A stretch of 64,000 bases of DNA, taken from contig CAADGB010000083.1 of the NCBI GenBank assembly GCA_900696455.1, positions 1-64,000 of the forward strand. The letters run 5' to 3'. The first letter of the stretch is position 1. Each line of letters opens with the position of its first letter. Position numbers and translations under genes: made by a program. Below, one piece after another: positions 1 through 64,000 of this stretch. Under the pieces are notes generated by a model. It searched no databases. It had not been told where the DNA came from and worked only from the letters and a program-made list of their open reading frames with translations. This DNA comes from an uncultured delta proteobacterium. GTDB lineage: Bacteria; Myxococcota_A; Polyangia; Haliangiales; Haliangiaceae.

Positions 1-481
1 CGCGCCAGCGCGGCGCCACCGTCGCGCGTCGCCCGAGCGCCGCCGCCGCCGCCAGCGCCGGCGCCAGCGACGCCGCGGTCATCCCCAGCCAGGCCCCGGC
101 CGCCGGCCCGGCCCCCGCGCCCGCGAGCCACAGGCCGGCCCACGGCAGGTGCACGGCCGCGGCCACCACCACGATCGCCAGCCGCTCGCGGGCCGGCCCG
201 CCGGGCAAGGCGCGCAGGTAGGCGGCGCCCGGCGCGTCGACGGCGAGGCGCACCGCGGCGCTCGACAGGAGCAGCCAGGCGCCGCCGAGGACGGCCAGGG
301 CGCGGGGCGAGCTGGTCGCCAGGGCGACGGCGTCGGCCGGGGCCAGGCCGTTGCCGCCCATCACCACGCCGGCGAGGATCGCCACGCCCAGCCACGTCGG
401 CAGCGCGCGCGCCGCCACCGGCCGTGCGATGGTCGCGAGCCAGACCGCGGTTGCCCTTGACCCGGCCATCGCGTCAGCCAT
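1..481 (-). CDS. Integral membrane protein, partial (N-terminal part)
   Basis: An open frame runs leftward from an ATG at 481, with a second in-frame ATG at 469, to the window edge without a stop, giving about 160 codons. An in-frame TGA lies just upstream of the first ATG. Its translation is very hydrophobic, with likely membrane segments around LPTWLGVAILAGVVMG, LAVLGGAWLLLSSAAV and LAIVVVAAAVHLPWAGL separated by short Arg-rich loops. This supports a multi-pass inner-membrane protein. It is divergent from obgE with only 23 bases between the starts. I do not recognise a family; a permease or exporter subunit is possible but not shown. The C-terminus lies outside the window. Confidence 0.6.
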   Translation of the reverse strand, partial: MADAMAGSRATAVWLATIARPVAARALPTWLGVAILAGVVMGGNGLAPADAVALATSSPRALAVLGGAWLLLSSAAVRLAVDAPGAAYLRALPGGPARERLAIVVVAAAVHLPWAGLWLAGAGAGPAAGAWLGMTAASLAPALAAAAALGRRATVAPRWR

Positions 482-504
482 AACTCAGGGCTTCGACCGC
501 CGCC

Positions 505-1524
505 ATGCAGTTCATCGACGAGGCAACCATACACGTGAAGGCCGGCGACGGCGGCGATGGCTCGGCGGCCATGCGGCGCGAGGACAACGTGCCGCGCGGC
601 GGGCCGTCGGGCGGCGACGGCGGCGACGGCGGCAGCGTCGTGTTCGTCGCCGACACCCAGCTCGGCACGCTCCTCGACTTCCGCTACAAGCGCCACTACA
701 AGGCGCCGCGCGGCGAGGACGGCCGGCCCAAGGACCAGTACGGCGCCGCCGGCGAGGACCTGCACCTGCGGGTGCCGGTCGGCACCGTCATCCACGACGA
801 CGCCACCGGCGACCTGGTCGCCGATCTCGATCACGACGGGGCGCGCGCGGTGGTGGCCCGCGGCGGCAAGGGTGGGCGCGGCAACATCCACTTCAAGACG
901 CCGTGGAACCAGGCGCCGCGCACCGCCGAGCCCGGCACGCCGGGCGAGGAGCGCACCCTGCGCCTCGAGCTCAAGCTCCTGGCCGACGTCGGGCTGCTCG
1001 GCTTCCCCAACGTCGGCAAGTCGACTTTCATCAGCCGGGTGTCGCGGGCCCGGCCCAAGGTCGCCGACTACCCGTTCACCACCCTGGTCCCCAACCTCGG
1101 CGTCGTCCGGCTTTCGGACGAACGGTCGTTCGTGATCGCCGACATCCCCGGCCTCATCGCCGGGGCCGCCGAGGGCGCCGGCCTCGGCCACCAGTTCCTG
1201 CGCCACGTCGAGCGCTGCCGGGCCCTGCTCCACATCATCGAGGACACCTTCACCACCGGCCCCGAGCGCGCGCCCCTGACCGACCTCGAGGTCATCAACG
1301 GCGAGCTCGCCCGCTACGCCCCGGCCCTGGCCGACGTGCCGCAGGTCGTGGTGCTCAACAAGCTCGACGCCGGCACCCAGCACGGCACGGTCGACGAGCT
1401 GCGGGCCGCCTTCGCCGAGCGTGGGGTCGAGCTCCTCACCATGTCGGCGGCCACCGGGGAGGGCGTGGCCGAGGTGCTCGAGGCCCTGTGGCGGCTGGTG
1501 GCGCCCCACCGTCGCCCCGGGTGA
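505..1524 (+). CDS. obgE: GTPase Obg/CgtA
   Basis: This is the conserved, ribosome-associated Obg GTPase that acts in 50S assembly and stress control. The N-terminal Obg fold starts with [20 protein letters not shown] and carries its Gly-rich loops over about residues 1-158. The G domain follows: Walker A GFPNVGKS at about 166-173, the switch region [14 protein letters not shown], the DIPGLI G3 motif, NKLD at about 285-288 and a terminal SAATGEGV G5 motif. At 339 residues it stops right after the G domain, so the optional C-terminal OCT domain is missing, as in many bacteria. It stands alone here, without rplU or rpmA upstream, and a divergent membrane gene abuts its start. Confidence 0.97.
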
Positions 1525-1584
1525 CCACCGGTGACGGTCGGCGTGACGCCGGCCACCCGGGCCGGAACCTACCCCTGGCGCGGT

Positions 1585-1613
1585 TTGATCGGCACCCGCC
1601 GCGGTGTTACAAC
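1585..1613 (+). promoter_or_regulatory. Sigma-70-like promoter of the envelope operon
   Basis: TTGATC (1585-1590) and TACAAC (1608-1613) are separated by exactly 17 bases, an unusually good -35/-10 match in DNA this GC-rich. Transcription would start near 1620 and leave about 60 bases of leader before the ATG at 1683. No transcription data are available, so this is a pattern match. Confidence 0.5.
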
Positions 1614-1682
1614 TCCCCCATACGACTGGAAGAATGGTCGGGCGCCGCCTCTCCGACCGGTCCGCCGCTGGGAGCCCCTGTC

Positions 1683-2457
<775 letters not shown>

Positions 2458-2458
2458 C

Positions 2459-4912
2459 ATGCCGCGCACGCGCGTCCTCCTCGCGGCCGCGCTCGTGGCC
2501 GCGGCGGGCCCGGCGGCCGCCGACGTCCTCGACGACGCCAGCAAGAAGCTGGGGACGTACGAGGTCGAGGCCCGCGAGCTGGGCTCGGGCCTCAAGAAGC
2601 CGACCTCGGCGCCGCGCCAGGCCGACGTCATGGCGCGCCGGCTCATCGACGCCCAGGTCGCGTTCGGCGTCGGCAACTACGACAGCGCCGCGCTCCTGCT
2701 CTACGACTACGTCGCCCAGGCCCAGCGCGGCAAGGACTTCGACGTCGCCCTCTACTACCTGGCCGAGTCGCTGTTCCAGAAGAACGACCGCGTGGGCGCC
2801 CGCGCCACCTTCGCCCGCGTGGTCAAGGACGTCGGCCCCGCCAGCAAGTTCTACCAGCAGTCGCTGGAGCGCCTGATCGAGCTGTCGCTGCTGCTGGGCG
2901 ACGACGAGGGCGTCGACGGCTGGCTGGCCGACCTCGACCGCGTCCCCGGCGACCAGCGGCGGCCGTCGGTGCCGTACGTCCGCGGCAAGTACGCGTTCAG
3001 CGTCGGCGACTTCGACGCCGCGATCACGTGGTTCCAGCAGGTGCCGGCCACCTCCGAGTACGGCTTCCAGGCCCAGTTCTACGTCGGCACCTCCCACGTC
3101 GCGAAGCAGGACCTGGGCAAGGCGACCCAGGCCATGAGCGCGCTCCTCGACCGCGAGCCGCGCACCGACGACGATCGCCGGGTCCAGGAGCTGGCCCAGC
3201 TCGCGCTCGGGCGCCTCTACTACGAGCGCGACCAGCCGACCAAGGCCATCGACACCTACCTGCTGATCGATCGCAAGAGCGACCTGTTCGCCGACGCGCT
3301 CTACGAGGTGGCGTGGGTCTACGTCAAGGCCCGCCAGTACGACAAGGCGCTGCGCGCGCTCGAGCGCCTGGCGCTGGCCGACCCGACCTCGCAGAAGCTG
3401 CCCACGGTGCGCATCCTCGAGGGCAACCTGCGGGTGCGCAAGGCCCAGAGCATCCACGAGAAGACCGTGCTGGGGCTCGACACCGGCAGCGCCAGCGGCG
3501 TCGAGGAGTACCTGAAGGCCACCGACATCTTCGAGTCGACCCACACCACCTACAAGCCGCCCCACGACGAGCTCGACAAGATCATCGCCGCCAACGAGGA
3601 CCCGCAGACGTTCCTGGCCCAGATCACGGGCCGAGCGTCGCAGACCTTCCAGACCAACGCCACGATGCCCGAGATCGCGGCGGCCTGGGTCCGCGACGAG
3701 CCCAACGTCGGCCGGGTCATGACCATCGAGACCGACCTCGGCACGATCCAGCAGGAGATCCGCGAGGCCGAGCGGACGATCGAGCGCCTCGACGCCGCGC
3801 TGTCGGCGCCCAACCGCGTCAACGTCTTCCCCAGCCTCGCCACCAAGCGCAGCCGCTCGACCGAGGTGCTCGAGGAGCTCCTGCGCATCCGCGAGCGCCT
3901 CGCCGACGAGGAGCTGGCCCTGGCCCGGCGCAAGGTGGCGAGCGGCCAGCTCGCCACCACCGACCGCGCGGTGGCGGCGCGCAAGGCGATCGGCGACAAG
4001 CTCAAGGCCCTGCCCGACGCCGAGGTCGCCTACGGCAAGCGCGTCGAGCTGGCGCGGGCGGAGTACGACGCCCTCGAGCGCCAGACCGCCGAGGCCCAGG
4101 TCGCGATCGACACCACCCAGGCCACGGTGGTCGCGATCGACAAGTTCCTCAAGGAGTCGCCCGAGCCGATCGACGCCGCCCAGAAGCAGGCCTGGCAGAC
4201 CCAGAAGCTCGAGGCCCGCAAGGTCATCACCGAGCTGACCCTCGAGCTGGCCGAGCTGAACACCGAGCTCTCCAACCTGCGCCGCGAGATCACGCTCGGC
4301 CGCGACCAGGCCGGCACCGGCGACGACGTCACCCTGGCCGCCCGCGCCCTGCGCCGCGACCTGCGGGCCGCGCTGGCCGCCGAGCACCAGGCGGTGTCGG
4401 CCGCGCTGCGCGGCGTGGCCGGCGACGACCGGCGGCGCGCCGACCGCATCGCCGACCTCGTCCGCCGCGCCGACGCCACGATCGCCACCCTCGACGGCGT
4501 CAACGCCACGATCGACGAGATCGTCGAGCTGGCGCTGACCGAGGTGCGGGCGTCGGTGGCCCACGAGAAGGCCGAGCGCGCCGCCTACCGGCGCGAGTTC
4601 CTGCTCTACGAGGCCGAGAGCCGGGCCCTGGGCGGGACCGTCCTCGGCAACGCCTTCCGCGACGTCAAGTCCAAGTTCTACGAGGTCCTGGTGCGCACCG
4701 ACGTCGGCATCGTCGACGTCAACTGGTCGCAGAAGGAGGAGGCCGACGACGACCTGCAGCGCCTCAACCTCGACAAGGCGCGCGAGGTCAAGCAGCTCAA
4801 GGACGAGTTCGCCGACCTGCTCCGCGAGGCCAAGGACGAGAAGGCCGACGAGGAGGAGCGGGGCAAGGCCCCGACCGCGCCGCCGGCGCCGCCCGCGGAG
4901 GACCTGCCATGA
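2459..4912 (+). CDS. Periplasmic TPR/coiled-coil protein (GltC/NfsC-like by position)
   Basis: The 817-residue product begins with a clear signal peptide (MPRTRVLLAAALVAAAGPAAA). About residues 60-330 are helical repeats of TPR type, such as DLFADALYEVAWVYVKARQY. About residues 420-790 are highly charged and predicted to form long coiled coils, for example ETDLGTIQQEIREAERTIER. The end is a Glu/Lys and then Pro-rich tail. It probably acts as a periplasmic scaffold. The following ATG overlaps its stop as ATGA, so translation is coupled to the next gene. The assignment as a counterpart of GltC/NfsC rests on gene order and TPR content, not on recognised sequence identity. Confidence 0.88.
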   Translation: MPRTRVLLAAALVAAAGPAAADVLDDASKKLGTYEVEARELGSGLKKPTSAPRQADVMARRLIDAQVAFGVGNYDSAALLLYDYVAQAQRGKDFDVALYYLAESLFQKNDRVGARATFARVVKDVGPASKFYQQSLERLIELSLLLGDDEGVDGWLADLDRVPGDQRRPSVPYVRGKYAFSVGDFDAAITWFQQVPATSEYGFQAQFYVGTSHVAKQDLGKATQAMSALLDREPRTDDDRRVQELAQLALGRLYYERDQPTKAIDTYLLIDRKSDLFADALYEVAWVYVKARQYDKALRALERLALADPTSQKLPTVRILEGNLRVRKAQSIHEKTVLGLDTGSASGVEEYLKATDIFESTHTTYKPPHDELDKIIAANEDPQTFLAQITGRASQTFQTNATMPEIAAAWVRDEPNVGRVMTIETDLGTIQQEIREAERTIERLDAALSAPNRVNVFPSLATKRSRSTEVLEELLRIRERLADEELALARRKVASGQLATTDRAVAARKAIGDKLKALPDAEVAYGKRVELARAEYDALERQTAEAQVAIDTTQATVVAIDKFLKESPEPIDAAQKQAWQTQKLEARKVITELTLELAELNTELSNLRREITLGRDQAGTGDDVTLAARALRRDLRAALAAEHQAVSAALRGVAGDDRRRADRIADLVRRADATIATLDGVNATIDEIVELALTEVRASVAHEKAERAAYRREFLLYEAESRALGGTVLGNAFRDVKSKFYEVLVRTDVGIVDVNWSQKEEADDDLQRLNLDKAREVKQLKDEFADLLREAKDEKADEEERGKAPTAPPAPPAEDLP

Positions 4913-7900
4913 CCGCGATCGCCCGCCGCCTGCTCGCCGTGACCCTGGCCGGCGCCCTGGCGCTGCCTGGCCTGGCCGCCGCCCAGCCCGGCACGGTACC
5001 GGTCGCCGATCCGCCGAGCGGCCCCGGCCTCGGCCACCAGGCGCCGCCGGCCCCGACCACGCCGCTGCTCGGCAGCGGCGCGCCGCTGTCGGAGGCCGAG
5101 CGCGAGGTCCTGCGCGACGTCGAGAGCGAGTGGCGGCGCTACGTCGGCCAGGCCGAGGAGCACCACCGGCGGATGCGCGACATGTTGCTCCGCGCCTTCG
5201 ACGACAAGACCCGCGAGCTCGAGAACCGCTACGCCAAGCGCATCGCCGCCGCCGAGACCCGCAAGCGCGGCAAGCACGCCGACACCATCGCGCTGCTCGA
5301 GCAGTTCATCAAGGATCACCCGGCCCACGCCCAGTTCACGCCCGACGCGATGTTCCGGCTGGCCGACCTCTACCTCGACGCCGCCGACGAGGCGGTGGAC
5401 AGCGCCGACATGACGGCCGAGGTCCTCGCCGACTACAGCAAGCCGCTGGCGCTGTGGGAGCGCATCCTCGCCGAGTTCCCCGACTACCGGCAGCTCCCCA
5501 GCGTCCTCTACCTGGTCGGCCACTACGGCAAGACCCAGGACGAGCGCCGCTCGCTGATGCTGTTCCTGGCGCTGTCGTGCGCCAACAAGTACAAGTGGAC
5601 CGACGCGCCGCCGCCCATCCCGACCCGGGACGAGGCGCTGGCCCGCATCGACCGCAAGGACCGCCTCGATCCGTACGCCGGCTGCGAGGCGTGGGAGGGC
5701 GCCGACGTCGAGCTGGTCCGCCACGCCTGGGTCCGCGGCATCGCCGACTACCACTTCACGGTGCCGGGCGAGGTCGACGAGGCGATCAGCGGGTACCTCA
5801 AGATCGTCGACGGCGGCAAGGACTCGCCGCTGTTCGCCGAGGCGCTCTACAAGCTGGCGTGGTCGTACTACAAGCGCGACTTCCTGCTCGACTCGATCAA
5901 GGGCTTCGACGACTCGGTCAAGCTCTACGACAGCATCGTCGCCAAGGGCGCGATCCCGGCGCTCGAGCTGCGCGAGGAGTCGCTGCAGTACATCGCCGTC
6001 GCCTTCACCGATCCGTGGGAGGGCGAGACCGACACCGACCCGGTCAAGGCCTTCGAGCGCGCCCGCGAGTTCTACAAGGGGCGCGAGAACGAGCCCCACG
6101 TCCGCGACGTGTGGGAGGCGATGGGCGCCGCCTTCATGGAGCTGCAGGCCTACGACCAGGCCGTCGACAGCTACCGCCTCGCGATCGGTCCGCCGTGGGA
6201 GCTCCACCCCCGCAACCCGGTGGTCCACCAGGAGATCGTCAACGCCTTCGAGGCCAAGGGCGACAAGTACGCCGCCGACCAGGCCGCCGGCGAGCTCGCG
6301 ACCCGCTACGCCCCGGGCACGCCCTGGTACGTCGCCAACGAGAAGGACCGCGAGGCGATGGAGAACCAGCGGCGCATCGCCGAGCGCGCCCTGTACGCCG
6401 CCGCCCGCAACACCCACCTCGCCGCCACCAACCTGCGCAAGGAGTGGGAGGCCGGCGGCAAGACCGAGGCGGTGGTGCGCGAGGAGTACCTCAAGCTCTA
6501 CGCCGCGGCGGTCGACCTCTACAAGACGTTCATCGCCCAGTACCCCGAGAGCGACTACGTCTACGAGTTCACCTACTACATGGGCGAGGCGCTGTTCTTC
6601 AGCGAGCGCTACCTCGACGCGGTCGAGCAGTACAAGTGGGTCCGCGACCACCGCGAGCTGTCGGAGCGGTTCTTCCTGCAGGCGGCGCTGGACGTCCTGA
6701 CCTCGTACGAGATGGAGGTCGACCGCCACGTCGCCGCCGGCCAGCTCGCGCCGCTGGTGGTGCCGTCGGTGGCCGACCTCAAGGCCATGCCCCAGCCGCT
6801 GACCCCGCGGCCGATCCCGGCGCTCTACGTGACCATGCAGCGGGAGTGGGACGACTACCAGAACCTGGTGAACGATCCCAAGACCGCGCCCATCCAGGGC
6901 CTCAACGCCGCCCTGGTCAGCCTGGCCTACCTCCACGTCGACGACGCGATCGCGCGCATGGAGAAGGTCATGCAGAAGTTCTGCGGCGTGCCCGAGTCGG
7001 TCAAGGCCAAGGACGCGCTGCTCTCGGTCTACGAGGCCACCGGCCGCCTCGACAAGTTCACCGAGGTCAACGACGCCTTCATCTCGAGCAAGTGCGGCGA
7101 CGCCAAGTCGATCGAGCTGGCGAAGTCGCAGAACCGCTCGGTCGAGTTCAAGCGCGCCGAGCAGCTCTCGGCGGAGGGCCGGTACATCGAGGCCGCCGAG
7201 GCCTTCTACCGCTACTACAAGATCGCGCCGGCCACCGACGCCGACCTGCCGACCTCGCTCTACAACGCCGCCGCCAACTACAGCCTCGGCGACCGGCCCA
7301 AGACGGCGATCGCGCTCTACAAGGAGTTCACGCAGAGCAAGGAGAAGGTCTTCCGCGAGAGCCCGTACTACCTGGAGGCGATGCGGCTCACCGCCGCCAG
7401 CCAGGGCAGCGTCTTCGACTACGACGCCGCGATCGCCACCAACCTCGAGCTCTACGCGGTGGCCAAGGACGCGGCCAAGCGCGGCATCAAGCCGCCGCCG
7501 CCCCTGGGCAACGACAAGCCGCGCACCACCCAGGACATCGCGCTCGAGGCGCTGTTCAACGCCGCGGTGTTCGCCGAGCTCGACCGCGACTTCAAGAAGG
7601 CGGTCGAGCTGTTCACCAAGTACGACAAGGAAGAGACCGACCGCCGCAACAAGGACCGGGCGCTGTGGGCGATCGCGCGCATCTACCGCTCGGCCGGCGA
7701 CGTCACCAACATGGTCGCGGCCTACGATCGCTGGCGCCGGGCCTACGGCAAGGACGCCGGCAACGCCGACGACTACGTCGCCGCGTTCTACGACACGGCG
7801 GCGCTGCACCGCCGCAAGGGCAAGACCGCCGACGCCGAGAAGGCCGGCCAGCAGGCCATCGACGCCTGGCGCGCGGTGGGCGCGGCCAGGAACACCCGCG

Positions 7901-8424
7901 GCGCCCGCCTCGCCGGCGAGTGGTCGCTGTACTTCGCGGAGAAGCACTTCACGACCAAGTTCGGGCCCTACAAGATCACCGAGAGCGCCAAGACCGTCGA
8001 CCGCGCCAAGCAGCTCAAGACCGCGCTCGAGAAGGCCACGACCGAGGCCCAGGACAAGTACCTGGTGCTCGACGACTACGGCGTCGCCGAGTACTCGATG
8101 GCGGCCAAGGTCCGCTTCGGCGAGACCCTGGCCCGCTTCGCCGAGAAGCTGTCGCAGGCGCCCACCCCCAAGTTCATCCTCGACCTCGACAAGAAGAACC
8201 CGGACGCCGGCGCGGTGGCGGCCTACGAGGAGGGCTTGATGAAGAACCTCGAGCCCTACATCCAGCAGGCCAAGGGCCAGTGGGTGGAGGTGGTCGAGCT
8301 GGCCAAGCGCAGCGGCGTGGCCAATCGCTGGAGCCAGCTCGCGCTCGAGAACCTGAACCGCGAGTTCCCCGACGAGTTCTCGGTGCTACACCAGGAGCTG
8401 TTCACCGGAACGGAGGCGCCATGA
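4909..8424 (+). CDS. Giant secreted TPR protein (GltD/AgmU or NfsD-like)
   Basis: This 1171-residue protein starts with a signal peptide (MTAIARRLLAVTLAGALA...AAA) and consists almost wholly of TPR-like helical pairs, such as DSPLFAEALYKLAWSYYKRD and YVYEFTYYMGEALFFSERYL. Size, signal peptide and repeat content match the AgmU/GltD family of myxobacterial periplasmic proteins used in adventurous gliding and, as NfsD, in spore-coat assembly. The frame stays open upstream through the previous gene, but the ATG at 4909 is chosen for its ATGA overlap with that gene's stop and for the signal peptide. The next gene may start in another ATGA overlap. Family membership is inferred from architecture and neighbours. 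Confidence 0.88.
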   Translation: MTAIARRLLAVTLAGALALPGLAAAQPGTVPVADPPSGPGLGHQAPPAPTTPLLGSGAPLSEAEREVLRDVESEWRRYVGQAEEHHRRMRDMLLRAFDDKTRELENRYAKRIAAAETRKRGKHADTIALLEQFIKDHPAHAQFTPDAMFRLADLYLDAADEAVDSADMTAEVLADYSKPLALWERILAEFPDYRQLPSVLYLVGHYGKTQDERRSLMLFLALSCANKYKWTDAPPPIPTRDEALARIDRKDRLDPYAGCEAWEGADVELVRHAWVRGIADYHFTVPGEVDEAISGYLKIVDGGKDSPLFAEALYKLAWSYYKRDFLLDSIKGFDDSVKLYDSIVAKGAIPALELREESLQYIAVAFTDPWEGETDTDPVKAFERAREFYKGRENEPHVRDVWEAMGAAFMELQAYDQAVDSYRLAIGPPWELHPRNPVVHQEIVNAFEAKGDKYAADQAAGELATRYAPGTPWYVANEKDREAMENQRRIAERALYAAARNTHLAATNLRKEWEAGGKTEAVVREEYLKLYAAAVDLYKTFIAQYPESDYVYEFTYYMGEALFFSERYLDAVEQYKWVRDHRELSERFFLQAALDVLTSYEMEVDRHVAAGQLAPLVVPSVADLKAMPQPLTPRPIPALYVTMQREWDDYQNLVNDPKTAPIQGLNAALVSLAYLHVDDAIARMEKVMQKFCGVPESVKAKDALLSVYEATGRLDKFTEVNDAFISSKCGDAKSIELAKSQNRSVEFKRAEQLSAEGRYIEAAEAFYRYYKIAPATDADLPTSLYNAAANYSLGDRPKTAIALYKEFTQSKEKVFRESPYYLEAMRLTAASQGSVFDYDAAIATNLELYAVAKDAAKRGIKPPPPLGNDKPRTTQDIALEALFNAAVFAELDRDFKKAVELFTKYDKEETDRRNKDRALWAIARIYRSAGDVTNMVAAYDRWRRAYGKDAGNADDYVAAFYDTAALHRRKGKTADAEKAGQQAIDAWRAVGAARNTRGARLAGEWSLYFAEKHFTTKFGPYKITESAKTVDRAKQLKTALEKATTEAQDKYLVLDDYGVAEYSMAAKVRFGETLARFAEKLSQAPTPKFILDLDKKNPDAGAVAAYEEGLMKNLEPYIQQAKGQWVEVVELAKRSGVANRWSQLALENLNREFPDEFSVLHQELFTGTEAP

Positions 8425-8507
8425 TCCCCCGCCGCGGCAGCCTGGCTCACGGCCAAGTCCTCGATCTCCAGGGAGATCCTCCCGCCGGCTCGCGCGTTTC
8501 AAGGGAC

Positions 8508-9671
8508 ATGCGCCGCCTCGGCCGCCTCCTCGCGATCGCCCTCGCCAGCCTGGCACTGGGCGCCGGCGCGTGCGGCGGCAAGGACAAGGGCAAGTCGACG
8601 ACGCCGGCGAGCGGCGGCGGCGGGGCGGGCGGCGGCAGCGACGCGGTCGGCATGAACGACGGCGATGATCCGCTCGACGGGACCGGCGGTGGCGGTGGCG
8701 GCGGCGGCGGCGGCGGGGCAGGCGGGGCGGATGATCCGGGCGGTGGTGGCGCCGGCGGCGGTGCCGGTGGGGCCGGTGGTGGCGATGGCGGCGGCGGCGA
8801 CGGTGGCCCGGTCGCCGAGCCCACCCCGCCGCCGATCATCCCGCCCAACCTCGACCTCAGCCCCGAGCAGGCGCGCACCGAGGTGCAGCGTCACCTGCGC
8901 ACGGCGCGCACGATGCTGGCGGCGCCCCCGCCCGATCCCGACGGCGCGATCCGCGCCGCCCAGGCCGCGCTCGCGGTCGACGGCACCAGCATCGACGCCA
9001 TCGTCGTCATCGCCCACGCCAACTACCACAAGCGCCTCTACGACACCGCCGAGGTCATCCTGGACGGCCTGCTCGAGAAGCGCGCGACCTCGCGCACCAA
9101 CGCCGGCCTGTACTACGTCTACGGCCTCATCTACGACAAGACCAACGAGCCGCAGCGCGCCTTCGCCGCCTACAAGAAGGCCGTCGAGCTCGACGCCGGC
9201 TTCGCCAGCGCGCTCACCAACCTCGGCGTCCACCAGCTCACCAACAAGCAGTACCGCGACGCCGTCGCCACCTTCGAGCGCCTCACCGGCCAGCTCGGCA
9301 AGAGCGACGCCGCGAGCTGGAACTCGCTGGGCTCGGCCTACCGCGGGCTGTCGGCCGACTACGACGGCCAGAGCCCGGCCCGCGCCGACTGGCTGAGCAA
9401 GGCCGAGAACGCCTACAAGCGGGCGCAGACCGCCGACCGCAACTACGGCCCCGCCTACTACAACCTGGGCCTGCTCTACCTCGACGCTCATCCGTTCCCG
9501 ACGCCGTCGGGGGCCATGGACAACCTGGTCCGGCTCAACCGGGCCAAGACCTACTTCGACGAGTACAAGAACATGCCCGGCGTCGATCTCAAGCTCTACG
9601 ACGAGCGGATGAAGGACGTCACCAAGCTCATCAAGCGCGAAGAGAAGATCCGCGCCAAGGCCAAGGGCTAG
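8508..9671 (+). CDS. TPR lipoprotein with poly-glycine linker (GltE/AglT or NfsE-like)
   Basis: The N-terminus MRRLGRLLAIALASLALGAGAC gives a lipoprotein signal with Cys22 as acylation site. About residues 45-108 follow as an extreme Gly-rich linker, then about 280 residues of TPR motifs (NAGLYYVYGLIYDKTNEPQR, SALTNLGVHQLTNKQYRDAV). A tethered TPR domain at the outer membrane fits AglT/GltE. The ATG at 8508 is preferred because it gives a proper lipoprotein signal and follows AAGGGA. An in-frame ATG at 8421 overlaps the previous stop as ATGA and would add 29 residues with no signal character, so it may serve only for coupling. The Gly tract is a slippage-prone, high-GC repeat. Confidence 0.87.
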   Translation: MRRLGRLLAIALASLALGAGACGGKDKGKSTTPASGGGGAGGGSDAVGMNDGDDPLDGTGGGGGGGGGGGAGGADDPGGGGAGGGAGGAGGGDGGGGDGGPVAEPTPPPIIPPNLDLSPEQARTEVQRHLRTARTMLAAPPPDPDGAIRAAQAALAVDGTSIDAIVVIAHANYHKRLYDTAEVILDGLLEKRATSRTNAGLYYVYGLIYDKTNEPQRAFAAYKKAVELDAGFASALTNLGVHQLTNKQYRDAVATFERLTGQLGKSDAASWNSLGSAYRGLSADYDGQSPARADWLSKAENAYKRAQTADRNYGPAYYNLGLLYLDAHPFPTPSGAMDNLVRLNRAKTYFDEYKNMPGVDLKLYDERMKDVTKLIKREEKIRAKAKG

Positions 9672-9709
9672 GGCCCTCGGGGCCAGGACCTCACGGGCAA
9701 GGAGAGACC

Positions 9710-10020
9710 ATGCGCACCACCGCCACCGTCATCGCCAGCCTGGCCGCGCTCCTCGCCGTCGCGGCGCCGGGCCCGGCCCGGGCCGAGGGTTGCGACGAGC
9801 TGCAGGAAGGTCAGGCCAAGGACGGCAAGAACTTCCACATCGAGTACCGCAACGGCCAGAAGGTGCACGTGATCGACACCGTGATCGCGGTGTGCGGCAA
9901 GGTCCCGCGGCCGAGCGTGGTCTACGTCCTCCAGGCCAAGAACATCAACTACGAGTGGGAGACGCTGAAGCAGGACTTCCTGCCGCTCATCCTCGCCACC
10001 GTCACCCGGGCGCCCTTCTG

Positions 10021-10021
<1 letters not shown>
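9710..10021 (+). CDS. Small periplasmic protein (GltF/NfsF-like by position)
   Basis: This 103-residue protein has a signal peptide (MRTTATVIASLAALLAVAAPGPARA) and a mature part with two Cys, in GCDELQEGQ and IAVCGKVPRP, that could form a disulfide. AGGAGAG just upstream is a convincing ribosome site. Its stop overlaps the next start as TGATG. A small secreted protein between the TPR lipoprotein and the FHA/TonB-like protein matches the position of GltF/NfsF in the Myxococcus clusters. Sequence alone gives no function. Confidence 0.82.
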
Positions 10022-11445
<1,424 letters not shown>

Positions 11446-11471
11446 CCGGCCCCTCCCCGGAATCGAACACC

Positions 11472-12593
11472 ATGGCACGGAGGGGCCCGGCTCCATTCGT
11501 CCCGGCGCTGACGGGGGTGAGAGCGATCGCCGCTGCCTGGGTCGTCCTGCTTCACGCGGGCGTTGTGGTGCAGGCCCTACTTCCAGGCATCGCGCGAGAG
11601 TACGGACTTGTGGCTCGGCCCGGCTTCCTGGGCGTCGATCTGTTCTTCGTGCTCAGCGGCTTCATCATCTCCTACACCTACGCGGCCGTCTTCGACACGA
11701 GCACGACAGCGCGCAACTGGCTCCGGTTCCTGTGGGCGCGGCTTGCTCGAATCTACCCAGTCCACCTGGTGCTCCTGGCGGCGCTGGTCATCGCAGTCAA
11801 AGTCATCGGATTCGGTGCCACGAATCAGATCGAGCCCGAGCGCTGGTCATGGCTTGGACTCGTGGAGAGCCTCCTCCTCGTCCACGCGTGGTTCGGGAAC
11901 CACGACGTCTGGAACACCGTCTCATGGTCCATCAGCTCGGAGTGGCTGGCCTACCTCTGCTTTCCTGCCCTCTCCGCGATCGCCCTGAAGGCGATGCGCA
12001 GCCCAAACCGCGCTATCAGCTGGGGGCTGACTGCTGTCGTGGCCATGCTCCCCGCGCTCTACGACACGATCGATCGACACGTCGCGGCTCTTCCTGACTT
12101 CTCTCCCATCTACATCTGGGCGGAGTTCCTCGCCGGTTGCATGACCTACAGGATCTTCGCGGGGCGTGCCGAAGAACCGTCGTCACGCCTTCCGGTCGCG
12201 CTCTGGCTGGTCGCCCTCGTGTTCGCAGCTGCCGTGCTAGTGGAGGCAGATCTGCCCGCACGATGGGCGGTTGTATTCGCTCCCCCCCTGCTCGTGGGGC
12301 TCGCGCGGGGAGGGGATCGCTCCACAGCCTTCCTCACTCGGCGGGCGTTCGTGTACCTCGGCAAGACCTCGTTCGCACTCTACATGAGTCATCGCCTGTG
12401 GCTGTGGGTCATGCATGCGTTCTTCCCGCTCGCTACCTACGCCTCTGCCGGCGCTGCAACACGGATCGCCCTCGTTGCGGCACATGTACTCCCGATGTTC
12501 CTGATCGCATCCGTCGTCTTCCATGCGATCGAGGAACCCGCACGCCACAGGCTAGCGGCCCGCGTTCACCGGCCCACCGGGACGCCAGCGTGA
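11472..12593 (+). CDS. Membrane acyltransferase 3 family (OafA-like)
   Basis: The 373-residue, roughly ten-helix protein begins with the family hallmark ALTGVRAIAAAWVVLLHAG, whose His belongs to the proposed active site, followed by FLGVDLFFVLSGFIISYTY. It ends with the typical late-helix motifs LGKTSFALYMSHRLWLWVMH and FHAIEEPARH. Members transfer O-acyl groups to cell-surface sugars; the acceptor here is unknown. Codon use is visibly less GC3-biased than in the operon just upstream, which hints at separate ancestry. It starts 26 bases after the FHA protein gene and ends convergently 22 bases from a small lipoprotein gene. Confidence 0.93.
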   Translation: MARRGPAPFVPALTGVRAIAAAWVVLLHAGVVVQALLPGIAREYGLVARPGFLGVDLFFVLSGFIISYTYAAVFDTSTTARNWLRFLWARLARIYPVHLVLLAALVIAVKVIGFGATNQIEPERWSWLGLVESLLLVHAWFGNHDVWNTVSWSISSEWLAYLCFPALSAIALKAMRSPNRAISWGLTAVVAMLPALYDTIDRHVAALPDFSPIYIWAEFLAGCMTYRIFAGRAEEPSSRLPVALWLVALVFAAAVLVEADLPARWAVVFAPPLLVGLARGGDRSTAFLTRRAFVYLGKTSFALYMSHRLWLWVMHAFFPLATYASAGAATRIALVAAHVLPMFLIASVVFHAIEEPARHRLAARVHRPTGTPA

Positions 12594-12615
12594 CATCGGT
12601 CATCAATCGGGAACG

Positions 12616-12861
12616 CTACATCGACGGCTCGTTCTCGCCCGGGCCGACGTTGCACTGCTCCACCGGGTGGCGGAGCTCCTCGGGGCAGCGGTCGACCGGC
12701 ATCGACACCCGGTTCTCCGCCTCACCCTCGCCGCCGGGCGTGATGCAGCACGTGATCTCCTGCGGCAGGTCGTCGTCGGCGGGGCCGGGCTTGACCTTCT
12801 TGGCCGGACCGCTGCACGCGGCGAAGGCGAGGACGAGGGCGGCGGCGAGCAGGGTGCGCAT
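12616..12861 (-). CDS. Small Cys-rich lipoprotein
   Basis: This 81-residue product has a textbook lipoprotein signal (MRTLLAAALVLAFAAC, Cys16). A short mature part follows with a CC pair (ITCCITPGGEG) and two further Cys (DRCPEELRHP, EQCNVGPGEN), enough for two disulfides. No family is recognised. It is divergent from the kinase gene, with 59 bases between starts. Confidence 0.72.
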   Translation of the reverse strand: MRTLLAAALVLAFAACSGPAKKVKPGPADDDLPQEITCCITPGGEGEAENRVSMPVDRCPEELRHPVEQCNVGPGENEPSM

Positions 12862-12906
12862 GGCGAGATTGCGCCACGATCCGGCGCCCCGCGCAACCTG
12901 ACGCCC

Positions 12907-12920
12907 TACAATCGCGAGGG
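12907..12920 (+). promoter_or_regulatory. -10-like element TACAAT and GAGGG next to the kinase start
   Basis: TACAAT (12907-12912) ends eight bases before the ATG at 12921, so the kinase mRNA could be leaderless or nearly so. GAGGG at 12916-12920 abuts the ATG, too close for a normal ribosome site. No convincing -35 element was found. Confidence 0.3.
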
Positions 12921-15425
12921 ATGAGCGCGGCCGGCGACGTCATCGGGCCGTACCGGCTGATCGCGCCGCTGGGCCGCGGCGCGATGGGCGAGGTCTGGCG
13001 CGCGCGCGACGAGCGCCTCGACCGCCTGGTCGCCCTCAAGCTCCTGCCGCCCGACGTCGCCGGCGACCCCGAGCGCCGCGCCCGTATGCTGCGCGAGGCG
13101 CGCGCCGCCGCCGCCGTCCCCCACGGCCACGTCGTCACCCTCTACGACATCCTCCAGGCCGAGGGCCGCGACGTGCTGGTGATGGAGCTGGTCGACGGCC
13201 ACACCGTCGCCGAGCGCCTGCGCAAGGACGGCCCGCCGCCGCTCGAGCGTGGCCTGGCCTGGCTGCTCGCGGTCGTCGACGCCCTGCGCGCGGCCCACGC
13301 CCGCGGCATCCTCCACCGCGACATCAAGGCCGCCAACGTCATGGTCACCACCGACGGTCAGGTGAAGGTGCTCGACTTCGGGCTGGCCAAGCTGATCGAG
13401 GCGCCGCTCGCGCCGGCGCCGCCCGGCCCCGGCCCCGACGCCGCCGCGCCCGCCGGGCTCGACGACGTCTCGATCGCCGACACGGTCGTCGGCGCCGCCG
13501 GTGCCGCCGGCGCCGGTTCCAGCGACGGCCCGCGCGCCGCCGCCGGCCCGAGCCCGGGCGCCTCCGCCGCGCCGGCGCCCACCACCGATCTCGCCCTCGA
13601 CGCGACCATGCCCAGCGAGCCCGGCGCCATGACCCGGCCGGCCGGCGGCACCGCGACCAGCAGCGACCCCGAGGCCTACGCGACCCGCGCCGGCACGCTC
13701 CTCGGCACGCCGATGTACATGGCGCCCGAGCAGATCGCCGGCGACGCCCCCGACGAGCGCACCGAGGTCTTCGCGGTCGGCGTGCTCGCCCACGAGATCA
13801 TCGCCGGCCGCCCGCCGTTCCGCTCGCGCACCGTCGACGACCTGTTCGCCGAGATCAGCCGGGGCGCCGCGCCGCGCCTCGAGGAGCCGGTGCCGCCGGC
13901 GGTGGCGGCGGTGGTCGCCCGCGCCCTGGCCCACGATCGCGCCCGCCGCTTCGCGTCGATGGACGAGCTGCACCGCGCCCTGGTCGGCGTGCGCGACGAG
14001 CTGTTCGGGCACCGCGCCAGCCGCTGGCCGTGGCTCGCCGCCGCGCTCCTGGTCGCCGCCGCGCTGGTCGCGGCCGCGGTCTGGTGGTGGCGCCGCCCGC
14101 CGCCGCCGCGCGCCGGCGACGCCTACGTCGCGCGCGCGCTCGACGAGTACGACGTGTTCTACGGCGACAAGGCGCTGTCGTCCCTGCGCGCCGCGCTGCG
14201 CGTCGATCCCGACCACCCGCGCGCCCTGGCCTACGTCGTCCTGTTCGGCGGCACCGACGCCGACCGCGCCGACGCCGTGGCCCGCGCCCGCGCCCTCGTC
14301 GACACCCTGCCCGCCGGCAAGGACCGCCGTCTCCTGCGCGCGGTGATCGCCCTCGACGAGCGCGGCCCCGCCGCCGCCCGCGCCGCGCTCCTCGACGGCC
14401 CCGCCGATCGCGAGCTCACGTTCTGGGCCGCCGAGCTGGCGTTCCGCGCCGGCGCCTTCGAGCTGGCGCTGCCCGCCTACCGCGACCTGTACGCCGCCGG
14501 CGCCGCGCGCTTCCGCGGCCGCGTCTTCGATCACTACTCGGCCGTGCTGCTGTGGGCCGACGATCCGGACACCGCGGTCGAGGTCGGGCGCCGCTACCAC
14601 GACGCCTACCCCGGCGAGGCCGACGCCGTCGGCGTCCACGCCACCACCCTCGCCAGCGCCGGCCAGCTCGACCGCGCCCTGGCCCTGGCCGAGGAGGCGG
14701 CGGCGCTCAGCCGGGGTGAGGACACCCTGGCCGGCCTCGCCAAGGTCCGCGCCCTGCGCGGCGAGCTGGGCCTGGCCCGCGCCCTCTACGCCGAGTCCCT
14801 GGCGATGGCCCCGGCGCCCCGGCGCCCGCTGCGCCGCGCCGCGCTCGGCCTCCTGGCCTGGATGGAGGGCGATCCCGAGGCCGCGCTGGCCGCGGTCGCC
14901 CCCTGCCTGCCGGGCGGCGCCGATGACGCCGTCGCCACCCGCGCCGCCTGCCTGTGGGTCACCGGCGTGGTCGCCCCGCCCGCCGATCCGCGCGTCGACG
15001 AGGCCCGCCGCCAGCTCGAGGCCCTGGCCGCCGCCGCCACGCCCACCCGGCCCGCCTACGGCGACCCCGCGGCGCTGGCCGCCCTGGTCCGCGCCCGCGC
15101 CCGCTTCACCGCCGGCGGCTGCCTCGCGTCCCGGCCCGGCCCGCCCGGGCCGCCGTCCGACCCGCCGGTGGGGCCACCCGCCCCGACGGTAGCGCCGCCC
15201 GACGCCGCCGCCATCGAGCGCGACCTCGCCGCCCCCATCGACTTCTACGCCTCCTACCACGTCCCGTTCTTCGCCACCTGGGCCATCTGCGAGCGCGCCT
15301 GGCTGGCCCACGCCGCCGGCGCCCCCGCCCGCGCCCGCGCCTTGCTGGCCTCGGTCGCCACCCGCGCCCCTGGCCGCTGGTGGCTCCTCGATGACCTGGC
15401 GGCGCTGGACGCGCCGGGCCGGTGA
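12921..15425 (+). CDS. Ser/Thr protein kinase (PknB-type) with transmembrane helix and extracytoplasmic TPR domain
   Basis: The 834-residue protein opens with a Hanks-type kinase domain: Gly loop LGRGAMGEVW (18-27), VALK Lys40, HRDIKAAN with catalytic Asp134, DFG at 152-154 and MAPEQ at 267-271. Between DFG and APE lie about 110 residues, much of it Ala/Pro/Gly-rich, where 20-30 are usual. In subdomain IX the common Asp is replaced by Glu (RTEVFAVGVLAHE). A membrane helix spans about 370-390 (WLAAALLVAAALVAAAVWWW), and the rest is TPR-like. Such kinases sense or bind proteins through the TPR part and phosphorylate cytoplasmic targets. The target is unknown; nearby envelope systems are candidates only by position. 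Confidence 0.95.
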   Translation: MSAAGDVIGPYRLIAPLGRGAMGEVWRARDERLDRLVALKLLPPDVAGDPERRARMLREARAAAAVPHGHVVTLYDILQAEGRDVLVMELVDGHTVAERLRKDGPPPLERGLAWLLAVVDALRAAHARGILHRDIKAANVMVTTDGQVKVLDFGLAKLIEAPLAPAPPGPGPDAAAPAGLDDVSIADTVVGAAGAAGAGSSDGPRAAAGPSPGASAAPAPTTDLALDATMPSEPGAMTRPAGGTATSSDPEAYATRAGTLLGTPMYMAPEQIAGDAPDERTEVFAVGVLAHEIIAGRPPFRSRTVDDLFAEISRGAAPRLEEPVPPAVAAVVARALAHDRARRFASMDELHRALVGVRDELFGHRASRWPWLAAALLVAAALVAAAVWWWRRPPPPRAGDAYVARALDEYDVFYGDKALSSLRAALRVDPDHPRALAYVVLFGGTDADRADAVARARALVDTLPAGKDRRLLRAVIALDERGPAAARAALLDGPADRELTFWAAELAFRAGAFELALPAYRDLYAAGAARFRGRVFDHYSAVLLWADDPDTAVEVGRRYHDAYPGEADAVGVHATTLASAGQLDRALALAEEAAALSRGEDTLAGLAKVRALRGELGLARALYAESLAMAPAPRRPLRRAALGLLAWMEGDPEAALAAVAPCLPGGADDAVATRAACLWVTGVVAPPADPRVDEARRQLEALAAAATPTRPAYGDPAALAALVRARARFTAGGCLASRPGPPGPPSDPPVGPPAPTVAPPDAAAIERDLAAPIDFYASYHVPFFATWAICERAWLAHAAGAPARARALLASVATRAPGRWWLLDDLAALDAPGR

Positions 15426-15533
15426 GGGGCGGGGCGCGGAGGACGACGCCCCGTGAACGTCCCGCCACCCGGCCGCGTCCAACCCCGGACCACGTTGCGC
15501 CCCTGTCGCCCAGCCCCTACCCTCCGTCGCCCC

Positions 15534-16145
15534 ATGCCTCGCCTCGCGCTCCTCGTGCTCGCTGCGCTCCTGGCGCTCGTCGCCTGCGGTGACCCGCCGC
15601 CGAGCAACTACCCCACGCAGGCGCTGTACCTGGAAGACACCCGCCTCGGCCCCGACGACGAGCTCGAGATCACGGTCTACCTCGGCGGCGGCTCGCAGAA
15701 GGTCGAGGACGTCAGCAAGCTCTATCCCGTGAGCGTGGACGGGACGCTCTCGTTCCCGATGATCGGCACCGTCCAGGCCACCGGCCGCAGCCCGGGCGAG
15801 GTCGAGCAGGACATCCGCGACCGCCTCGCCGACGGCTACATCGTCAACCCCAACGTCACGGTGCAGGTGAAGCAGTACCGCAGCAAGACGGTCTCGGTCT
15901 TCGGCGAGGTCCGCAAGGCCGGCACCCTGTCGTGGCGACCGTCGATGACGATCAACGAGGCCATCTCCGAGGCGCTCGGCTTCACCAACATGGCCCGGGA
16001 GAACGCCGTCGTCGTCACCCGTCGCCACGACGACGGCACCGTCGAGAAGTTCACCGTCCCCGTGCAGAAGGTCGCCAACAGCCTCGCCCCGCAGTTCTAC
16101 ATGCGCCCCGGCGACTCGGTGTACGTCCCCAAGCGGATGTTCTAG
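15534..16145 (+). CDS. Polysaccharide export lipoprotein (short Wza/OPX family)
   Basis: The 203-residue product has a lipoprotein signal (MPRLALLVLAALLALVAC, Cys18), a polysaccharide-export domain (LGPDDELEITVYLGG ... VSVDGTLSFPMIGTV) and one SLBB-type domain (KTVSVFGEVRKAGTLSW to the end). It lacks the extra SLBB repeats and C-terminal amphipathic helix by which E. coli Wza forms its own outer-membrane pore. It therefore resembles the short OPX class that depends on a separate beta-barrel; the barrel at 36864-38138 is the obvious partner. The ATG at 15534 is chosen because upstream in-frame starts add residues without signal character. It ends head-to-head with the acetyltransferase gene. 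Confidence 0.93.
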   Translation: MPRLALLVLAALLALVACGDPPPSNYPTQALYLEDTRLGPDDELEITVYLGGGSQKVEDVSKLYPVSVDGTLSFPMIGTVQATGRSPGEVEQDIRDRLADGYIVNPNVTVQVKQYRSKTVSVFGEVRKAGTLSWRPSMTINEAISEALGFTNMARENAVVVTRRHDDGTVEKFTVPVQKVANSLAPQFYMRPGDSVYVPKRMF

Positions 16146-16796
16146 TCACTCGGTCGGACCCAGCGAGCGAGCCGGAACGCCCACGACTCTGGCTCCAGGT
16201 GCGACGTCATGCCTCACGAGTGCGCCGGCTCCGACGTAGCTCCAGGCACCGACTCGACATCCAGGAAGCACGATCGCGTGCGTGCCGAGGAAGGCTCCCT
16301 CCTCGAGCACGACCGCGCCATTGGCGGCGGAGAGTGGCGAGAAGACGACGTACGATGACGCCGCCACGTCGTGTGCAACCGCCACCTGTGGGTTCACGAG
16401 CACATGTTCACCCAGGCACGCCCCTGGACCCACATACGACAGTGGCCCCACGATCGTGCCCTGCCCGATCGTGGCCTCCCTTGCCACCCACGCGGTCGGA
16501 TGAATGATCGTGACGAAGCGAGCCCCACGTGCCGCCAGCCGCTCGGCAATGCGCCGTCGCAGGTTGGGCGAGCCCACCGCGAGCAGGAACCGATCATCTG
16601 CTGCCGGTACGACGTCGTCGATCCGCGCAACCACGGACGCTCCGACGTCATGCCCCGCGAGTGCGTCCAGGTTGTCGTCGAGGAATCCGACGACCGTCAG
16701 CGCCGAGCCGTCGCGAGCGCGGCCCGCGTCGCGGGCGTACTCGTGGACCTCTCGACCGAAGCCACCCGCGCCGACGATGAACAGTCGGTAAGACAT
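16146..16796 (-). CDS. Sugar O/N-acetyltransferase, NeuD/PglD type
   Basis: The 216-residue enzyme has a Rossmann-like N-terminal domain (LFIVGAGGFGREVHEYA) and a left-handed beta-helix of hexapeptide repeats (ATIGQGTIVGPLSYVGPGAC, GAFLGTHAIVLPGCRVGAWS) ending in the family tail VGVPARSLG. Relatives use acetyl-CoA to acetylate a nucleotide sugar or sialic acid during glycan synthesis. A His in VNPQVAVAHDVA sits where the catalytic base is expected. It lies between the OPX gene and the polymerase gene but on the opposite strand, its stop abutting the OPX stop. The exact acceptor sugar is unknown. Confidence 0.9.
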   Translation of the reverse strand: MSYRLFIVGAGGFGREVHEYARDAGRARDGSALTVVGFLDDNLDALAGHDVGASVVARIDDVVPAADDRFLLAVGSPNLRRRIAERLAARGARFVTIIHPTAWVAREATIGQGTIVGPLSYVGPGACLGEHVLVNPQVAVAHDVAASSYVVFSPLSAANGAVVLEEGAFLGTHAIVLPGCRVGAWSYVGAGALVRHDVAPGARVVGVPARSLGPTE

Positions 16797-16899
16797 CGCT
16801 TGGTGATGATATCGGAACCCGGTGCGAATCGAGCCTCGGCCGGGCGCGTCCCCGCCGGGATTGCATCATCGCCGTGACCGCCCTACGCTCCGATCGCAG

Positions 16900-19209
16900 A
16901 TGCGGCGTAGGGACAGGATTGCGCTCGGCGGAGTCGCCCTCTCGCTCATGACGACCGCGGCATGGTTCGGCGGCTCACTACGTCTGGGTGCCTGCGTTGG
17001 CAGCCTGTTGTGCATCGGCGCCGCGGCGACACATCTGACGTCGCGGCGATCCGAGAGTCGTCCCGGGCCGTTGCTCGTGCTGGTAGGACTCGCCACCGCG
17101 CTGACCGCGGTCCAGCTCGTGCCCATCCCGGCATCCATCGCCGAGGTCATCGTGCCCACCAAGCTGGCGCTGGTGGAGGACAACGCGCGCGCGCTCGACC
17201 GGGCCGGCCCTGCATGGACGGTCGCTACCTATGATGCACTCGCGACTAGTTACGAGTTGGCGAAGCTCTGCGGCTACTTCGCACTTGCTTGGATCTCGTG
17301 TCGACTTGCTGCGCAGCCGGCCATGCGCACCCGCCTCGCGACGATCAGCGTCGCCGTGATCGGGGTCGTGCTGCTCGTCGTGATCGCCCACGGCGTCACC
17401 GGCAGCCGCGAAGTATACGGTGCCTTCGCTACCGCCCCCGGCAACCGCTTGGTGGGCCCCATCATCAACAGCAATCATGTGGCTGCGCTCTTCTCGATGG
17501 GAGCGCCCCTCGCGGTTGGGCTCGGGATGACGCGAGCGGGATCGACCCGCGTGGTCCTGTTGACGGCCGGGTTCGCGTTCAGCGCGGCGGCGCTGACAAC
17601 CGGTTCTCGCGGTGGCTTGATGGGACTCGTTGGCGGACTCACAGTGCTGCTCGTGGCCCACGTCGCGCGCCGGCGGTCGAGCCATGACCGTGGACGCCGC
17701 CCGGGCACGACGACCCTGGCCTCGACAGCAGCGATGGTGGCCATCGCGGTAGCAGGGCTGGCAATCATCGGTGCGCAGACCATCGCGGGCGACGTTCGCG
17801 CCACCAGTCTCTCCGAGTTGCAGGAACCTCACGGCAAGTATCAGGTGTGGTGGCATAGCCTCGAGCTGATCGAGGACAACCGATGGCTGGGCACGGGGCG
17901 CGGCGCCTTTGAGGTGAGCTATCATCGCGTCCAGCCGATCGGAGATCTCTCGTTCTCCCATGCGGAGAACTCGTACCTTCAGGCCGTCATCGACTGGGGA
18001 TTGATCGGAGCCGCGCTTCTCGTCGTGGCGCTGTTCCTGGTCGCGCGAACCGCGCTGCGCTCCTGTCGTGCCGGCCCACTCGAAGCCGGCGCCACCGGCG
18101 CGGTGCTCTCGATCGCGATCCACGACATCGTTGACTTCAGCCTTGAGCTCCCCCTCATCGCGATGACGACGATCGTCGCAGCGGCCATCATCGCCCCAGC
18201 GCGCATCGGGACCTCACCTGGAAAGACCTCTCGGCGTCTGTCGCTGCGCATCGTGCTGCTGGCGATCGGCGCCGGGGTCGCGATCGCGGCCATGCTGGGC
18301 GCGCGAACGCCGCATGAAGTACGCCAGGAGTTCTCCAGCCCCAGTTCGGACGCCCGACACCTGGCGAGGGCCGAGCGCGCGTGGTCATATCACCCCTCGG
18401 ACGCGCTCATCGCAGGTCACCTCGCGCAGGCGCTATCTGCGCGAGGTGACGTTCGAGCCGTCAGTGTCATCAACCGTGCCCTGTACCTCCGTCCGACGCA
18501 TCCAGGGCTCCATCAGATCGCCGCCAGGCTGCTTGCCCGGTCCCAGCGCCCGATCCAGGCACAGGTCGAGCTCGCGCTGGCGCTGCGTTGGGCAGACAGC
18601 CCCCAGTCCGACTCGATCATCGCGGATGCCCTGCGCTTGTTCCCGAAGCCAGAGGAGGCGGCGAAGGCGTTCCCAACCGACCCGCGGTATCTGCGTCGCC
18701 TGCAGCCGCTCCTCACTCGCCGCAAAGAGTACGCCGTCGCGTTGGCGTACGTGCAAAGGGTGGCCGCAGCGCATCCCGCGGAGCCAGCCGTGCAACTCCA
18801 CCTCGCGCAGGCTGCAGATGCGGCCGGCCGGCACGACGTGCTCCTGGTCGCCGCGACGGCCGCACATCGAGCCATCCCCTCCGCCGAAACAGCCTGGCTG
18901 CTTGCGCGGGCGGTAGCGGCCGACCATCGCCGCCCGGACGCGATCGGCATCCTGCGCGACGCGCCGGCCACCTCCGATCCTGACCTGGCGGTGCGGATCG
19001 CGGTCGAGCTGGCCCGCCAGCAGCGGCTGACCGGTGAGCTGGATGCCGCACGCCACACGTTGACCGTCGCCATCGAGCGAGCCCGGGCGCGGCCGGTTCA
19101 CGAGGCCGCGCTGCGAAGGTCTCTGGCCGAAGTCGAGGACGTGGCCGGGAATCGTAACCAGGCGCGCTGGGAGCGCGAGCGAGCTGCAGAGCTCGCGGCC
19201 TCCAACTAG
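16900..19209 (+). CDS. O-antigen ligase/polymerase (Wzy/WaaL family) with C-terminal TPR domain
   Basis: The 769-residue protein has about ten to twelve membrane helices in its first 460 residues. The Wzy_C signature region follows the long periplasmic loop (NSNHVAALFSMGAPLAVGLG, TGSRGGLMGLVGGL, and later AENSYLQAVIDWGLIGAA). The C-terminal 300 residues are TPR-like (RRPDAIGILRDAPATSDPDL). Family members polymerise or ligate lipid-linked oligosaccharides at the periplasmic face. The ATG at 16900 (MRRRDRIALGG) gives a sensible basic N-terminus before the first helix. A perfect inverted repeat with 14-base arms lies inside the coding sequence at 18416-18450. A second polymerase-like protein is encoded at 34573-35847. 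Confidence 0.9.
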   Translation: MRRRDRIALGGVALSLMTTAAWFGGSLRLGACVGSLLCIGAAATHLTSRRSESRPGPLLVLVGLATALTAVQLVPIPASIAEVIVPTKLALVEDNARALDRAGPAWTVATYDALATSYELAKLCGYFALAWISCRLAAQPAMRTRLATISVAVIGVVLLVVIAHGVTGSREVYGAFATAPGNRLVGPIINSNHVAALFSMGAPLAVGLGMTRAGSTRVVLLTAGFAFSAAALTTGSRGGLMGLVGGLTVLLVAHVARRRSSHDRGRRPGTTTLASTAAMVAIAVAGLAIIGAQTIAGDVRATSLSELQEPHGKYQVWWHSLELIEDNRWLGTGRGAFEVSYHRVQPIGDLSFSHAENSYLQAVIDWGLIGAALLVVALFLVARTALRSCRAGPLEAGATGAVLSIAIHDIVDFSLELPLIAMTTIVAAAIIAPARIGTSPGKTSRRLSLRIVLLAIGAGVAIAAMLGARTPHEVRQEFSSPSSDARHLARAERAWSYHPSDALIAGHLAQALSARGDVRAVSVINRALYLRPTHPGLHQIAARLLARSQRPIQAQVELALALRWADSPQSDSIIADALRLFPKPEEAAKAFPTDPRYLRRLQPLLTRRKEYAVALAYVQRVAAAHPAEPAVQLHLAQAADAAGRHDVLLVAATAAHRAIPSAETAWLLARAVAADHRRPDAIGILRDAPATSDPDLAVRIAVELARQQRLTGELDAARHTLTVAIERARARPVHEAALRRSLAEVEDVAGNRNQARWERERAAELAASN
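18416..18450. repeat. Perfect 14-bp inverted repeat inside the polymerase gene
   Basis: GTCACCTCGCGCAG (18416-18429) is followed after seven bases by its exact reverse complement (18437-18450). It encodes part of the first TPR-like segment (GHLAQALSARGDV), so the palindrome is compatible with coding. As RNA it would form a very stable hairpin. Confidence 0.8.
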
Positions 19210-19291
19210 CCGTTATTACTGAGCCTCCACCGCTACTGACAGCGCTGCATCGTGAACGTGGTAACAGATCCGGCGTCTAACCCCCCAGCCC

Positions 19292-21466
19292 GTGTCTGCC
19301 CCTGCCCCCGAGAACGAGATCGAGAGCGTTGGCGCGAGCATCCGCCGATTCGCAACCATCATTCGCAAGCGTGCCTGGCTGGTCGTCGTCGCCCTCGCCG
19401 TAGGCGTTACCGGTTCGCTGCTCTACTCGATGCAACAGCCGAAGGTCTACGAGGCGACCGCGACCGTCATCGTGAATCCTCAAGCCCCACGCGTCTTCGG
19501 CAACGACGTCGATGAGGTGTTCGAGCTCGGCACGGGGAGCTACTGGTCCAACCAAGAGTACTACAACACCCAGGTCGACATCCTGGGGTCGTTCCCGCTG
19601 GCCAAGACGACGGTCTCGAAGACTTTCGGCGAAAGCAGGTACTTCGAGCATCTGGCCCCGAAGGAGCGCTTCCCGGCTCTTTCCGAGCCTGAGCGAATCG
19701 ATCTGGCGGCGGACGTGCTCGTTTCGTCGCTAGCGGCCGCCCAGGCGAGGGAGAGCCGGATCGTCCGGATTAGCGTGCGGCACGGCGATCCCGAGCTGGC
19801 GAGGGAGCTCGCCAACGAGCATGTGCGCTCATACCTGGGCCACATGCGCGGCAAGCGCGTGAAGGGTACCGGCGACGTCTCCCGGTACCTGGCGACGGAG
19901 CAGGACACTGCGGAGAAGACCCTCCGTACCACCGAGGAGAAAGTCTACGAGTTCAAGAGAAAGCACGACATCCTGTCGGTCTCCCTCGAGGACCGCCAGA
20001 GCATCCTGGCGGCGGATATCACGCGATACAGCGCGGCGCTCGGGGATGCGCGCGTCAAGCGGACCGAGCTTGGCAGCACCCTTCGCCGCGCGCAGGCCCT
20101 CAAGGGCGAGGACGTGCTTGTCTCCCCGGTCTTCGCGCTTCTCGAGAACGGGGACGTTGTCGCCGCGATCAAGAAGTCTTACCAGGACGAGGTCGCCAAG
20201 CTGGGCGAGATCCAGTCGCTCTGGGGGCCGAAGAGCGAGAAGTACACGCAGCAGCAGCGCCGCGTGGCAGAGCTGCTGGCGTCGCTCGAGGCCGAGGCTC
20301 GTCGCGCGGTTCGTGTGATGGAGGTGAAGTTCCAGGCGGCGCAGGCGACCGAGGCCGCGCTGGCTGACGAGCTCGAGCGGCTGAAGGCACAGGCGATGGC
20401 CCTTGGCCCGCTGGCGATCGAGTACAACCGGTTGGTCCGCGAACAGAAGAGCGCCGAGGAAAACCTGAACCTGCTCATCGGGAGACTGCGGACGAGCCAG
20501 CAAGAGGGCCGCAACGAGCAGATCAACGTCGAGGAACACGAGGCCGCTCGGGGCGCGTACCTCGTCTTTCCCCGCACCAAGCTCAACGTCACGCTGGCCG
20601 CGCTGCTGTCGCTGCTGCTCGGCGTGGCGCTGACGTTCCTGCTCGACTACCTCGATCGGACGATCAAGACCTCCGAGGACGTCGACCGTCTCGTGGGGTC
20701 ACCGCTGCTTGGCATCATCCCGGTCGTATCCGAGGTCCCCTCGGGCGACGATCCCAAGTCGACGCGCGTTCGCGACCTGTACGTGTTCCAGAACCCCACG
20801 TCGCGAGCGGCCGAGTGCTGCCGTTCGATCCGGACGAACATCCTGTTCTCTTCCGCCGATCGCTCGATGAAGACCATCACCGTCTCGAGCCCCCGGCCGC
20901 GGGAAGGGAAGACGACCACGACGATCTACATGGGAACGATCATGGCCCAGAGCGGTCAGCGCGTCCTCCTGATCGATACCGACCTGCGACGCCCGAGGTT
21001 GCACAAGTCCCTCGGCGTCTCCAAGAACCGTGGCATCACCAACCTGATCCTGGGCGATGCCACGATCGACGATGTCGTGAAGTCAACCGACATCCCGAAC
21101 ATGTACGTCTTGCCCTGTGGCCCCCAACCTCCCAACCCCGCCGAGCTCCTCCTCACGAACCGGTTCCGGCAGGTGCTCGCCGAGCTCGAGGCTCGATTCG
21201 ATCGAATCCTTCTCGATTCACCGCCAGTCCTCGCGGTCACCGACGCCGTCGTGCTTGCGCGCATGTCCAGCGGCGTGATCATCGTAGCTCAGGCGGGCAA
21301 GACCCTCCTGGACGACGTCTCCCACACCGCGCGCAAGTTCAAGGACGTCGACGCACCCATCCTCGGGATGATCCTCAACGACATGGACATCTCGGATCGA
21401 CGCTACGGCTACTACTACGCATACGGCAGCTACGGCGACCAGCCCAAGGCCGAAGCCGAGGCGTGA
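19292..21466 (+). CDS. Polysaccharide co-polymerase and tyrosine autokinase (Wzc/BY-kinase)
   Basis: The 724-residue protein carries a Wzz domain between membrane helices at about 31-50 (AWLVVVALAVGVTGSLLYSM) and 430-450 (LNVTLAALLSLLLGVALTFL), with a periplasmic coiled-coil stretch between. The cytoplasmic BY-kinase domain has Walker A PREGKTTTT at about 535, Walker A' LLIDTDLRRPRLHKSL and Walker B ILLDSPPVL. It ends in a Tyr cluster (RRYGYYYAYGSYG), the usual autophosphorylation tail. Such proteins control polymer length and export with Wzy and the OPX protein. The start is GTG. The dehydratase gene follows after a single base. Confidence 0.95.
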   Translation: MSAPAPENEIESVGASIRRFATIIRKRAWLVVVALAVGVTGSLLYSMQQPKVYEATATVIVNPQAPRVFGNDVDEVFELGTGSYWSNQEYYNTQVDILGSFPLAKTTVSKTFGESRYFEHLAPKERFPALSEPERIDLAADVLVSSLAAAQARESRIVRISVRHGDPELARELANEHVRSYLGHMRGKRVKGTGDVSRYLATEQDTAEKTLRTTEEKVYEFKRKHDILSVSLEDRQSILAADITRYSAALGDARVKRTELGSTLRRAQALKGEDVLVSPVFALLENGDVVAAIKKSYQDEVAKLGEIQSLWGPKSEKYTQQQRRVAELLASLEAEARRAVRVMEVKFQAAQATEAALADELERLKAQAMALGPLAIEYNRLVREQKSAEENLNLLIGRLRTSQQEGRNEQINVEEHEAARGAYLVFPRTKLNVTLAALLSLLLGVALTFLLDYLDRTIKTSEDVDRLVGSPLLGIIPVVSEVPSGDDPKSTRVRDLYVFQNPTSRAAECCRSIRTNILFSSADRSMKTITVSSPRPREGKTTTTIYMGTIMAQSGQRVLLIDTDLRRPRLHKSLGVSKNRGITNLILGDATIDDVVKSTDIPNMYVLPCGPQPPNPAELLLTNRFRQVLAELEARFDRILLDSPPVLAVTDAVVLARMSSGVIIVAQAGKTLLDDVSHTARKFKDVDAPILGMILNDMDISDRRYGYYYAYGSYGDQPKAEAEA

Positions 21467-21467
21467 C

Positions 21468-23387
21468 GTGAGCCCTTCACCAACAGGTTCGGCGACCGCG
21501 CTCAGCGGCAACCTACCAGCGATGCGCCGCCGCCAGACCAAGGCGGCGGCGATCATGCTCGACTTCGCGATCGTGCTCGCGAGTGGCATGGCGGCCTATC
21601 TCGCTCGGTTCGAAGGGGCCATCCCCTCGACGTTCTTCCGTCAGATGCTGGTGCTGGTTCCCGTCCTCGCGGTGCTCCGGATCGCGACGAATGGCCTGTT
21701 CGGCGTGTATCGGATGGTGTGGCGCTATGTGGGCCTGATCGAGGCCCTGCGGTTCGCTCAGTCTGTCGCCCTCGTCAGCCTCCTCCTGCTGCTGGGTCGC
21801 GTCTTCCTGGTCCACCTCGACCCACACCTGATCTTCCCCTACTCGATCATCCTGACCGAGGGCGCGCTCAGCTTCCTCGGTCTCGCTGGTGCTCGCTTCA
21901 TCCCCCGGATCCGGGCCGAGCGCTCCCGGTCCGAAGGGGGAGCGTCGACGATCCTGATCGGTGCAGGACAGGGCGGACTCGCGATCATCAAGGAGGCGAA
22001 TCGTCACCCTGAGCTGGGCATCCGCCCGAGCGGATTCCTCGATGACGACCCGCAGAAGGCGGGCATGACGATCGGGAATCTCCGTGTCCTCGGTGCAGTA
22101 CGTGACGCGGAGCGCGTCCTGCGGCAGACGGGCGCGGAGCGTGTGATCATCACGAGCGCAGCGTTCTCGCCGAAGGCGATCAGTCGAGTGATGGATGTGT
22201 GCGGTCCGCTGGGCGTGGAGGTCAGCATCATCAAGGGCACGTACGAGCACCTGGATGCTGGCGCGACCGGGACGACGGCCTCCGCGCTGGTTCGCGAGGT
22301 CCGCATCGAGGATCTCCTCTCGCGCGACCCCGTGCCACCGTCCCTGTCACTCGACGACCTGCGCCAGTACTACGCAGGGAAGCGCATCCTCGTGACCGGG
22401 GCCGGTGGTTCGATCGGTAGCGAGCTGTGCCGCCAGCTCGCGCTGATGAACCCGGCGCGACTCCTCCTGCTCGAGCGCGACGAGACCAACCTGTTCGAGA
22501 TCGATCGCGAGCTCGCGGGCCGTGGTCTTGCCGGCGTCGCGGTGCCACTGCTGATCGACGTGATGGACAGCCGCGCGGCCGAGCGCGTCTTCAAGGAGAC
22601 ACAGCCTCAGGTCGTCTTTCATGCGGCGGCGTACAAGCATGTGCCGATGATGGAGCGATTCCCATGGGAGGCCGTCAAGAACAACGTCTTCGGTACAAAG
22701 CAGCTCGTCGAGCTCGCTGACGAGCATCGCGTCGAGTCGTTCGTCATGATCTCCACCGACAAGGCGATCAACCCCACGAGCATCATGGGTGCGACCAAGC
22801 GCCTCGCAGAGCAACTCGTGCAGGAGATCGCAGCCCGGTCGCGGACGAGATTCTCCTGTGTCCGCTTCGGGAACGTCCTTGGTAGCCGAGGTTCTGTCGT
22901 CGGGATCTTCCGCGACCAGATCGCGAACGGCGGGCCAGTCACCGTCACACACCCCGAGGCGACTCGCTACTTCATGACGATTCCGGAAGCGGCCAACCTC
23001 GTCCTGCAGTCCGGGACCATCGGCGCTGCCGGCGAGGTGTTCCTCCTGGACATGGGCGAACCGGTCAACATCATGAACCTTGCCCGGCAGATGATCCGCC
23101 TGTCTGGATTCACGGAACAGCAGGTCCCGATACGGGTCGTCGGTACACGTCCTGGCGAGAAGCTCTTCGAAGAGCTGTCCACCTCCGCTGAAGACCTCGC
23201 CCCGACCGACCTCCGCAAGATCTACCGCTGTCGACCGATCGCGCCCCCTGCCCGCCTGGGGCAGATCATCGAGCAACTCAACTTCATGGTCAAGGCGCGA
23301 GATGCAGACGGCATCCGCGAGGTCATGCGGGCGCTCGATATCGGCTACGAGATCACGCCCTCGAGGAGGGCCCCGGAGCCGGCCTGA
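21468..23387 (+). CDS. CapD/WbpM-type nucleotide-sugar 4,6-dehydratase
   Basis: The 639-residue enzyme has four N-terminal membrane helices, a first nucleotide-binding domain (TILIGAGQGGLAIIKEA) and a C-terminal SDR domain with GAGGSIGSELCRQL at about 310. The active region STDKAINPTSIMGATK has Met in place of the usual SDR Tyr, as in FlaA1/WbpM-type UDP-GlcNAc 4,6-dehydratases. It should make a 4-keto-6-deoxy sugar for later amination, which fits the aminotransferase at 28464. The start is GTG, one base after the kinase stop. The 3' end overlaps the convergent FG-GAP protein gene by 35 bases. Confidence 0.95.
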   Translation: MSPSPTGSATALSGNLPAMRRRQTKAAAIMLDFAIVLASGMAAYLARFEGAIPSTFFRQMLVLVPVLAVLRIATNGLFGVYRMVWRYVGLIEALRFAQSVALVSLLLLLGRVFLVHLDPHLIFPYSIILTEGALSFLGLAGARFIPRIRAERSRSEGGASTILIGAGQGGLAIIKEANRHPELGIRPSGFLDDDPQKAGMTIGNLRVLGAVRDAERVLRQTGAERVIITSAAFSPKAISRVMDVCGPLGVEVSIIKGTYEHLDAGATGTTASALVREVRIEDLLSRDPVPPSLSLDDLRQYYAGKRILVTGAGGSIGSELCRQLALMNPARLLLLERDETNLFEIDRELAGRGLAGVAVPLLIDVMDSRAAERVFKETQPQVVFHAAAYKHVPMMERFPWEAVKNNVFGTKQLVELADEHRVESFVMISTDKAINPTSIMGATKRLAEQLVQEIAARSRTRFSCVRFGNVLGSRGSVVGIFRDQIANGGPVTVTHPEATRYFMTIPEAANLVLQSGTIGAAGEVFLLDMGEPVNIMNLARQMIRLSGFTEQQVPIRVVGTRPGEKLFEELSTSAEDLAPTDLRKIYRCRPIAPPARLGQIIEQLNFMVKARDADGIREVMRALDIGYEITPSRRAPEPA

Positions 23388-26300
23388 GTCGCCGCCGAAT
23401 CCCGATCAGCGGCAGGGCGAAGAGCGCGAGCGCGGCGGACGAGGTGTCGGCCGCATCACAGCATCCCCCGGCACCGGACGGCGGTCCCGGATCGGCATCT
23501 GGACCGCCATCCGGCGCTGGCGCCGGTGGGTGACGAACCAGGACGCCGTCACTCAGTCGGTCCGGTGACACGCCTGCTGCGGACACGGCACGGACGGCAA
23601 CGTCGTACCGCTGACGATCCTGGAGGGTGAGCCCGGCCTGGGTCATCGTGGTCGCAGCGACGCGGATCCACGCTGGCGAGGTGACGAAGTTCCCATCCGC
23701 ATCGACGACCGCCACATCGTATGCCGCCGCCCCCGGCACCGGATCCCAGGCCGCCGAGAGAGTGTCGCGTGTCTCGACCTCATCAACATCCTCGGCGCCC
23801 ATCGCCAGCGGGTCCAGATCTCGCACCCATGCTGGAGGTGGTAGCGGTGCGTTGCGCACGCCGTACAGGTACCCATCGGCGACCGAAACGACGAGCTCAT
23901 CGAGCCCATCCGCGTCGAGGTCACCGAAGGCGACCGCCCCGACCGGGGCTGCGAAGGGGACGGCGAAGTCGAGCATCATCGTGCAAGGGTCGAGCGCGTA
24001 CAGCCAGCCGTCACTCGAGCCCACGACCGCCGACGGCCGGCCATCCCCTGTCAGATCCGGGTGGACGTATACCGACGTGAGCTGCCCCCCGAGAGCACCC
24101 GCCGCAAGCGCCGTCGCTTCGTCCGGATAGAGCGCTCCGTCGGCGAGGACCACGGCGGCGGCTCTGCCGATGGCCGCCCCGGCCTGCTCGGTGACCTTCA
24201 AGGTCGATGGTCGCAGGAGCGAGGTGGCCACGGCGAGCTCTCGGCCCCCGCAGGTCGCCAGGGCTGCGTACGGATACGGCCGATCGTTGTCGTTCGAGAC
24301 CCAGCGGACAGCCAGGTCGTGACCGAGCAGGCGGGCCGGGAAGAACGAACCAGAGAGCAGGACATCGTAGGCACCATCTCCGTCGACGTCGCGCAGCGTC
24401 GGAAGCGCGTACGTCACCGTACTTGGTGCGTTCGTGGCGAGCGTGGTGCCATCGACGCCGGACAGCACGTACAAGCCGAAGTGATGAAATACGACGTCGT
24501 CCGTGCCATCACCGTTCCAGTCAGCGACCGCGTGGCCCGAAGGGATGCGGACCGCGCCCCCACCCGTGGTCGTCGTCCATAGCCTCGCCCCCGTCGAACC
24601 CGCGTACGCGGTGGTCTGGAGCATGAGGTCATCGCTGTTACCCCACTGGATCGAGATGTCCGGGATGTCATCGCCGTCGAAGTTCCCGAGAACGGGATCA
24701 TTGAACACCTGCGCCCCCAGCGGGACTTCCCAGAGCAATGCCCCCCCGCCATCGACCCGTACGAGCTTCTCCGTCGGTGGCACGGACTCCAGATCCAGGC
24801 TTCGACACACCAGCCCAGGTCCTCCGGCCTGGCCGAGGTTCGGTGCGATCGTCGGCGCCTGCGAGGCGGCGCGTTCCCAGAGCCGGCGGGGCGGGCTTGC
24901 ATTCGTTGCACCGGCAACACCGAGTGCCACGAGGACGCCGCGACTATCGACAACGGCGAGCTCCGGGCGCTGTGTTCCCATCAGGTTCGCGACGACCGGG
25001 CCGGCGGTCAGATCCAACCAGCCGCCTCGGTCGTAGTACTGGCCGGCACGAAACGAGCCGATCTCGACCAAGCCCGTGAGGGTCAGCGTGCTGATGCGGC
25101 CATCGCTCGTCGAGGTCGTGAGCCGCTCGGGGGTGCGCCACCCGGCAAGGATCTGTGCGCCCGCAGTGGCCGACCACGACCGGAGGTTGGTCTCGGTGGA
25201 CGCGTGGATGTCATAGACGTTGAGGTCCGAGGGGCGCTTGGTATCGATCGTGAAGAGGTCGCCGGTGCCGGAGTCGTCGACGTCGGGATGGATCAGGCGG
25301 GTGGCCAGCGGTTGCTTTCTGGCCAGCTCCCAGTCGAGCCCCACCATGCTGCGTCGGTTCTTCAGGCGCCATAGCGGCTCGAGCCTGACCGGCGCATCAC
25401 GACGGAACCGCCAGCCCTGGATCTGCTGGCTCGCCTGGGTGAGGTACACGGGCGCAGCCGCCGGCGAAAGCACGGCACCGACCGATTCCTGCTCGTCGAT
25501 CGTCGCGAGGACCTGGCCGCTGGCCGCATCGAGGATCGAGGTCGTCGCGACGCCATCCCCTCGCGTGCCGGTGACCGTCACCTCGAAACTCCCATCGCCG
25601 TCGAGATCCACGACATGTCCGTGCCCAAGGCGGAGCTCGGCGTCGAGATCTCCGACGTTCTGTTCCCAGATGACGTCGAGTCGCGCAGGCGTCGTTCGAA
25701 ACGCGAGCGCGTACACCCGGTGGCCCGTTCCGGCAGGGGCGGCGCTGTACCCCAGCGCGCAGATCAGCTCCTGCCCGGCCCCCGGGAGGACGTCGGCCGG
25801 CTCGCAGTACGAGGCACTGACCCAGCTGCCCAGGTGAGCGCTCCTCGCCAGCTCCGCTCCCGTGGCGCCGGCGAGGATCCTGATGTCGTTCTGACTCGAG
25901 ACGACGAGCTCGTCACGTCCGTCACCCGTGACGTCGGCGATCACCATCGCGCGTGAGCCCGCGCACGCAGCGGCCGTGAGTCGCCAGAGCTCACGCGGCG
26001 ACGAGACCGAGTCTGCGAACGAGTACACGAGGCCCGGGATCGGGCCGCGCACCTGACAGCAGAAGCACTCCATGATGACAAGCTCGGCGCCAGGTACTCC
26101 ATCGAGGTCCGCGGCCCTGACCCCACCGATCGTGCCCATCTCGCCCGGCGGTTCTCCCCAGTGCATCGTGCCGTCAAGGTCGAAGACGAAGACCCGGTTC
26201 GACGACTGAACGACGAGCTCCCGGACCGCGTCCCCGTCCAGGTCGGTGTAGGCGACCAGTTGCGTGATCCCGAGGTTGTCCGAGGCCCAGCGCTCGATGC

Positions 26301-26556
26301 CGTGCACCGAGGTCACGCGCACGCGCCCCCCGCTGACGGACGCGACCTCCTCACCCTCTAGCGGGATGACGTGGCCGGAACCCAGGTTGCCGCCGAGGAA
26401 GTACCGCCAGTACGGCAGCGGCGTTCTGAGGTCACCGCGCTCGCCTCCGGCGCCGGTCCGCCGAGGGTCGCCGCGTGACATCGGCCAGTCCGCGTAGGCA
26501 GCGCCGGCGAGGAAGACCGCTGCCGCGAAGGTGATGCAGCTCAGCTTGCCGCGCAT
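23353..26556 (-). CDS. Secreted FG-GAP/VCBS-repeat protein with fibronectin-like domain and MYXO-CTERM-like tail
   Basis: The 1067-residue protein has a signal peptide (MRGKLSCITFAAAVFLAGAAYA) and many FG-GAP/VCBS-type Ca-binding repeats (DLDGDAVRELVV, VDLDGDGSFEVTV, DWNGDGTDDVVF, DLDADGLDELVV), which usually form a beta-propeller. A fibronectin type III-like segment precedes a Pro/Asp-rich linker. The end has a GGCC motif, a hydrophobic stretch (SSAALALFALPLIGI) and RRRLR, which fits MYXO-CTERM sorting tails for outer-surface anchoring. It is probably surface-exposed; the ligand is unknown. Its 3' end overlaps the dehydratase gene on the other strand. Confidence 0.9.
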   Translation of the reverse strand: MRGKLSCITFAAAVFLAGAAYADWPMSRGDPRRTGAGGERGDLRTPLPYWRYFLGGNLGSGHVIPLEGEEVASVSGGRVRVTSVHGIERWASDNLGITQLVAYTDLDGDAVRELVVQSSNRVFVFDLDGTMHWGEPPGEMGTIGGVRAADLDGVPGAELVIMECFCCQVRGPIPGLVYSFADSVSSPRELWRLTAAACAGSRAMVIADVTGDGRDELVVSSQNDIRILAGATGAELARSAHLGSWVSASYCEPADVLPGAGQELICALGYSAAPAGTGHRVYALAFRTTPARLDVIWEQNVGDLDAELRLGHGHVVDLDGDGSFEVTVTGTRGDGVATTSILDAASGQVLATIDEQESVGAVLSPAAAPVYLTQASQQIQGWRFRRDAPVRLEPLWRLKNRRSMVGLDWELARKQPLATRLIHPDVDDSGTGDLFTIDTKRPSDLNVYDIHASTETNLRSWSATAGAQILAGWRTPERLTTSTSDGRISTLTLTGLVEIGSFRAGQYYDRGGWLDLTAGPVVANLMGTQRPELAVVDSRGVLVALGVAGATNASPPRRLWERAASQAPTIAPNLGQAGGPGLVCRSLDLESVPPTEKLVRVDGGGALLWEVPLGAQVFNDPVLGNFDGDDIPDISIQWGNSDDLMLQTTAYAGSTGARLWTTTTGGGAVRIPSGHAVADWNGDGTDDVVFHHFGLYVLSGVDGTTLATNAPSTVTYALPTLRDVDGDGAYDVLLSGSFFPARLLGHDLAVRWVSNDNDRPYPYAALATCGGRELAVATSLLRPSTLKVTEQAGAAIGRAAAVVLADGALYPDEATALAAGALGGQLTSVYVHPDLTGDGRPSAVVGSSDGWLYALDPCTMMLDFAVPFAAPVGAVAFGDLDADGLDELVVSVADGYLYGVRNAPLPPPAWVRDLDPLAMGAEDVDEVETRDTLSAAWDPVPGAAAYDVAVVDADGNFVTSPAWIRVAATTMTQAGLTLQDRQRYDVAVRAVSAAGVSPDRLSDGVLVRHPPAPAPDGGPDADPGPPSGAGGCCDAADTSSAALALFALPLIGIRRRLRPAPGPSSRA

Positions 26557-26603
26557 GACCGAAGTCTAGCTCCGGCCCGTCACCGTGGGTCCGCAAAAGG
26601 CGG

Positions 26604-27710
26604 TCACCGGGGCGCCCCGCCCCCCTCCCAGAGGGCCAGGTGTCCGGCGGCACTGGCTGCGGTCGTGAAGCCCGTCGCGGAGAAGCTCCGGCGGCGCTCG
26701 CGTCGCTGCTCGGAGCTGGGGGCGTCCGCCAGCGCATCACGGAGCGCCTGCGCCCAATCCGACGCCGGACGATCGAGCGCACGGATCCGGATCCCGGGCA
26801 TGACGGCTGCGATCTCGCGCACCCCCGGGAGGTCGGGTGCGACCACGGGCGTCCCGGCCGCCAGGGACTCCAGCACGACCCCGGGCAGCCCCTCGCGACT
26901 GGAGGTGAGCAGGGAAGCGTCCGCAGCACCGAGGATACTCGCGGTATCCAGACGCTCGCCCGCGAAGTGGACCCGGCTGGAGAGCCCGTGGAGACGGGCG
27001 AGAGCACGAGCCTCTCGCTCGAGGGGCGTGCCGCCGCGTCCTACGAACACGAGGTGCGCCGGGCTGAGCGAAGCGAGCGCCGCCATGACCTCGACCGCCC
27101 ACGGCTGATTCTTGGGGTGCTCGAACCTGCCAACCTGGACGACCATGGGGGCGGTCGCAGGCACGCCCAGCTCCGCGCGAACGCCCGCGGGATCGGCGCT
27201 GGCGAACCGCGCGGGGTCGACGCCCGTGTGGAGGACGCGACAGCGAGCGTCCCCCCGCCAGCGGGGCCACGCTTCGTCCAGGACCCCGGCCGACACGCCT
27301 ACGATATCGGTCGCTACCTGGTCCAGGAGCAGCTGCATCGCGCGGCGGTAGGTGCGGCGGCGAAGCGATGAATCCGCGCCGTCGGCGGTGGTACGGAAGT
27401 GACAGATGCGAACCGGCACGCCCGCGAGCGCCGCCAGGGCGAGAATGGCGCCCGAGGCAAAGTGGACGTGCGAGTGCACCACGCCGGGGCGGCGCTCCTG
27501 TAGGAGTCGGACGAACGCCCGAGGAAATGCGCGATCGAGCACGCAGGGGTGTACACGCCCTCCCATTGCCTCGATGTCGGTCGCCATGGAGCCGCGCCGG
27601 CCACTCAGGGTGCAGAACTCCATCTGTACCCTGTCCGCTGGGATCGCACGCATGACCTCAAGAGTGCGAATCTCGGCGCCGCCGCGATCCATCGCACCGA
27701 AGACGTGCAT
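26604..27710 (-). CDS. Glycosyltransferase family 4 (GT-B)
   Basis: The 368-residue enzyme has the GT-B pattern: N-terminal VMHVFGAMDRGGAEIRTLEV, linker region VVQVGRFEHPKNQPWAVEVM, and C-terminal donor site SSREGLPGVVLESLAAGTPV with the EX7E Glu pair. Such enzymes add a sugar from a nucleotide donor to the growing lipid-linked unit at the inner membrane. The ATG at 27710 is preferred because it directly precedes HVFGAMDRGG, the usual GT4 N-terminus. The frame continues upstream, but those residues look random and would run across the divergent sugar transferase start. Confidence 0.92.
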   Translation of the reverse strand: MHVFGAMDRGGAEIRTLEVMRAIPADRVQMEFCTLSGRRGSMATDIEAMGGRVHPCVLDRAFPRAFVRLLQERRPGVVHSHVHFASGAILALAALAGVPVRICHFRTTADGADSSLRRRTYRRAMQLLLDQVATDIVGVSAGVLDEAWPRWRGDARCRVLHTGVDPARFASADPAGVRAELGVPATAPMVVQVGRFEHPKNQPWAVEVMAALASLSPAHLVFVGRGGTPLEREARALARLHGLSSRVHFAGERLDTASILGAADASLLTSSREGLPGVVLESLAAGTPVVAPDLPGVREIAAVMPGIRIRALDRPASDWAQALRDALADAPSSEQRRERRRSFSATGFTTAASAAGHLALWEGGGAPR

Positions 27711-27816
27711 CACGCGGAGCGGGCTCCGGGGTGCAGAACGGCCGGGCACTGCGGACCATGGTATCTTACCTCCCCGGCGACCGGCGGCGCGAAGCTGCCG
27801 TTCTACCGCTCGTCCG

Positions 27817-28467
27817 ATGCCCCAACCCAACCTCCAGCGCCTCGTCAAGCGCGGGCTTGATCTCGCGGGAGCGAGCGCCGCGCTCGTCGTCACCGCGCCG
27901 GTGATGGCAGGCACAGCGCTCGCCATCGCCCTGGTGATGGGGACTCCCGTGCTCTACCGCCAGACACGCCCTGGCCTAGGTGGGAGGCCGTTCACGATGA
28001 GGAAGTTTCGCACGATGCGAGATGCGCTCGGGCCCGACGGCACGCCCCTACCTGATCACGTGCGCCTGACCGGCCTGGGTCGGTTCTTGCGCGCGACCAG
28101 CATCGACGAGCTTCCGGAGCTCCTGAACGTGCTGCGTGGCGATATGAGCCTTGTGGGTCCGCGGCCCTTGCTGATGCAGTACCTTGCGCGGTACTCAACC
28201 GAGCAGGCGCGGCGGCACGAGGTCAAGCCTGGGATCACGGGCTGGGCACAGGTCAACGGACGAAATGCCTTGACCTGGGAGGAGAAGTTCGCCCTCGACG
28301 TCTGGTACGTGGACCACTGGTCTCTGCAACTCGACCTCCGGATCCTGTTCCGCACGATCATGGCGGTTGTTCGTCGTGAAGGGATCTCGCACGCTGGCGG
28401 CGCGACGATGCCGCTCTTCGGCGGGACCACGTCGCCGGTACCGCCCAGCTCCCGAACTCTAGGATGA
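27817..28467 (+). CDS. Initiating sugar-phosphate transferase (monotopic PglC/WcaJ-type)
   Basis: The 216-residue protein matches the small monotopic phosphoglycosyl transferases: one N-terminal membrane segment (LDLAGASAALVVTAPVMAGT), KFRTMRDA, the catalytic Asp-Glu pair in SIDELPELLNVLRGDMSLVG, then PRPLLMQY and KPGITGWAQVNGR. It transfers a sugar-1-phosphate to undecaprenyl phosphate and so starts the repeat unit. It is divergent from the GT4 gene with 106 bases between starts. Its stop overlaps the next start as ATGA. Confidence 0.95.
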   Translation: MPQPNLQRLVKRGLDLAGASAALVVTAPVMAGTALAIALVMGTPVLYRQTRPGLGGRPFTMRKFRTMRDALGPDGTPLPDHVRLTGLGRFLRATSIDELPELLNVLRGDMSLVGPRPLLMQYLARYSTEQARRHEVKPGITGWAQVNGRNALTWEEKFALDVWYVDHWSLQLDLRILFRTIMAVVRREGISHAGGATMPLFGGTTSPVPPSSRTLG

Positions 28468-29597
28468 CGCGGATCTTCCTTTCCCCTCCTCACATCGGGG
28501 CCCGCGAGCTCGAGCTGCTCACGGATGCCGTGCGCAGCAACTGGATCGCTCCGCTCGGACCTCATGTCGACGCGTTCGAAAGAGAGTTCGCGTCGAGGAT
28601 CGACGTGCCCCACGCCCTGGCGGTGTCCAGCGGCACAGCGGCACTCCATCTCGCGCTCGTCGTCGCGGGGATCGGTCCAGGAGACCGCGTGGCGGTGTCC
28701 ACGCTGACGTTTGCGGCGACCGCATTTGCCGTCCGCTACGTCGGTGCCATCCCGGTCTTCATCGACGCCGACACGTCGTGGACCATGGACGCCGAGCTGC
28801 TTGAGGATGAGCTCGTCCGCTCGGTGGCGGCAGGCCGCCCCATCCGAGCGGTGATCTCCGTGGATCTCTACGGGCAGCCTTGCGACTACGCCCGCATCGG
28901 CTCCGCCTGCCGGCGGCACGGAGCCGTGCTGATCCAGGACGCAGCGGAGGCGCTCGGGGCGAGCTACCGAGGGCGCCCGATCGGTGGGCAAGGAGATCTC
29001 GCGGTGTTCTCGTTCAACGGGAACAAGATCATCACGACGAGCGGCGGAGGGATGCTGGTCTCGAGCTGTAGGGAGTGGATCGACCATGCCCGCAAGCTCT
29101 CGACCCAGGCTCGTGAAGCTGCCCCTCACTACGAACACCGCGAGATCGGGTTCAACTACCGGCTGAGCAACCTCCTCGCCGCCGTCGGCCGTGCTCAGCT
29201 CGAGGTGCTCGAAGCGCGCGTGGCGGCGCGCCGAGCGATCAACGCTCGCTACCGCGAACACCTAGCACATGTCCCCGGAGTCACGCTCCTCGATCCGAGC
29301 CCGCACGGCGAGTGGAACGCATGGCTCACGTGTTTGACAATCGACGCCACACGATTCGGCGCCGATCGCGAGAAGCTCAGGCTCGCCCTGGAGAGCGAGA
29401 ACATCGAGGCGAGGCCGGTCTGGAAGCCGATGCACCTGCAACCGGTGTTCGCCGATTGCGAGGTCCGAGCTGGGCGCGTTTCACAGGAGCTGTTCGAGCA
29501 CGGACTCTGCTTGCCGAGCGGATCGAGCCTGGAGCCCCCCGATCAGGACCGCGTCATCGACGTTATCCGGTCGCTGGGCCGAACGGTCCGGCCGTGA
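28464..29597 (+). CDS. PLP-dependent sugar aminotransferase (DegT/DnrJ/EryC1)
   Basis: The 377-residue enzyme has the family layout: IFLSPPHIGARELELL, AVSSGTAALHLAL for phosphate binding, ALGASYRGRPIGG, and FSFNGNKIITTSGGGM whose Lys (about 188) should hold PLP. It ends with the SNLLAAVGRAQLEVLE region. The product probably aminates the 4-keto sugar made by the upstream dehydratase, as PglE does, giving a 4-amino-6-deoxy sugar. It is coupled to its neighbours by ATGA and GTGA overlaps. Confidence 0.95.
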   Translation: MTRIFLSPPHIGARELELLTDAVRSNWIAPLGPHVDAFEREFASRIDVPHALAVSSGTAALHLALVVAGIGPGDRVAVSTLTFAATAFAVRYVGAIPVFIDADTSWTMDAELLEDELVRSVAAGRPIRAVISVDLYGQPCDYARIGSACRRHGAVLIQDAAEALGASYRGRPIGGQGDLAVFSFNGNKIITTSGGGMLVSSCREWIDHARKLSTQAREAAPHYEHREIGFNYRLSNLLAAVGRAQLEVLEARVAARRAINARYREHLAHVPGVTLLDPSPHGEWNAWLTCLTIDATRFGADREKLRLALESENIEARPVWKPMHLQPVFADCEVRAGRVSQELFEHGLCLPSGSSLEPPDQDRVIDVIRSLGRTVRP

Positions 29598-30961
29598 CGC
29601 GAGATCTCCGCGCAGAGGCCGGCGCCGCAGCCCGCGGGGTGTTCGCGAGGTTCGCCGGCGCTGCATACCATCGTGCGCAAGCCGCGCTTCGCGGCAGCGA
29701 CGCCCGGCGCCTCACGCGCGCGTTGCGCGGGACGATACCGCCGCGGGAACCGATGTTGCGGGCGCTCCTGGCCGATGCCGCCACCGAGGTCCCATACTGG
29801 AGGGAACGCCTCAGCCCAACCGAGGATCTTCTCCAGCAGTTCCACGCGCTGCCGCCGCTGACGAAGGACACCGTCCGGCAGCAAGGCGCCAGGATGCACA
29901 GCGGCCTTGCGGCCCAACGCCGCTCGTGGAGGACGCACTCCGGAGGCTCCTCGGGAACACCGATCGAGGTCCTGCAAGACCGTGAGCTGGTCGACTGGAG
30001 CATGGCGACGAGTGCTTGGTACCTGGCCGCCCACCTGGGGATCGAACACGATGTCCCGAACGTCGTGCTCTGGGGCTCCGAGCGTGACCTCTTCGGACAC
30101 CGCCGCGGCCTCGAGGAACGAGCTCGCGCGGCGCTGACGCAGACGACCTTCCTCAACAGCTTCCGGATGGATGCGGCGACGATGGCACGATATGTCGGGA
30201 TCATCGCGGCTCTTCGGCCTGTCTACATCCGAGGCTACGCTGGCTCGCTCTACCAGCTCGCCCGCTTCGTCGAGCAGCGGGGGCTCCGTCTCCATCGGCC
30301 CCGCTTCGTGTATTCGGCGGCCGAGACCCTCCAGCCCGAGATGAGGACGACGATCGAACGGGCCTTTGGCGCTCCGGCGTACGACTTCTACGGCTCCCGC
30401 GAGGTGGGGCCGATCGCGGGCCAAGGTCAGGATGGAGCGCTGCACGTGTTCGGGTTCTTCAATCTGGTCGAGGTGGTCGATGACGCCAATCGTCCCGTCG
30501 GTCGCGGCGGTCACGGCCGGGTCCTCGTAACGACCCTACACAACCACGTCATGCCCTTGCTCCGGTACGAGCTCGGTGATACGGCCGAGGTCGGGCAGGT
30601 CGACGCTGACGGCGCGGTGCGCACCCTCCGTCGGGTCACGGGCCGGATCACCGACCACTTCGTGGCCGCCGATGGTGCCCTGATCCACGGCGAGTACTTC
30701 ACCCATCTCTTCTACGGGATCGCTGGTGTGCGCGAGTTTCAGATCATCCAGCATCGCGTGGACCAGGTGGAGATCCTGTGGGTGCCGTTCGGTGCGCCCG
30801 GCGGACGCCCGGCCCCAAGCCAGGAGATCGACTCGAAGATCCGACTCGTCCTGGGAGCGCGGTGCGAGATCGTATGGACCGAGGTCGGCGAGGTCCCGCT
30901 CACGCCACAGGGCAAGCGCCTGTTCACGCGCTGTCTGGTCTCGCGTGGGGAGCGGAGATGA
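29594..30961 (+). CDS. Phenylacetate-CoA ligase/CapK-like adenylate-forming protein
   Basis: The 455-residue product shows the adenylation signature HSGGSSGTPIEVLQDRE, then YSAAETLQPEMRTTIERAFG, DFYGSREVGPIA and the late loop RVTGRITDHFV. This is the CapK/PaaK branch often found in polysaccharide loci, where the natural reaction is usually unknown. It may activate an acyl or amino-acid group for attachment to a sugar. The start GTG overlaps the aminotransferase stop (GTGA) and its own stop overlaps the DUF362 start (ATGA), so the three genes are strictly coupled. Confidence 0.9.
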   Translation: MTRDLRAEAGAAARGVFARFAGAAYHRAQAALRGSDARRLTRALRGTIPPREPMLRALLADAATEVPYWRERLSPTEDLLQQFHALPPLTKDTVRQQGARMHSGLAAQRRSWRTHSGGSSGTPIEVLQDRELVDWSMATSAWYLAAHLGIEHDVPNVVLWGSERDLFGHRRGLEERARAALTQTTFLNSFRMDAATMARYVGIIAALRPVYIRGYAGSLYQLARFVEQRGLRLHRPRFVYSAAETLQPEMRTTIERAFGAPAYDFYGSREVGPIAGQGQDGALHVFGFFNLVEVVDDANRPVGRGGHGRVLVTTLHNHVMPLLRYELGDTAEVGQVDADGAVRTLRRVTGRITDHFVAADGALIHGEYFTHLFYGIAGVREFQIIQHRVDQVEILWVPFGAPGGRPAPSQEIDSKIRLVLGARCEIVWTEVGEVPLTPQGKRLFTRCLVSRGERR

Positions 30962-32382
30962 CACCTCTCGATCCCACCATCGGAATCGCCTTCGGGACCC
31001 CGCGGTATCCGGACCCCCTCCGCGACGAGGACTGCGCCCTGGTGGCGGCCGCGATCTCCGCGCTCGACCTCGATCCGCACGATCCGTTCTCCGCGTGGAT
31101 CGGGCCGGGCGCGACGGTGACGATCAAGCCGAACTGGGTGAGGGACCAGAATCCGCTCGGCCACGACCTGCAATCGCTGGTCACCCACCCGGCGGTGCTG
31201 CGCGCCATCATCGAGCGAGTTGCGCGGGCGCTGCGAGGGCGAGGCACGATCGTCCTGGGAGATGCTCCCCTCCAGGGGTGTAAGTTCGACGCACTGATAC
31301 GCAGCCTGCGGCTGGACGAGCTGATGCAGCTCCTGCGCGCGCGGCACCCAGGCGTCGAGTTTCTCGTCGAGGATTGGCGATTGACCGTGCTCTCGGGGGA
31401 GCGTTCACTTGGCGGCCCGAGTCAATTGGTCCGCGCGCAGCCCGTGCGTGGACCGATCGCCGGCTATCGCCTGATCGACCTGGGTGCCGACAGCTTCGTC
31501 GAGGAGCTGGCGTCCTTCAGTGACGCCTTCCGCGTCACCTGCTACCGCCCGAGCGCGATGCGCGCCCACCACGCTCCTGGCAAGCACGAGTACCTCGTGA
31601 CAAGGCGGGTCTTGGATTCCGATCTGGTGATCAATGTTCCCAAGTTCAAGACCCACATCAAGGCCGGCTTGACCGGGGCGCTCAAGAACTTGGTCGGCAT
31701 CAACGGCCACAAGGAGTACCTACCTCACCACATCCAGGGCGCCTGGGACGCAGGGGGAGACGAGTACCATCGAGGGGGACGGCTACGACGTCTCCACGAC
31801 GAGCTCTACGACTACACGTGGGAGCACATGATGGATCTGGGTCGCCTCGAAAGGGCGGCCCTCAGCGCGACTCTCCGGCTCCTGACCCAGCTCAACCGCC
31901 GGGCCGGCGACGGGATCGACGCGGGTAGCTGGAGCGGCAACGAGACGATCTGGCGAACGACGCTCGATCTCAACCACATCCTGTACCGGCAGGGTCGGGG
32001 CCGCGTCCTGCACATCGTCGACGGGATCGTCGCAGGGCAGGGAGAAGGCCCGCTCGCGCCGGTTCCCTTCCCAGCCGGGCTCGTCCTCGCCGGGCACAAT
32101 CCAGCCCACCTCGATGCGGCGCTTGCGCAGCTCCTCGGCTACGCGATCGCCCGTGTTCCGACGGTCTATCATGCCCTCACCCACTGCCGATCGGACTTCC
32201 ATGGCTGCCCGCCAATGGCGATCCCGCTACGTGTCGCACGGGCGAAGACCCGCTCCGAGCTCATGTCGCTCGCGGATCTTCCTCACCTCCCGATGCGCGT
32301 ACCCAGGCACTGGCGACGCGCGCTGATCGATCCAGGCCGTGCGGATCCGGCCTCGACCGCCGCGCCGACTCCGGAGTACTGA
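30958..32382 (+). CDS. DUF362 domain protein
   Basis: The 474-residue protein carries the DUF362 signature (ATVTIKPNWVRDQNPLG, VVLGDAPLQGCKFDALIRS-type region, DLVINVPKFKTHIKAGLTGA and LKNLVGINGHKEYLP). No ferredoxin-like Cys cluster is visible. DUF362 proteins are widespread and mostly uncharacterised; those beside CapK-like proteins in glycan loci are probably glycan-modification enzymes. The ATG overlaps the CapK-like gene's stop. The gene converges on the FkbM methyltransferase gene with 23 bases between. Confidence 0.9.
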   Translation: MTPLDPTIGIAFGTPRYPDPLRDEDCALVAAAISALDLDPHDPFSAWIGPGATVTIKPNWVRDQNPLGHDLQSLVTHPAVLRAIIERVARALRGRGTIVLGDAPLQGCKFDALIRSLRLDELMQLLRARHPGVEFLVEDWRLTVLSGERSLGGPSQLVRAQPVRGPIAGYRLIDLGADSFVEELASFSDAFRVTCYRPSAMRAHHAPGKHEYLVTRRVLDSDLVINVPKFKTHIKAGLTGALKNLVGINGHKEYLPHHIQGAWDAGGDEYHRGGRLRRLHDELYDYTWEHMMDLGRLERAALSATLRLLTQLNRRAGDGIDAGSWSGNETIWRTTLDLNHILYRQGRGRVLHIVDGIVAGQGEGPLAPVPFPAGLVLAGHNPAHLDAALAQLLGYAIARVPTVYHALTHCRSDFHGCPPMAIPLRVARAKTRSELMSLADLPHLPMRVPRHWRRALIDPGRADPASTAAPTPEY

Positions 32383-32405
32383 CGCGTCCAGATACAGTCA
32401 GTGAC

Positions 32406-33305
32406 CTACTTCCGGAAGACGAGGTTGCACAGGGGCGGCAGCGACCGCAGGTCTCGGACCTCGTGGAGGGTCCCCCAGCGGTGCCAGCCGACCAGGGGCG
32501 GGCGCATCCGGAACGCGCGGTAGCCGAGGTCGGCGAAGATAGCGAGGTACCGTTCCGGCGACAGCCCGACGTCTCGCAAGGCGAGCTCGTTGAACTCGGC
32601 GACGATCGAGACGGGGTGATCCCGCAACAGCGTCTCGCCCCCCGCGATCACGAGGTGCTCGGCGCCCTCGACGTCCACCTTGATCACGTCCGGTCGGCCC
32701 TTCGCGCGCGCGTATCCGTCCATGGTCGTCGCCATGACTTCGATCGCGTCATTCTCGCCGTAACGACGGGCGAACGACGCGATCAGCGTCGCGTTCCAGG
32801 TGTGATCGGACGCCGTGTAGAATGTCACCGGGCCCTCTCTGTCCGACAGACAGAGCTCCTCGACGACCACTGAGTTCGCTCGATTCAGCGCGAGGTTCTC
32901 GCGTAGCGTCCTCGCCACGACCGGGGCCGGCTCGAAGGCCACCGTCCGGACCCGGCCCCGGAAGGTCCGATCGACCCAGAGACTCATGAACCCGTAGTTC
33001 GCGCCGATGTCCCAGAAGACCTGCCCCGGGGAGAGCAGGTGCTCGAGCGCGACCAGCACATCGTCCTGGTAGTGGCCATGGAGCCAGAGCTCGCGGAACA
33101 TCACGTCGGTCACGTCGTGCGTCGCGATCGTGATGCCGTCAGCGCAGCGCACGCGATCGATCCCTGGGGGCACGAGCGCTTGGTTGTCGAGGGAGAAGCC
33201 CAGAGCACGCAGGATTCGTCCTTTTCCGCGGAACTGAACGCGGCGAGACACCCGCAGCAGCGGTGCCGCAACACGTGGCGGGAGTCGCAGGCCCTTGCTG
33301 GTCAT
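32406..33305 (-). CDS. FkbM-family methyltransferase
   Basis: The 299-residue product has the SAM-binding motif FWDIGANYGFMSLWVDR and the FkbM hallmark IKVDVEGAEHLVIAGGE, followed by VSIVAEFNELALR. In polysaccharide clusters these enzymes O-methylate sugars. The ATG at 33305 overlaps the flippase stop (TGATG), which fixes the start; upstream in-frame residues belong to the flippase region. It is the last gene of the minus-strand group that begins at 38765. Confidence 0.94.
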   Translation of the reverse strand: MTSKGLRLPPRVAAPLLRVSRRVQFRGKGRILRALGFSLDNQALVPPGIDRVRCADGITIATHDVTDVMFRELWLHGHYQDDVLVALEHLLSPGQVFWDIGANYGFMSLWVDRTFRGRVRTVAFEPAPVVARTLRENLALNRANSVVVEELCLSDREGPVTFYTASDHTWNATLIASFARRYGENDAIEVMATTMDGYARAKGRPDVIKVDVEGAEHLVIAGGETLLRDHPVSIVAEFNELALRDVGLSPERYLAIFADLGYRAFRMRPPLVGWHRWGTLHEVRDLRSLPPLCNLVFRK

Positions 33306-34576
33306 CAGTCTGCGTCCTTGCTGGGTGGTGGCCGCGCGATCCCGGTCCGGGCCGCGGCGCGCAATGGAATCATCACACCGGCGAGGTACAGGAGTGCCTC
33401 CACGCCGTAGCCGGCCATGAGGGCCCATGCGGCGCCGCGCATGCCGTGGGCAGGGACCAATGCGAAGCAGGCACCCGCGATCACGAGCGTGCTCGTGCCG
33501 TGGATCCACGGCTGGATCGAGAACCGGCGCATGGCGTCCAGCGAGGTCCCCAGGAACACGTACACCCAGGTCATGCCCGACGCAGCGGCGAGCCACACCA
33601 AGACGTCGGCATGGGCCGCATAGTGTGCCGAGAAGACGACACGCAGGAGGACCTCGCCCAGCGCGACGCAGACCGCGATCGCGACGCCGGCGATCACGAA
33701 TCCGAGCGCCATCAAGCGCCAGACGTAGTGGCGGAAACGGGTCCAGTCCTGCGCGGCCGCGGCCCGGGCCATCCGGGGCAGGCCCGTGTGCGCGAGCGCA
33801 TTGACGAGCAGGCCGCCGATCGACATCGCGAACGCCAGGGTGCCGTAGATCCCGACTTCGTCGCGTCCGCGATATGCCTCCAGAAAGTAGCGCGGAAGGT
33901 TCGCTTGCAGGGCGCCGATCGCCGTCACGATCCCCAGGGGGATGGCACGGCGCGCCAGGCGGCGAAGCCGCGCGCCATCCCAGCCGGGAGCGAGGCGACC
34001 CGATGGTACGATCGCTCGCACCCGGCGCAGGTCCCGTGTCAACCCGATCAGGTAGGCGGCCGCCACAGCGAGTCCGATCCAGCCTGCCGATCGTGTCCAG
34101 TAGAACGCGAGCGTTCCCAGCGTGACGGCGAGCAGGCCGCGCAGCAACTGCGACGTGGCGATCTGGTGCATACGCTCGTGGAGCTGTTCCTGCCCGTACA
34201 CGAGTTCGGACCCGGCGTCGAGCCCCTTCGAGAGCCCCACGGTCAGGATGGCGAACGCCGTGGCGTCGCGGTAACCGAGCGTCGCGACCGCGACCATTCC
34301 GCAGATCGCACCGAGGCTGCCGACGACCGTGAGCGCCGAGTAGTCACGCCACTCGAACTCGCCGCGGGCGTCCGATGCCTGCATCGCGCGGAGCTTGAAC
34401 CGGGCGAAGACGAACACCGGACCGGTGATCGCGAGCGCGATCGTCCAGTCGCCAGCCAGCCGCGGCGAGCCGAGCTTGGCGATGACCACGAGCAACAAGA
34501 ACTGGCTGAGTGCGAACCCTGCGCTGCCGCCGAGGACCCAGGCGAAGCCGTGGCGAAAGGAGCGGCGCTCCGTCAT
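33305..34576 (-). CDS. Oligosaccharide flippase (Wzx-like, MOP superfamily)
   Basis: The 423-residue, very hydrophobic protein has about twelve membrane helices starting at FAWVLGGSAGFALSQFLLLVV. It keeps the general MOP/Wzx pattern with Arg-rich cytoplasmic loops and a central RRAIPLGIVTAIGALQANLP. It should move the undecaprenyl-linked repeat unit to the periplasm for the polymerase. The ATG at 34576 overlaps the upstream stop as ATGA, so the longer upstream extension of the frame is rejected. Confidence 0.88.
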   Translation of the reverse strand: MTERRSFRHGFAWVLGGSAGFALSQFLLLVVIAKLGSPRLAGDWTIALAITGPVFVFARFKLRAMQASDARGEFEWRDYSALTVVGSLGAICGMVAVATLGYRDATAFAILTVGLSKGLDAGSELVYGQEQLHERMHQIATSQLLRGLLAVTLGTLAFYWTRSAGWIGLAVAAAYLIGLTRDLRRVRAIVPSGRLAPGWDGARLRRLARRAIPLGIVTAIGALQANLPRYFLEAYRGRDEVGIYGTLAFAMSIGGLLVNALAHTGLPRMARAAAAQDWTRFRHYVWRLMALGFVIAGVAIAVCVALGEVLLRVVFSAHYAAHADVLVWLAAASGMTWVYVFLGTSLDAMRRFSIQPWIHGTSTLVIAGACFALVPAHGMRGAAWALMAGYGVEALLYLAGVMIPLRAAARTGIARPPPSKDAD

Positions 34577-35847
34577 CGGCGCGGCCTCCGGATCACGAGG
34601 ACGGCCCATAGCACCAGCAGCGGCATGAAGGCCGTCGCCTCCACGAGGAGAAGAAGCGACGCGACCGTGATCGTGAGGAGGCCGACGTACTGTGAATCTC
34701 GTCGATCCCCGATGGCGCAGATCAGCGCCGGCACGAGAGGACCGACGAGCAGCCCCAACCAGCCGAGGTTGGAGATCGCTTCCTCGAGCCATGATGTGGT
34801 CACACCCCAGCCGAGCTGTCGTGGGGGAATCCGGAGCATGGCGGCGGTCGCGTAGACGGCGTATGGATACGGCTTGTCGGGCCAGAGCCGTCGCGGAACA
34901 AAGAACGTGGCGTGGAACAACAGGGACTGTCCGCGATGATCGAGGACCTTGAGCTGCGCGGGGTTGAGCTCGGCAAAGATCGTCTGCTTCGTGATGGCGT
35001 CGCGGCCGAAGTCGATCCGGTAGTTGACGTAGATGTCGGACTCCTGGATCGACTCACGACGGTGCGCCGTCTCCCCGATGCGACGGACCTGCGTCTGGTA
35101 GAGGTACGAGAAGCTGCCAATGGCGAACGTGACGGCCGTCGCGGCTGCGATGAAGCGCCAGCCGCGCAACGTGCCACGCAGCCACAGGAGATACAGCAGG
35201 AGCAGCAGGGCGAGAGCCACAACGGAGCGCTTGCCGTGGACCCAGAGGGCGACGACGAGGAAGGGGGAGACCAGGAGCCGCTCCACGGGCCGCGTGACAC
35301 GGGTGGTGATGAGCAGGACGGCTGCGATCACCGCGAGCGTGGCGCTCAGGGTCACCACGGGGTGGTAGCTCTCGTAGCCGCTCGCCTGTTCCCCCACGAT
35401 CGTCGCGTAGCGAAGGTAAGCCTCTGGTGCCGGCGCGAACACGATGGCGAGAGGGAGGAGGAGGAGGCCACCCCAGCTGGCGACGCGAATCCACGGCGCA
35501 AGCTGCATCTCGCCTAGGTGCGCAAGCTGGGACTGGGCGCGAGCCCTCCCACCGAACCATGACAGCATCGGCGGCACCGCGGCGATGTACGCGAGGTAGA
35601 CCAGGTTCGTCGTTGTATCGAACTGCGCCAGCTTGAACCCGACCTGGTAGTCGAAGACCGGTGCACCGAGGAGCAGGTCCAGAAGCTGGGGGACGGCGAA
35701 GAAGAAGAAGAAGATGAGCTGTACGAACAACACCGTCTGGCGATCGCCTCGGGAGAGGCGCGCGAGGCTCCGGATCGCCCACGCCAGGAGCCAGACCGAA
35801 ACCAGGACCTGGGCGACCACGACGTCGCCGCCATAGGCTCCCGTCAA
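34573..35847 (-). CDS. O-antigen polymerase-like membrane protein (second Wzy candidate)
   Basis: The 424-residue protein has about ten to twelve membrane helices (LIFFFFFAVPQLLDLLLG, GLLVGPLVPALICAIG) and a large soluble loop after midpoint (SDIYVNYRIDFGRDAITKQT). Size and topology fit the divergent Wzy/oligosaccharide-repeat-polymerase group, recognisable by topology more than motif. The start is TTG at 35847 in a TTGA overlap with the oxidoreductase stop; no ATG gives a better N-terminus. Since the protein at 16900 is also a polymerase/ligase relative, the two may act on different glycans or as polymerase and ligase. Confidence 0.82.
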   Translation of the reverse strand: MTGAYGGDVVVAQVLVSVWLLAWAIRSLARLSRGDRQTVLFVQLIFFFFFAVPQLLDLLLGAPVFDYQVGFKLAQFDTTTNLVYLAYIAAVPPMLSWFGGRARAQSQLAHLGEMQLAPWIRVASWGGLLLLPLAIVFAPAPEAYLRYATIVGEQASGYESYHPVVTLSATLAVIAAVLLITTRVTRPVERLLVSPFLVVALWVHGKRSVVALALLLLLYLLWLRGTLRGWRFIAAATAVTFAIGSFSYLYQTQVRRIGETAHRRESIQESDIYVNYRIDFGRDAITKQTIFAELNPAQLKVLDHRGQSLLFHATFFVPRRLWPDKPYPYAVYATAAMLRIPPRQLGWGVTTSWLEEAISNLGWLGLLVGPLVPALICAIGDRRDSQYVGLLTITVASLLLLVEATAFMPLLVLWAVLVIRRPRR

Positions 35848-36854
35848 CGCTGCCCTCGCTCGAGGGCGGCCTGGGTCGCGGCGAGCATGCGCACGACACG
35901 CAGCCCGCTGGCCGCGTCAGTCAGTGGCGATCGCCGGGCCTCGATGCACGCGAGGAAGTGCCGGACCATGATCGCCAGAGGTTCGCCCATCGGAACGTGA
36001 GGGATGGTCACCGGACCGTCCCTCAAGATCAGGTAGTCGGCGAACGACGCGAACGTGGGAGGTCGTTCGTAGCCGCGATCGTGGACCAACAGCTTGTCAC
36101 GAGCCATGTCGTCGAACTCGACCATCTTCGCGGACCCCACCACCACCATTCGACGCTCCTTGCGAGGGTTGAGCCACGACAGGTGGACGTGAGCGAGGAT
36201 CGGTGGACCATCCAGGCGGGCGAAGCTGAGCGTGGCGAAGACCACGTCCGCGATCCCCTCTTGGAGGTGACTGCCTCCGTGGGCCACGACGCGCGATAGT
36301 GGCAAGCGCAGCAGGTGGTCGAAGATCGACAGGTCGTGAGGTCCGAGGCTCCACAGCGCGTTCTCGTCGCTCCTGATCCTCCCCAGATTGACGCGCGTGG
36401 AGCTGAGGTAGAAGAGGTCACCGAGCTCGCCGTCGTCGACCAGGCCGCGCAGCCGAGCGACGACCGGATGATAGAGCATGAGGTGCCCCACAGCGAACGT
36501 GGCTCCTGAGCGCGCCGCGGCCGTGACGACTGCCTCGGCGTCATCGACGCGAAGGGCCATGGGCTTCTCCACCAGCACATGCCGACCGCTGGCGAGCGCC
36601 TCCTGCGCCATCTCTCCGTGCTGCGCGGCGGGCGTCGCGATCACGATCGCGTCGACGTCCGCCGCGCTCAGCAGGTCGTTCCAACGCTCGGTGAGCCGCG
36701 CGCTCGGGGCGATGCGACGTACTCGCCCGAGCGCCTCCGGTGAGCGATCGCAGACCCAGGTGAGCTCGCAGCCCGGCTGGGCCGCGAACGTCCTCACATG
36801 CGCCTGCCCCCAGTACCCCGCGCCGACGATTCCAACGCGCGTTCGGCGCGACAT
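35844..36854 (-). CDS. Gfo/Idh/MocA-family nucleotide-sugar dehydrogenase (WlbA/WbpB-like)
   Basis: The 336-residue oxidoreductase has the NAD-binding motif VGIVGAGYWGQAHVRTF, the conserved VLVEKPMAL and the C-terminal LGPHDLSIFDHLLRL region. In related loci these enzymes oxidise a UDP-GlcNAc uronic acid at C3, and a DegT aminotransferase and hexapeptide acetyltransferase finish a 2,3-diacetamido uronic acid. Candidates for those two steps lie away at 49894-50964 and 58702-59358. The specific substrate is inferred. The gene is coupled to the polymerase-like gene and starts ten bases after the beta-barrel gene ends. Confidence 0.9.
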   Translation of the reverse strand: MSRRTRVGIVGAGYWGQAHVRTFAAQPGCELTWVCDRSPEALGRVRRIAPSARLTERWNDLLSAADVDAIVIATPAAQHGEMAQEALASGRHVLVEKPMALRVDDAEAVVTAAARSGATFAVGHLMLYHPVVARLRGLVDDGELGDLFYLSSTRVNLGRIRSDENALWSLGPHDLSIFDHLLRLPLSRVVAHGGSHLQEGIADVVFATLSFARLDGPPILAHVHLSWLNPRKERRMVVVGSAKMVEFDDMARDKLLVHDRGYERPPTFASFADYLILRDGPVTIPHVPMGEPLAIMVRHFLACIEARRSPLTDAASGLRVVRMLAATQAALERGQR

Positions 36855-36863
36855 GTCCGCGAC

Positions 36864-38138
36864 TCAGAAGGCTGCCCGAGCTCCCACCATGAGCTCATGT
36901 CGAGTGTAGCTCGGGTCGTCACTCTGCCCCATGTACATGGAGACGTAGTCGGTCTGGTCGGTCGTCCCCAGGTAGTCCGCGGTCAGGTAGTAGCGCTCGT
37001 TGATCACGTACTGTCCGCGAACGTGGGCATTGAGGATCAGATCGTCGCGAGACGGCGCGCCCAGTCCGTCGATACCGCGGTAGCCGCGCAGATAGGCGCC
37101 GATAGTTCCGGTCACGAGTACCTGGCGCACCTGTTGATCCACGCGCAGTGTGAGCTTGTAGTCGCGGTAGAAGTTGGCGTTCGTCGAATCGGCGAAGTAG
37201 TAGCCGACCTCACCAACGACTCTGCCGCTGGGAGAGTACTCGTAGCCGAGCTCCGTACCGAACAGTGGCGCGTTGTACCCTTGTCCCATCTCGTAGGTGG
37301 ACCACCCCCAGCCGACGTGCGCCTTCACGGTCACGGGCTCGCTCAGGTTGGTCGCAATCCCGGTCAAGAACGTGAGGGGGTTCGAGCCATACTTGGCGAA
37401 GGAGCCCGAGGGGTTCGATGCGCCCAGCGGGCCGTAGAAGCCGTACGAAAGGTCAGCGAAGATCCGTGTATACGGGCGCCACTGCCAGTCAGCCCGCAGA
37501 CCGAGCTGTTGGTTCATCCGATCGGCGACTGGCGTGCTGCCCTCGTAGATGTCCAGCACGTTCTGATACCGCAGCGTCGCCGCGATGGCACCTCCGCCTG
37601 GCCGGTACCGGAGTCCCAGATTCAAGAGGTTATCGATGCGGTTGGTCGACGAGGCATCCTCGAAGTTGCGCGGCCGGACATCTCGCCGGAGGCGATCGTC
37701 CGCGAGAAAGGACCACGTCCCGGCCGGATAGACCACCAGGCGTCCTTGACCGTCCAGCGTCAGGTTTCGCTGCGCCGCGGTCGACGGGTTCCCGTAGTAC
37801 AGGTACTCCTCGTAGGCCGCTGCCAGCCCGGCGCGGAACTCGAACGTCTGCGCGGCCGGCTCCTTCGGGAGTTCCTCGCCAGGGAGAGCCTCATCGCTCG
37901 GTTGAACGTCCTCGGAGGACATCGCGAACTTGGCAGAGATCCGGAGTAGCCCCGACGTGATCGGCGAGGACTGCTGGAAGAAGACGTTGTTGATGACGCC
38001 GGCTTCGGCACCGACGTTGGGATGCAGGACGGTACCCGCGCCCACGCGCACGCCCGGACCTTCGAGCGCTTCCTGCGCAAGGGCGGTGGACGGAATCGCG
38101 GCGAGCAACGCCGTGGCCAGGAGCCGGACCGTTCGCAT
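36864..38138 (-). CDS. Outer-membrane beta-barrel protein of polysaccharide export (EpsX/WzpX-like)
   Basis: The 424-residue protein has a signal peptide (MRTVRLLATALLAAIPSTALA) and then regularly alternating amphipathic beta-strands rich in Tyr and Trp (YTRIFADLSYGFYGPLG, KAHVGWGWSTYEMGQGYN), ending in a terminal Phe (LMVGARAAF) as expected for BAM-inserted barrels. About sixteen to eighteen strands fit the length. Myxobacterial loci with short OPX proteins encode such barrels as the outer-membrane pore. It probably pairs with the OPX lipoprotein at 15534. It follows the periplasmic helical protein gene after 12 bases. Confidence 0.88.
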   Translation of the reverse strand: MRTVRLLATALLAAIPSTALAQEALEGPGVRVGAGTVLHPNVGAEAGVINNVFFQQSSPITSGLLRISAKFAMSSEDVQPSDEALPGEELPKEPAAQTFEFRAGLAAAYEEYLYYGNPSTAAQRNLTLDGQGRLVVYPAGTWSFLADDRLRRDVRPRNFEDASSTNRIDNLLNLGLRYRPGGGAIAATLRYQNVLDIYEGSTPVADRMNQQLGLRADWQWRPYTRIFADLSYGFYGPLGASNPSGSFAKYGSNPLTFLTGIATNLSEPVTVKAHVGWGWSTYEMGQGYNAPLFGTELGYEYSPSGRVVGEVGYYFADSTNANFYRDYKLTLRVDQQVRQVLVTGTIGAYLRGYRGIDGLGAPSRDDLILNAHVRGQYVINERYYLTADYLGTTDQTDYVSMYMGQSDDPSYTRHELMVGARAAF

Positions 38139-38150
38139 GTTCGTTCCGGA

Positions 38151-38765
38151 TCAGCGGGGCGAGAATGGGCTGGCGTAGGCGGGGTCTTCGAGGCCCACGC
38201 CTTGGTCGAACGGATCCTCGCCGTCAGGCTGGCCTACGTCACCGTCGTCGGTCGGGTCGTGCTTGACCGCGGGTCCATCCACTTGCACGTCGTTCTTCCC
38301 GAGGAAGTGGAGCTCTTCGCCGATGCAGTTGAGCGCCTCTGCCCTGGCGCTCGATGCCTTCTCGTGGGCGATGGTCACCTTGCCGAACTCGTGGACTTGC
38401 TCGTCACGCAGGCCGTTGGCGATCGCTTCATCGAGCTCATTCTCGGCCGCTTCGGCGAGGTTCAGGAGCTGCTTCACGGCAAGCAGATTCTCGTTGACGC
38501 AGTTCAGCTTGATCACGTCCTTCGACTTCTTGGCCACGGCCTGGTTGTTCAGGACGGCGCGGTGGAAGCCCTCCATCTCCTTGATGAGCTCGTCAGCGCG
38601 GTTGGCCATCTCTCGCGGGGAGAGGTCGACGGTCTTGCTGCCAGGGACGGTCACGTCGGCGATATCTCGAGCGGGCTCACCCGGCTCCGGGGCGGGTTGG
38701 GCATAGAGGAACCCTGCGCCCCCGAGGACGGCGATCATCAGTGCGACGGAGAGTCCATTCCGCAT
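38151..38765 (-). CDS. Secreted helical protein of unknown function, first gene of the minus-strand export group
   Basis: The 204-residue product has a signal peptide (MRNGLSVALMIAVLGGAGFLYA), a mainly helical middle (about 45-150) with two Cys in similar contexts (KLNCVNENL, ALNCIGEEL) and an acidic Asp/Gly/Pro-rich tail. The paired Cys could form a disulfide joining two helices. No named family is recognised. An AGGAAG ribosome site precedes the ATG and a good promoter lies upstream. Its place beside the beta-barrel suggests a periplasmic role in polymer export. Confidence 0.82.
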   Translation of the reverse strand: MRNGLSVALMIAVLGGAGFLYAQPAPEPGEPARDIADVTVPGSKTVDLSPREMANRADELIKEMEGFHRAVLNNQAVAKKSKDVIKLNCVNENLLAVKQLLNLAEAAENELDEAIANGLRDEQVHEFGKVTIAHEKASSARAEALNCIGEELHFLGKNDVQVDGPAVKHDPTDDGDVGQPDGEDPFDQGVGLEDPAYASPFSPR

Positions 38766-38804
38766 TTGTTCTGGCTTCCTGCCCGTTCCCCGAAGTGAGA
38801 CCTG

Positions 38805-38833
38805 ATGCTAGCCGCAGGGAGCGGTCGCGTCAA
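38805..38833 (-). promoter_or_regulatory. Sigma-70-like promoter of the minus-strand export operon
   Basis: Read on the minus strand, TTGACG (38833-38828) and TAGCAT (38810-38805) are separated by 17 bases. Transcription would begin near 38797, about 30 bases before the ATG at 38765. This is one of the two best -35/-10 pairs noticed in the window and would drive the closely packed genes down to 32406. Confidence 0.5.
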
Positions 38834-38939
38834 CTCCTGGGATTCGCTTGAAGAACGGACAAAGTCTGAGGGGGGCCTGGGGTTGGATACCAAGGACCGT
38901 CGGGATGTTCACCAGGGCCAGACGCGTATGCGACATCGA

Positions 38940-39860
38940 TCACCATCGCGCCCGGCTCCGACCCACCGCAATACCCAGACCGAACGCGCCCCTCATGCCA
39001 TTCATGTACATGATCTTCCTGAGGATCTGCAGCGCGCGAGGTGGTGAGAGGACCCCGAGGAGTTCGGCGAGCTCCGGGTCCCACGGACGTCGCGAACCGC
39101 GATCACCTAGCAACAGCGCGATCGCACGGTCGACGGCGCCGATCGTGTGCTCGAGGCCCCACTCGCGCGCCAGCCCGGTCACGTCGTCGGCCCTGACACG
39201 TAGCCTCGCCGCATCGACGAAGTTCACCAGCGGAACGCTGAGCTCGTGACGCCCGAGGTGCGCCACATGGAGCAAGTACTCGTCCCCAGGTGCCGCCCGC
39301 AGCGCGCCGGCCACGTGGCTGGGTCGAGCACGACGCCAGAGATCGTCGAGATCGATCCGGCTTCGCCCAGCGTGGACGATATGGCGGTGGAGATCGATCG
39401 CCGCGTCGCGGCGCTTCAGGGTGAGGGCATGATGCGCAGGTGAGCGTTGATGGGGGCCGCCGACGTGCCAGAACCCAATCCGCCGCAGGGCTTTGAACGC
39501 CGCCTCGAACCGGCTCGGCCGCACGAGGAGGTCGATGTCCGACATCGGACGGGCGGCCACGTTGGGGTAGATCGTCCCAGCGTAGGCTACGCCCTTCAGC
39601 AACAGCGGGACGATGCCCTGGCGTGCGAGAGTGTCAACCACCTCTTGCAGCAGCTCCGCTCGCCGATCGGCCTGCACTGCTGACATGACGTGGTCCGAAC
39701 GGAACTGGACCGCACCCGCTTCGTATGCGAGCGGTCCGAGCAGGTGGCGCCGTACGAGCTCACCCGGCAATGCTTGCCATGAGGGCCGGACCGCCGGGGC
39801 CTGATCGAGCATGAGTGCCGCGATCAGCTCCGTCACCGCACGGCGCTCAGCCTCCGTCAT
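38940..39860 (-). CDS. Nucleotidyltransferase of RiPP/PqqD-associated type
   Basis: The 306-residue protein carries the pol-beta-like nucleotidyltransferase signature VPLLLKGVAYAGTIYP followed by RPMSDIDLLVRPSRFEAA, where the Asp pair DID would bind metal. A later ALTLKRRDAAIDLHRHIVHA gives a third acidic residue. It resembles the uncharacterised nucleotidyltransferases found with PqqD-like and HPr-kinase-like genes, including those in kinase-bearing lasso-peptide clusters. The start at MTEAERR (39860) is chosen; two ATGs just upstream (39875, 39878) would overlap the divergent PqqD-like start. Only 16 bases separate the two starts. Confidence 0.85.
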   Translation of the reverse strand: MTEAERRAVTELIAALMLDQAPAVRPSWQALPGELVRRHLLGPLAYEAGAVQFRSDHVMSAVQADRRAELLQEVVDTLARQGIVPLLLKGVAYAGTIYPNVAARPMSDIDLLVRPSRFEAAFKALRRIGFWHVGGPHQRSPAHHALTLKRRDAAIDLHRHIVHAGRSRIDLDDLWRRARPSHVAGALRAAPGDEYLLHVAHLGRHELSVPLVNFVDAARLRVRADDVTGLAREWGLEHTIGAVDRAIALLLGDRGSRRPWDPELAELLGVLSPPRALQILRKIMYMNGMRGAFGLGIAVGRSRARW

Positions 39861-39876
39861 GGCGTATGCTTGCATC

Positions 39877-40146
39877 ATGGCGCGCTACCGGCGAAACCCC
39901 CAGACCGCCGGCCGGATCATCGATGGCCAGGCGTTCGTGGTGACCCCCGGGGACAACAAGCTCCACACGCTGAACGAGACCGCGACCCTGCTCTGGGAGC
40001 TTGCGGCCGGCGGTGTCACGCTCGAGGACGCTGCCCTCGCGTTGTCCCGGGAGTTCGACGTCGAGGCCGAACGAGCGCAGCGAGACGCCGGCCGCTGCTT
40101 CGACGATCTGGTGATGCGCGGGATGATCCTCCTCGAGCAGCCATGA
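39877..40146 (+). CDS. PqqD-like peptide-binding protein (RiPP recognition element)
   Basis: The 89-residue protein matches the PqqD fold: RIIDGQAFVVTPGDNKLHTL, NETATLLWELAAGG, then a helical end (FDDLVMRGMILLEQP). PqqD-type proteins bind the leader of a ribosomal peptide and present it to a modifying enzyme, often a radical SAM enzyme. Both a candidate precursor (49137) and a radical SAM enzyme (44099) are encoded within 10 kb. The ATG at 39877 (MARYRRNPQ) gives the usual length; the frame upstream is not PqqD-like. Its stop overlaps the next start as ATGA. Confidence 0.9.
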   Translation: MARYRRNPQTAGRIIDGQAFVVTPGDNKLHTLNETATLLWELAAGGVTLEDAALALSREFDVEAERAQRDAGRCFDDLVMRGMILLEQP

Positions 40147-40805
40147 GCACCCGCCGTCCCCTGCGGGACGTGGCTGCTGGATACGACGCTGTCGCGGGCA
40201 CCTACGACCGGCGCTACGACGACCGGCGTAGCCGCCGACGGGCCCGCGAGATACAGAGGGTGATGCTGGACGCGGTCCTGGGCGCCGATCGCGTCCTCGA
40301 GGTCGGCGTTGGGACGGGTCGACTCCTCGGCCGCGTCGCGGCGCCGACGCGAATCGGGGTGGACATCGCACCAGCAATGCTCCGGATCGCCGCCGCCCGA
40401 GGTCTCGAGGTGGTCCGCGCTGACGCGCACGCACTCCCGTTCGCGAATGGCTGGTTCGATGCCGTCCTCGCAGCTGGGGGCGTCTTTCGCTACCTCGACC
40501 TCCATCCCGCGTTGATGGAGATGCACCGGATCCTGCGTCCCTCCGGTCGGCTCGCGTTCCACCAGTTCGCGGCCCGCACCTGGACGTTGCGTGGCGCCCC
40601 CCCCCCCGACCCGAGCGTGCACGAGGTTGCTCATGTCGACGAGGTTCGTCACGCCGCGGCGAGCACCGGGTTCGTGGTCGAGAAGATCACGCGCTGGCGA
40701 TCCATCCGCGTGTTCCCGTATCTCGCACCGATCCCGAGCTGGCTCGACCACGTGAGCCCCCGCCCGCTGTGGTCGCATGTCGTGTTCGTGCTCGCGCGCC
40801 GGTGA
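40143..40805 (+). CDS. SAM-dependent methyltransferase
   Basis: The 220-residue class I methyltransferase shows motif I VLEVGVGTGRLLG, then IGVDIAPAMLRIAA, DAHALPFANGWFDAVL and EMHRILRPSGRLAF, the UbiE/type-11 pattern. It is translationally coupled to the PqqD-like gene, so it may methylate the same peptide or a linked sugar; neither is shown. A run of eleven C (40597-40607) lies in the coding sequence and encodes PPP. A change of length there would shift the frame in the last third of the enzyme. The frame is intact as sequenced. Confidence 0.9.
   Translation: MSTRRPLRDVAAGYDAVAGTYDRRYDDRRSRRRAREIQRVMLDAVLGADRVLEVGVGTGRLLGRVAAPTRIGVDIAPAMLRIAAARGLEVVRADAHALPFANGWFDAVLAAGGVFRYLDLHPALMEMHRILRPSGRLAFHQFAARTWTLRGAPPPDPSVHEVAHVDEVRHAAASTGFVVEKITRWRSIRVFPYLAPIPSWLDHVSPRPLWSHVVFVLARR
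40597..40607 (+). repeat. Homopolymer tract of eleven C in the methyltransferase gene
   Basis: Eleven consecutive C bases, in frame as sequenced. Long C tracts in glycan-modification genes can slip during replication and switch expression on and off. They are also common sites of sequencing error. Confidence 0.85.
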
Positions 40806-40815
40806 GCACATCCGG

Positions 40816-41970
40816 TCACCGGCGCGCCGTGTCTCGAACCGCTTCGTGGAAGAGACGGACGCGTTCGATGGTCCTCGAACGGCGGAACTCATGTGCGCGT
40901 GCCCGATTGGCCGCTCCCAGCCGCCAGCGCCGCCCCGGGTCTTCGCCCAGCGCGTCGAGCTCGCGAGCGAGCGACGGCGCATCGCCAACCGGCAGCATCT
41001 CGGTCCCATCGAGGAGTTCGGGGACGCCTCCGACACGAGAAGCGAGGCACGGCAGTCCAACCGCCATCGCCTCCACGAGAGCGCGCGGGAGTCCTTCCGT
41101 TCGCGAGGGAAGCACGAAGATGTCCGCGGAGCGGAGGACCCCGTAGACGGCCTCGCCGGGTGGTAGGGCGCCATGGAACCGGATTCGGTCACGCAAATGA
41201 CGAGCGGTCGCACGGGCTTCGAGGTCCGCGCGGAGCCGCCCGTCTCCGACGACGTCCAGGGTGTGATGTCGCCGGCACTGTGCCACGGCGTCGATGAGCA
41301 CATCGAGCCCCTTGTAGGGTTGCGCCAGGGCGCCCACGAACGCGATCCGCAGGGTTGGACCCTCCGAAATGGCCACAGGTTCCTCGTCGAACACCTCATC
41401 GGGGATCATCGCATCGGAGGCCGCGATCGCCACGCAGCCGGCACGTGGCGGGTACTTGAGCTGCAGGCTCGTCCGCGTGACGAAATGAGCGGCATGGGCT
41501 CGCGCGACCTGGACGCGCTGCAGTGCCGCCCCGACGCCGCGGAACGCACGAAGTACTCGACGATGACCGGCCAGGCTCTCCGCGGGGTCCCCGACCACCT
41601 CGATCCCATATGGGCGACCGCACGCGAACAACATCGCATGGAGCGCGGTCGCCATCACCCCGGGGGCGTGCAGGATGAACGCGTCCCCCGCGAGCTCGGC
41701 CCGGGCCGCTGCGCGGACCAAGGCGGGAAGGTTCCTCGTCAGTCCTTCGGTGCCGACGAAGTCCGGCGCTGCGATCACCGCGACGCCATCACCCTCCACG
41801 GGGCGGGCACCCTCGGGTAACGTGGGCACAGGGCGGACCCTGGCCAGCACGAACACCTGATCGAAGACGTCTCGGTAGCTAGCCCAGTGCGCGTAGTCGA
41901 GCTTGCCGACAACGCGCACCCCGTACGGGGTGCGGAGGTAGTGAGACTCCGCGGTCACGACGACGTTCAC
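40816..41970 (-). CDS. Glycosyltransferase family 4 (GT-B)
   Basis: The 384-residue enzyme starts at GTG (VNVVVTAESHYLRTPYGV) and has the GT4 pattern: LRIAFVGALAQPYKGLDVLI, LRDRIRFHGALPPGEAVYGV and the donor site PSRTEGLPRALVEAMAVGLP with the EX7E Glu pair. The acceptor and sugar are unknown. It converges on the methyltransferase gene with ten bases between, and the next GT4 gene lies 16 bases upstream on the same strand, so the two glycosyltransferases probably share a transcript. Confidence 0.92.
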   Translation of the reverse strand: MNVVVTAESHYLRTPYGVRVVGKLDYAHWASYRDVFDQVFVLARVRPVPTLPEGARPVEGDGVAVIAAPDFVGTEGLTRNLPALVRAAARAELAGDAFILHAPGVMATALHAMLFACGRPYGIEVVGDPAESLAGHRRVLRAFRGVGAALQRVQVARAHAAHFVTRTSLQLKYPPRAGCVAIAASDAMIPDEVFDEEPVAISEGPTLRIAFVGALAQPYKGLDVLIDAVAQCRRHHTLDVVGDGRLRADLEARATARHLRDRIRFHGALPPGEAVYGVLRSADIFVLPSRTEGLPRALVEAMAVGLPCLASRVGGVPELLDGTEMLPVGDAPSLARELDALGEDPGRRWRLGAANRARAHEFRRSRTIERVRLFHEAVRDTARR

Positions 41971-41986
41971 GGTGTCCTCCGAGCGC

Positions 41987-43177
41987 TCAGTGGGCAGGGC
42001 ATGGGAGCCCTCTGGCCTTCAGCCGGCTCACGTACAGCGCAGCCCATCGCTGCCAGACCTCGCGCCTGGAGAACCGGGTCACCGCCCGATCGCGAGCAGC
42101 TCGACCATGCGAGGTCCGCAGCTCCGCATCGCCAAGGTATCGGTCGAGTGCCACGACCAACGCGGCCCGATCACCCACGGTCACGAGCGCCCCGGTCACC
42201 CCATCGACAATCGCATCTGACACCCCGGTCGCCCGGTACCCCACCGTCGGACGCTCGAGCGCGGCCGCCTCGAGAACGACGTTGGGGAATCCTTCCCTGC
42301 GCGACGGGAAGGCGAGCACGTCCATCGCACCGAGATGCGGTCTCACGTCATCCACCCGTGGGATCAGCACGACCCCCTCGGTCTGCCGTAGGCGGGCGCG
42401 CAATGACACCGGGGTTGCCTCGTCGTCCAGGTCGGCGGAGACGACAAGCAACCGAGCCGTGGGACGGAGACGCCGGATCGCCGCGAAGGCCTCGAGCAGG
42501 TCGACGATGCCTTTGTCGGGGGTGAGCCGCCCGATGAACCCGACAACCGGCGCCCGCGGAGGAATCCCCGCCGCGGATCGAACACTTTCGCCCGCACGCG
42601 CGAGCTCCGGGGTCATCCGGAACCGCGAGGTGTCGAACCCGTTCGAAGATCCCGGGCCGAGGACCCGTACCTTGGCCTCCGGAGCAAGGCCGCGAACGAC
42701 ATAGCGCTCGCGCAGACTCGGGCTCACCGCAACGACATCCGTCGCACACCTGCTTGCGAGCCGCTCGGTCGCGCCCAGGACGTGCTCGCGAACTCCGAAC
42801 TCCGTCTCGAGGCGCAGCCCCCGCAGCAAGTAGATGCGAATGGGGACTCGCATCGCCTGTGCGGCGACTATGCCAAGCAACCCCGCCTTGGGTGTGCTGG
42901 CGTTGACGATGTCGGGGCGAAGGGAACGAATCGCCCGGGTCACACGTCCGAGGCTGACGAGATCGCGGTGAGGAGAGATCTCACGGGCCATCGGGATGCT
43001 CACCACCCGCACCCGCTCCCGTGCCGCGACGAGGTCGAGGTCTGGACCTGGTCCCGCGACAACCGTAACGTCGAATCCTTGCTCGCGCATGAACCCGAGC
43101 TGACCTACGAGGAGCAGTCTTGCCGATGCGGGGTGCGTCACGAGGTACATCACCCGCGGTCGCCGGGAGGAGCTCAC
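41987..43177 (-). CDS. Glycosyltransferase family 4 (GT-B), second of a pair
   Basis: The 396-residue enzyme begins VSSSRRPRVMYLVTHPASAR and shows APVVGFIGRLTPDKGIVDLL, a conserved basic loop RLRQTEGVVLIP and the donor site PSRREGFPNVVLEAAALERP with the EX7E pair. The start is uncertain: GTG at 43177 follows GGGAG at a long distance, and the ATG at 43150 directly precedes YLVTHPAS. The frame remains open much further upstream, but that part is antisense to the HPr-kinase-like gene. It closes the lower-GC block. Confidence 0.88.
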   Translation of the reverse strand: MSSSRRPRVMYLVTHPASARLLLVGQLGFMREQGFDVTVVAGPGPDLDLVAARERVRVVSIPMAREISPHRDLVSLGRVTRAIRSLRPDIVNASTPKAGLLGIVAAQAMRVPIRIYLLRGLRLETEFGVREHVLGATERLASRCATDVVAVSPSLRERYVVRGLAPEAKVRVLGPGSSNGFDTSRFRMTPELARAGESVRSAAGIPPRAPVVGFIGRLTPDKGIVDLLEAFAAIRRLRPTARLLVVSADLDDEATPVSLRARLRQTEGVVLIPRVDDVRPHLGAMDVLAFPSRREGFPNVVLEAAALERPTVGYRATGVSDAIVDGVTGALVTVGDRAALVVALDRYLGDAELRTSHGRAARDRAVTRFSRREVWQRWAALYVSRLKARGLPCPAH

Positions 43178-43268
43178 AGCACCGCAGCCTACTCCCAGAC
43201 TCCGGGAGACGACAGGACCGTCGCCCGACGCCCCTGAACGCGGTAGGGTCGCTGGCACACTGACCGAC

Positions 43269-44102
43269 GTGGCCGAGGTTCGTTTCCATATCGCCGGTAT
43301 GGCGGTCGCCGTCCGCGGCGAGGCCCGGGCCATCGAAGATCTGGCTCCCGCGTACCTGCGCTTCCCGACCCAGGCGGCCCCCGCCCTGGTCATCGAGATC
43401 GAGCGGGTCGCCGGGTTCGACCGCGTCCAGGGGCCCGAGTACCCGGCGTTCCAGCGGCGGGTCGACGCCGCCGGGCGGTTGCGGGTCGAGCGCTTCGACG
43501 CCGAGGGCGAGATCGAGACCGGCGACCTCCCGCTCGCCGCGCGCTTCCGGGTGGGGCCGTCCGCCAACAGCCTGGAGGCCTGCGTGCGGATCGCGGCGTC
43601 GGTGGCCCTGGCGCGCCACGGCGCCCTCATCCTCCACGCCTCGGCGGTCGAGCACGCCGGCCGGGCCCTGGTGTTCACCGGCGAGAGCGGCGCCGGCAAG
43701 AGCACGATCTCGGCGATGCTCGATCGCGCGCCGGCCCGCAAGATCGGCGACGAGCTGCTGGTGCTGCGACGCGACGCGACCGTCGGGGCCTGGTCGGCGT
43801 ACGTCCCGCCCTACCTGGGGCCGGCGGGGATCGCCCACGGCGCCCAGGCCCCGCTCGACTCGGTCCACCTGCTGGTCCAGGCGCCCCATCACGCCCGGAC
43901 GCTCGTCGGCACCGCGGCCGCGCTGCGCGAGCTGCTCCGCCACGTGCTGGTGTACGTCGCCGAGCCGCGGACCGCCGACCACGTGCTGGCGCTCGCCGCC
44001 GACCTCACCCGCGAGGTGCCATGCTACCGGCTGGAGTTCCGCAAGGATCCGGGCGTCGCCCGGGTGCTGGGAATCGCGTATCCTGGGGCGGCTCCGGCAT
44101 GA
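43269..44102 (+). CDS. HPr-kinase-like P-loop protein (HprK-related)
   Basis: The 277-residue protein has a beta-rich N-terminal part and an HprK-type C-terminal kinase core: HGALILHASAVEHAGRALVF, then Walker A TGESGAGKST at about 138-147, and KIGDELLVL with acidic residues at the second metal site. It lacks the HPr-binding N-terminal domain of true HprK. Such HprK-like proteins recur with PqqD-like proteins and nucleotidyltransferases; in some lasso-peptide clusters the relative phosphorylates the C-terminal Ser of the precursor. The start is GTG. It overlaps the radical SAM gene by four bases. Codon use returns here to the strong GC3 bias of the flanks. Confidence 0.9.
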   Translation: MAEVRFHIAGMAVAVRGEARAIEDLAPAYLRFPTQAAPALVIEIERVAGFDRVQGPEYPAFQRRVDAAGRLRVERFDAEGEIETGDLPLAARFRVGPSANSLEACVRIAASVALARHGALILHASAVEHAGRALVFTGESGAGKSTISAMLDRAPARKIGDELLVLRRDATVGAWSAYVPPYLGPAGIAHGAQAPLDSVHLLVQAPHHARTLVGTAAALRELLRHVLVYVAEPRTADHVLALAADLTREVPCYRLEFRKDPGVARVLGIAYPGAAPA

Positions 44103-45304
44103 GGACCAACCGTGGCGCCGCCGACCTGCTCGCCGCCCGCGCCCAGCGCGAGGGCCGGCCGGTCACGGTCACGTTCCAGGTCACCGACCGCTGCAACTAC
44201 GAGTGCGTCCACTGCTACCAGGAGCACCGCGAGCCGGGCGCGGCCCGGCGCGAGGAGCTTTCGACCGCCGAGATCGTGCGTATCCTCGACGAGCTGGCCG
44301 CCGCCGGGGTCCTGTTCCTCACGATCATGGGCGGCGAGGTCTTCGTCCGCCGCGACGCCGACGAGCTCCTGACCGCCGCCCACGAGCGCGGCTTCGCGCT
44401 CAAGCTGCTCACCACCGGCCACCACGTCCACGACCGGCGCGCCGATCTGCTGGCCACGCTGCGCCCGCTCCAGGTCGAGATGTCGCTGTACGCCGCCGGC
44501 GCCCACGCCCACGAGCAGGTGACCCGCAGCCCGGGCTCGTGGGAGCGCACGGTGGCGGCGGCGCGGCGGCTGATCGAGCGCCGGGTGCCGGTGGTCCTCA
44601 AGTCGCCGGTCATGGAGGTCAACCTCGACGAGCTCGAAGCCCTGGCCCGGCTCGCCGCCGACCTCGGCGCCCAGTACCAGTTCGATCCGAAGATCACCGC
44701 GATCGAGACCGGCGACGAGGCGCCGGTGGCGCTGCGCATGAAGGCCGACGCCCTGCGCCGCTTCTACCACGGCCCGATGCGGGACTACCTGGCCACGACG
44801 TACGGGCCGGGGACGCCGGCGGCGACCGCGCTGGCCGACGGCGCGGAGCTCCGGCCGCTCCACCACACGCCGTGCCGCGCCGGCCAGCAGTCGCTGTCGA
44901 TCTCGCCCTACGGCGAGGTCTGGCCGTGCAACGCGCTGCCGCTGCCGTGCGGCAACCTGCGCCAGCAGTCGTTCGCCGAGATCTGGCGCGGCTCGGCGAC
45001 CCTGGCCGACGTCCGCGACCTGCGCTGGGCGCGGCTCGCCGAGTGCAACGCGTGCGAGCTGCGCGCGTTCTGCCAGCGCTGCCACGGCATGGCCCTGGTC
45101 GAGCAGGGCGACCTCGGCGGGCCATCGCTCGAGGCCTGCCGCCACGCGGTGGCGGTGCGGGACGAGCTGCGCGCGCAGGGCGTGGTCCCCGCCGACCACA
45201 CCGCGCTGCCGCCGACGTGGGACCGGGTCGACCTCGACGGCCAGCACCCGCGCCGCCCCGCCGACGGCAAGCGCCGCCCCGCCGCGCTCCGCATCCTGTC
45301 GTAG
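44099..45304 (+). CDS. Radical SAM/SPASM peptide-modifying enzyme
   Basis: The 401-residue enzyme has the radical SAM triad CNYECVHC (CX3CX2C) at about residues 35-42 after FQVTDR, then ITIMGGEVFVR at the GGE site. A C-terminal SPASM-type domain carries CRAGQQSLSISPYGEVWPC, then LPCGN, and CNACELRAFCQRCHG, with enough Cys for auxiliary FeS clusters. Such enzymes make C-S or C-C crosslinks or epimerise residues in ribosomal peptides. The ATG at 44099 overlaps the HprK-like stop (ATGA). The best substrate candidate is the 52-residue peptide at 49137, which has two Cys near its C-terminus. The kinship to sactionine, ranthipeptide or other subgroups is not resolved. Confidence 0.93.
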   Translation: MRTNRGAADLLAARAQREGRPVTVTFQVTDRCNYECVHCYQEHREPGAARREELSTAEIVRILDELAAAGVLFLTIMGGEVFVRRDADELLTAAHERGFALKLLTTGHHVHDRRADLLATLRPLQVEMSLYAAGAHAHEQVTRSPGSWERTVAAARRLIERRVPVVLKSPVMEVNLDELEALARLAADLGAQYQFDPKITAIETGDEAPVALRMKADALRRFYHGPMRDYLATTYGPGTPAATALADGAELRPLHHTPCRAGQQSLSISPYGEVWPCNALPLPCGNLRQQSFAEIWRGSATLADVRDLRWARLAECNACELRAFCQRCHGMALVEQGDLGGPSLEACRHAVAVRDELRAQGVVPADHTALPPTWDRVDLDGQHPRRPADGKRRPAALRILS

Positions 45305-45375
45305 CCGTACGCGACGTTCCCGCCGCCCTTCACGTAGTCTCGCGCTCACCGACTTCGACTCTCGAGGACACCGTC

Positions 45376-48300
45376 ATGATCACCACCATGCTTGGCCGGG
45401 GCCTGCGTCGGGGGACGCGGGCGCTCGCCGCCCTCGGCGCGCTGGCCGCCCTCCTCCCCGCCTGCGGCGACGGCCCCGTCTGCCAGACCGAGGCCCTGGT
45501 CTTCATCGTCGAGCCCTCGGGCCTGGTCAGCGGCGACAGCAACGCCACGATCGCCGGGGTCCAGACCGACGTCGAGGTCCGCAGCACCTTCGGCCGCGAC
45601 GCGACCCTGACCCTCACCGTCGAGGACGAGGACGGTCGCGTGCTCGAGACCGCGACCGCCACCACCGACGAGCAGGGCAACGCCACGTTCGCCGACGTCA
45701 CGATCCCGCCCGGCGGCGCCGAGCTCCGCGTCCGCGGCGACGCCGGCGAGTGCGGCCGCGACGAGGACGTCCGCCACGTCGAGATCGGCGGCGGCGGCGA
45801 CTGCCAGCTCGAGTTCGCGATCGCGCCCGAGCCCAGCTCGTATTACGCGCCGCTCGACGTCTTCAACCGCAGCAGCGACGCCAGCGCCGCCCTCCCCGGC
45901 CACCAGGGCGACGTGATCATCCGGACCGCGGCCGGTCACCAGGTCAAGCTCTACCTGTCCGGGCCGGGGGTGGTCGAGACCGAGATCGGCGCCGGCACCG
46001 CCGACGAGGACGGCGAGCTGCGCCTCGCCGTCAGCCTGCCCGAGGGGCAGGACAACCTGCGGGTCGAGTGCGCTGGGCCCGGCGCCGGCCCGCGCTCGTC
46101 GGGCGTGGTCTCGGTCTACGTCGACACCGTGGCGCCGAGCTGCGCCATCACCGCGCCGCTGCCCGGCACCAGCCTGACCCCCAGCCTCGACGCCGACCAG
46201 GATCTCGGCAACGGCCTCCAGCTCACGCTGGTCGCCTCGGCCGGCGGCGGCGACACCGAGGGCGAGGGCGCCCAGTTCGTCATCACCGCGCCCGGCGGCG
46301 GCCAGACCACGCTCACCGGGACGGCGGTGAGCGGGGCCGGCGTGTCCAGCGCCGCCGCCACCTTCGACCCCGCCACCACCCCCGCCGACTTCGGCGTCGC
46401 GTTCTCGACGATCGACCACGCCGGCAACCCGTGCGCGGTGGCCGAGACCTATCGCGTGGTCTACGGCGGCTGCCCCATCGTCGTCACCGCCCCGACCGGG
46501 CCGGTCACCGCCGACGCCGACGCCGACGGCAGCAACGGCGCGCAGGTCGACGTCGTGCTCGACGTCGACCCGGCCTGCGTCGGTCGCACCGTGACCTCGG
46601 ACTGCGGCAGCAACGACCCGGGCGGCACCGTCGGCGCCGGCGGCGCCCTGACCCTGCGGGCCGACGTGTGCGACGCCGTGCCCTGCGAGACCTCCGAGGT
46701 CTGCACGGTGCGGGTCACCAGCAGCGACGGCATCGAGACCACCGCCGGCGTGAGCCTCGTGTTCGACAACCAGCCGCCGAGCGTGGCGGTCCAGGTGGCG
46801 GCGCCGAGCGGGACGCCGTGCGGCGGGACGGTGACGCCCGAGCAGGACCAGAGCCTGGCCACCCCCGGCACCCAGATCCGCATGCGCGTGGTGTCGCCCG
46901 GCGCCGCCAGCCGCGAGCTCCAGCTCACGAACACGAGCGGCACCGCCACCTTCGACGCCAGCGCCGTCGGCGGCGAGGTCCTGGTCACGGTCGAGAGCGG
47001 GGCCAACGACTTCGTCGGCCTCGCCCGCGACGCCCTCGGCAACACCGCCAGCACGCCGGTGTGCCGCATCCGCCTGGCCGATCTGATCGTCACCTTCACC
47101 GGGGCGGCGGCCGACGGCACGGTCGGCGCGGCCGACGGCGCGGTCGCCGGCACCGACCTCACCTTCACCCTCACCGGCACGGTCTCGACCGCGGGCGCCA
47201 GCGTGTCGATCTCGGTCGACGGCGGCGCCGCGCTGCCGGCGGTGGTGTCCGGGACGAGCTGGAGCCGGGTCCTGACGCTGGCCGAGCGCGCCGCGCCGTA
47301 CGACGTCGTGGCCAGCGCCAGCGCCGGGCCGCTGATGGGCCAGGCCAGCCTCGCCCTCACCGTCGACCTGACCGGCCCCGACCCGGTGAGCGATCTGACC
47401 GCGGTCGCCGACACCCGCCACTCGGTCCGGCTCGCCTTCACCGCGCCGTCGGACGGCGCCGGCGGCGCCGGGGCCGGGTACCGCGTCCGCTACGCGACGG
47501 TCGCGCTCACCGACGGCAACTTCGACACCACCGGGCTCCCGGCGCCCGCGCCGGCGCCCGCCGCGCCCGGGACCGCCGAGCGCCTCCGGGTCACGCCGCT
47601 GCGCACCGGCACCGCGTTCTGGGTCGGCGTCGCCGCGGTCGACGCCTCCGGCAACCGGGCGCCGGCGGCCATCGTCGGCCCCCTGACCCCGCGCTTCGAT
47701 CAGACCGCGGCCTACGCCGCGCCCAGCACCGACGGCAACGCCCAGCTCGGCTACGCCGTCGCCCGCGGTCGCTTCAACGACGACGAGTTCGAGGACCTGG
47801 CGGTGGCGGCGCCGTTCGCCGACGTCGGCGGCGTCACCGGCGCCGGCCAGGTCCACGTCTACTTCGGCTCGGCCACCGGCCTGGCGACGGCACCCGGCCT
47901 GACCATCAACGGCGCGACCGCCGCCGGCGGGTTCGGCTCCTCGCTGGCGGCGGTCCGCTGGAGCACGACGAGTCGCCACGACCTGGCGATCGGCGAGCCC
48001 TTCGCCGACGGCGGCAGCGGCGCGATCCACGTCTTCGACGGCGGGGCCGCCCTGCCGACCGGGACCGTCGCCGCCACCGCCGCCCCGCGCCGGATCCAGG
48101 TCGCCGCCGCCGCCAACTGGTTCACCGGCTCGGCCCTGGGCTGGCAGCTCGCGCGCGCCGACCACGACGGCGACGGCGTCGACGACCTGGTGGCGACCGC
48201 GATCTTCGGCAGCGGCGGCGCGGCCGGCGCCGCCGTCGTCTTCTACGGCGGCACCGTGCCCACGGGCATCGTCCGGATCTCGGACACGAGCAGCGGCGGC

Positions 48301-49116
48301 AGCGGCACGGCGGTGATGCGGATGTACGAGCAGGGCGGGGGCGCGCTGTTCGGCTTCTACCTCCACAACCTGGGCCGGACCCAGGGCGCGGCCGACCTCG
48401 CCGACGATCTCGGCGTGGCCTTCGCCGAGGACGGCGTCGCCGGGGCCGACGTGCTCGTCCTGCGCGCCACCTCGGGGCGGCCGGCGACCTCTGGCGTCAA
48501 CCGCTTGCCGTTCACGGTCGGGCGCGACGTGCGCATCCGCCATGTGACGATCGACACCATGCTCGAGTGGGGCTCGGCGATGGGCTCGATCGCCGACCAG
48601 AACGGCGACGGCGCCCGCGACATCGTGATCGGCGACTACCGCGACCTGGGCGACAACGGAGTAGTGTTCATCATCGACGGCAACACGCTGGGGACGGGCG
48701 GCATCGCAACGACGACCGACCCTAGCGTCGTGCTGACCACGCTGCGCGAGACCACGAACGGCCGCCACTTCGGCATGGCCGTGGTCAACAACGCCACGAT
48801 CGCCGATGCCGACGTCGACGGCGACGGGATCGAGGATCTGATCGTGGCCGGCCGGGCGCCCGGGGTGGCCCAGGCCCAGCTCCAGGTCTGGTTCGGACCG
48901 CTCCCTCGGGGTCTGCAGTCCCCGCCGGCCCCCGACCACCGCATCGACGGCCCGGCGAGCTTCACCGGCGCGGTCCCGGCCAACGGCGGCTCCCCGATCT
49001 CCGCGATCTGGGCCGGTGACGTGAACGGGGACGGCCTGGATGACGTCTGTTGGGCTGACTGGAACAGCGCCAGCCGCGACGGCGGCTTCCAGATGCTGTT
49101 CGACGACGGCCAGTGA
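45376..49116 (+). CDS. Large surface lipoprotein with Ig/FN3-like and FG-GAP repeat domains
   Basis: The 1246-residue protein has a lipoprotein signal (MITTMLGRGLRRG...LLPAC). The first 650 residues or so form repeated Ig-like or CARDB-like beta domains (YVDTVAPSCAITAPLPGTSL) with many Cys. A fibronectin III-like unit follows (DLTAVADTRHSVRLAFTAPS). The last 450 residues carry FG-GAP/integrin-alpha-like repeats (FNDDEFEDLAVAAPFADVGG, DHDGDGVDDLVATAIFGSGG, DVDGDGIEDLIVAGRAP). It is probably exposed at the cell surface. It sits 20 bases before the candidate precursor gene, so the two may share a transcript. It starts 71 bases after the radical SAM gene. Confidence 0.92.
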   Translation: MITTMLGRGLRRGTRALAALGALAALLPACGDGPVCQTEALVFIVEPSGLVSGDSNATIAGVQTDVEVRSTFGRDATLTLTVEDEDGRVLETATATTDEQGNATFADVTIPPGGAELRVRGDAGECGRDEDVRHVEIGGGGDCQLEFAIAPEPSSYYAPLDVFNRSSDASAALPGHQGDVIIRTAAGHQVKLYLSGPGVVETEIGAGTADEDGELRLAVSLPEGQDNLRVECAGPGAGPRSSGVVSVYVDTVAPSCAITAPLPGTSLTPSLDADQDLGNGLQLTLVASAGGGDTEGEGAQFVITAPGGGQTTLTGTAVSGAGVSSAAATFDPATTPADFGVAFSTIDHAGNPCAVAETYRVVYGGCPIVVTAPTGPVTADADADGSNGAQVDVVLDVDPACVGRTVTSDCGSNDPGGTVGAGGALTLRADVCDAVPCETSEVCTVRVTSSDGIETTAGVSLVFDNQPPSVAVQVAAPSGTPCGGTVTPEQDQSLATPGTQIRMRVVSPGAASRELQLTNTSGTATFDASAVGGEVLVTVESGANDFVGLARDALGNTASTPVCRIRLADLIVTFTGAAADGTVGAADGAVAGTDLTFTLTGTVSTAGASVSISVDGGAALPAVVSGTSWSRVLTLAERAAPYDVVASASAGPLMGQASLALTVDLTGPDPVSDLTAVADTRHSVRLAFTAPSDGAGGAGAGYRVRYATVALTDGNFDTTGLPAPAPAPAAPGTAERLRVTPLRTGTAFWVGVAAVDASGNRAPAAIVGPLTPRFDQTAAYAAPSTDGNAQLGYAVARGRFNDDEFEDLAVAAPFADVGGVTGAGQVHVYFGSATGLATAPGLTINGATAAGGFGSSLAAVRWSTTSRHDLAIGEPFADGGSGAIHVFDGGAALPTGTVAATAAPRRIQVAAAANWFTGSALGWQLARADHDGDGVDDLVATAIFGSGGAAGAAVVFYGGTVPTGIVRISDTSSGGSGTAVMRMYEQGGGALFGFYLHNLGRTQGAADLADDLGVAFAEDGVAGADVLVLRATSGRPATSGVNRLPFTVGRDVRIRHVTIDTMLEWGSAMGSIADQNGDGARDIVIGDYRDLGDNGVVFIIDGNTLGTGGIATTTDPSVVLTTLRETTNGRHFGMAVVNNATIADADVDGDGIEDLIVAGRAPGVAQAQLQVWFGPLPRGLQSPPAPDHRIDGPASFTGAVPANGGSPISAIWAGDVNGDGLDDVCWADWNSASRDGGFQMLFDDGQ

Positions 49117-49124
49117 TCTGGTAA

Positions 49125-49139
49125 GGTAGGAGAACCATG
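49125..49139 (+). promoter_or_regulatory. Strong ribosome binding site of the small peptide gene
   Basis: AGGAG (49128-49132 region) lies about four to five bases before the ATG at 49137, a near-perfect site where most genes here have weak ones. It supports strong translation of a short peptide. Confidence 0.6.
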
Positions 49140-49295
49140 AGCGAACCGAAGCAGGACCCGCCGCGGATCGAGCGCCCCCGCAAGCCGTACGAGCCGCCGG
49201 CGGTCATCTCGGACGAGGTCTTCGAGACCCTGGCGCTATCGTGTGGCAAGGCCAACGCCTTCGTGTGCCCGGGCGGCAACCCGAACCGGTCCTGA
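49137..49295 (+). CDS. Candidate RiPP precursor peptide (52 residues)
   Basis: The 52-codon frame has a strong ribosome site and a leader/core layout. Residues 1-17 are Pro/Arg/Lys-rich. Residues 18-29 (YEPPAVISDEVF) contain a YxxPxV...F pattern like the leaders bound by PqqD/RRE proteins. A helical FETLALS follows, and the last 18 residues (CGKANAFVCPGGNPNRS, preceded by S35) hold Cys36 and Cys44 and end in Ser52. It is preceded by a lipoprotein gene and followed by an S26-like peptidase gene. PqqD-like, radical SAM, HprK-like, nucleotidyltransferase and methyltransferase genes lie within 10 kb. A Cys crosslink by the radical SAM enzyme and a change at the terminal Ser by the kinase-like protein are inferences. 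I do not recognise a named precursor family. Confidence 0.75.
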   Translation: MSEPKQDPPRIERPRKPYEPPAVISDEVFETLALSCGKANAFVCPGGNPNRS

Positions 49296-49388
49296 CGGTC
49301 CCCGCCGCCCGCCGCGCCGGCGCCCGACGGTGCCGGCGTCGTCGTTCCGGAGTCCGAGCCCCGAGCACGTTGCCCCGCCCACGCCGTG

Positions 49389-49841
49389 ATGGCCTTCCTC
49401 TTCCCCGACCACGCCCTGCCGCCGGCGGTCCGCGCCCGGGTCGCGCTCCTGCGCGACCGCGCCGCCGGCCCGGACGGGCTCGTGACCACCTGCGGCGGGG
49501 TGTCCATGGAGCCGGCCATCCGCCGGGGCGACCCGGTCACCGTGCGCGCGCGCGCCCCCCGGGCCGGCGCGGTCGCCGCGTTCGTCACCACCCGCGGCGA
49601 GCTCGAGCTGCACCGGCTGGTGGCGGCGGCGCCCGGCGGCTGGTGGGCCCACCTCGGCGACAACCAGATCGATCCGTCGCCCGGCCTCGTCCACGCCACC
49701 CAGGTGATCGGCCTCGCCGAGGTCGCCGCCCGCGCCCCCGGTGTGCGGGCGCGGGCTCGCGCTCTGGTGCGGCTGGCCCGCGCCGCGGCGCGCGTGGCAG
49801 CTCGGGCCGCGCGGCAGCCGGGCGCCCGACCGCACCGCTAG
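49389..49841 (+). CDS. S26-family (S26B-like) signal-peptidase-type serine protease
   Basis: The 150-residue protein has the catalytic Ser motif GVSMEPAIRRGDPV and then ELELHRLVAAAPGGWWAHLGDN. His stands where the general-base Lys of bacterial LepB is found, as in the S26B (SipW/ER type) group that uses a Ser/His pair. No clear N-terminal membrane helix is visible, so it may act in the cytoplasm. Lying 93 bases after the small peptide gene, it is the best candidate for removing a leader. The start is ATG at 49389, directly after an in-frame GTG. Confidence 0.85.
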   Translation: MAFLFPDHALPPAVRARVALLRDRAAGPDGLVTTCGGVSMEPAIRRGDPVTVRARAPRAGAVAAFVTTRGELELHRLVAAAPGGWWAHLGDNQIDPSPGLVHATQVIGLAEVAARAPGVRARARALVRLARAAARVAARAARQPGARPHR

Positions 49842-49877
49842 GGTAGCCACCCGCGACCATCCGGCGAGCCGCGCGCG

Positions 49878-49893
49878 GCGGCCCACGGGCCGC
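49878..49893. terminator. Hairpin between convergent genes, possible two-way terminator
   Basis: GCGGCC, four bases, GGCCGC form a perfect GC-rich hairpin at the ends of the convergent peptidase and aminotransferase genes. It has no T tract on either strand, so intrinsic termination is uncertain. Confidence 0.35.
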
Positions 49894-50964
49894 TCACCCC
49901 CGGAAGAAGCGGCGGAGCTCCTCGACCACCACGTCCGGCGCGTCCGTCGGCAGCGCCGGATGCACCGGCAGCGCCAGCACCTCGCCGCACGCGGCCTCGG
50001 CGCGCGGGCACGCGCCGCCGCGGTAGCCGAGCTCGACCAGGGCCGGCGCCTGGTGGAGCGGCGCCGGGTAGTAGACCTCGGTGCCGATGCCGGCGGCGGT
50101 CAGGTGCGCGCGCAGCCGGTCGCGCGCCGGCGCCCGGACGACGAACTGGTGGTAGACGTGCGCGGCCTCGTCGGGCGGCAGGCGCAGCTCGTCGAGGCCG
50201 GCCGCGGCGATGGCGGCGCGGTAGCGCGCGGCGTGGGCCCGGCGCGCCGCCGTCCATCGCGCCAGGTGCGGCAGCTTGGCCGCCAGGACCGCGGCCTGCA
50301 GCGCGTCGAGGCGGAAGTTGCCGCCGACCGCGACGTGGTGGTAGCGGGGCCGGGCGCCGTGCCCGCGCAGGAGCGCGAGCCGCTCGGCCAGCGCCGCGTC
50401 GTCGGTGAGCACGGCGCCGGCGTCGCCGACCGCGCCCAGGTTCTTGGTCGGGAAGAACGACAGCGCCGCCGCCACGCCCGCCAGCGGCGCCGCGCCGATG
50501 GCCTGGGCCGCGTCCTCCACCACCGGCGCGGTCACCGCCGGCGCCTGCGGGCGCGCCGGCAGGCCGAACAGGTGCACCGGCAGGATCGCCGCCGTGCGCG
50601 GGCCGACCGCCGCCGCCACCGCGGCCGGATCGAGGGTCAGGCGCTCGTCGATGTCGGCGAAGACCGGCGTCGCCCCCAGGCGCACGATCGCGCCCACGGT
50701 GGCGAAGAACGTGAGCGGCGTGGTCACCACCTCGACGCCGGGCCGCCAGCCCAGCGCCATGCCGAGGGCGAGCAGCGCGTCGCTGCCGGAGCTGACGCCG
50801 ATCGCGTGGCGCACGCCGGTCGCCGCCGCCAGCGCGCGCTCGAAGGCCTCGACCTCGGGACCGCCGATCAGCACGCCGCTGTCGAGCACGCGGGCGATCG
50901 CGCGATCGATCTCGCCGCGCACCGTCGCCAGCTCGGCTCGCATGTCGAAGAACGGGACGCGCAC
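49894..50964 (-). CDS. PLP-dependent sugar aminotransferase (DegT family, WlbC/WbpE-like)
   Basis: The 356-residue enzyme starts at GTG with VRVPFFDMRAEL, the common N-terminus of WlbC/WbpE-type sugar aminotransferases. It has IGVSSGSDALLALGMAL, VEDAAQAIGA and ALSFFPTKNLGAVGDAGAVL, whose Lys should bind PLP. The late motif GIGTEVYYPAPLHQ is typical of this branch. It probably aminates a 3-keto nucleotide sugar, in line with the WlbA-like dehydrogenase at 35844 and WlbB-like acetyltransferase at 58702. The frame stays open upstream into a GC-rich repeat; that extension is low-complexity and rejected. Confidence 0.92.
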   Translation of the reverse strand: MRVPFFDMRAELATVRGEIDRAIARVLDSGVLIGGPEVEAFERALAAATGVRHAIGVSSGSDALLALGMALGWRPGVEVVTTPLTFFATVGAIVRLGATPVFADIDERLTLDPAAVAAAVGPRTAAILPVHLFGLPARPQAPAVTAPVVEDAAQAIGAAPLAGVAAALSFFPTKNLGAVGDAGAVLTDDAALAERLALLRGHGARPRYHHVAVGGNFRLDALQAAVLAAKLPHLARWTAARRAHAARYRAAIAAAGLDELRLPPDEAAHVYHQFVVRAPARDRLRAHLTAAGIGTEVYYPAPLHQAPALVELGYRGGACPRAEAACGEVLALPVHPALPTDAPDVVVEELRRFFRG

Positions 50965-51356
50965 CGGCGACACTGTACCCGCGCCGCCGCGCCGCGACGC
51001 GCCCGGGCGACACCGGACCCGCGCCGCCGCGCGACCGCACGGGCGGCACCGGACCCGCGCCGCCGCGCCGCGACGCGCACGACACACACGCGGCCGGCGC
51101 GGGTGCCCGCGCACGGCCGCCATCGCTGCCGACCCGGGTCAGCAGCCGGGACTGGATCCCACAACTTCGTGCAACCAGCCGTGGGCACGGCGCGCCGCAT
51201 CCAGTCCGCACCCAGGTTGCGCGAATCGCCCAACCATCGATCATCACGATGGATTCCATCCGCCTACACCGGCGCCGCGAGTGGGTGGCACGCCGGCTGC
51301 TCTGGTAGCCGGTACGCCGGTCACTCCCCCCGACCCGACCGGCACCGCGAGGTTCC
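50965..51356. other. Intergenic region with degenerate GC-rich repeats and a lower-GC half
   Basis: This 392-base region lies between the divergent aminotransferase and amidase genes. About 50965-51090 holds three imperfect copies of a unit of 36-40 bases centred on ACCCGCGCCGCCGCG (starting near 50977, 51017 and 51053). The remainder is less GC-rich and contains the sigma-54-like promoter of the amidase gene. No protein-coding frame in it is convincing. Confidence 0.6.
51286..51301 (+). promoter_or_regulatory. Sigma-54 (RpoN)-like promoter of the amidase gene
   Basis: TGGCACGCCGGCTGCT matches the RpoN consensus TGGCACG-N4-TTGCW at every fixed position but one (C for the first T of TTGC), including the essential GG and GC at correct spacing. 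Transcription would start near 51312, 45 bases before the ATG at 51357. It implies control by an enhancer-binding activator, common in myxobacteria. Confidence 0.55.
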
Positions 51357-52979
51357 ATGGATCGTCGCCCTGCCACCGGTGCGCGCGCCGCCCGCGCCGC
51401 ACTCCCCCTGCTCTGCCTGCTCGCCCCCGCCTGCGCCACCGAGGTGGTGGTCGAGGACGGGCTCAACCCGGTCATCGTGACCGCGCTCGACCGCGTCTAC
51501 GATCAGGCCGCGGCCGAGACCGGCGTGCCGGTCGACCTGCTCAAGGCCATCGGCTACGTCGAGACCCGGTGGCAGATGGTGCAGGCCGAGGAGGAGCACG
51601 AGGGCATCCTGCCGACCGTCGGCCTCATGGGCGTCCGCCCCGAGGTGCTCGCCCGCGGCGCCACCCTCGCTGGCGTCGGCGCCGAGGACCTCGCGTTCGA
51701 CGCCACGTCCAACATCCGGGCCGCCGCCCACCTCCTCGCCGAGGAGGCCCGCTACTACGGCGTGACCGCCGACGATCACCTGGTGCAGTGGGTGCCGGTG
51801 GTCGAGGCCTACAGCCGCATCACCGACGACGAGGCCCGCGCCTACTACATCGGCGACGACGTCTACCGCGTCCTGCGCGACGGCGCCGAGGAACGCACCG
51901 AGGGCGGCGAGCTGATCGCGTCCCTGCGCCCCAACAAGGATCTGGCGCCGTCGTCGGCCGCGCCCACCCAGAAGTCGGACGACTACGCGCCGGCCATCTG
52001 GCGGCCGTCGCCCAACCAGAGCGCGCGCCCGTCGGGCTCGGTGCCGACGATGGTGATCATCCACACCTGCGAGGGCGGCTACGCCGGCTGCTGGAGCTGG
52101 CTGCGCAACACGTCCTCGGGCGTCAGCGCCCACTACGTCGTCAACGAGTCGGGCTCGGAGATCAGCCAGCTCGTGCTCGAGTCGCGCCGCGCCTATCACA
52201 TCGGCGCGACCTACGACTGCAACCGCAACGGCGGCGTGCAGTGCGGCAAGAACGGCCAGGGCAGCAACAACTTCACGATCGGCATCGAGCACGCCGGCTA
52301 CGGCTCGCAGGCGTCGTGGTCGAACGGGCTCATCGAGTCGTCGGCCAAGCTGGTCTGCGACATCACCCGCGGCCACAACATCCCGCGCGACCGCAACCAC
52401 ATCGTCGGCCACGGCCAGCTCCAGCCGTGGAACCGCAGCGACCCCGGCCCCAACTGGCCGTGGTCCCACTACCTCGACCGCGTGCGCGCGCACTGCGGGA
52501 CCGCCAACCCGCCGCCCAACCCGCCGCCGGGCACCGACCCGCCGCCGCCGCCGCCGTCGCAGATCGTGATCGACTCGAACAACGCCAACAACAACGCCGC
52601 GGTCGCGCGCATCGAGCTGACCGGCTCGTGGACCTCGGCCAGCTCGGTCCCCGGCTACTACGGCACCGGCTACTGGCAGGGCGCCACCTCGCAGACCTCG
52701 GCGCCGGCGACCTTCTGGTTCTACCTGCCGGCCGCCCAGACCCGCACCGTCGACGCCTGGTGGACCGCCGGCACCAACCGCCTCACCAGCGCGACCTTCA
52801 TCGCCTACAACGCCTCGGGCACCGAGGTCGGCCGCGTGGCCAAGGACCAGACCAGGCTCGGCGGCCAGTGGAACCAGCTCGGCACCTGGTCGTTCACCCC
52901 CGGCTGGAACAAGGTCGTGCTCTCCCGCTGGGCCGCCACCGGCAAGGTCGTCATCGCCGACGCCGTCCGCGTCCGCTGA
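51357..52979 (+). CDS. Modular secreted N-acetylmuramoyl-L-alanine amidase lipoprotein
   Basis: The 540-residue protein has a lipoprotein signal ending LCLLAPAC (Cys26). About residues 40-160 resemble a lytic transglycosylase fold (LLKAIGYVETRWQM, NIRAAAHLLAEEARYYG). About 225-385 form an Amidase_2 domain with MVIIHTCEGG (zinc His) and IVGHGQLQPWNRSDPGPNWP (second zinc site). A Pro-rich linker leads to a C-terminal golvesin/xanthan-lyase-like domain (VARIELTGSWTSASSVPGYY to VIADAVRVR) that may bind polymer. GAGG precedes the ATG. A peptidoglycan-cleaving role is likely; whether the transglycosylase-like part is active is unknown. Confidence 0.92.
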   Translation: MDRRPATGARAARAALPLLCLLAPACATEVVVEDGLNPVIVTALDRVYDQAAAETGVPVDLLKAIGYVETRWQMVQAEEEHEGILPTVGLMGVRPEVLARGATLAGVGAEDLAFDATSNIRAAAHLLAEEARYYGVTADDHLVQWVPVVEAYSRITDDEARAYYIGDDVYRVLRDGAEERTEGGELIASLRPNKDLAPSSAAPTQKSDDYAPAIWRPSPNQSARPSGSVPTMVIIHTCEGGYAGCWSWLRNTSSGVSAHYVVNESGSEISQLVLESRRAYHIGATYDCNRNGGVQCGKNGQGSNNFTIGIEHAGYGSQASWSNGLIESSAKLVCDITRGHNIPRDRNHIVGHGQLQPWNRSDPGPNWPWSHYLDRVRAHCGTANPPPNPPPGTDPPPPPPSQIVIDSNNANNNAAVARIELTGSWTSASSVPGYYGTGYWQGATSQTSAPATFWFYLPAAQTRTVDAWWTAGTNRLTSATFIAYNASGTEVGRVAKDQTRLGGQWNQLGTWSFTPGWNKVVLSRWAATGKVVIADAVRVR

Positions 52980-54140
52980 TCACGGCAGCCAGCGCAGGTA
53001 GCGCGGCTCGGCGGGCGCGGGCAGGCGCGCCACCTCGTGGCCGTCCGCGACGCGGAGGAGGACGATGGCGGCGGGGCCGAGGGTGCGGGCCGGGGACAGC
53101 GGGTGGCGGAGGACGGCGAGGTGGGTGCCGTCGGGGGACCAGGTGGCGTCGGTGTCGGAGGAGCCCGCGGGGGTGAGGCCGCGGACGCCGCTGGTGGCGG
53201 GATCGAGGAGGGCGAGGGCCTGGGCGGCGCCGGTCGTGCGCGCGAACAGGAGGGCGCGGCCATCGGGGGACCAGCGGGGGACGTCCTCGGCGATGTCGGG
53301 ATCGGTCTCGCCCGTGGCGCGGCGCTGGCCGGTGCCGTCGGGCGCCATGAGGAACAGGCGGGGCGGGCCCTCGCGGTCGGAGAGGAACGCGATGAGGTCG
53401 CCGGCGGGCGACCACTGCGGCGACCAGTCGTCCTTGTGGAACGCGGTCAGGCGGGTCGCCTTGCCACCGGCCACCGGCAGGCGATAGACCTCGGCGTCGC
53501 CGTCGCGCGATGACGAGAACACGACGTGGGCGGCGTCCGGCGACAGCGACGGCTCGAAGTTGCCCTCGCGGTTCTGGGTCAGGCGTACGACCTTGCCGCG
53601 CGCGTCGATCCGGTAGAGGTCGCGGAAGCCGTGCTCGCTGGTCTCGACCACCACCGTGCCGTCGGCCGCCACCGCCGGGTGGCGGACCAGGCCGGCGCGC
53701 GGGCCGAAGCGCTCGACCTCCTCGCCGCGCACGATCGCGAGCTGCTCGACGTGGTCGGCCTCGGACTCGCCCTCGGTGGCGATGACGAGCACGCCGCCGC
53801 GAAGGGCGTGGGCGCTGGGGAAGAGGCTGGCCTCGCCGCTGCCCAGCTCGCGCCAGGCCGCGGTCGCCGCGTCGAGCGCGAACGGCCGCACGTGGTGATG
53901 GCCCTCGGCCCCGGCCAGGTAGAGGGTGCCGCGCACGAAGCTCAGCTCGGGGGGCGGCGCCGGCGCGGCGTCGATCGCGAGCCCACCGGCGTCGCGCGCG
54001 CTCCCGCTCCCGGCCGCGGCCCCGTCCCGCCGCGGCGGGTCCTTGCACCCCGCGCCCGCCACCGGCGCGGCGGCGGCCAGCGCCAGCAGGCTCATTGCCA
54101 GGCGGCGCAGCGGCCGGCGCGCCACGGATGACCAGCTCAC
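52980..54140 (-). CDS. TolB/PD40-like beta-propeller lipoprotein
   Basis: The 386-residue protein has a lipoprotein signal (RRLAMSLLALAAAAPVAGAG then Cys32) and an Ala/Gly/Asp-rich linker. Repeated PD40/WD40-type blades follow (NFEPSLSPDAAHVVFSSSRD, DWSPQWSPAGDLIAFLSDRE, DVPRWSPDGRALLFARTTG, DATWSPDGTHLAVL), as in TolB. It is not the tolB of a Tol-Pal operon; no tol genes are near. The start is GTG at 54140; ATG at 54095 is an alternative that shortens the basic n-region. It ends against the amidase gene without a gap. Confidence 0.9.
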   Translation of the reverse strand: MSWSSVARRPLRRLAMSLLALAAAAPVAGAGCKDPPRRDGAAAGSGSARDAGGLAIDAAPAPPPELSFVRGTLYLAGAEGHHHVRPFALDAATAAWRELGSGEASLFPSAHALRGGVLVIATEGESEADHVEQLAIVRGEEVERFGPRAGLVRHPAVAADGTVVVETSEHGFRDLYRIDARGKVVRLTQNREGNFEPSLSPDAAHVVFSSSRDGDAEVYRLPVAGGKATRLTAFHKDDWSPQWSPAGDLIAFLSDREGPPRLFLMAPDGTGQRRATGETDPDIAEDVPRWSPDGRALLFARTTGAAQALALLDPATSGVRGLTPAGSSDTDATWSPDGTHLAVLRHPLSPARTLGPAAIVLLRVADGHEVARLPAPAEPRYLRWLP

Positions 54141-54196
54141 GCGCTGGTCGTAGCACGGGCGCGGCCGACGGTGAGCGCGCGACCGCGTCGATCGGG

Positions 54197-54340
54197 GCGC
54201 CGACCGACGCCGGCCCCGCGACCGCCTCGCCCGGGGCGGGGCGCCGACCGACGCCGGCCCCGCGACCGCCTCGCCCGAGGCGGGGCGCCGACCGACGCCG
54301 GCCCCGCGACCGCCTCACCCGAGGCGTGGCGCCGACGCCG
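54197..54340. repeat. 44-bp tandem repeat, about 3.3 copies
   Basis: Copies beginning GCGCCGACCGACGCC start at 54197, 54241 and 54285, with a partial copy from 54329, all exactly 44 bases apart and nearly identical. The period is not a multiple of three and the region lies between the divergent lipoprotein and NUDIX genes, so it is non-coding. A degenerate part-copy precedes it near 54179. Confidence 0.88.
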
Positions 54341-54362
54341 CCGGCCGTGGTACGAGCGAGGC

Positions 54363-55151
54363 GTGCTCCGCGACGCCGCGTCCGTCATCCTCCTGCGCCC
54401 CGGCGCCGAGGCGGGCGTCGAGGTCTTCCTGCTGCGTCGCCGCAAGAGCGCGACGTTCATGGGCGGCGCCTACGTCTTCCCCGGCGGCGCCCGCGACGAG
54501 GGCGAGGACGATCTGCGGGTCACCGCCGCCCGCGAGCTGTTCGAGGAGGCCGGCGTCCTGCTCGCGACCACCGCGGTCGAGCGCGAGCTGGTGGCGACGC
54601 TCCGCCGCCGCACCCTCGACGGCGAGCCGCTGCCGGCGCTGCTCGCCGAGGCCGGCCTCACCCTCGATCCCGACCGTCTCGCCTACTTCGCCCACTGGAT
54701 CACGCCGAGCATCGAGCCCCGCCGGTTCAGCGCCCGCTTCTTCGTCGCCCGCCTGCCCGCCGGCCAGGCCCCCAGCTTCGACGACCGCGAGACCGTCGAC
54801 GAGGCGTGGCTGTCGCCGGCCGCCGCCCTGGCCCGCGCCGGCGAGCGCGCCCTGCCGCCGCCGCAGGTCCGCAGCCTGTGGGAGCTGGCGACCGCGGCCT
54901 CGCTCGACGAGGTGTTCGCCCTCGCCGCCGCCCGCGCCGCCCACCCCCACCCCATCCTGCCGCGCATGGCGCCGACCCCCGGCGGCTTCGCCCTGCTCCT
55001 GCCCTGGGATCCGGAGTACGCCACCGCCGGCACCGGCGACGGCGCGCCCATGCCCGTCGATCACCCGCTGGCCGTCGGTCCCAGCCGCTTCATCCTCGAG
55101 GAGCGCACGTGGAAGCACGTCGCCGCACCTGGTTCGACGACCGCGGGCTAG
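54363..55151 (+). CDS. NUDIX hydrolase (NUDT7/NUDT19-like)
   Basis: The 262-residue protein begins VLRDAASVILLRPG and carries a NUDIX box (GGARDEGEDDL then RELFEEAGV) with the catalytic RExxEE intact. The Glu eight residues before RE is Asp. The loops after the box and total length fit the NUDT19-like branch, which hydrolyses CoA or nucleotide diphosphates; the substrate cannot be told from sequence. The start is GTG at 54363, right after the tandem repeat. Its 3' end overlaps the glycosidase start by 43 bases. Confidence 0.88.
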   Translation: MLRDAASVILLRPGAEAGVEVFLLRRRKSATFMGGAYVFPGGARDEGEDDLRVTAARELFEEAGVLLATTAVERELVATLRRRTLDGEPLPALLAEAGLTLDPDRLAYFAHWITPSIEPRRFSARFFVARLPAGQAPSFDDRETVDEAWLSPAAALARAGERALPPPQVRSLWELATAASLDEVFALAAARAAHPHPILPRMAPTPGGFALLLPWDPEYATAGTGDGAPMPVDHPLAVGPSRFILEERTWKHVAAPGSTTAG

Positions 55152-57094
55152 TCCTGGCCCCGGCCCCGGGCGACGCCGCCGCGACGCCGCGCCGGCTGCC
55201 GTTCCTCGGCGCCGCCGTGCACTACTGGCGCACGCCGCGGGCGCTGTGGCGGCGCGCCCTCGACGAGCTGGCGGCGCTCGGCGTCACCCTGGTCGAGTCG
55301 TACGTCCCGTGGAGCGTCCACGAGCGCGGCCCGGGGGTCCACGACTGGCGCGGCGACCGCGACCTCGGGGTGTGGCTCGACGAGGTCGCCGCCGCCGGCC
55401 TGGTCGCCGCCCTCCGCCCCGGGCCCCACATCAACGCCGAGCTCACCGGGTTCGGCTTCCCCGACCGGATCGTCCGGGACCCGGACATCCAGGCCCGCGC
55501 CGCCCATGGCGGGCCGGTGTGGCTGCCGGCGCCGCCGCGCGCCTTCCCGGTGCCGTCGTACGCCAGCGGCAAGCTCCACGACGAGGTCGCGGCCTGGTTC
55601 CGCGCCGTCGGCGAAGTGGTGGCGCCGCGACGGTGGCCCGACGGGCCGGTGGTGGCGCTGCAGGTCGACAACGAGCCGCAGCTCTTCTTCCGCCTGGGCG
55701 CGTTCGACCACGACTACCACCCCGACGCGCTGGCCGCCTGGCGCGCCGCCACCGGCGACGACGAGGACGCGCCCCGCGCCTGGTCGCCGGAGGCCGCCGC
55801 CACCTGCGCCCGCTGGGTGCGGTGGAAGGACGAGCTCCTGGCCCAGGCCCTCGCCCGCTTCGGCCGTGCCCTCGACGCCGCCGGCCTCGACGGCCTCGCC
55901 CGCTACGGCAACCTGCCGCCGGGCGAGCCGTGGTTCACCGACCTGCCCCGCCTCGAGCGCGCGGTGGGCGGACCGGTCGGCCTCGACGTCTACGCCGGCG
56001 GCGGCGCGCTCGACGCCGTCCGCCGCCGCGCGCTGCACCTCGCGGGCTCGACCGCCCACCTGCCGCTGGTCCCCGAGCTGGGCTGCGGCTTCGTCCCCTA
56101 CGCCCCGCCGTTCTCCGACGACGAGCAGCGCGCCGTCACCCTCGCCCTCCTCGCCGGCGGCGTGCGCGGCCTGTCGTTCTACATGGGCATGTGCCGCGAC
56201 CGCTGGATGGGCGGGATCCTCGACGAGGAGGCCCGGCCGCGCCCGACCGCGCGCTGGGTCGGCCGCGTGCTCGCGGCCCTGGCTGAGCTCGACTGGACCG
56301 CGCTCCGCCGCCGGGCCCGGGTCGCGCTGGTGCTGTCACGCGCCGACGCCCGCCACGGCCTGGCCTCGTCGCTCGTCGATCCGCTGCCGCCGGTGGCCGG
56401 CGAGCTGCTCGGCCTGGGCCCGGCGGGCTCGGCCGAGCTGGCCCGCGATCCCGCCGCCGCCCTCCACCGCCGCTGGTTCGACGCCGTCGCCCGCGCCCTC
56501 GACCTCGCCCGCGTCCCCTACGTCATCGTCGACGAGGGCGCCGCCCTCGACCGCCTGCTCGAGCACGACGCGATCGTCGCCCCCACCCTCCACCGCGTCG
56601 ATCGGGCGCTGTGGCGCAAGCTCGGCCAGGTCGCCGCCGCCCGCAAGGTCGTGGTCCTCGGGCCCGAGACCCCGTCGCTCGACGAGTGGGGCGAGCCGCT
56701 GGGCGAGGACGCCGCGGTGCCGCGGCGCGCCGGCTTCATGAGCCCGGGCTCGCTCGACGACACCGCCGGGCTCGCCGCCGATCTGGCGGCGCTGGCGCCG
56801 GTCGAGGACTGGTACGTCGAGCGGCCGGCCGCGGTCCACGCCGCCGCCTTCGCCGACGACGCCGGCGCGGTGCGGGCCCTGATCCTGGTCAACCCGGGCG
56901 AGCGGCCGGTGACCGCGCGCCTGATGGTGCCGCCCGGCACGACCCTGCGCGACGCCCTGGGCACCGAGGCGCTGGGCGACGGCCCCGCCGACCCCGGCGC
57001 GATCGCGGTGGCGCTGGCCGCCCGCGACGCGCGCCTGTTCCGGGTGGAGGCCCGGGTCGGGGCCCGCGCCTCGACCGCCGATCAGAAGAAGTAG
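55109..57094 (+). CDS. Beta-galactosidase-like glycoside hydrolase (GH35/GH42-type, clan A)
   Basis: The 661-residue enzyme opens with FLGAAVHYWRTPRALWRRAL and VTLVESYVPWSVHERGPGVH, the usual start of the TIM barrel. It has VVALQVDNEPQLFF, whose Glu would be the acid/base, and LPLVPELGCGFVPYAPPF, whose Glu would be the nucleophile. A flavodoxin-like middle domain and a C-terminal beta domain (ALILVNPGERPVTARLMVP) follow. No signal peptide is seen, so it is probably cytoplasmic. The start GTG at 55109 lies inside the NUDIX gene, overlapping it by 43 bases. The substrate may be galactoside or another beta-linked sugar. Confidence 0.88.
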   Translation: MEARRRTWFDDRGLVLAPAPGDAAATPRRLPFLGAAVHYWRTPRALWRRALDELAALGVTLVESYVPWSVHERGPGVHDWRGDRDLGVWLDEVAAAGLVAALRPGPHINAELTGFGFPDRIVRDPDIQARAAHGGPVWLPAPPRAFPVPSYASGKLHDEVAAWFRAVGEVVAPRRWPDGPVVALQVDNEPQLFFRLGAFDHDYHPDALAAWRAATGDDEDAPRAWSPEAAATCARWVRWKDELLAQALARFGRALDAAGLDGLARYGNLPPGEPWFTDLPRLERAVGGPVGLDVYAGGGALDAVRRRALHLAGSTAHLPLVPELGCGFVPYAPPFSDDEQRAVTLALLAGGVRGLSFYMGMCRDRWMGGILDEEARPRPTARWVGRVLAALAELDWTALRRRARVALVLSRADARHGLASSLVDPLPPVAGELLGLGPAGSAELARDPAAALHRRWFDAVARALDLARVPYVIVDEGAALDRLLEHDAIVAPTLHRVDRALWRKLGQVAAARKVVVLGPETPSLDEWGEPLGEDAAVPRRAGFMSPGSLDDTAGLAADLAALAPVEDWYVERPAAVHAAAFADDAGAVRALILVNPGERPVTARLMVPPGTTLRDALGTEALGDGPADPGAIAVALAARDARLFRVEARVGARASTADQKK

Positions 57095-57582
57095 TAGTGG
57101 ACGCCGCCGATGCCGTTGAACTGGCCGGTGATGGCCACGCCCGAGGCGTCGGCGATGCCCAGGGTCAGGCCGGCCGAGAACGACAGGGCCACGTTCGACG
57201 CCACGAAGGCCCGGATCTGCACGCCCGGCTCGAGGTAGACGATGGTGGCGTTGTTGTCCATCGCCGGGTTGCGGTCGCCGATGAGCCCGATGCCGAGCGC
57301 GCCGCCGACCGAGAAGTCGCTCATCGCCGTCGAGTGCAGGTGGTAGTAGAAGCGACCGCCGAGCGCGATGTCGGTGTTGTCGTCGCCGTCCTCGTCCTCG
57401 AACGAGAGGAAGCCGCCGACGTGGAACTGCCCCATGTCGTAGTTGGCCGACATGCCGCCCAGGCCCGACAGCATGAACTCGGCGCCGACGCCGATCGACC
57501 CCTCCGAGCCGCCGGCCGAGGCCGAGCCCGCACCGAACGCCAGGACCGCGAGACCGCTCACGAGCAGGTGGTTCTTCTTCAT
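57082..57582 (-). CDS. Small outer-membrane beta-barrel-like protein
   Basis: The 166-residue product has a signal peptide (MKKNHLLVSGLAVLAFGAGSASA) and alternating beta-strand segments ending in Phe (GGVHYYFF), as expected for a small barrel of about eight strands. The family is not recognised. The ATG at 57582 gives the signal peptide directly; a longer frame adds 12 residues before it. Its 3' end overlaps the convergent glycosidase gene by 13 bases. Confidence 0.8.
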   Translation of the reverse strand: MKKNHLLVSGLAVLAFGAGSASAGGSEGSIGVGAEFMLSGLGGMSANYDMGQFHVGGFLSFEDEDGDDNTDIALGGRFYYHLHSTAMSDFSVGGALGIGLIGDRNPAMDNNATIVYLEPGVQIRAFVASNVALSFSAGLTLGIADASGVAITGQFNGIGGVHYYFF

Positions 57583-57641
57583 GGCAGCGATGCTGTCCCG
57601 CCTCCCCGCCGGTTTCAAGTTTCCTGGTAGCCTGGTTTCGC

Positions 57642-58664
57642 GTGCTGTCCCGTGAGGTTGCCCTCCATCACCTCGAGCCCCGGCACTGGGCCGGGTGGTT
57701 CGACGTCCTGGTGCCGCCGGCGGTGCGCAGCCGCCCGCGCTGGGCGCTCGCGATCGTCGACACCCCGGCGGCGCGCGTGCTCAAGCTCGTCGTCGCCGGC
57801 CACGACGCCCGCGGCGCGGTCGATCCGGCCGCGCTCGCCCTGCCGCCGACCCCGGCCCACCTCCAGGCCTGCGCCCGCCGCCTCGACGTCGGCGCGGTGA
57901 TCGTGCTCGAGGTCGGCGTCGTGGCCGCGCTCGCCGCCGAGGTCGAGCGCCAGCTCGAGCCCGACCAGGACGCCGCCGCGCAGGGGCTGGTGCTCCTGCG
58001 CGCGCTCAAGGCCCGCAGCGGCAAGGGGGTGTGGAGCGAGCCGCCGCTGCTCGACCTCCTGCCGGCGCCCGCCTACGAGCCGCTGCAGCGCACGTTCGAT
58101 CTGCTGGTGCCCGACGACACCGCGCTCGCCGCCTACGTCATCGCCGACGACCGCAGCCGGGTCGCGGCCTCGGTGATCGCGGTCAAGCGCCGGGGCGACA
58201 TCGCCGAGGTCGCCACCCACGCCGCGCTCGCCGCCGACGTCGGCGAGGCCGCCCTCGCCCGCGACTGGGCCACCGCCTACAAGCGGGTCAACCGCGCCAT
58301 CGCCGACCGCTTCGCCCGCCCGTGCGTGAGCGTCTTCGCCGAGCGCGCCACGATCGACCGCATCATCGGCGGGCCACCCGACACCCTCGGCCGCGAGCTC
58401 AACGCCCGCCGCCTCGTCATCGATCCGGCGCCGGCGTGGCTGCTCGGCCTGCTCGGCGGCGCCACCGTGGCCGCCGTGGCCCAGCGCGGCGCCCTCGCCC
58501 TGGCCAGCCTCCTGCCCCAGGGCGCCCGCGACCGCGCCGCCGGGCTCGCCGACCGCGCGCGCACCGCGATGAAGGAGTCGGGCGCCCACCCCTTCGCCCT
58601 GCTCGGCTTCGACCCCCTCGAGCTGTGGTTGACCCTCCGTCACTACTACCGCCCGCGCCGGTAG
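57642..58664 (+). CDS. Protein of unknown function
   Basis: The 340-residue product has no recognised domain. Its middle has mixed alpha/beta character (LVLLRALKARSGKGVWSEPP), with one hydrophobic segment near residue 270 (AWLLGLLGGATVAAVA) that could be a membrane helix. It ends in basic residues (HYYRPRR). Codon bias is typical of the window, so it is a real gene. It starts 59 bases from the divergent barrel gene. Confidence 0.75.
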   Translation: MLSREVALHHLEPRHWAGWFDVLVPPAVRSRPRWALAIVDTPAARVLKLVVAGHDARGAVDPAALALPPTPAHLQACARRLDVGAVIVLEVGVVAALAAEVERQLEPDQDAAAQGLVLLRALKARSGKGVWSEPPLLDLLPAPAYEPLQRTFDLLVPDDTALAAYVIADDRSRVAASVIAVKRRGDIAEVATHAALAADVGEAALARDWATAYKRVNRAIADRFARPCVSVFAERATIDRIIGGPPDTLGRELNARRLVIDPAPAWLLGLLGGATVAAVAQRGALALASLLPQGARDRAAGLADRARTAMKESGAHPFALLGFDPLELWLTLRHYYRPRR

Positions 58665-58701
58665 TCCGGGTATGGTCGCCGCCCGCACCCGAGGAGAGCC
58701 G

Positions 58702-59358
58702 ATGTCGTCCGTCGATGCCGCCGCGCCCGCGACCCCGCTGGTCCACCCCACCGCCGTGGTCGAGCGCGGCGCCGTCCTCGGCGAGGGCACCCGGGTCTGG
58801 CACTTCGCGCACGTCATGCCCGGCGCCCGCGTCGGCCGCGACTGCGTGGTCGGCCACGCCTGCTACATCGGCAACGTCACGATCGGCGACGGCTGCCGCA
58901 TCCAGAACCACGTCTCGGTCTTCGACGGCGTCACCCTCGAGGACGAGGTCCTGCTCGGCCCGTCGTGCGTCTTCACCAACGTCAAGCACCCGCGCGCCCA
59001 CGTGTCGCGGCGCGAGGAGTTCGCGCCCACCCGGGTCGGCCGCGGCGCCACGATCGGCGCCAACGCCACCGTGCTGTGCGGCGTGACCATCGGCGCCTAC
59101 GCCTTCGTCGGCGCCGGCGCCGCGGTGGCCGCCGACGTCGCCGCCCACGCCCTGGTGGTGGGCGTGCCGGCGCGCTGGATCGGCTGGGCCTGCCGCTGCG
59201 GCGAGCGCCTGCCCGGCTTCGACGGCACCGGCGTCACGGTGTGCGGCCGCTGCGGCGATCGCTACCGCGGCCGCGGCCAGGCCATCGAGCGGGTCGACGA
59301 GGCGGCGCCCGCCGCGCCGCCCGACGGCGCCGCCGCCGCGGTCACACCGACGCCGTAG
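58702..59358 (+). CDS. Hexapeptide-repeat acetyltransferase (WlbB/WbpD-like)
   Basis: The 218-residue enzyme is a left-handed beta-helix protein: VHPTAVVERGAVLGEGTRVW, HFAHVMPGARVGRDCVVGHA, NHVSVFDGVTLEDEVLLGPS and CVFTNVKHPRAHVSRR, the pattern of WlbB/WbpD N-acetyltransferases acting on UDP-3-amino sugars. A C-terminal CX1C...CX2C segment (ACRCGERLPG, VCGRCGDRY) could bind zinc. GAGGAGAG precedes the ATG at 58702 (spacing about five), so that start is preferred to the upstream ATG at 58672. Together with the WlbA-like (35844) and WlbC-like (49894) enzymes it could make a 2,3-diacetamido uronic acid. Confidence 0.9.
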   Translation: MSSVDAAAPATPLVHPTAVVERGAVLGEGTRVWHFAHVMPGARVGRDCVVGHACYIGNVTIGDGCRIQNHVSVFDGVTLEDEVLLGPSCVFTNVKHPRAHVSRREEFAPTRVGRGATIGANATVLCGVTIGAYAFVGAGAAVAADVAAHALVVGVPARWIGWACRCGERLPGFDGTGVTVCGRCGDRYRGRGQAIERVDEAAPAAPPDGAAAAVTPTP

Positions 59359-59366
59359 AGTCGGCC

Positions 59367-60240
59367 GTGCCCAAGCGCCCGCCGCGCCTGCCCCGCGAGC
59401 TGCCGGTCCCCCGCGACCTGACCGCGCCCGGCCCGACCCGCGCCCTCGCCACCGCCCGCGGCGAGCTGTGGCGGGCCGACGTCCACGAGCTCCTGGGCCG
59501 CGTCCCCGACGGCGGCGCCGCGCTGGTGGTGACCGATCCGCCCTACGCCATCGGCAAGGCCGACTGGGACGAGTTCGAGTCGCTCGACGCCTACGTCGCC
59601 TGGTGCGACGGCTGGCTGGCCGAGGTCCGGCGCGTCGTCGGCGACGCCGGCTCGGCCTACGTGTGCGGCTTCTCGGAGATCCTGGCCGAGCTCAAGGTCC
59701 GCTCCGCCCGCCGCTTCGCCGAGTGCCGGTGGCTCGTCTGGTACTACCGCAACAAGGCCAACCGCGGCCGCGACTGGGGCCGCTCCCACGAGAGCATCCT
59801 CCACCTGCGCGGGCGCCGCGGCGCCGGCATCGACGTCGACGCGGTCCGGATCCCGTACAACGCCCACACCACGCGCTACCCCGAGCGGGTGCAGGCGGTG
59901 AGCTCGCAGTACGGCGGCGGCGGGCGCCGCCGCGACCGCTGGCAGCCCAACCCGCTGGGCGCCAAGCCCCGCGACGTGCTCGAGATCCCCGTCCTGTGCA
60001 ACGGCATGGACGAGAAGACCGAGCACGCCACCCAGAAGCCCGAGGCGCTGATCGAGCGCCTGATCCTGGCCTCGTCGCGCCCCGGCGACCTCGTGGTCGA
60101 TCCGTTCGTGGGCTCGGGCACCACCGCCGCCGTCGCCGCCCGCACCGGCCGCCGCTTCCTGTGCGGCGACGCCGACCCCCGCTACGTCGGGGTCGCCCGC
60201 GAGCGGCTGGGGAGGCTCCCCGCCGCCCGCGGCCCCGCGC

Positions 60241-60257
<17 letters not shown>
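59367..60257 (+). CDS. Site-specific DNA methyltransferase (beta-type N4/N6)
   Basis: The 296-residue enzyme has the catalytic motif TDPPYAIG (DPPY) at about residue 54 and, near the C-terminus, VVDPFVGSGTTAAVAARTGR for SAM binding, an order typical of beta-class amino-methyltransferases. The late CNGMDEKTEHATQKPEALIE (HPTQKP-like) also fits. The start is GTG at 59367. No restriction endonuclease gene adjoins it, so it may be a regulatory or solitary enzyme. It overlaps the convergent peptidase gene by 17 bases. Confidence 0.92.
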
Positions 60258-62535
<2,278 letters not shown>

Positions 62536-62704
62536 GGCCGGCGGCATATCAGAAATCGGCGTCAGGGGCGGAGGAAAACCCGCCCCCGCGCTGACAGCCG
62601 CTTGCCAGGAATAGACCCGCGCGCGCGGCGGTTTCCACGCGTACGCCCGCGTCGCGGGCTGTCGCAGGTGTCGCACGTCGGCGCGGCCGCCCGCGGCGCG
62701 CTCG

Positions 62705-64000
<1,296 letters not shown>

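Follow-up and report, generated by a model that had tools for sequence, protein, structure and literature searches.

Introduction

An open reading frame of 52 codons, lying within a polysaccharide locus of an uncultured delta proteobacterium and surrounded by genes for peptide-modifying enzymes, raises the question of whether a modified peptide is made from its product and, if so, of what kind. It was found in a stretch of 64,000 nucleotides of contig CAADGB010000083.1, here called the window. The original prediction took it for part of an uncharacterised RiPP system: a short gene with a strong ribosome-binding site, a leader-like YxxPxV...F segment and a Cys-containing C-terminus, accompanied by a set of enzymes that could act on it. 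We find a conserved and selected precursor gene. Across the phylum its linked neighbours encode a PqqD-type leader-binding protein (RRE), a kinase of HprK/PEPCK fold, a radical SAM/SPASM enzyme and an S26 peptidase, and what they form is very probably a myxobacterial RiPP biosynthetic module. Beyond what had been predicted, the analysis adds a likely FG-GAP lipoprotein, the C-terminal Ser, a small-x-small site before the first core Cys and a relation to the linear polyphosphorylated peptides (LPP), described from Bacillota in 2026 (PMC13381572).

The precursor gene and its surroundings

The short gene and its ribosome-binding site are where they were expected (Table 1), and the residues that had been named, Y18, P21, V23, F29, C36 and C44, are all in place. 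The ATG follows the stop codon of the FG-GAP gene by 20 nt, and the S26-like gene starts 93 nt 3' of the peptide gene. Comparison of the window peptide with its three closest homologues gives dN of 0.12-0.19 and dS of 0.66-1.17 (dN/dS about 0.17-0.25); with dN so low relative to dS, the frame behaves as a translated and selected protein, and it is a real gene under purifying selection. An alignment of ten peptide members from the order has 11 invariant columns, and searches of Pfam and NCBIfam with the window peptide and seven relatives matched no family.

Table 1. Features of the precursor locus, in window coordinates
Feature	Position	Strand	Basis
Nucleotidyltransferase PF14907, divergent from PqqD gene	38940..39860	-	PF14907 7.5e-32
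PqqD-family leader-binding protein (RRE)	39877..40146	+	PF05402 3.6e-14
Class I SAM methyltransferase, 4-nt overlap with PqqD gene	40143..40805	+	PF08241 8.3e-16; syntenic in same-family relatives
GT4 glycosyltransferase, first of two	40816-41970	-	Pfam/NCBIfam
GT4 glycosyltransferase, second of two	41987 to about 43150	-	Pfam/NCBIfam; start read from sequence
HprK/PEPCK-fold Ser kinase (H113, K134, D151, acidic 152)	43299..44102	+	AlphaFold model, Foldseek; motif
Radical SAM/SPASM enzyme, 4-nt overlap with kinase gene	44099..45304	+	PF04055 3.5e-20; PF13186 7.7e-13
FG-GAP beta-propeller protein, 1246 aa, likely lipoprotein	45376..49116	+	PF01839 1.2e-6; model, integrin-alpha fold match; adjacency
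AGGAG ribosome-binding site, 4 nt 5' of ATG	49128..49132	+	Sequence
Precursor peptide gene, 52 aa	49137..49295	+	ORF translation MSEPKQDPPRIERPRKPYEPPAVISDEVFETLALSCGKANAFVCPGGNPNRS; homologues; dN/dS
Y18xxP21xV23 leader motif, expected PqqD/RRE binding	49188..49205	+	Alignment conservation; RRE motif in PMC13381572
Predicted core C36-S52 CGKANAFVCPGGNPNRS	49242..49292	+	Small residues before conserved Cys; predicted S35/C36 cut
Ser52, C-terminal, predicted phosphorylation site of HprK-like kinase	49290..49292	+	Terminal-Ser counts; predicted site
S26 signal-peptidase-like protease (S39, H75, D91)	49389..49841	+	Weak TIGR02228 6.8e-4 (archaeal-type signal peptidase); family conservation

The neighbours on which the prediction relied are real. 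Pfam recognises the PqqD protein, the radical SAM/SPASM enzyme, the nucleotidyltransferase and the methyltransferase, and the S26-like and HprK-like proteins, which give weak NCBIfam signals, are borne out by a conserved Ser/His/Asp set and by a modelled kinase fold, respectively. In the window two GT4 genes separate the methyltransferase gene from the kinase gene, a gap that measures <0.2 kb at loci L036 and L038; the PF14907 nucleotidyltransferase is also present at these two loci and at L174. The remainder of the region belongs to a polysaccharide locus, with genes for a Wzz-like protein, a bacterial sugar transferase, a member of a polysaccharide flippase family and a DegT aminotransferase. 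Among the annotated genes around the peptide, none was recognised as coding for an exporter or for immunity. It had also been claimed that the locus lacks an asparagine-synthetase-like cyclase and is not a normal lasso cluster; indeed neither this cyclase (PF00733) nor the lasso B2 protease (PF13471) has a match on the window's contig, the genome's matches lying on other contigs.

Distribution and gene order

A contig scan with the window peptide alone returned only two close relatives; genome searches, above all those with alignments, were far more sensitive. By tblastn the peptide occurs in 11 of the 35 genomes of the order, the window's own included, and the other loci of the order that were read carry the kinase, radical SAM, FG-GAP and peptide genes in this sequence, as far as the contig extends. 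Kinase and peptide are found together in 11 genomes, the kinase only in three, the peptide only in none and neither in 21 (Fisher p = 9e-7, relatedness not corrected). The module's contig ends within the FG-GAP gene in two of the kinase-only genomes (G024 and G019), and the third (G020) has a partial kinase match only. Two weak matches of the order search (L042, L043) were dismissed as chance, as the module proteins are unmatched there.

The homologous small gene whose absence beside these enzymes in relatives would have counted against the original prediction is in fact widespread. Of the 379 genomes searched in the phylum, 62 hold the leader family by a 28-sequence profile (51 by the first profile used), in four gene orders. 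Neighbours were scored with purpose-made profiles at 64 loci, where many absences are contig ends; L157, L158 and L160, whose frames are not short peptides, and L152, on a 3.3-kb contig, were left out of the statistics. The HprK-like kinase is present at 59 of these loci, the radical SAM/SPASM enzyme at 55, the S26 peptidase at 47, the PqqD-type protein at 45, a PF14907-type gene at 14 and a methyltransferase at 12. At L144 no kinase was found within the roughly 10 kb examined on each side. This recurrence of kinase, RRE, radical SAM and S26 genes beside a conserved precursor upholds the proposal of an uncharacterised RiPP system.

Gene order A runs kinase-PqqD-rSAM-FG-GAP-peptide, often with S26 next, and order B runs PqqD-FG-GAP-peptide-kinase-rSAM-S26. 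The other two are without FG-GAP: order C is S26-kinase-PqqD-rSAM-peptide followed by PF14907, and order D is peptide-kinase-PqqD-rSAM with S26, where found, farther downstream. At two loci (L075, L076) the module adjoins ATP-synthase genes, as read from the open reading frames, so the linkage is not merely shared polysaccharide synteny. Local variants include a kinase-to-PqqD spacing about 0.6 kb above that of the other order-A loci (L138, L140, L148), upstream of the kinase, an ORF for about 450-475 aa whose product carries cyclic-nucleotide-binding domains (L074, L080, L084) and, at one distant locus, a B12-binding radical SAM protein between peptide and kinase (L078:10141-12381:+).

The adjoining FG-GAP protein

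The FG-GAP protein is likely a lipoprotein, judging by a hydrophobic N-terminus that is followed by Cys30 (LLPAC, residues 26-30). Its C-terminal 530 aa were modelled with a pLDDT of 89.1 and matched integrin alpha propellers; no full-length paralogue was found in the window's own genome. The gene belongs to a conserved block with the peptide gene, which it adjoins in about two thirds of the loci (45/64 by motif regex; Pfam was positive for nine of ten such ORFs, that of L076 being the exception). Orthologues without kinase, radical SAM or peptide genes alongside occur in related genomes of other genera. At four such loci (L164, L165, L166, L172) a DegT gene comes after the FG-GAP gene, and in the window DegT comes after the module. 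Judging by these module-free orthologues, the FG-GAP gene was resident and the module came or went around it, and the protein serves some function even where the peptide is absent. One genome, G024, holds two orthologues, of which a single one is accompanied by the module (L168, L169).

The suggestion that the peptide is tied to the cell surface finds indirect support. The polysaccharide locus and the predicted surface lipoprotein next door speak for it, but some distant modules, such as the two beside ATP-synthase genes, lie in other settings.

The enzymes

The kinase is weakly HprK_rel_A-like (TIGR04352 3e-9, below the cut-off). As a PDB sequence search with it gave generic P-loop matches only, its fold was predicted by model instead: the AlphaFold model has a mean pLDDT of 89.7, and Foldseek matched it to PEPCK and then to HPr kinase, which have a common fold. 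Within the kinase family H113 and K134 are each present in 58/58 sequences and D151 in 47/58, and position 152 is acidic in 58/58. PadeK-type kinases carry a His-Lys-Asp-Asp motif, and PadeK and ThcoK phosphorylate a C-terminal Ser (PMC9266682).

The radical SAM family has CX3CX2C in 55/55 members together with seven conserved Cys in the SPASM region. The nearest solved structures by sequence are SkfB, a sactisynthase and the best match, and PqqE, and in NCBIfam the enzyme scores among PqqE- and MftC-like SPASM enzymes. In the S26 family position 39 is Ser in 43/48 and Cys in 5/48, H75 is found in 48/48 and D91 in 46/48, and these three residues correspond to S29, H68 and D93 of LppS; the catalytic Ser is replaced by Cys in S26 proteins of gene order C (L088, L093, L128, L156). 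For the PqqD protein the nearest NCBIfam model is lasso_PqqD_Strm (2.2e-6, below the cut-off), and a structure-database search returned mostly designed or repeat proteins, the relevant matches, to TfuB1 (6jx3_B) and 9x8z_B, being weak.

Leader, core and candidate cleavage sites

The conserved leader and variable core that had been anticipated are both seen in the family alignments. Among 61 family peptides aligned on the first core Cys, the leader residues that stand out are Y (43/61), P (46/61), F (36/61) and E (44/61). Before that Cys, A, G, S, T or C occupies position -1 in 95% of the peptides and position -3 in 82%, and 40/61 have Leu at -2; small-x-small is the pattern of signal-peptidase-I sites, and such a site precedes Cys36 in the window peptide. 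The core has at least two Cys in 62 of 64 peptides, and Tyr, Trp and His are scarce (in 12%, 5% and 2%, respectively). Ser is the last residue in 44/64 peptides, or 30/48 after removal of redundancy, and the background from 485 ORFs is 8.9% (binomial p 4e-20 for the enrichment, relatedness ignored). Fifteen of the 64 end in neither Ser nor Thr, and since a kinase accompanies most of these too, they may be phosphorylated at another site.

Two positions for the removal of the leader come into question. Cys36 lies at +18 from the Y of YxxP, the commonest offset in the family (46/64); lasso cores begin at +17, as in lariatin. A cut after FET31 would put the start of the core at +14, and LPP cores begin at +16, by motif (PMC13381572). 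The LPP precursor has the motif YxxPxVLxHQxIxFETxxS, is cut after FET and bears phosphate on core Ser3 (PMC13381572). As FET29-31 is present in the window peptide, its cut may likewise fall after Thr31, a position where many family members have Arg, Ala or Gln. On these sequence patterns we favour, with reasonable confidence, a predicted cut before Cys36; one after FET31 seems unlikely, and one elsewhere less likely still.

A proposed pathway and its alternatives

In the pathway that we propose, the PqqD protein would bind the YxxPxV leader and bring the precursor to its enzymes. The core would be modified by the SPASM enzyme, most likely at Cys36 and Cys44, and the kinase would phosphorylate the C-terminal Ser52, to whose phosphate the PF14907 nucleotidyltransferase may add. 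The S26 protease would remove the leader, most likely between S35 and C36, to leave a 17-residue peptide. Its site of action is probably the cell surface, in concert with the neighbouring FG-GAP lipoprotein, but of all the steps we are least sure of this one. As a whole, that is a RiPP module with PqqD presentation, SPASM modification, Ser52 phosphorylation, S26 cleavage and a surface role, we hold the model to be likely. Phosphorylation of Ser52 by the HprK-like kinase, proposed by analogy with its characterised relatives, is fairly probable, and action of the radical SAM enzyme at Cys of the core is slightly more likely than not. That the peptide functions together with the FG-GAP protein is put forward tentatively. 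We speculate further, and regard it as rather unlikely, that this is a RiPP class new to the literature searched: radical SAM-modified, C-terminally phosphorylated and perhaps phosphoglycosylated, serving a giant integrin-like surface lipoprotein as partner or as decoration, with a structural or adhesive and not an antibiotic role.

The SkfB match and the conserved Cys within a variable core would also suit a secreted antibacterial bacteriocin, sactipeptide- or ranthipeptide-like, whose thioether-bridged core hits competitors and beside which the FG-GAP gene is an unrelated neighbour. This is unlikely in view of an HprK-like kinase gene at 59/64 loci and of the C-terminal Ser, which to our knowledge are not part of sactipeptide systems, of the FG-GAP adjacency in two gene orders and many families, and of the absence of any recognised exporter or immunity gene among those annotated near the peptide. 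The kinship of the radical SAM enzyme with PqqE and MftC, the presence of PqqD and a propeller protein as possible partner bring to mind the precursor of a small redox cofactor or an enzyme's peptide subunit, as for PQQ, mycofactocin or quinohemoprotein amine dehydrogenase. However, Tyr and Trp take part in the chemistry of PQQ and mycofactocin, and the cores vary widely and are mostly without either residue, so that PqqE- or mycofactocin-like Tyr chemistry is disfavoured; with no module-tied dehydrogenase recognised either, this reading is quite improbable.

If the product were simply a linear phosphopeptide of LPP type, with the cut after FET31 and the radical SAM enzyme acting on something else, this would account for a kinase, RRE, S26 protease and nucleotidyltransferase that all match the LPP set and for the FET in common. 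Yet the radical SAM gene is among the most constant neighbours and overlaps the kinase gene in the window, FET stands nearer YxxP by two residues than it does in LPP, and many members do not keep the Thr at position 31; we consider this reading distinctly unlikely. The YxxPxV spacing is also lasso-like and the PqqD protein is nearest to a lasso RRE model, though below its cut-off, which could point to a lasso peptide that relies on a cyclase gene in another part of the genome. The window peptide has no Asp or Glu at core positions 7-9, where the ring would close, and the cyclase and B2 protease matches lie only on other contigs; this highly improbable reading was rejected.

If the proposed pathway is true, radical SAM modification and HprK-type serine phosphorylation would be joined on one short peptide, in a family that ranges across a phylum with abundant natural products and offers about 60 precursors with variable cores for testing. 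The roles of paeninodin and LPP are stated to be unknown (PMC13381572); the link to a propeller lipoprotein and the polysaccharide locus of the window would make the function of phosphorylated RiPPs testable.

Comparison with known systems

No system combining kinase, radical SAM enzyme and RRE in myxobacteria was described in the literature searched, whose coverage left subscription journals largely outside, and a text search of an RRE discovery study (PMC12710340) found HprK, kinase, nucleotidyltransferase and S26 unmentioned. The HPr-rel-A and SynChlorMet (Scm) cassettes of NCBIfam likewise pair an HprK-related kinase with a PqqD-like protein, and Scm also has SPASM enzymes, but the window proteins score far below the models of both: 36.4 and 24.1 bits against cut-offs of 200 and 35 for TIGR04352 and TIGR04353, and 32.0, 18.9 and 103.3 bits against 125, 100 and 400 for ScmC, ScmD and ScmE. 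Sactipeptide maturases such as SkfB likewise have the radical SAM/SPASM architecture and substrates with Cys in the core; the module is set apart by a PqqD protein that is separate, by its HprK-like kinase and S26 peptidase and by the FG-GAP partner. Paeninodin-type lasso systems (PadeK/ThcoK; PMC9266682) have in common with it an HprK-like kinase with His-Lys-Asp-(Asp/Glu), a C-terminal Ser, an RRE and the leader spacing, whereas the macrolactam cyclase and B2 protease are unmatched on the window's contig and S26 and radical SAM enzymes stand in their place.

The closest described system is LPP, whose genes encode the SipW-like S26 peptidase LppS, the RRE LppB, the HprK-like kinase LppK, an NTP transferase and an MsbA-like exporter and lie in polysaccharide loci (PMC13381572). 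The window module resembles it in its HprK-like kinase (by fold and motif), its discrete PqqD-type RRE, its SipW-like S26 peptidase with Ser/His/Asp, its YxxPxV leader, the F-E-T of its precursor, its polysaccharide-locus setting and the lack of a lasso cyclase; the NTP transferase has its counterpart in PF14907, present in the window and at just 14/64 loci of the wider family. Unlike LPP, for which neither a radical SAM enzyme nor an FG-GAP protein is described (PMC13381572), it has a radical SAM/SPASM enzyme, a conserved Cys pair and the likely FG-GAP lipoprotein. Its host phylum is myxobacterial, no MsbA-like exporter was recognised among those window genes searched against Pfam, and the likely site of phosphorylation is the C-terminal Ser instead of core Ser3. 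The window peptide does not match the LPP precursor motif, as HQxI is absent and FET is shifted; together with the additional radical SAM enzyme this places the module outside LPP. By analogy, it would nevertheless work like the LPP and paeninodin systems.
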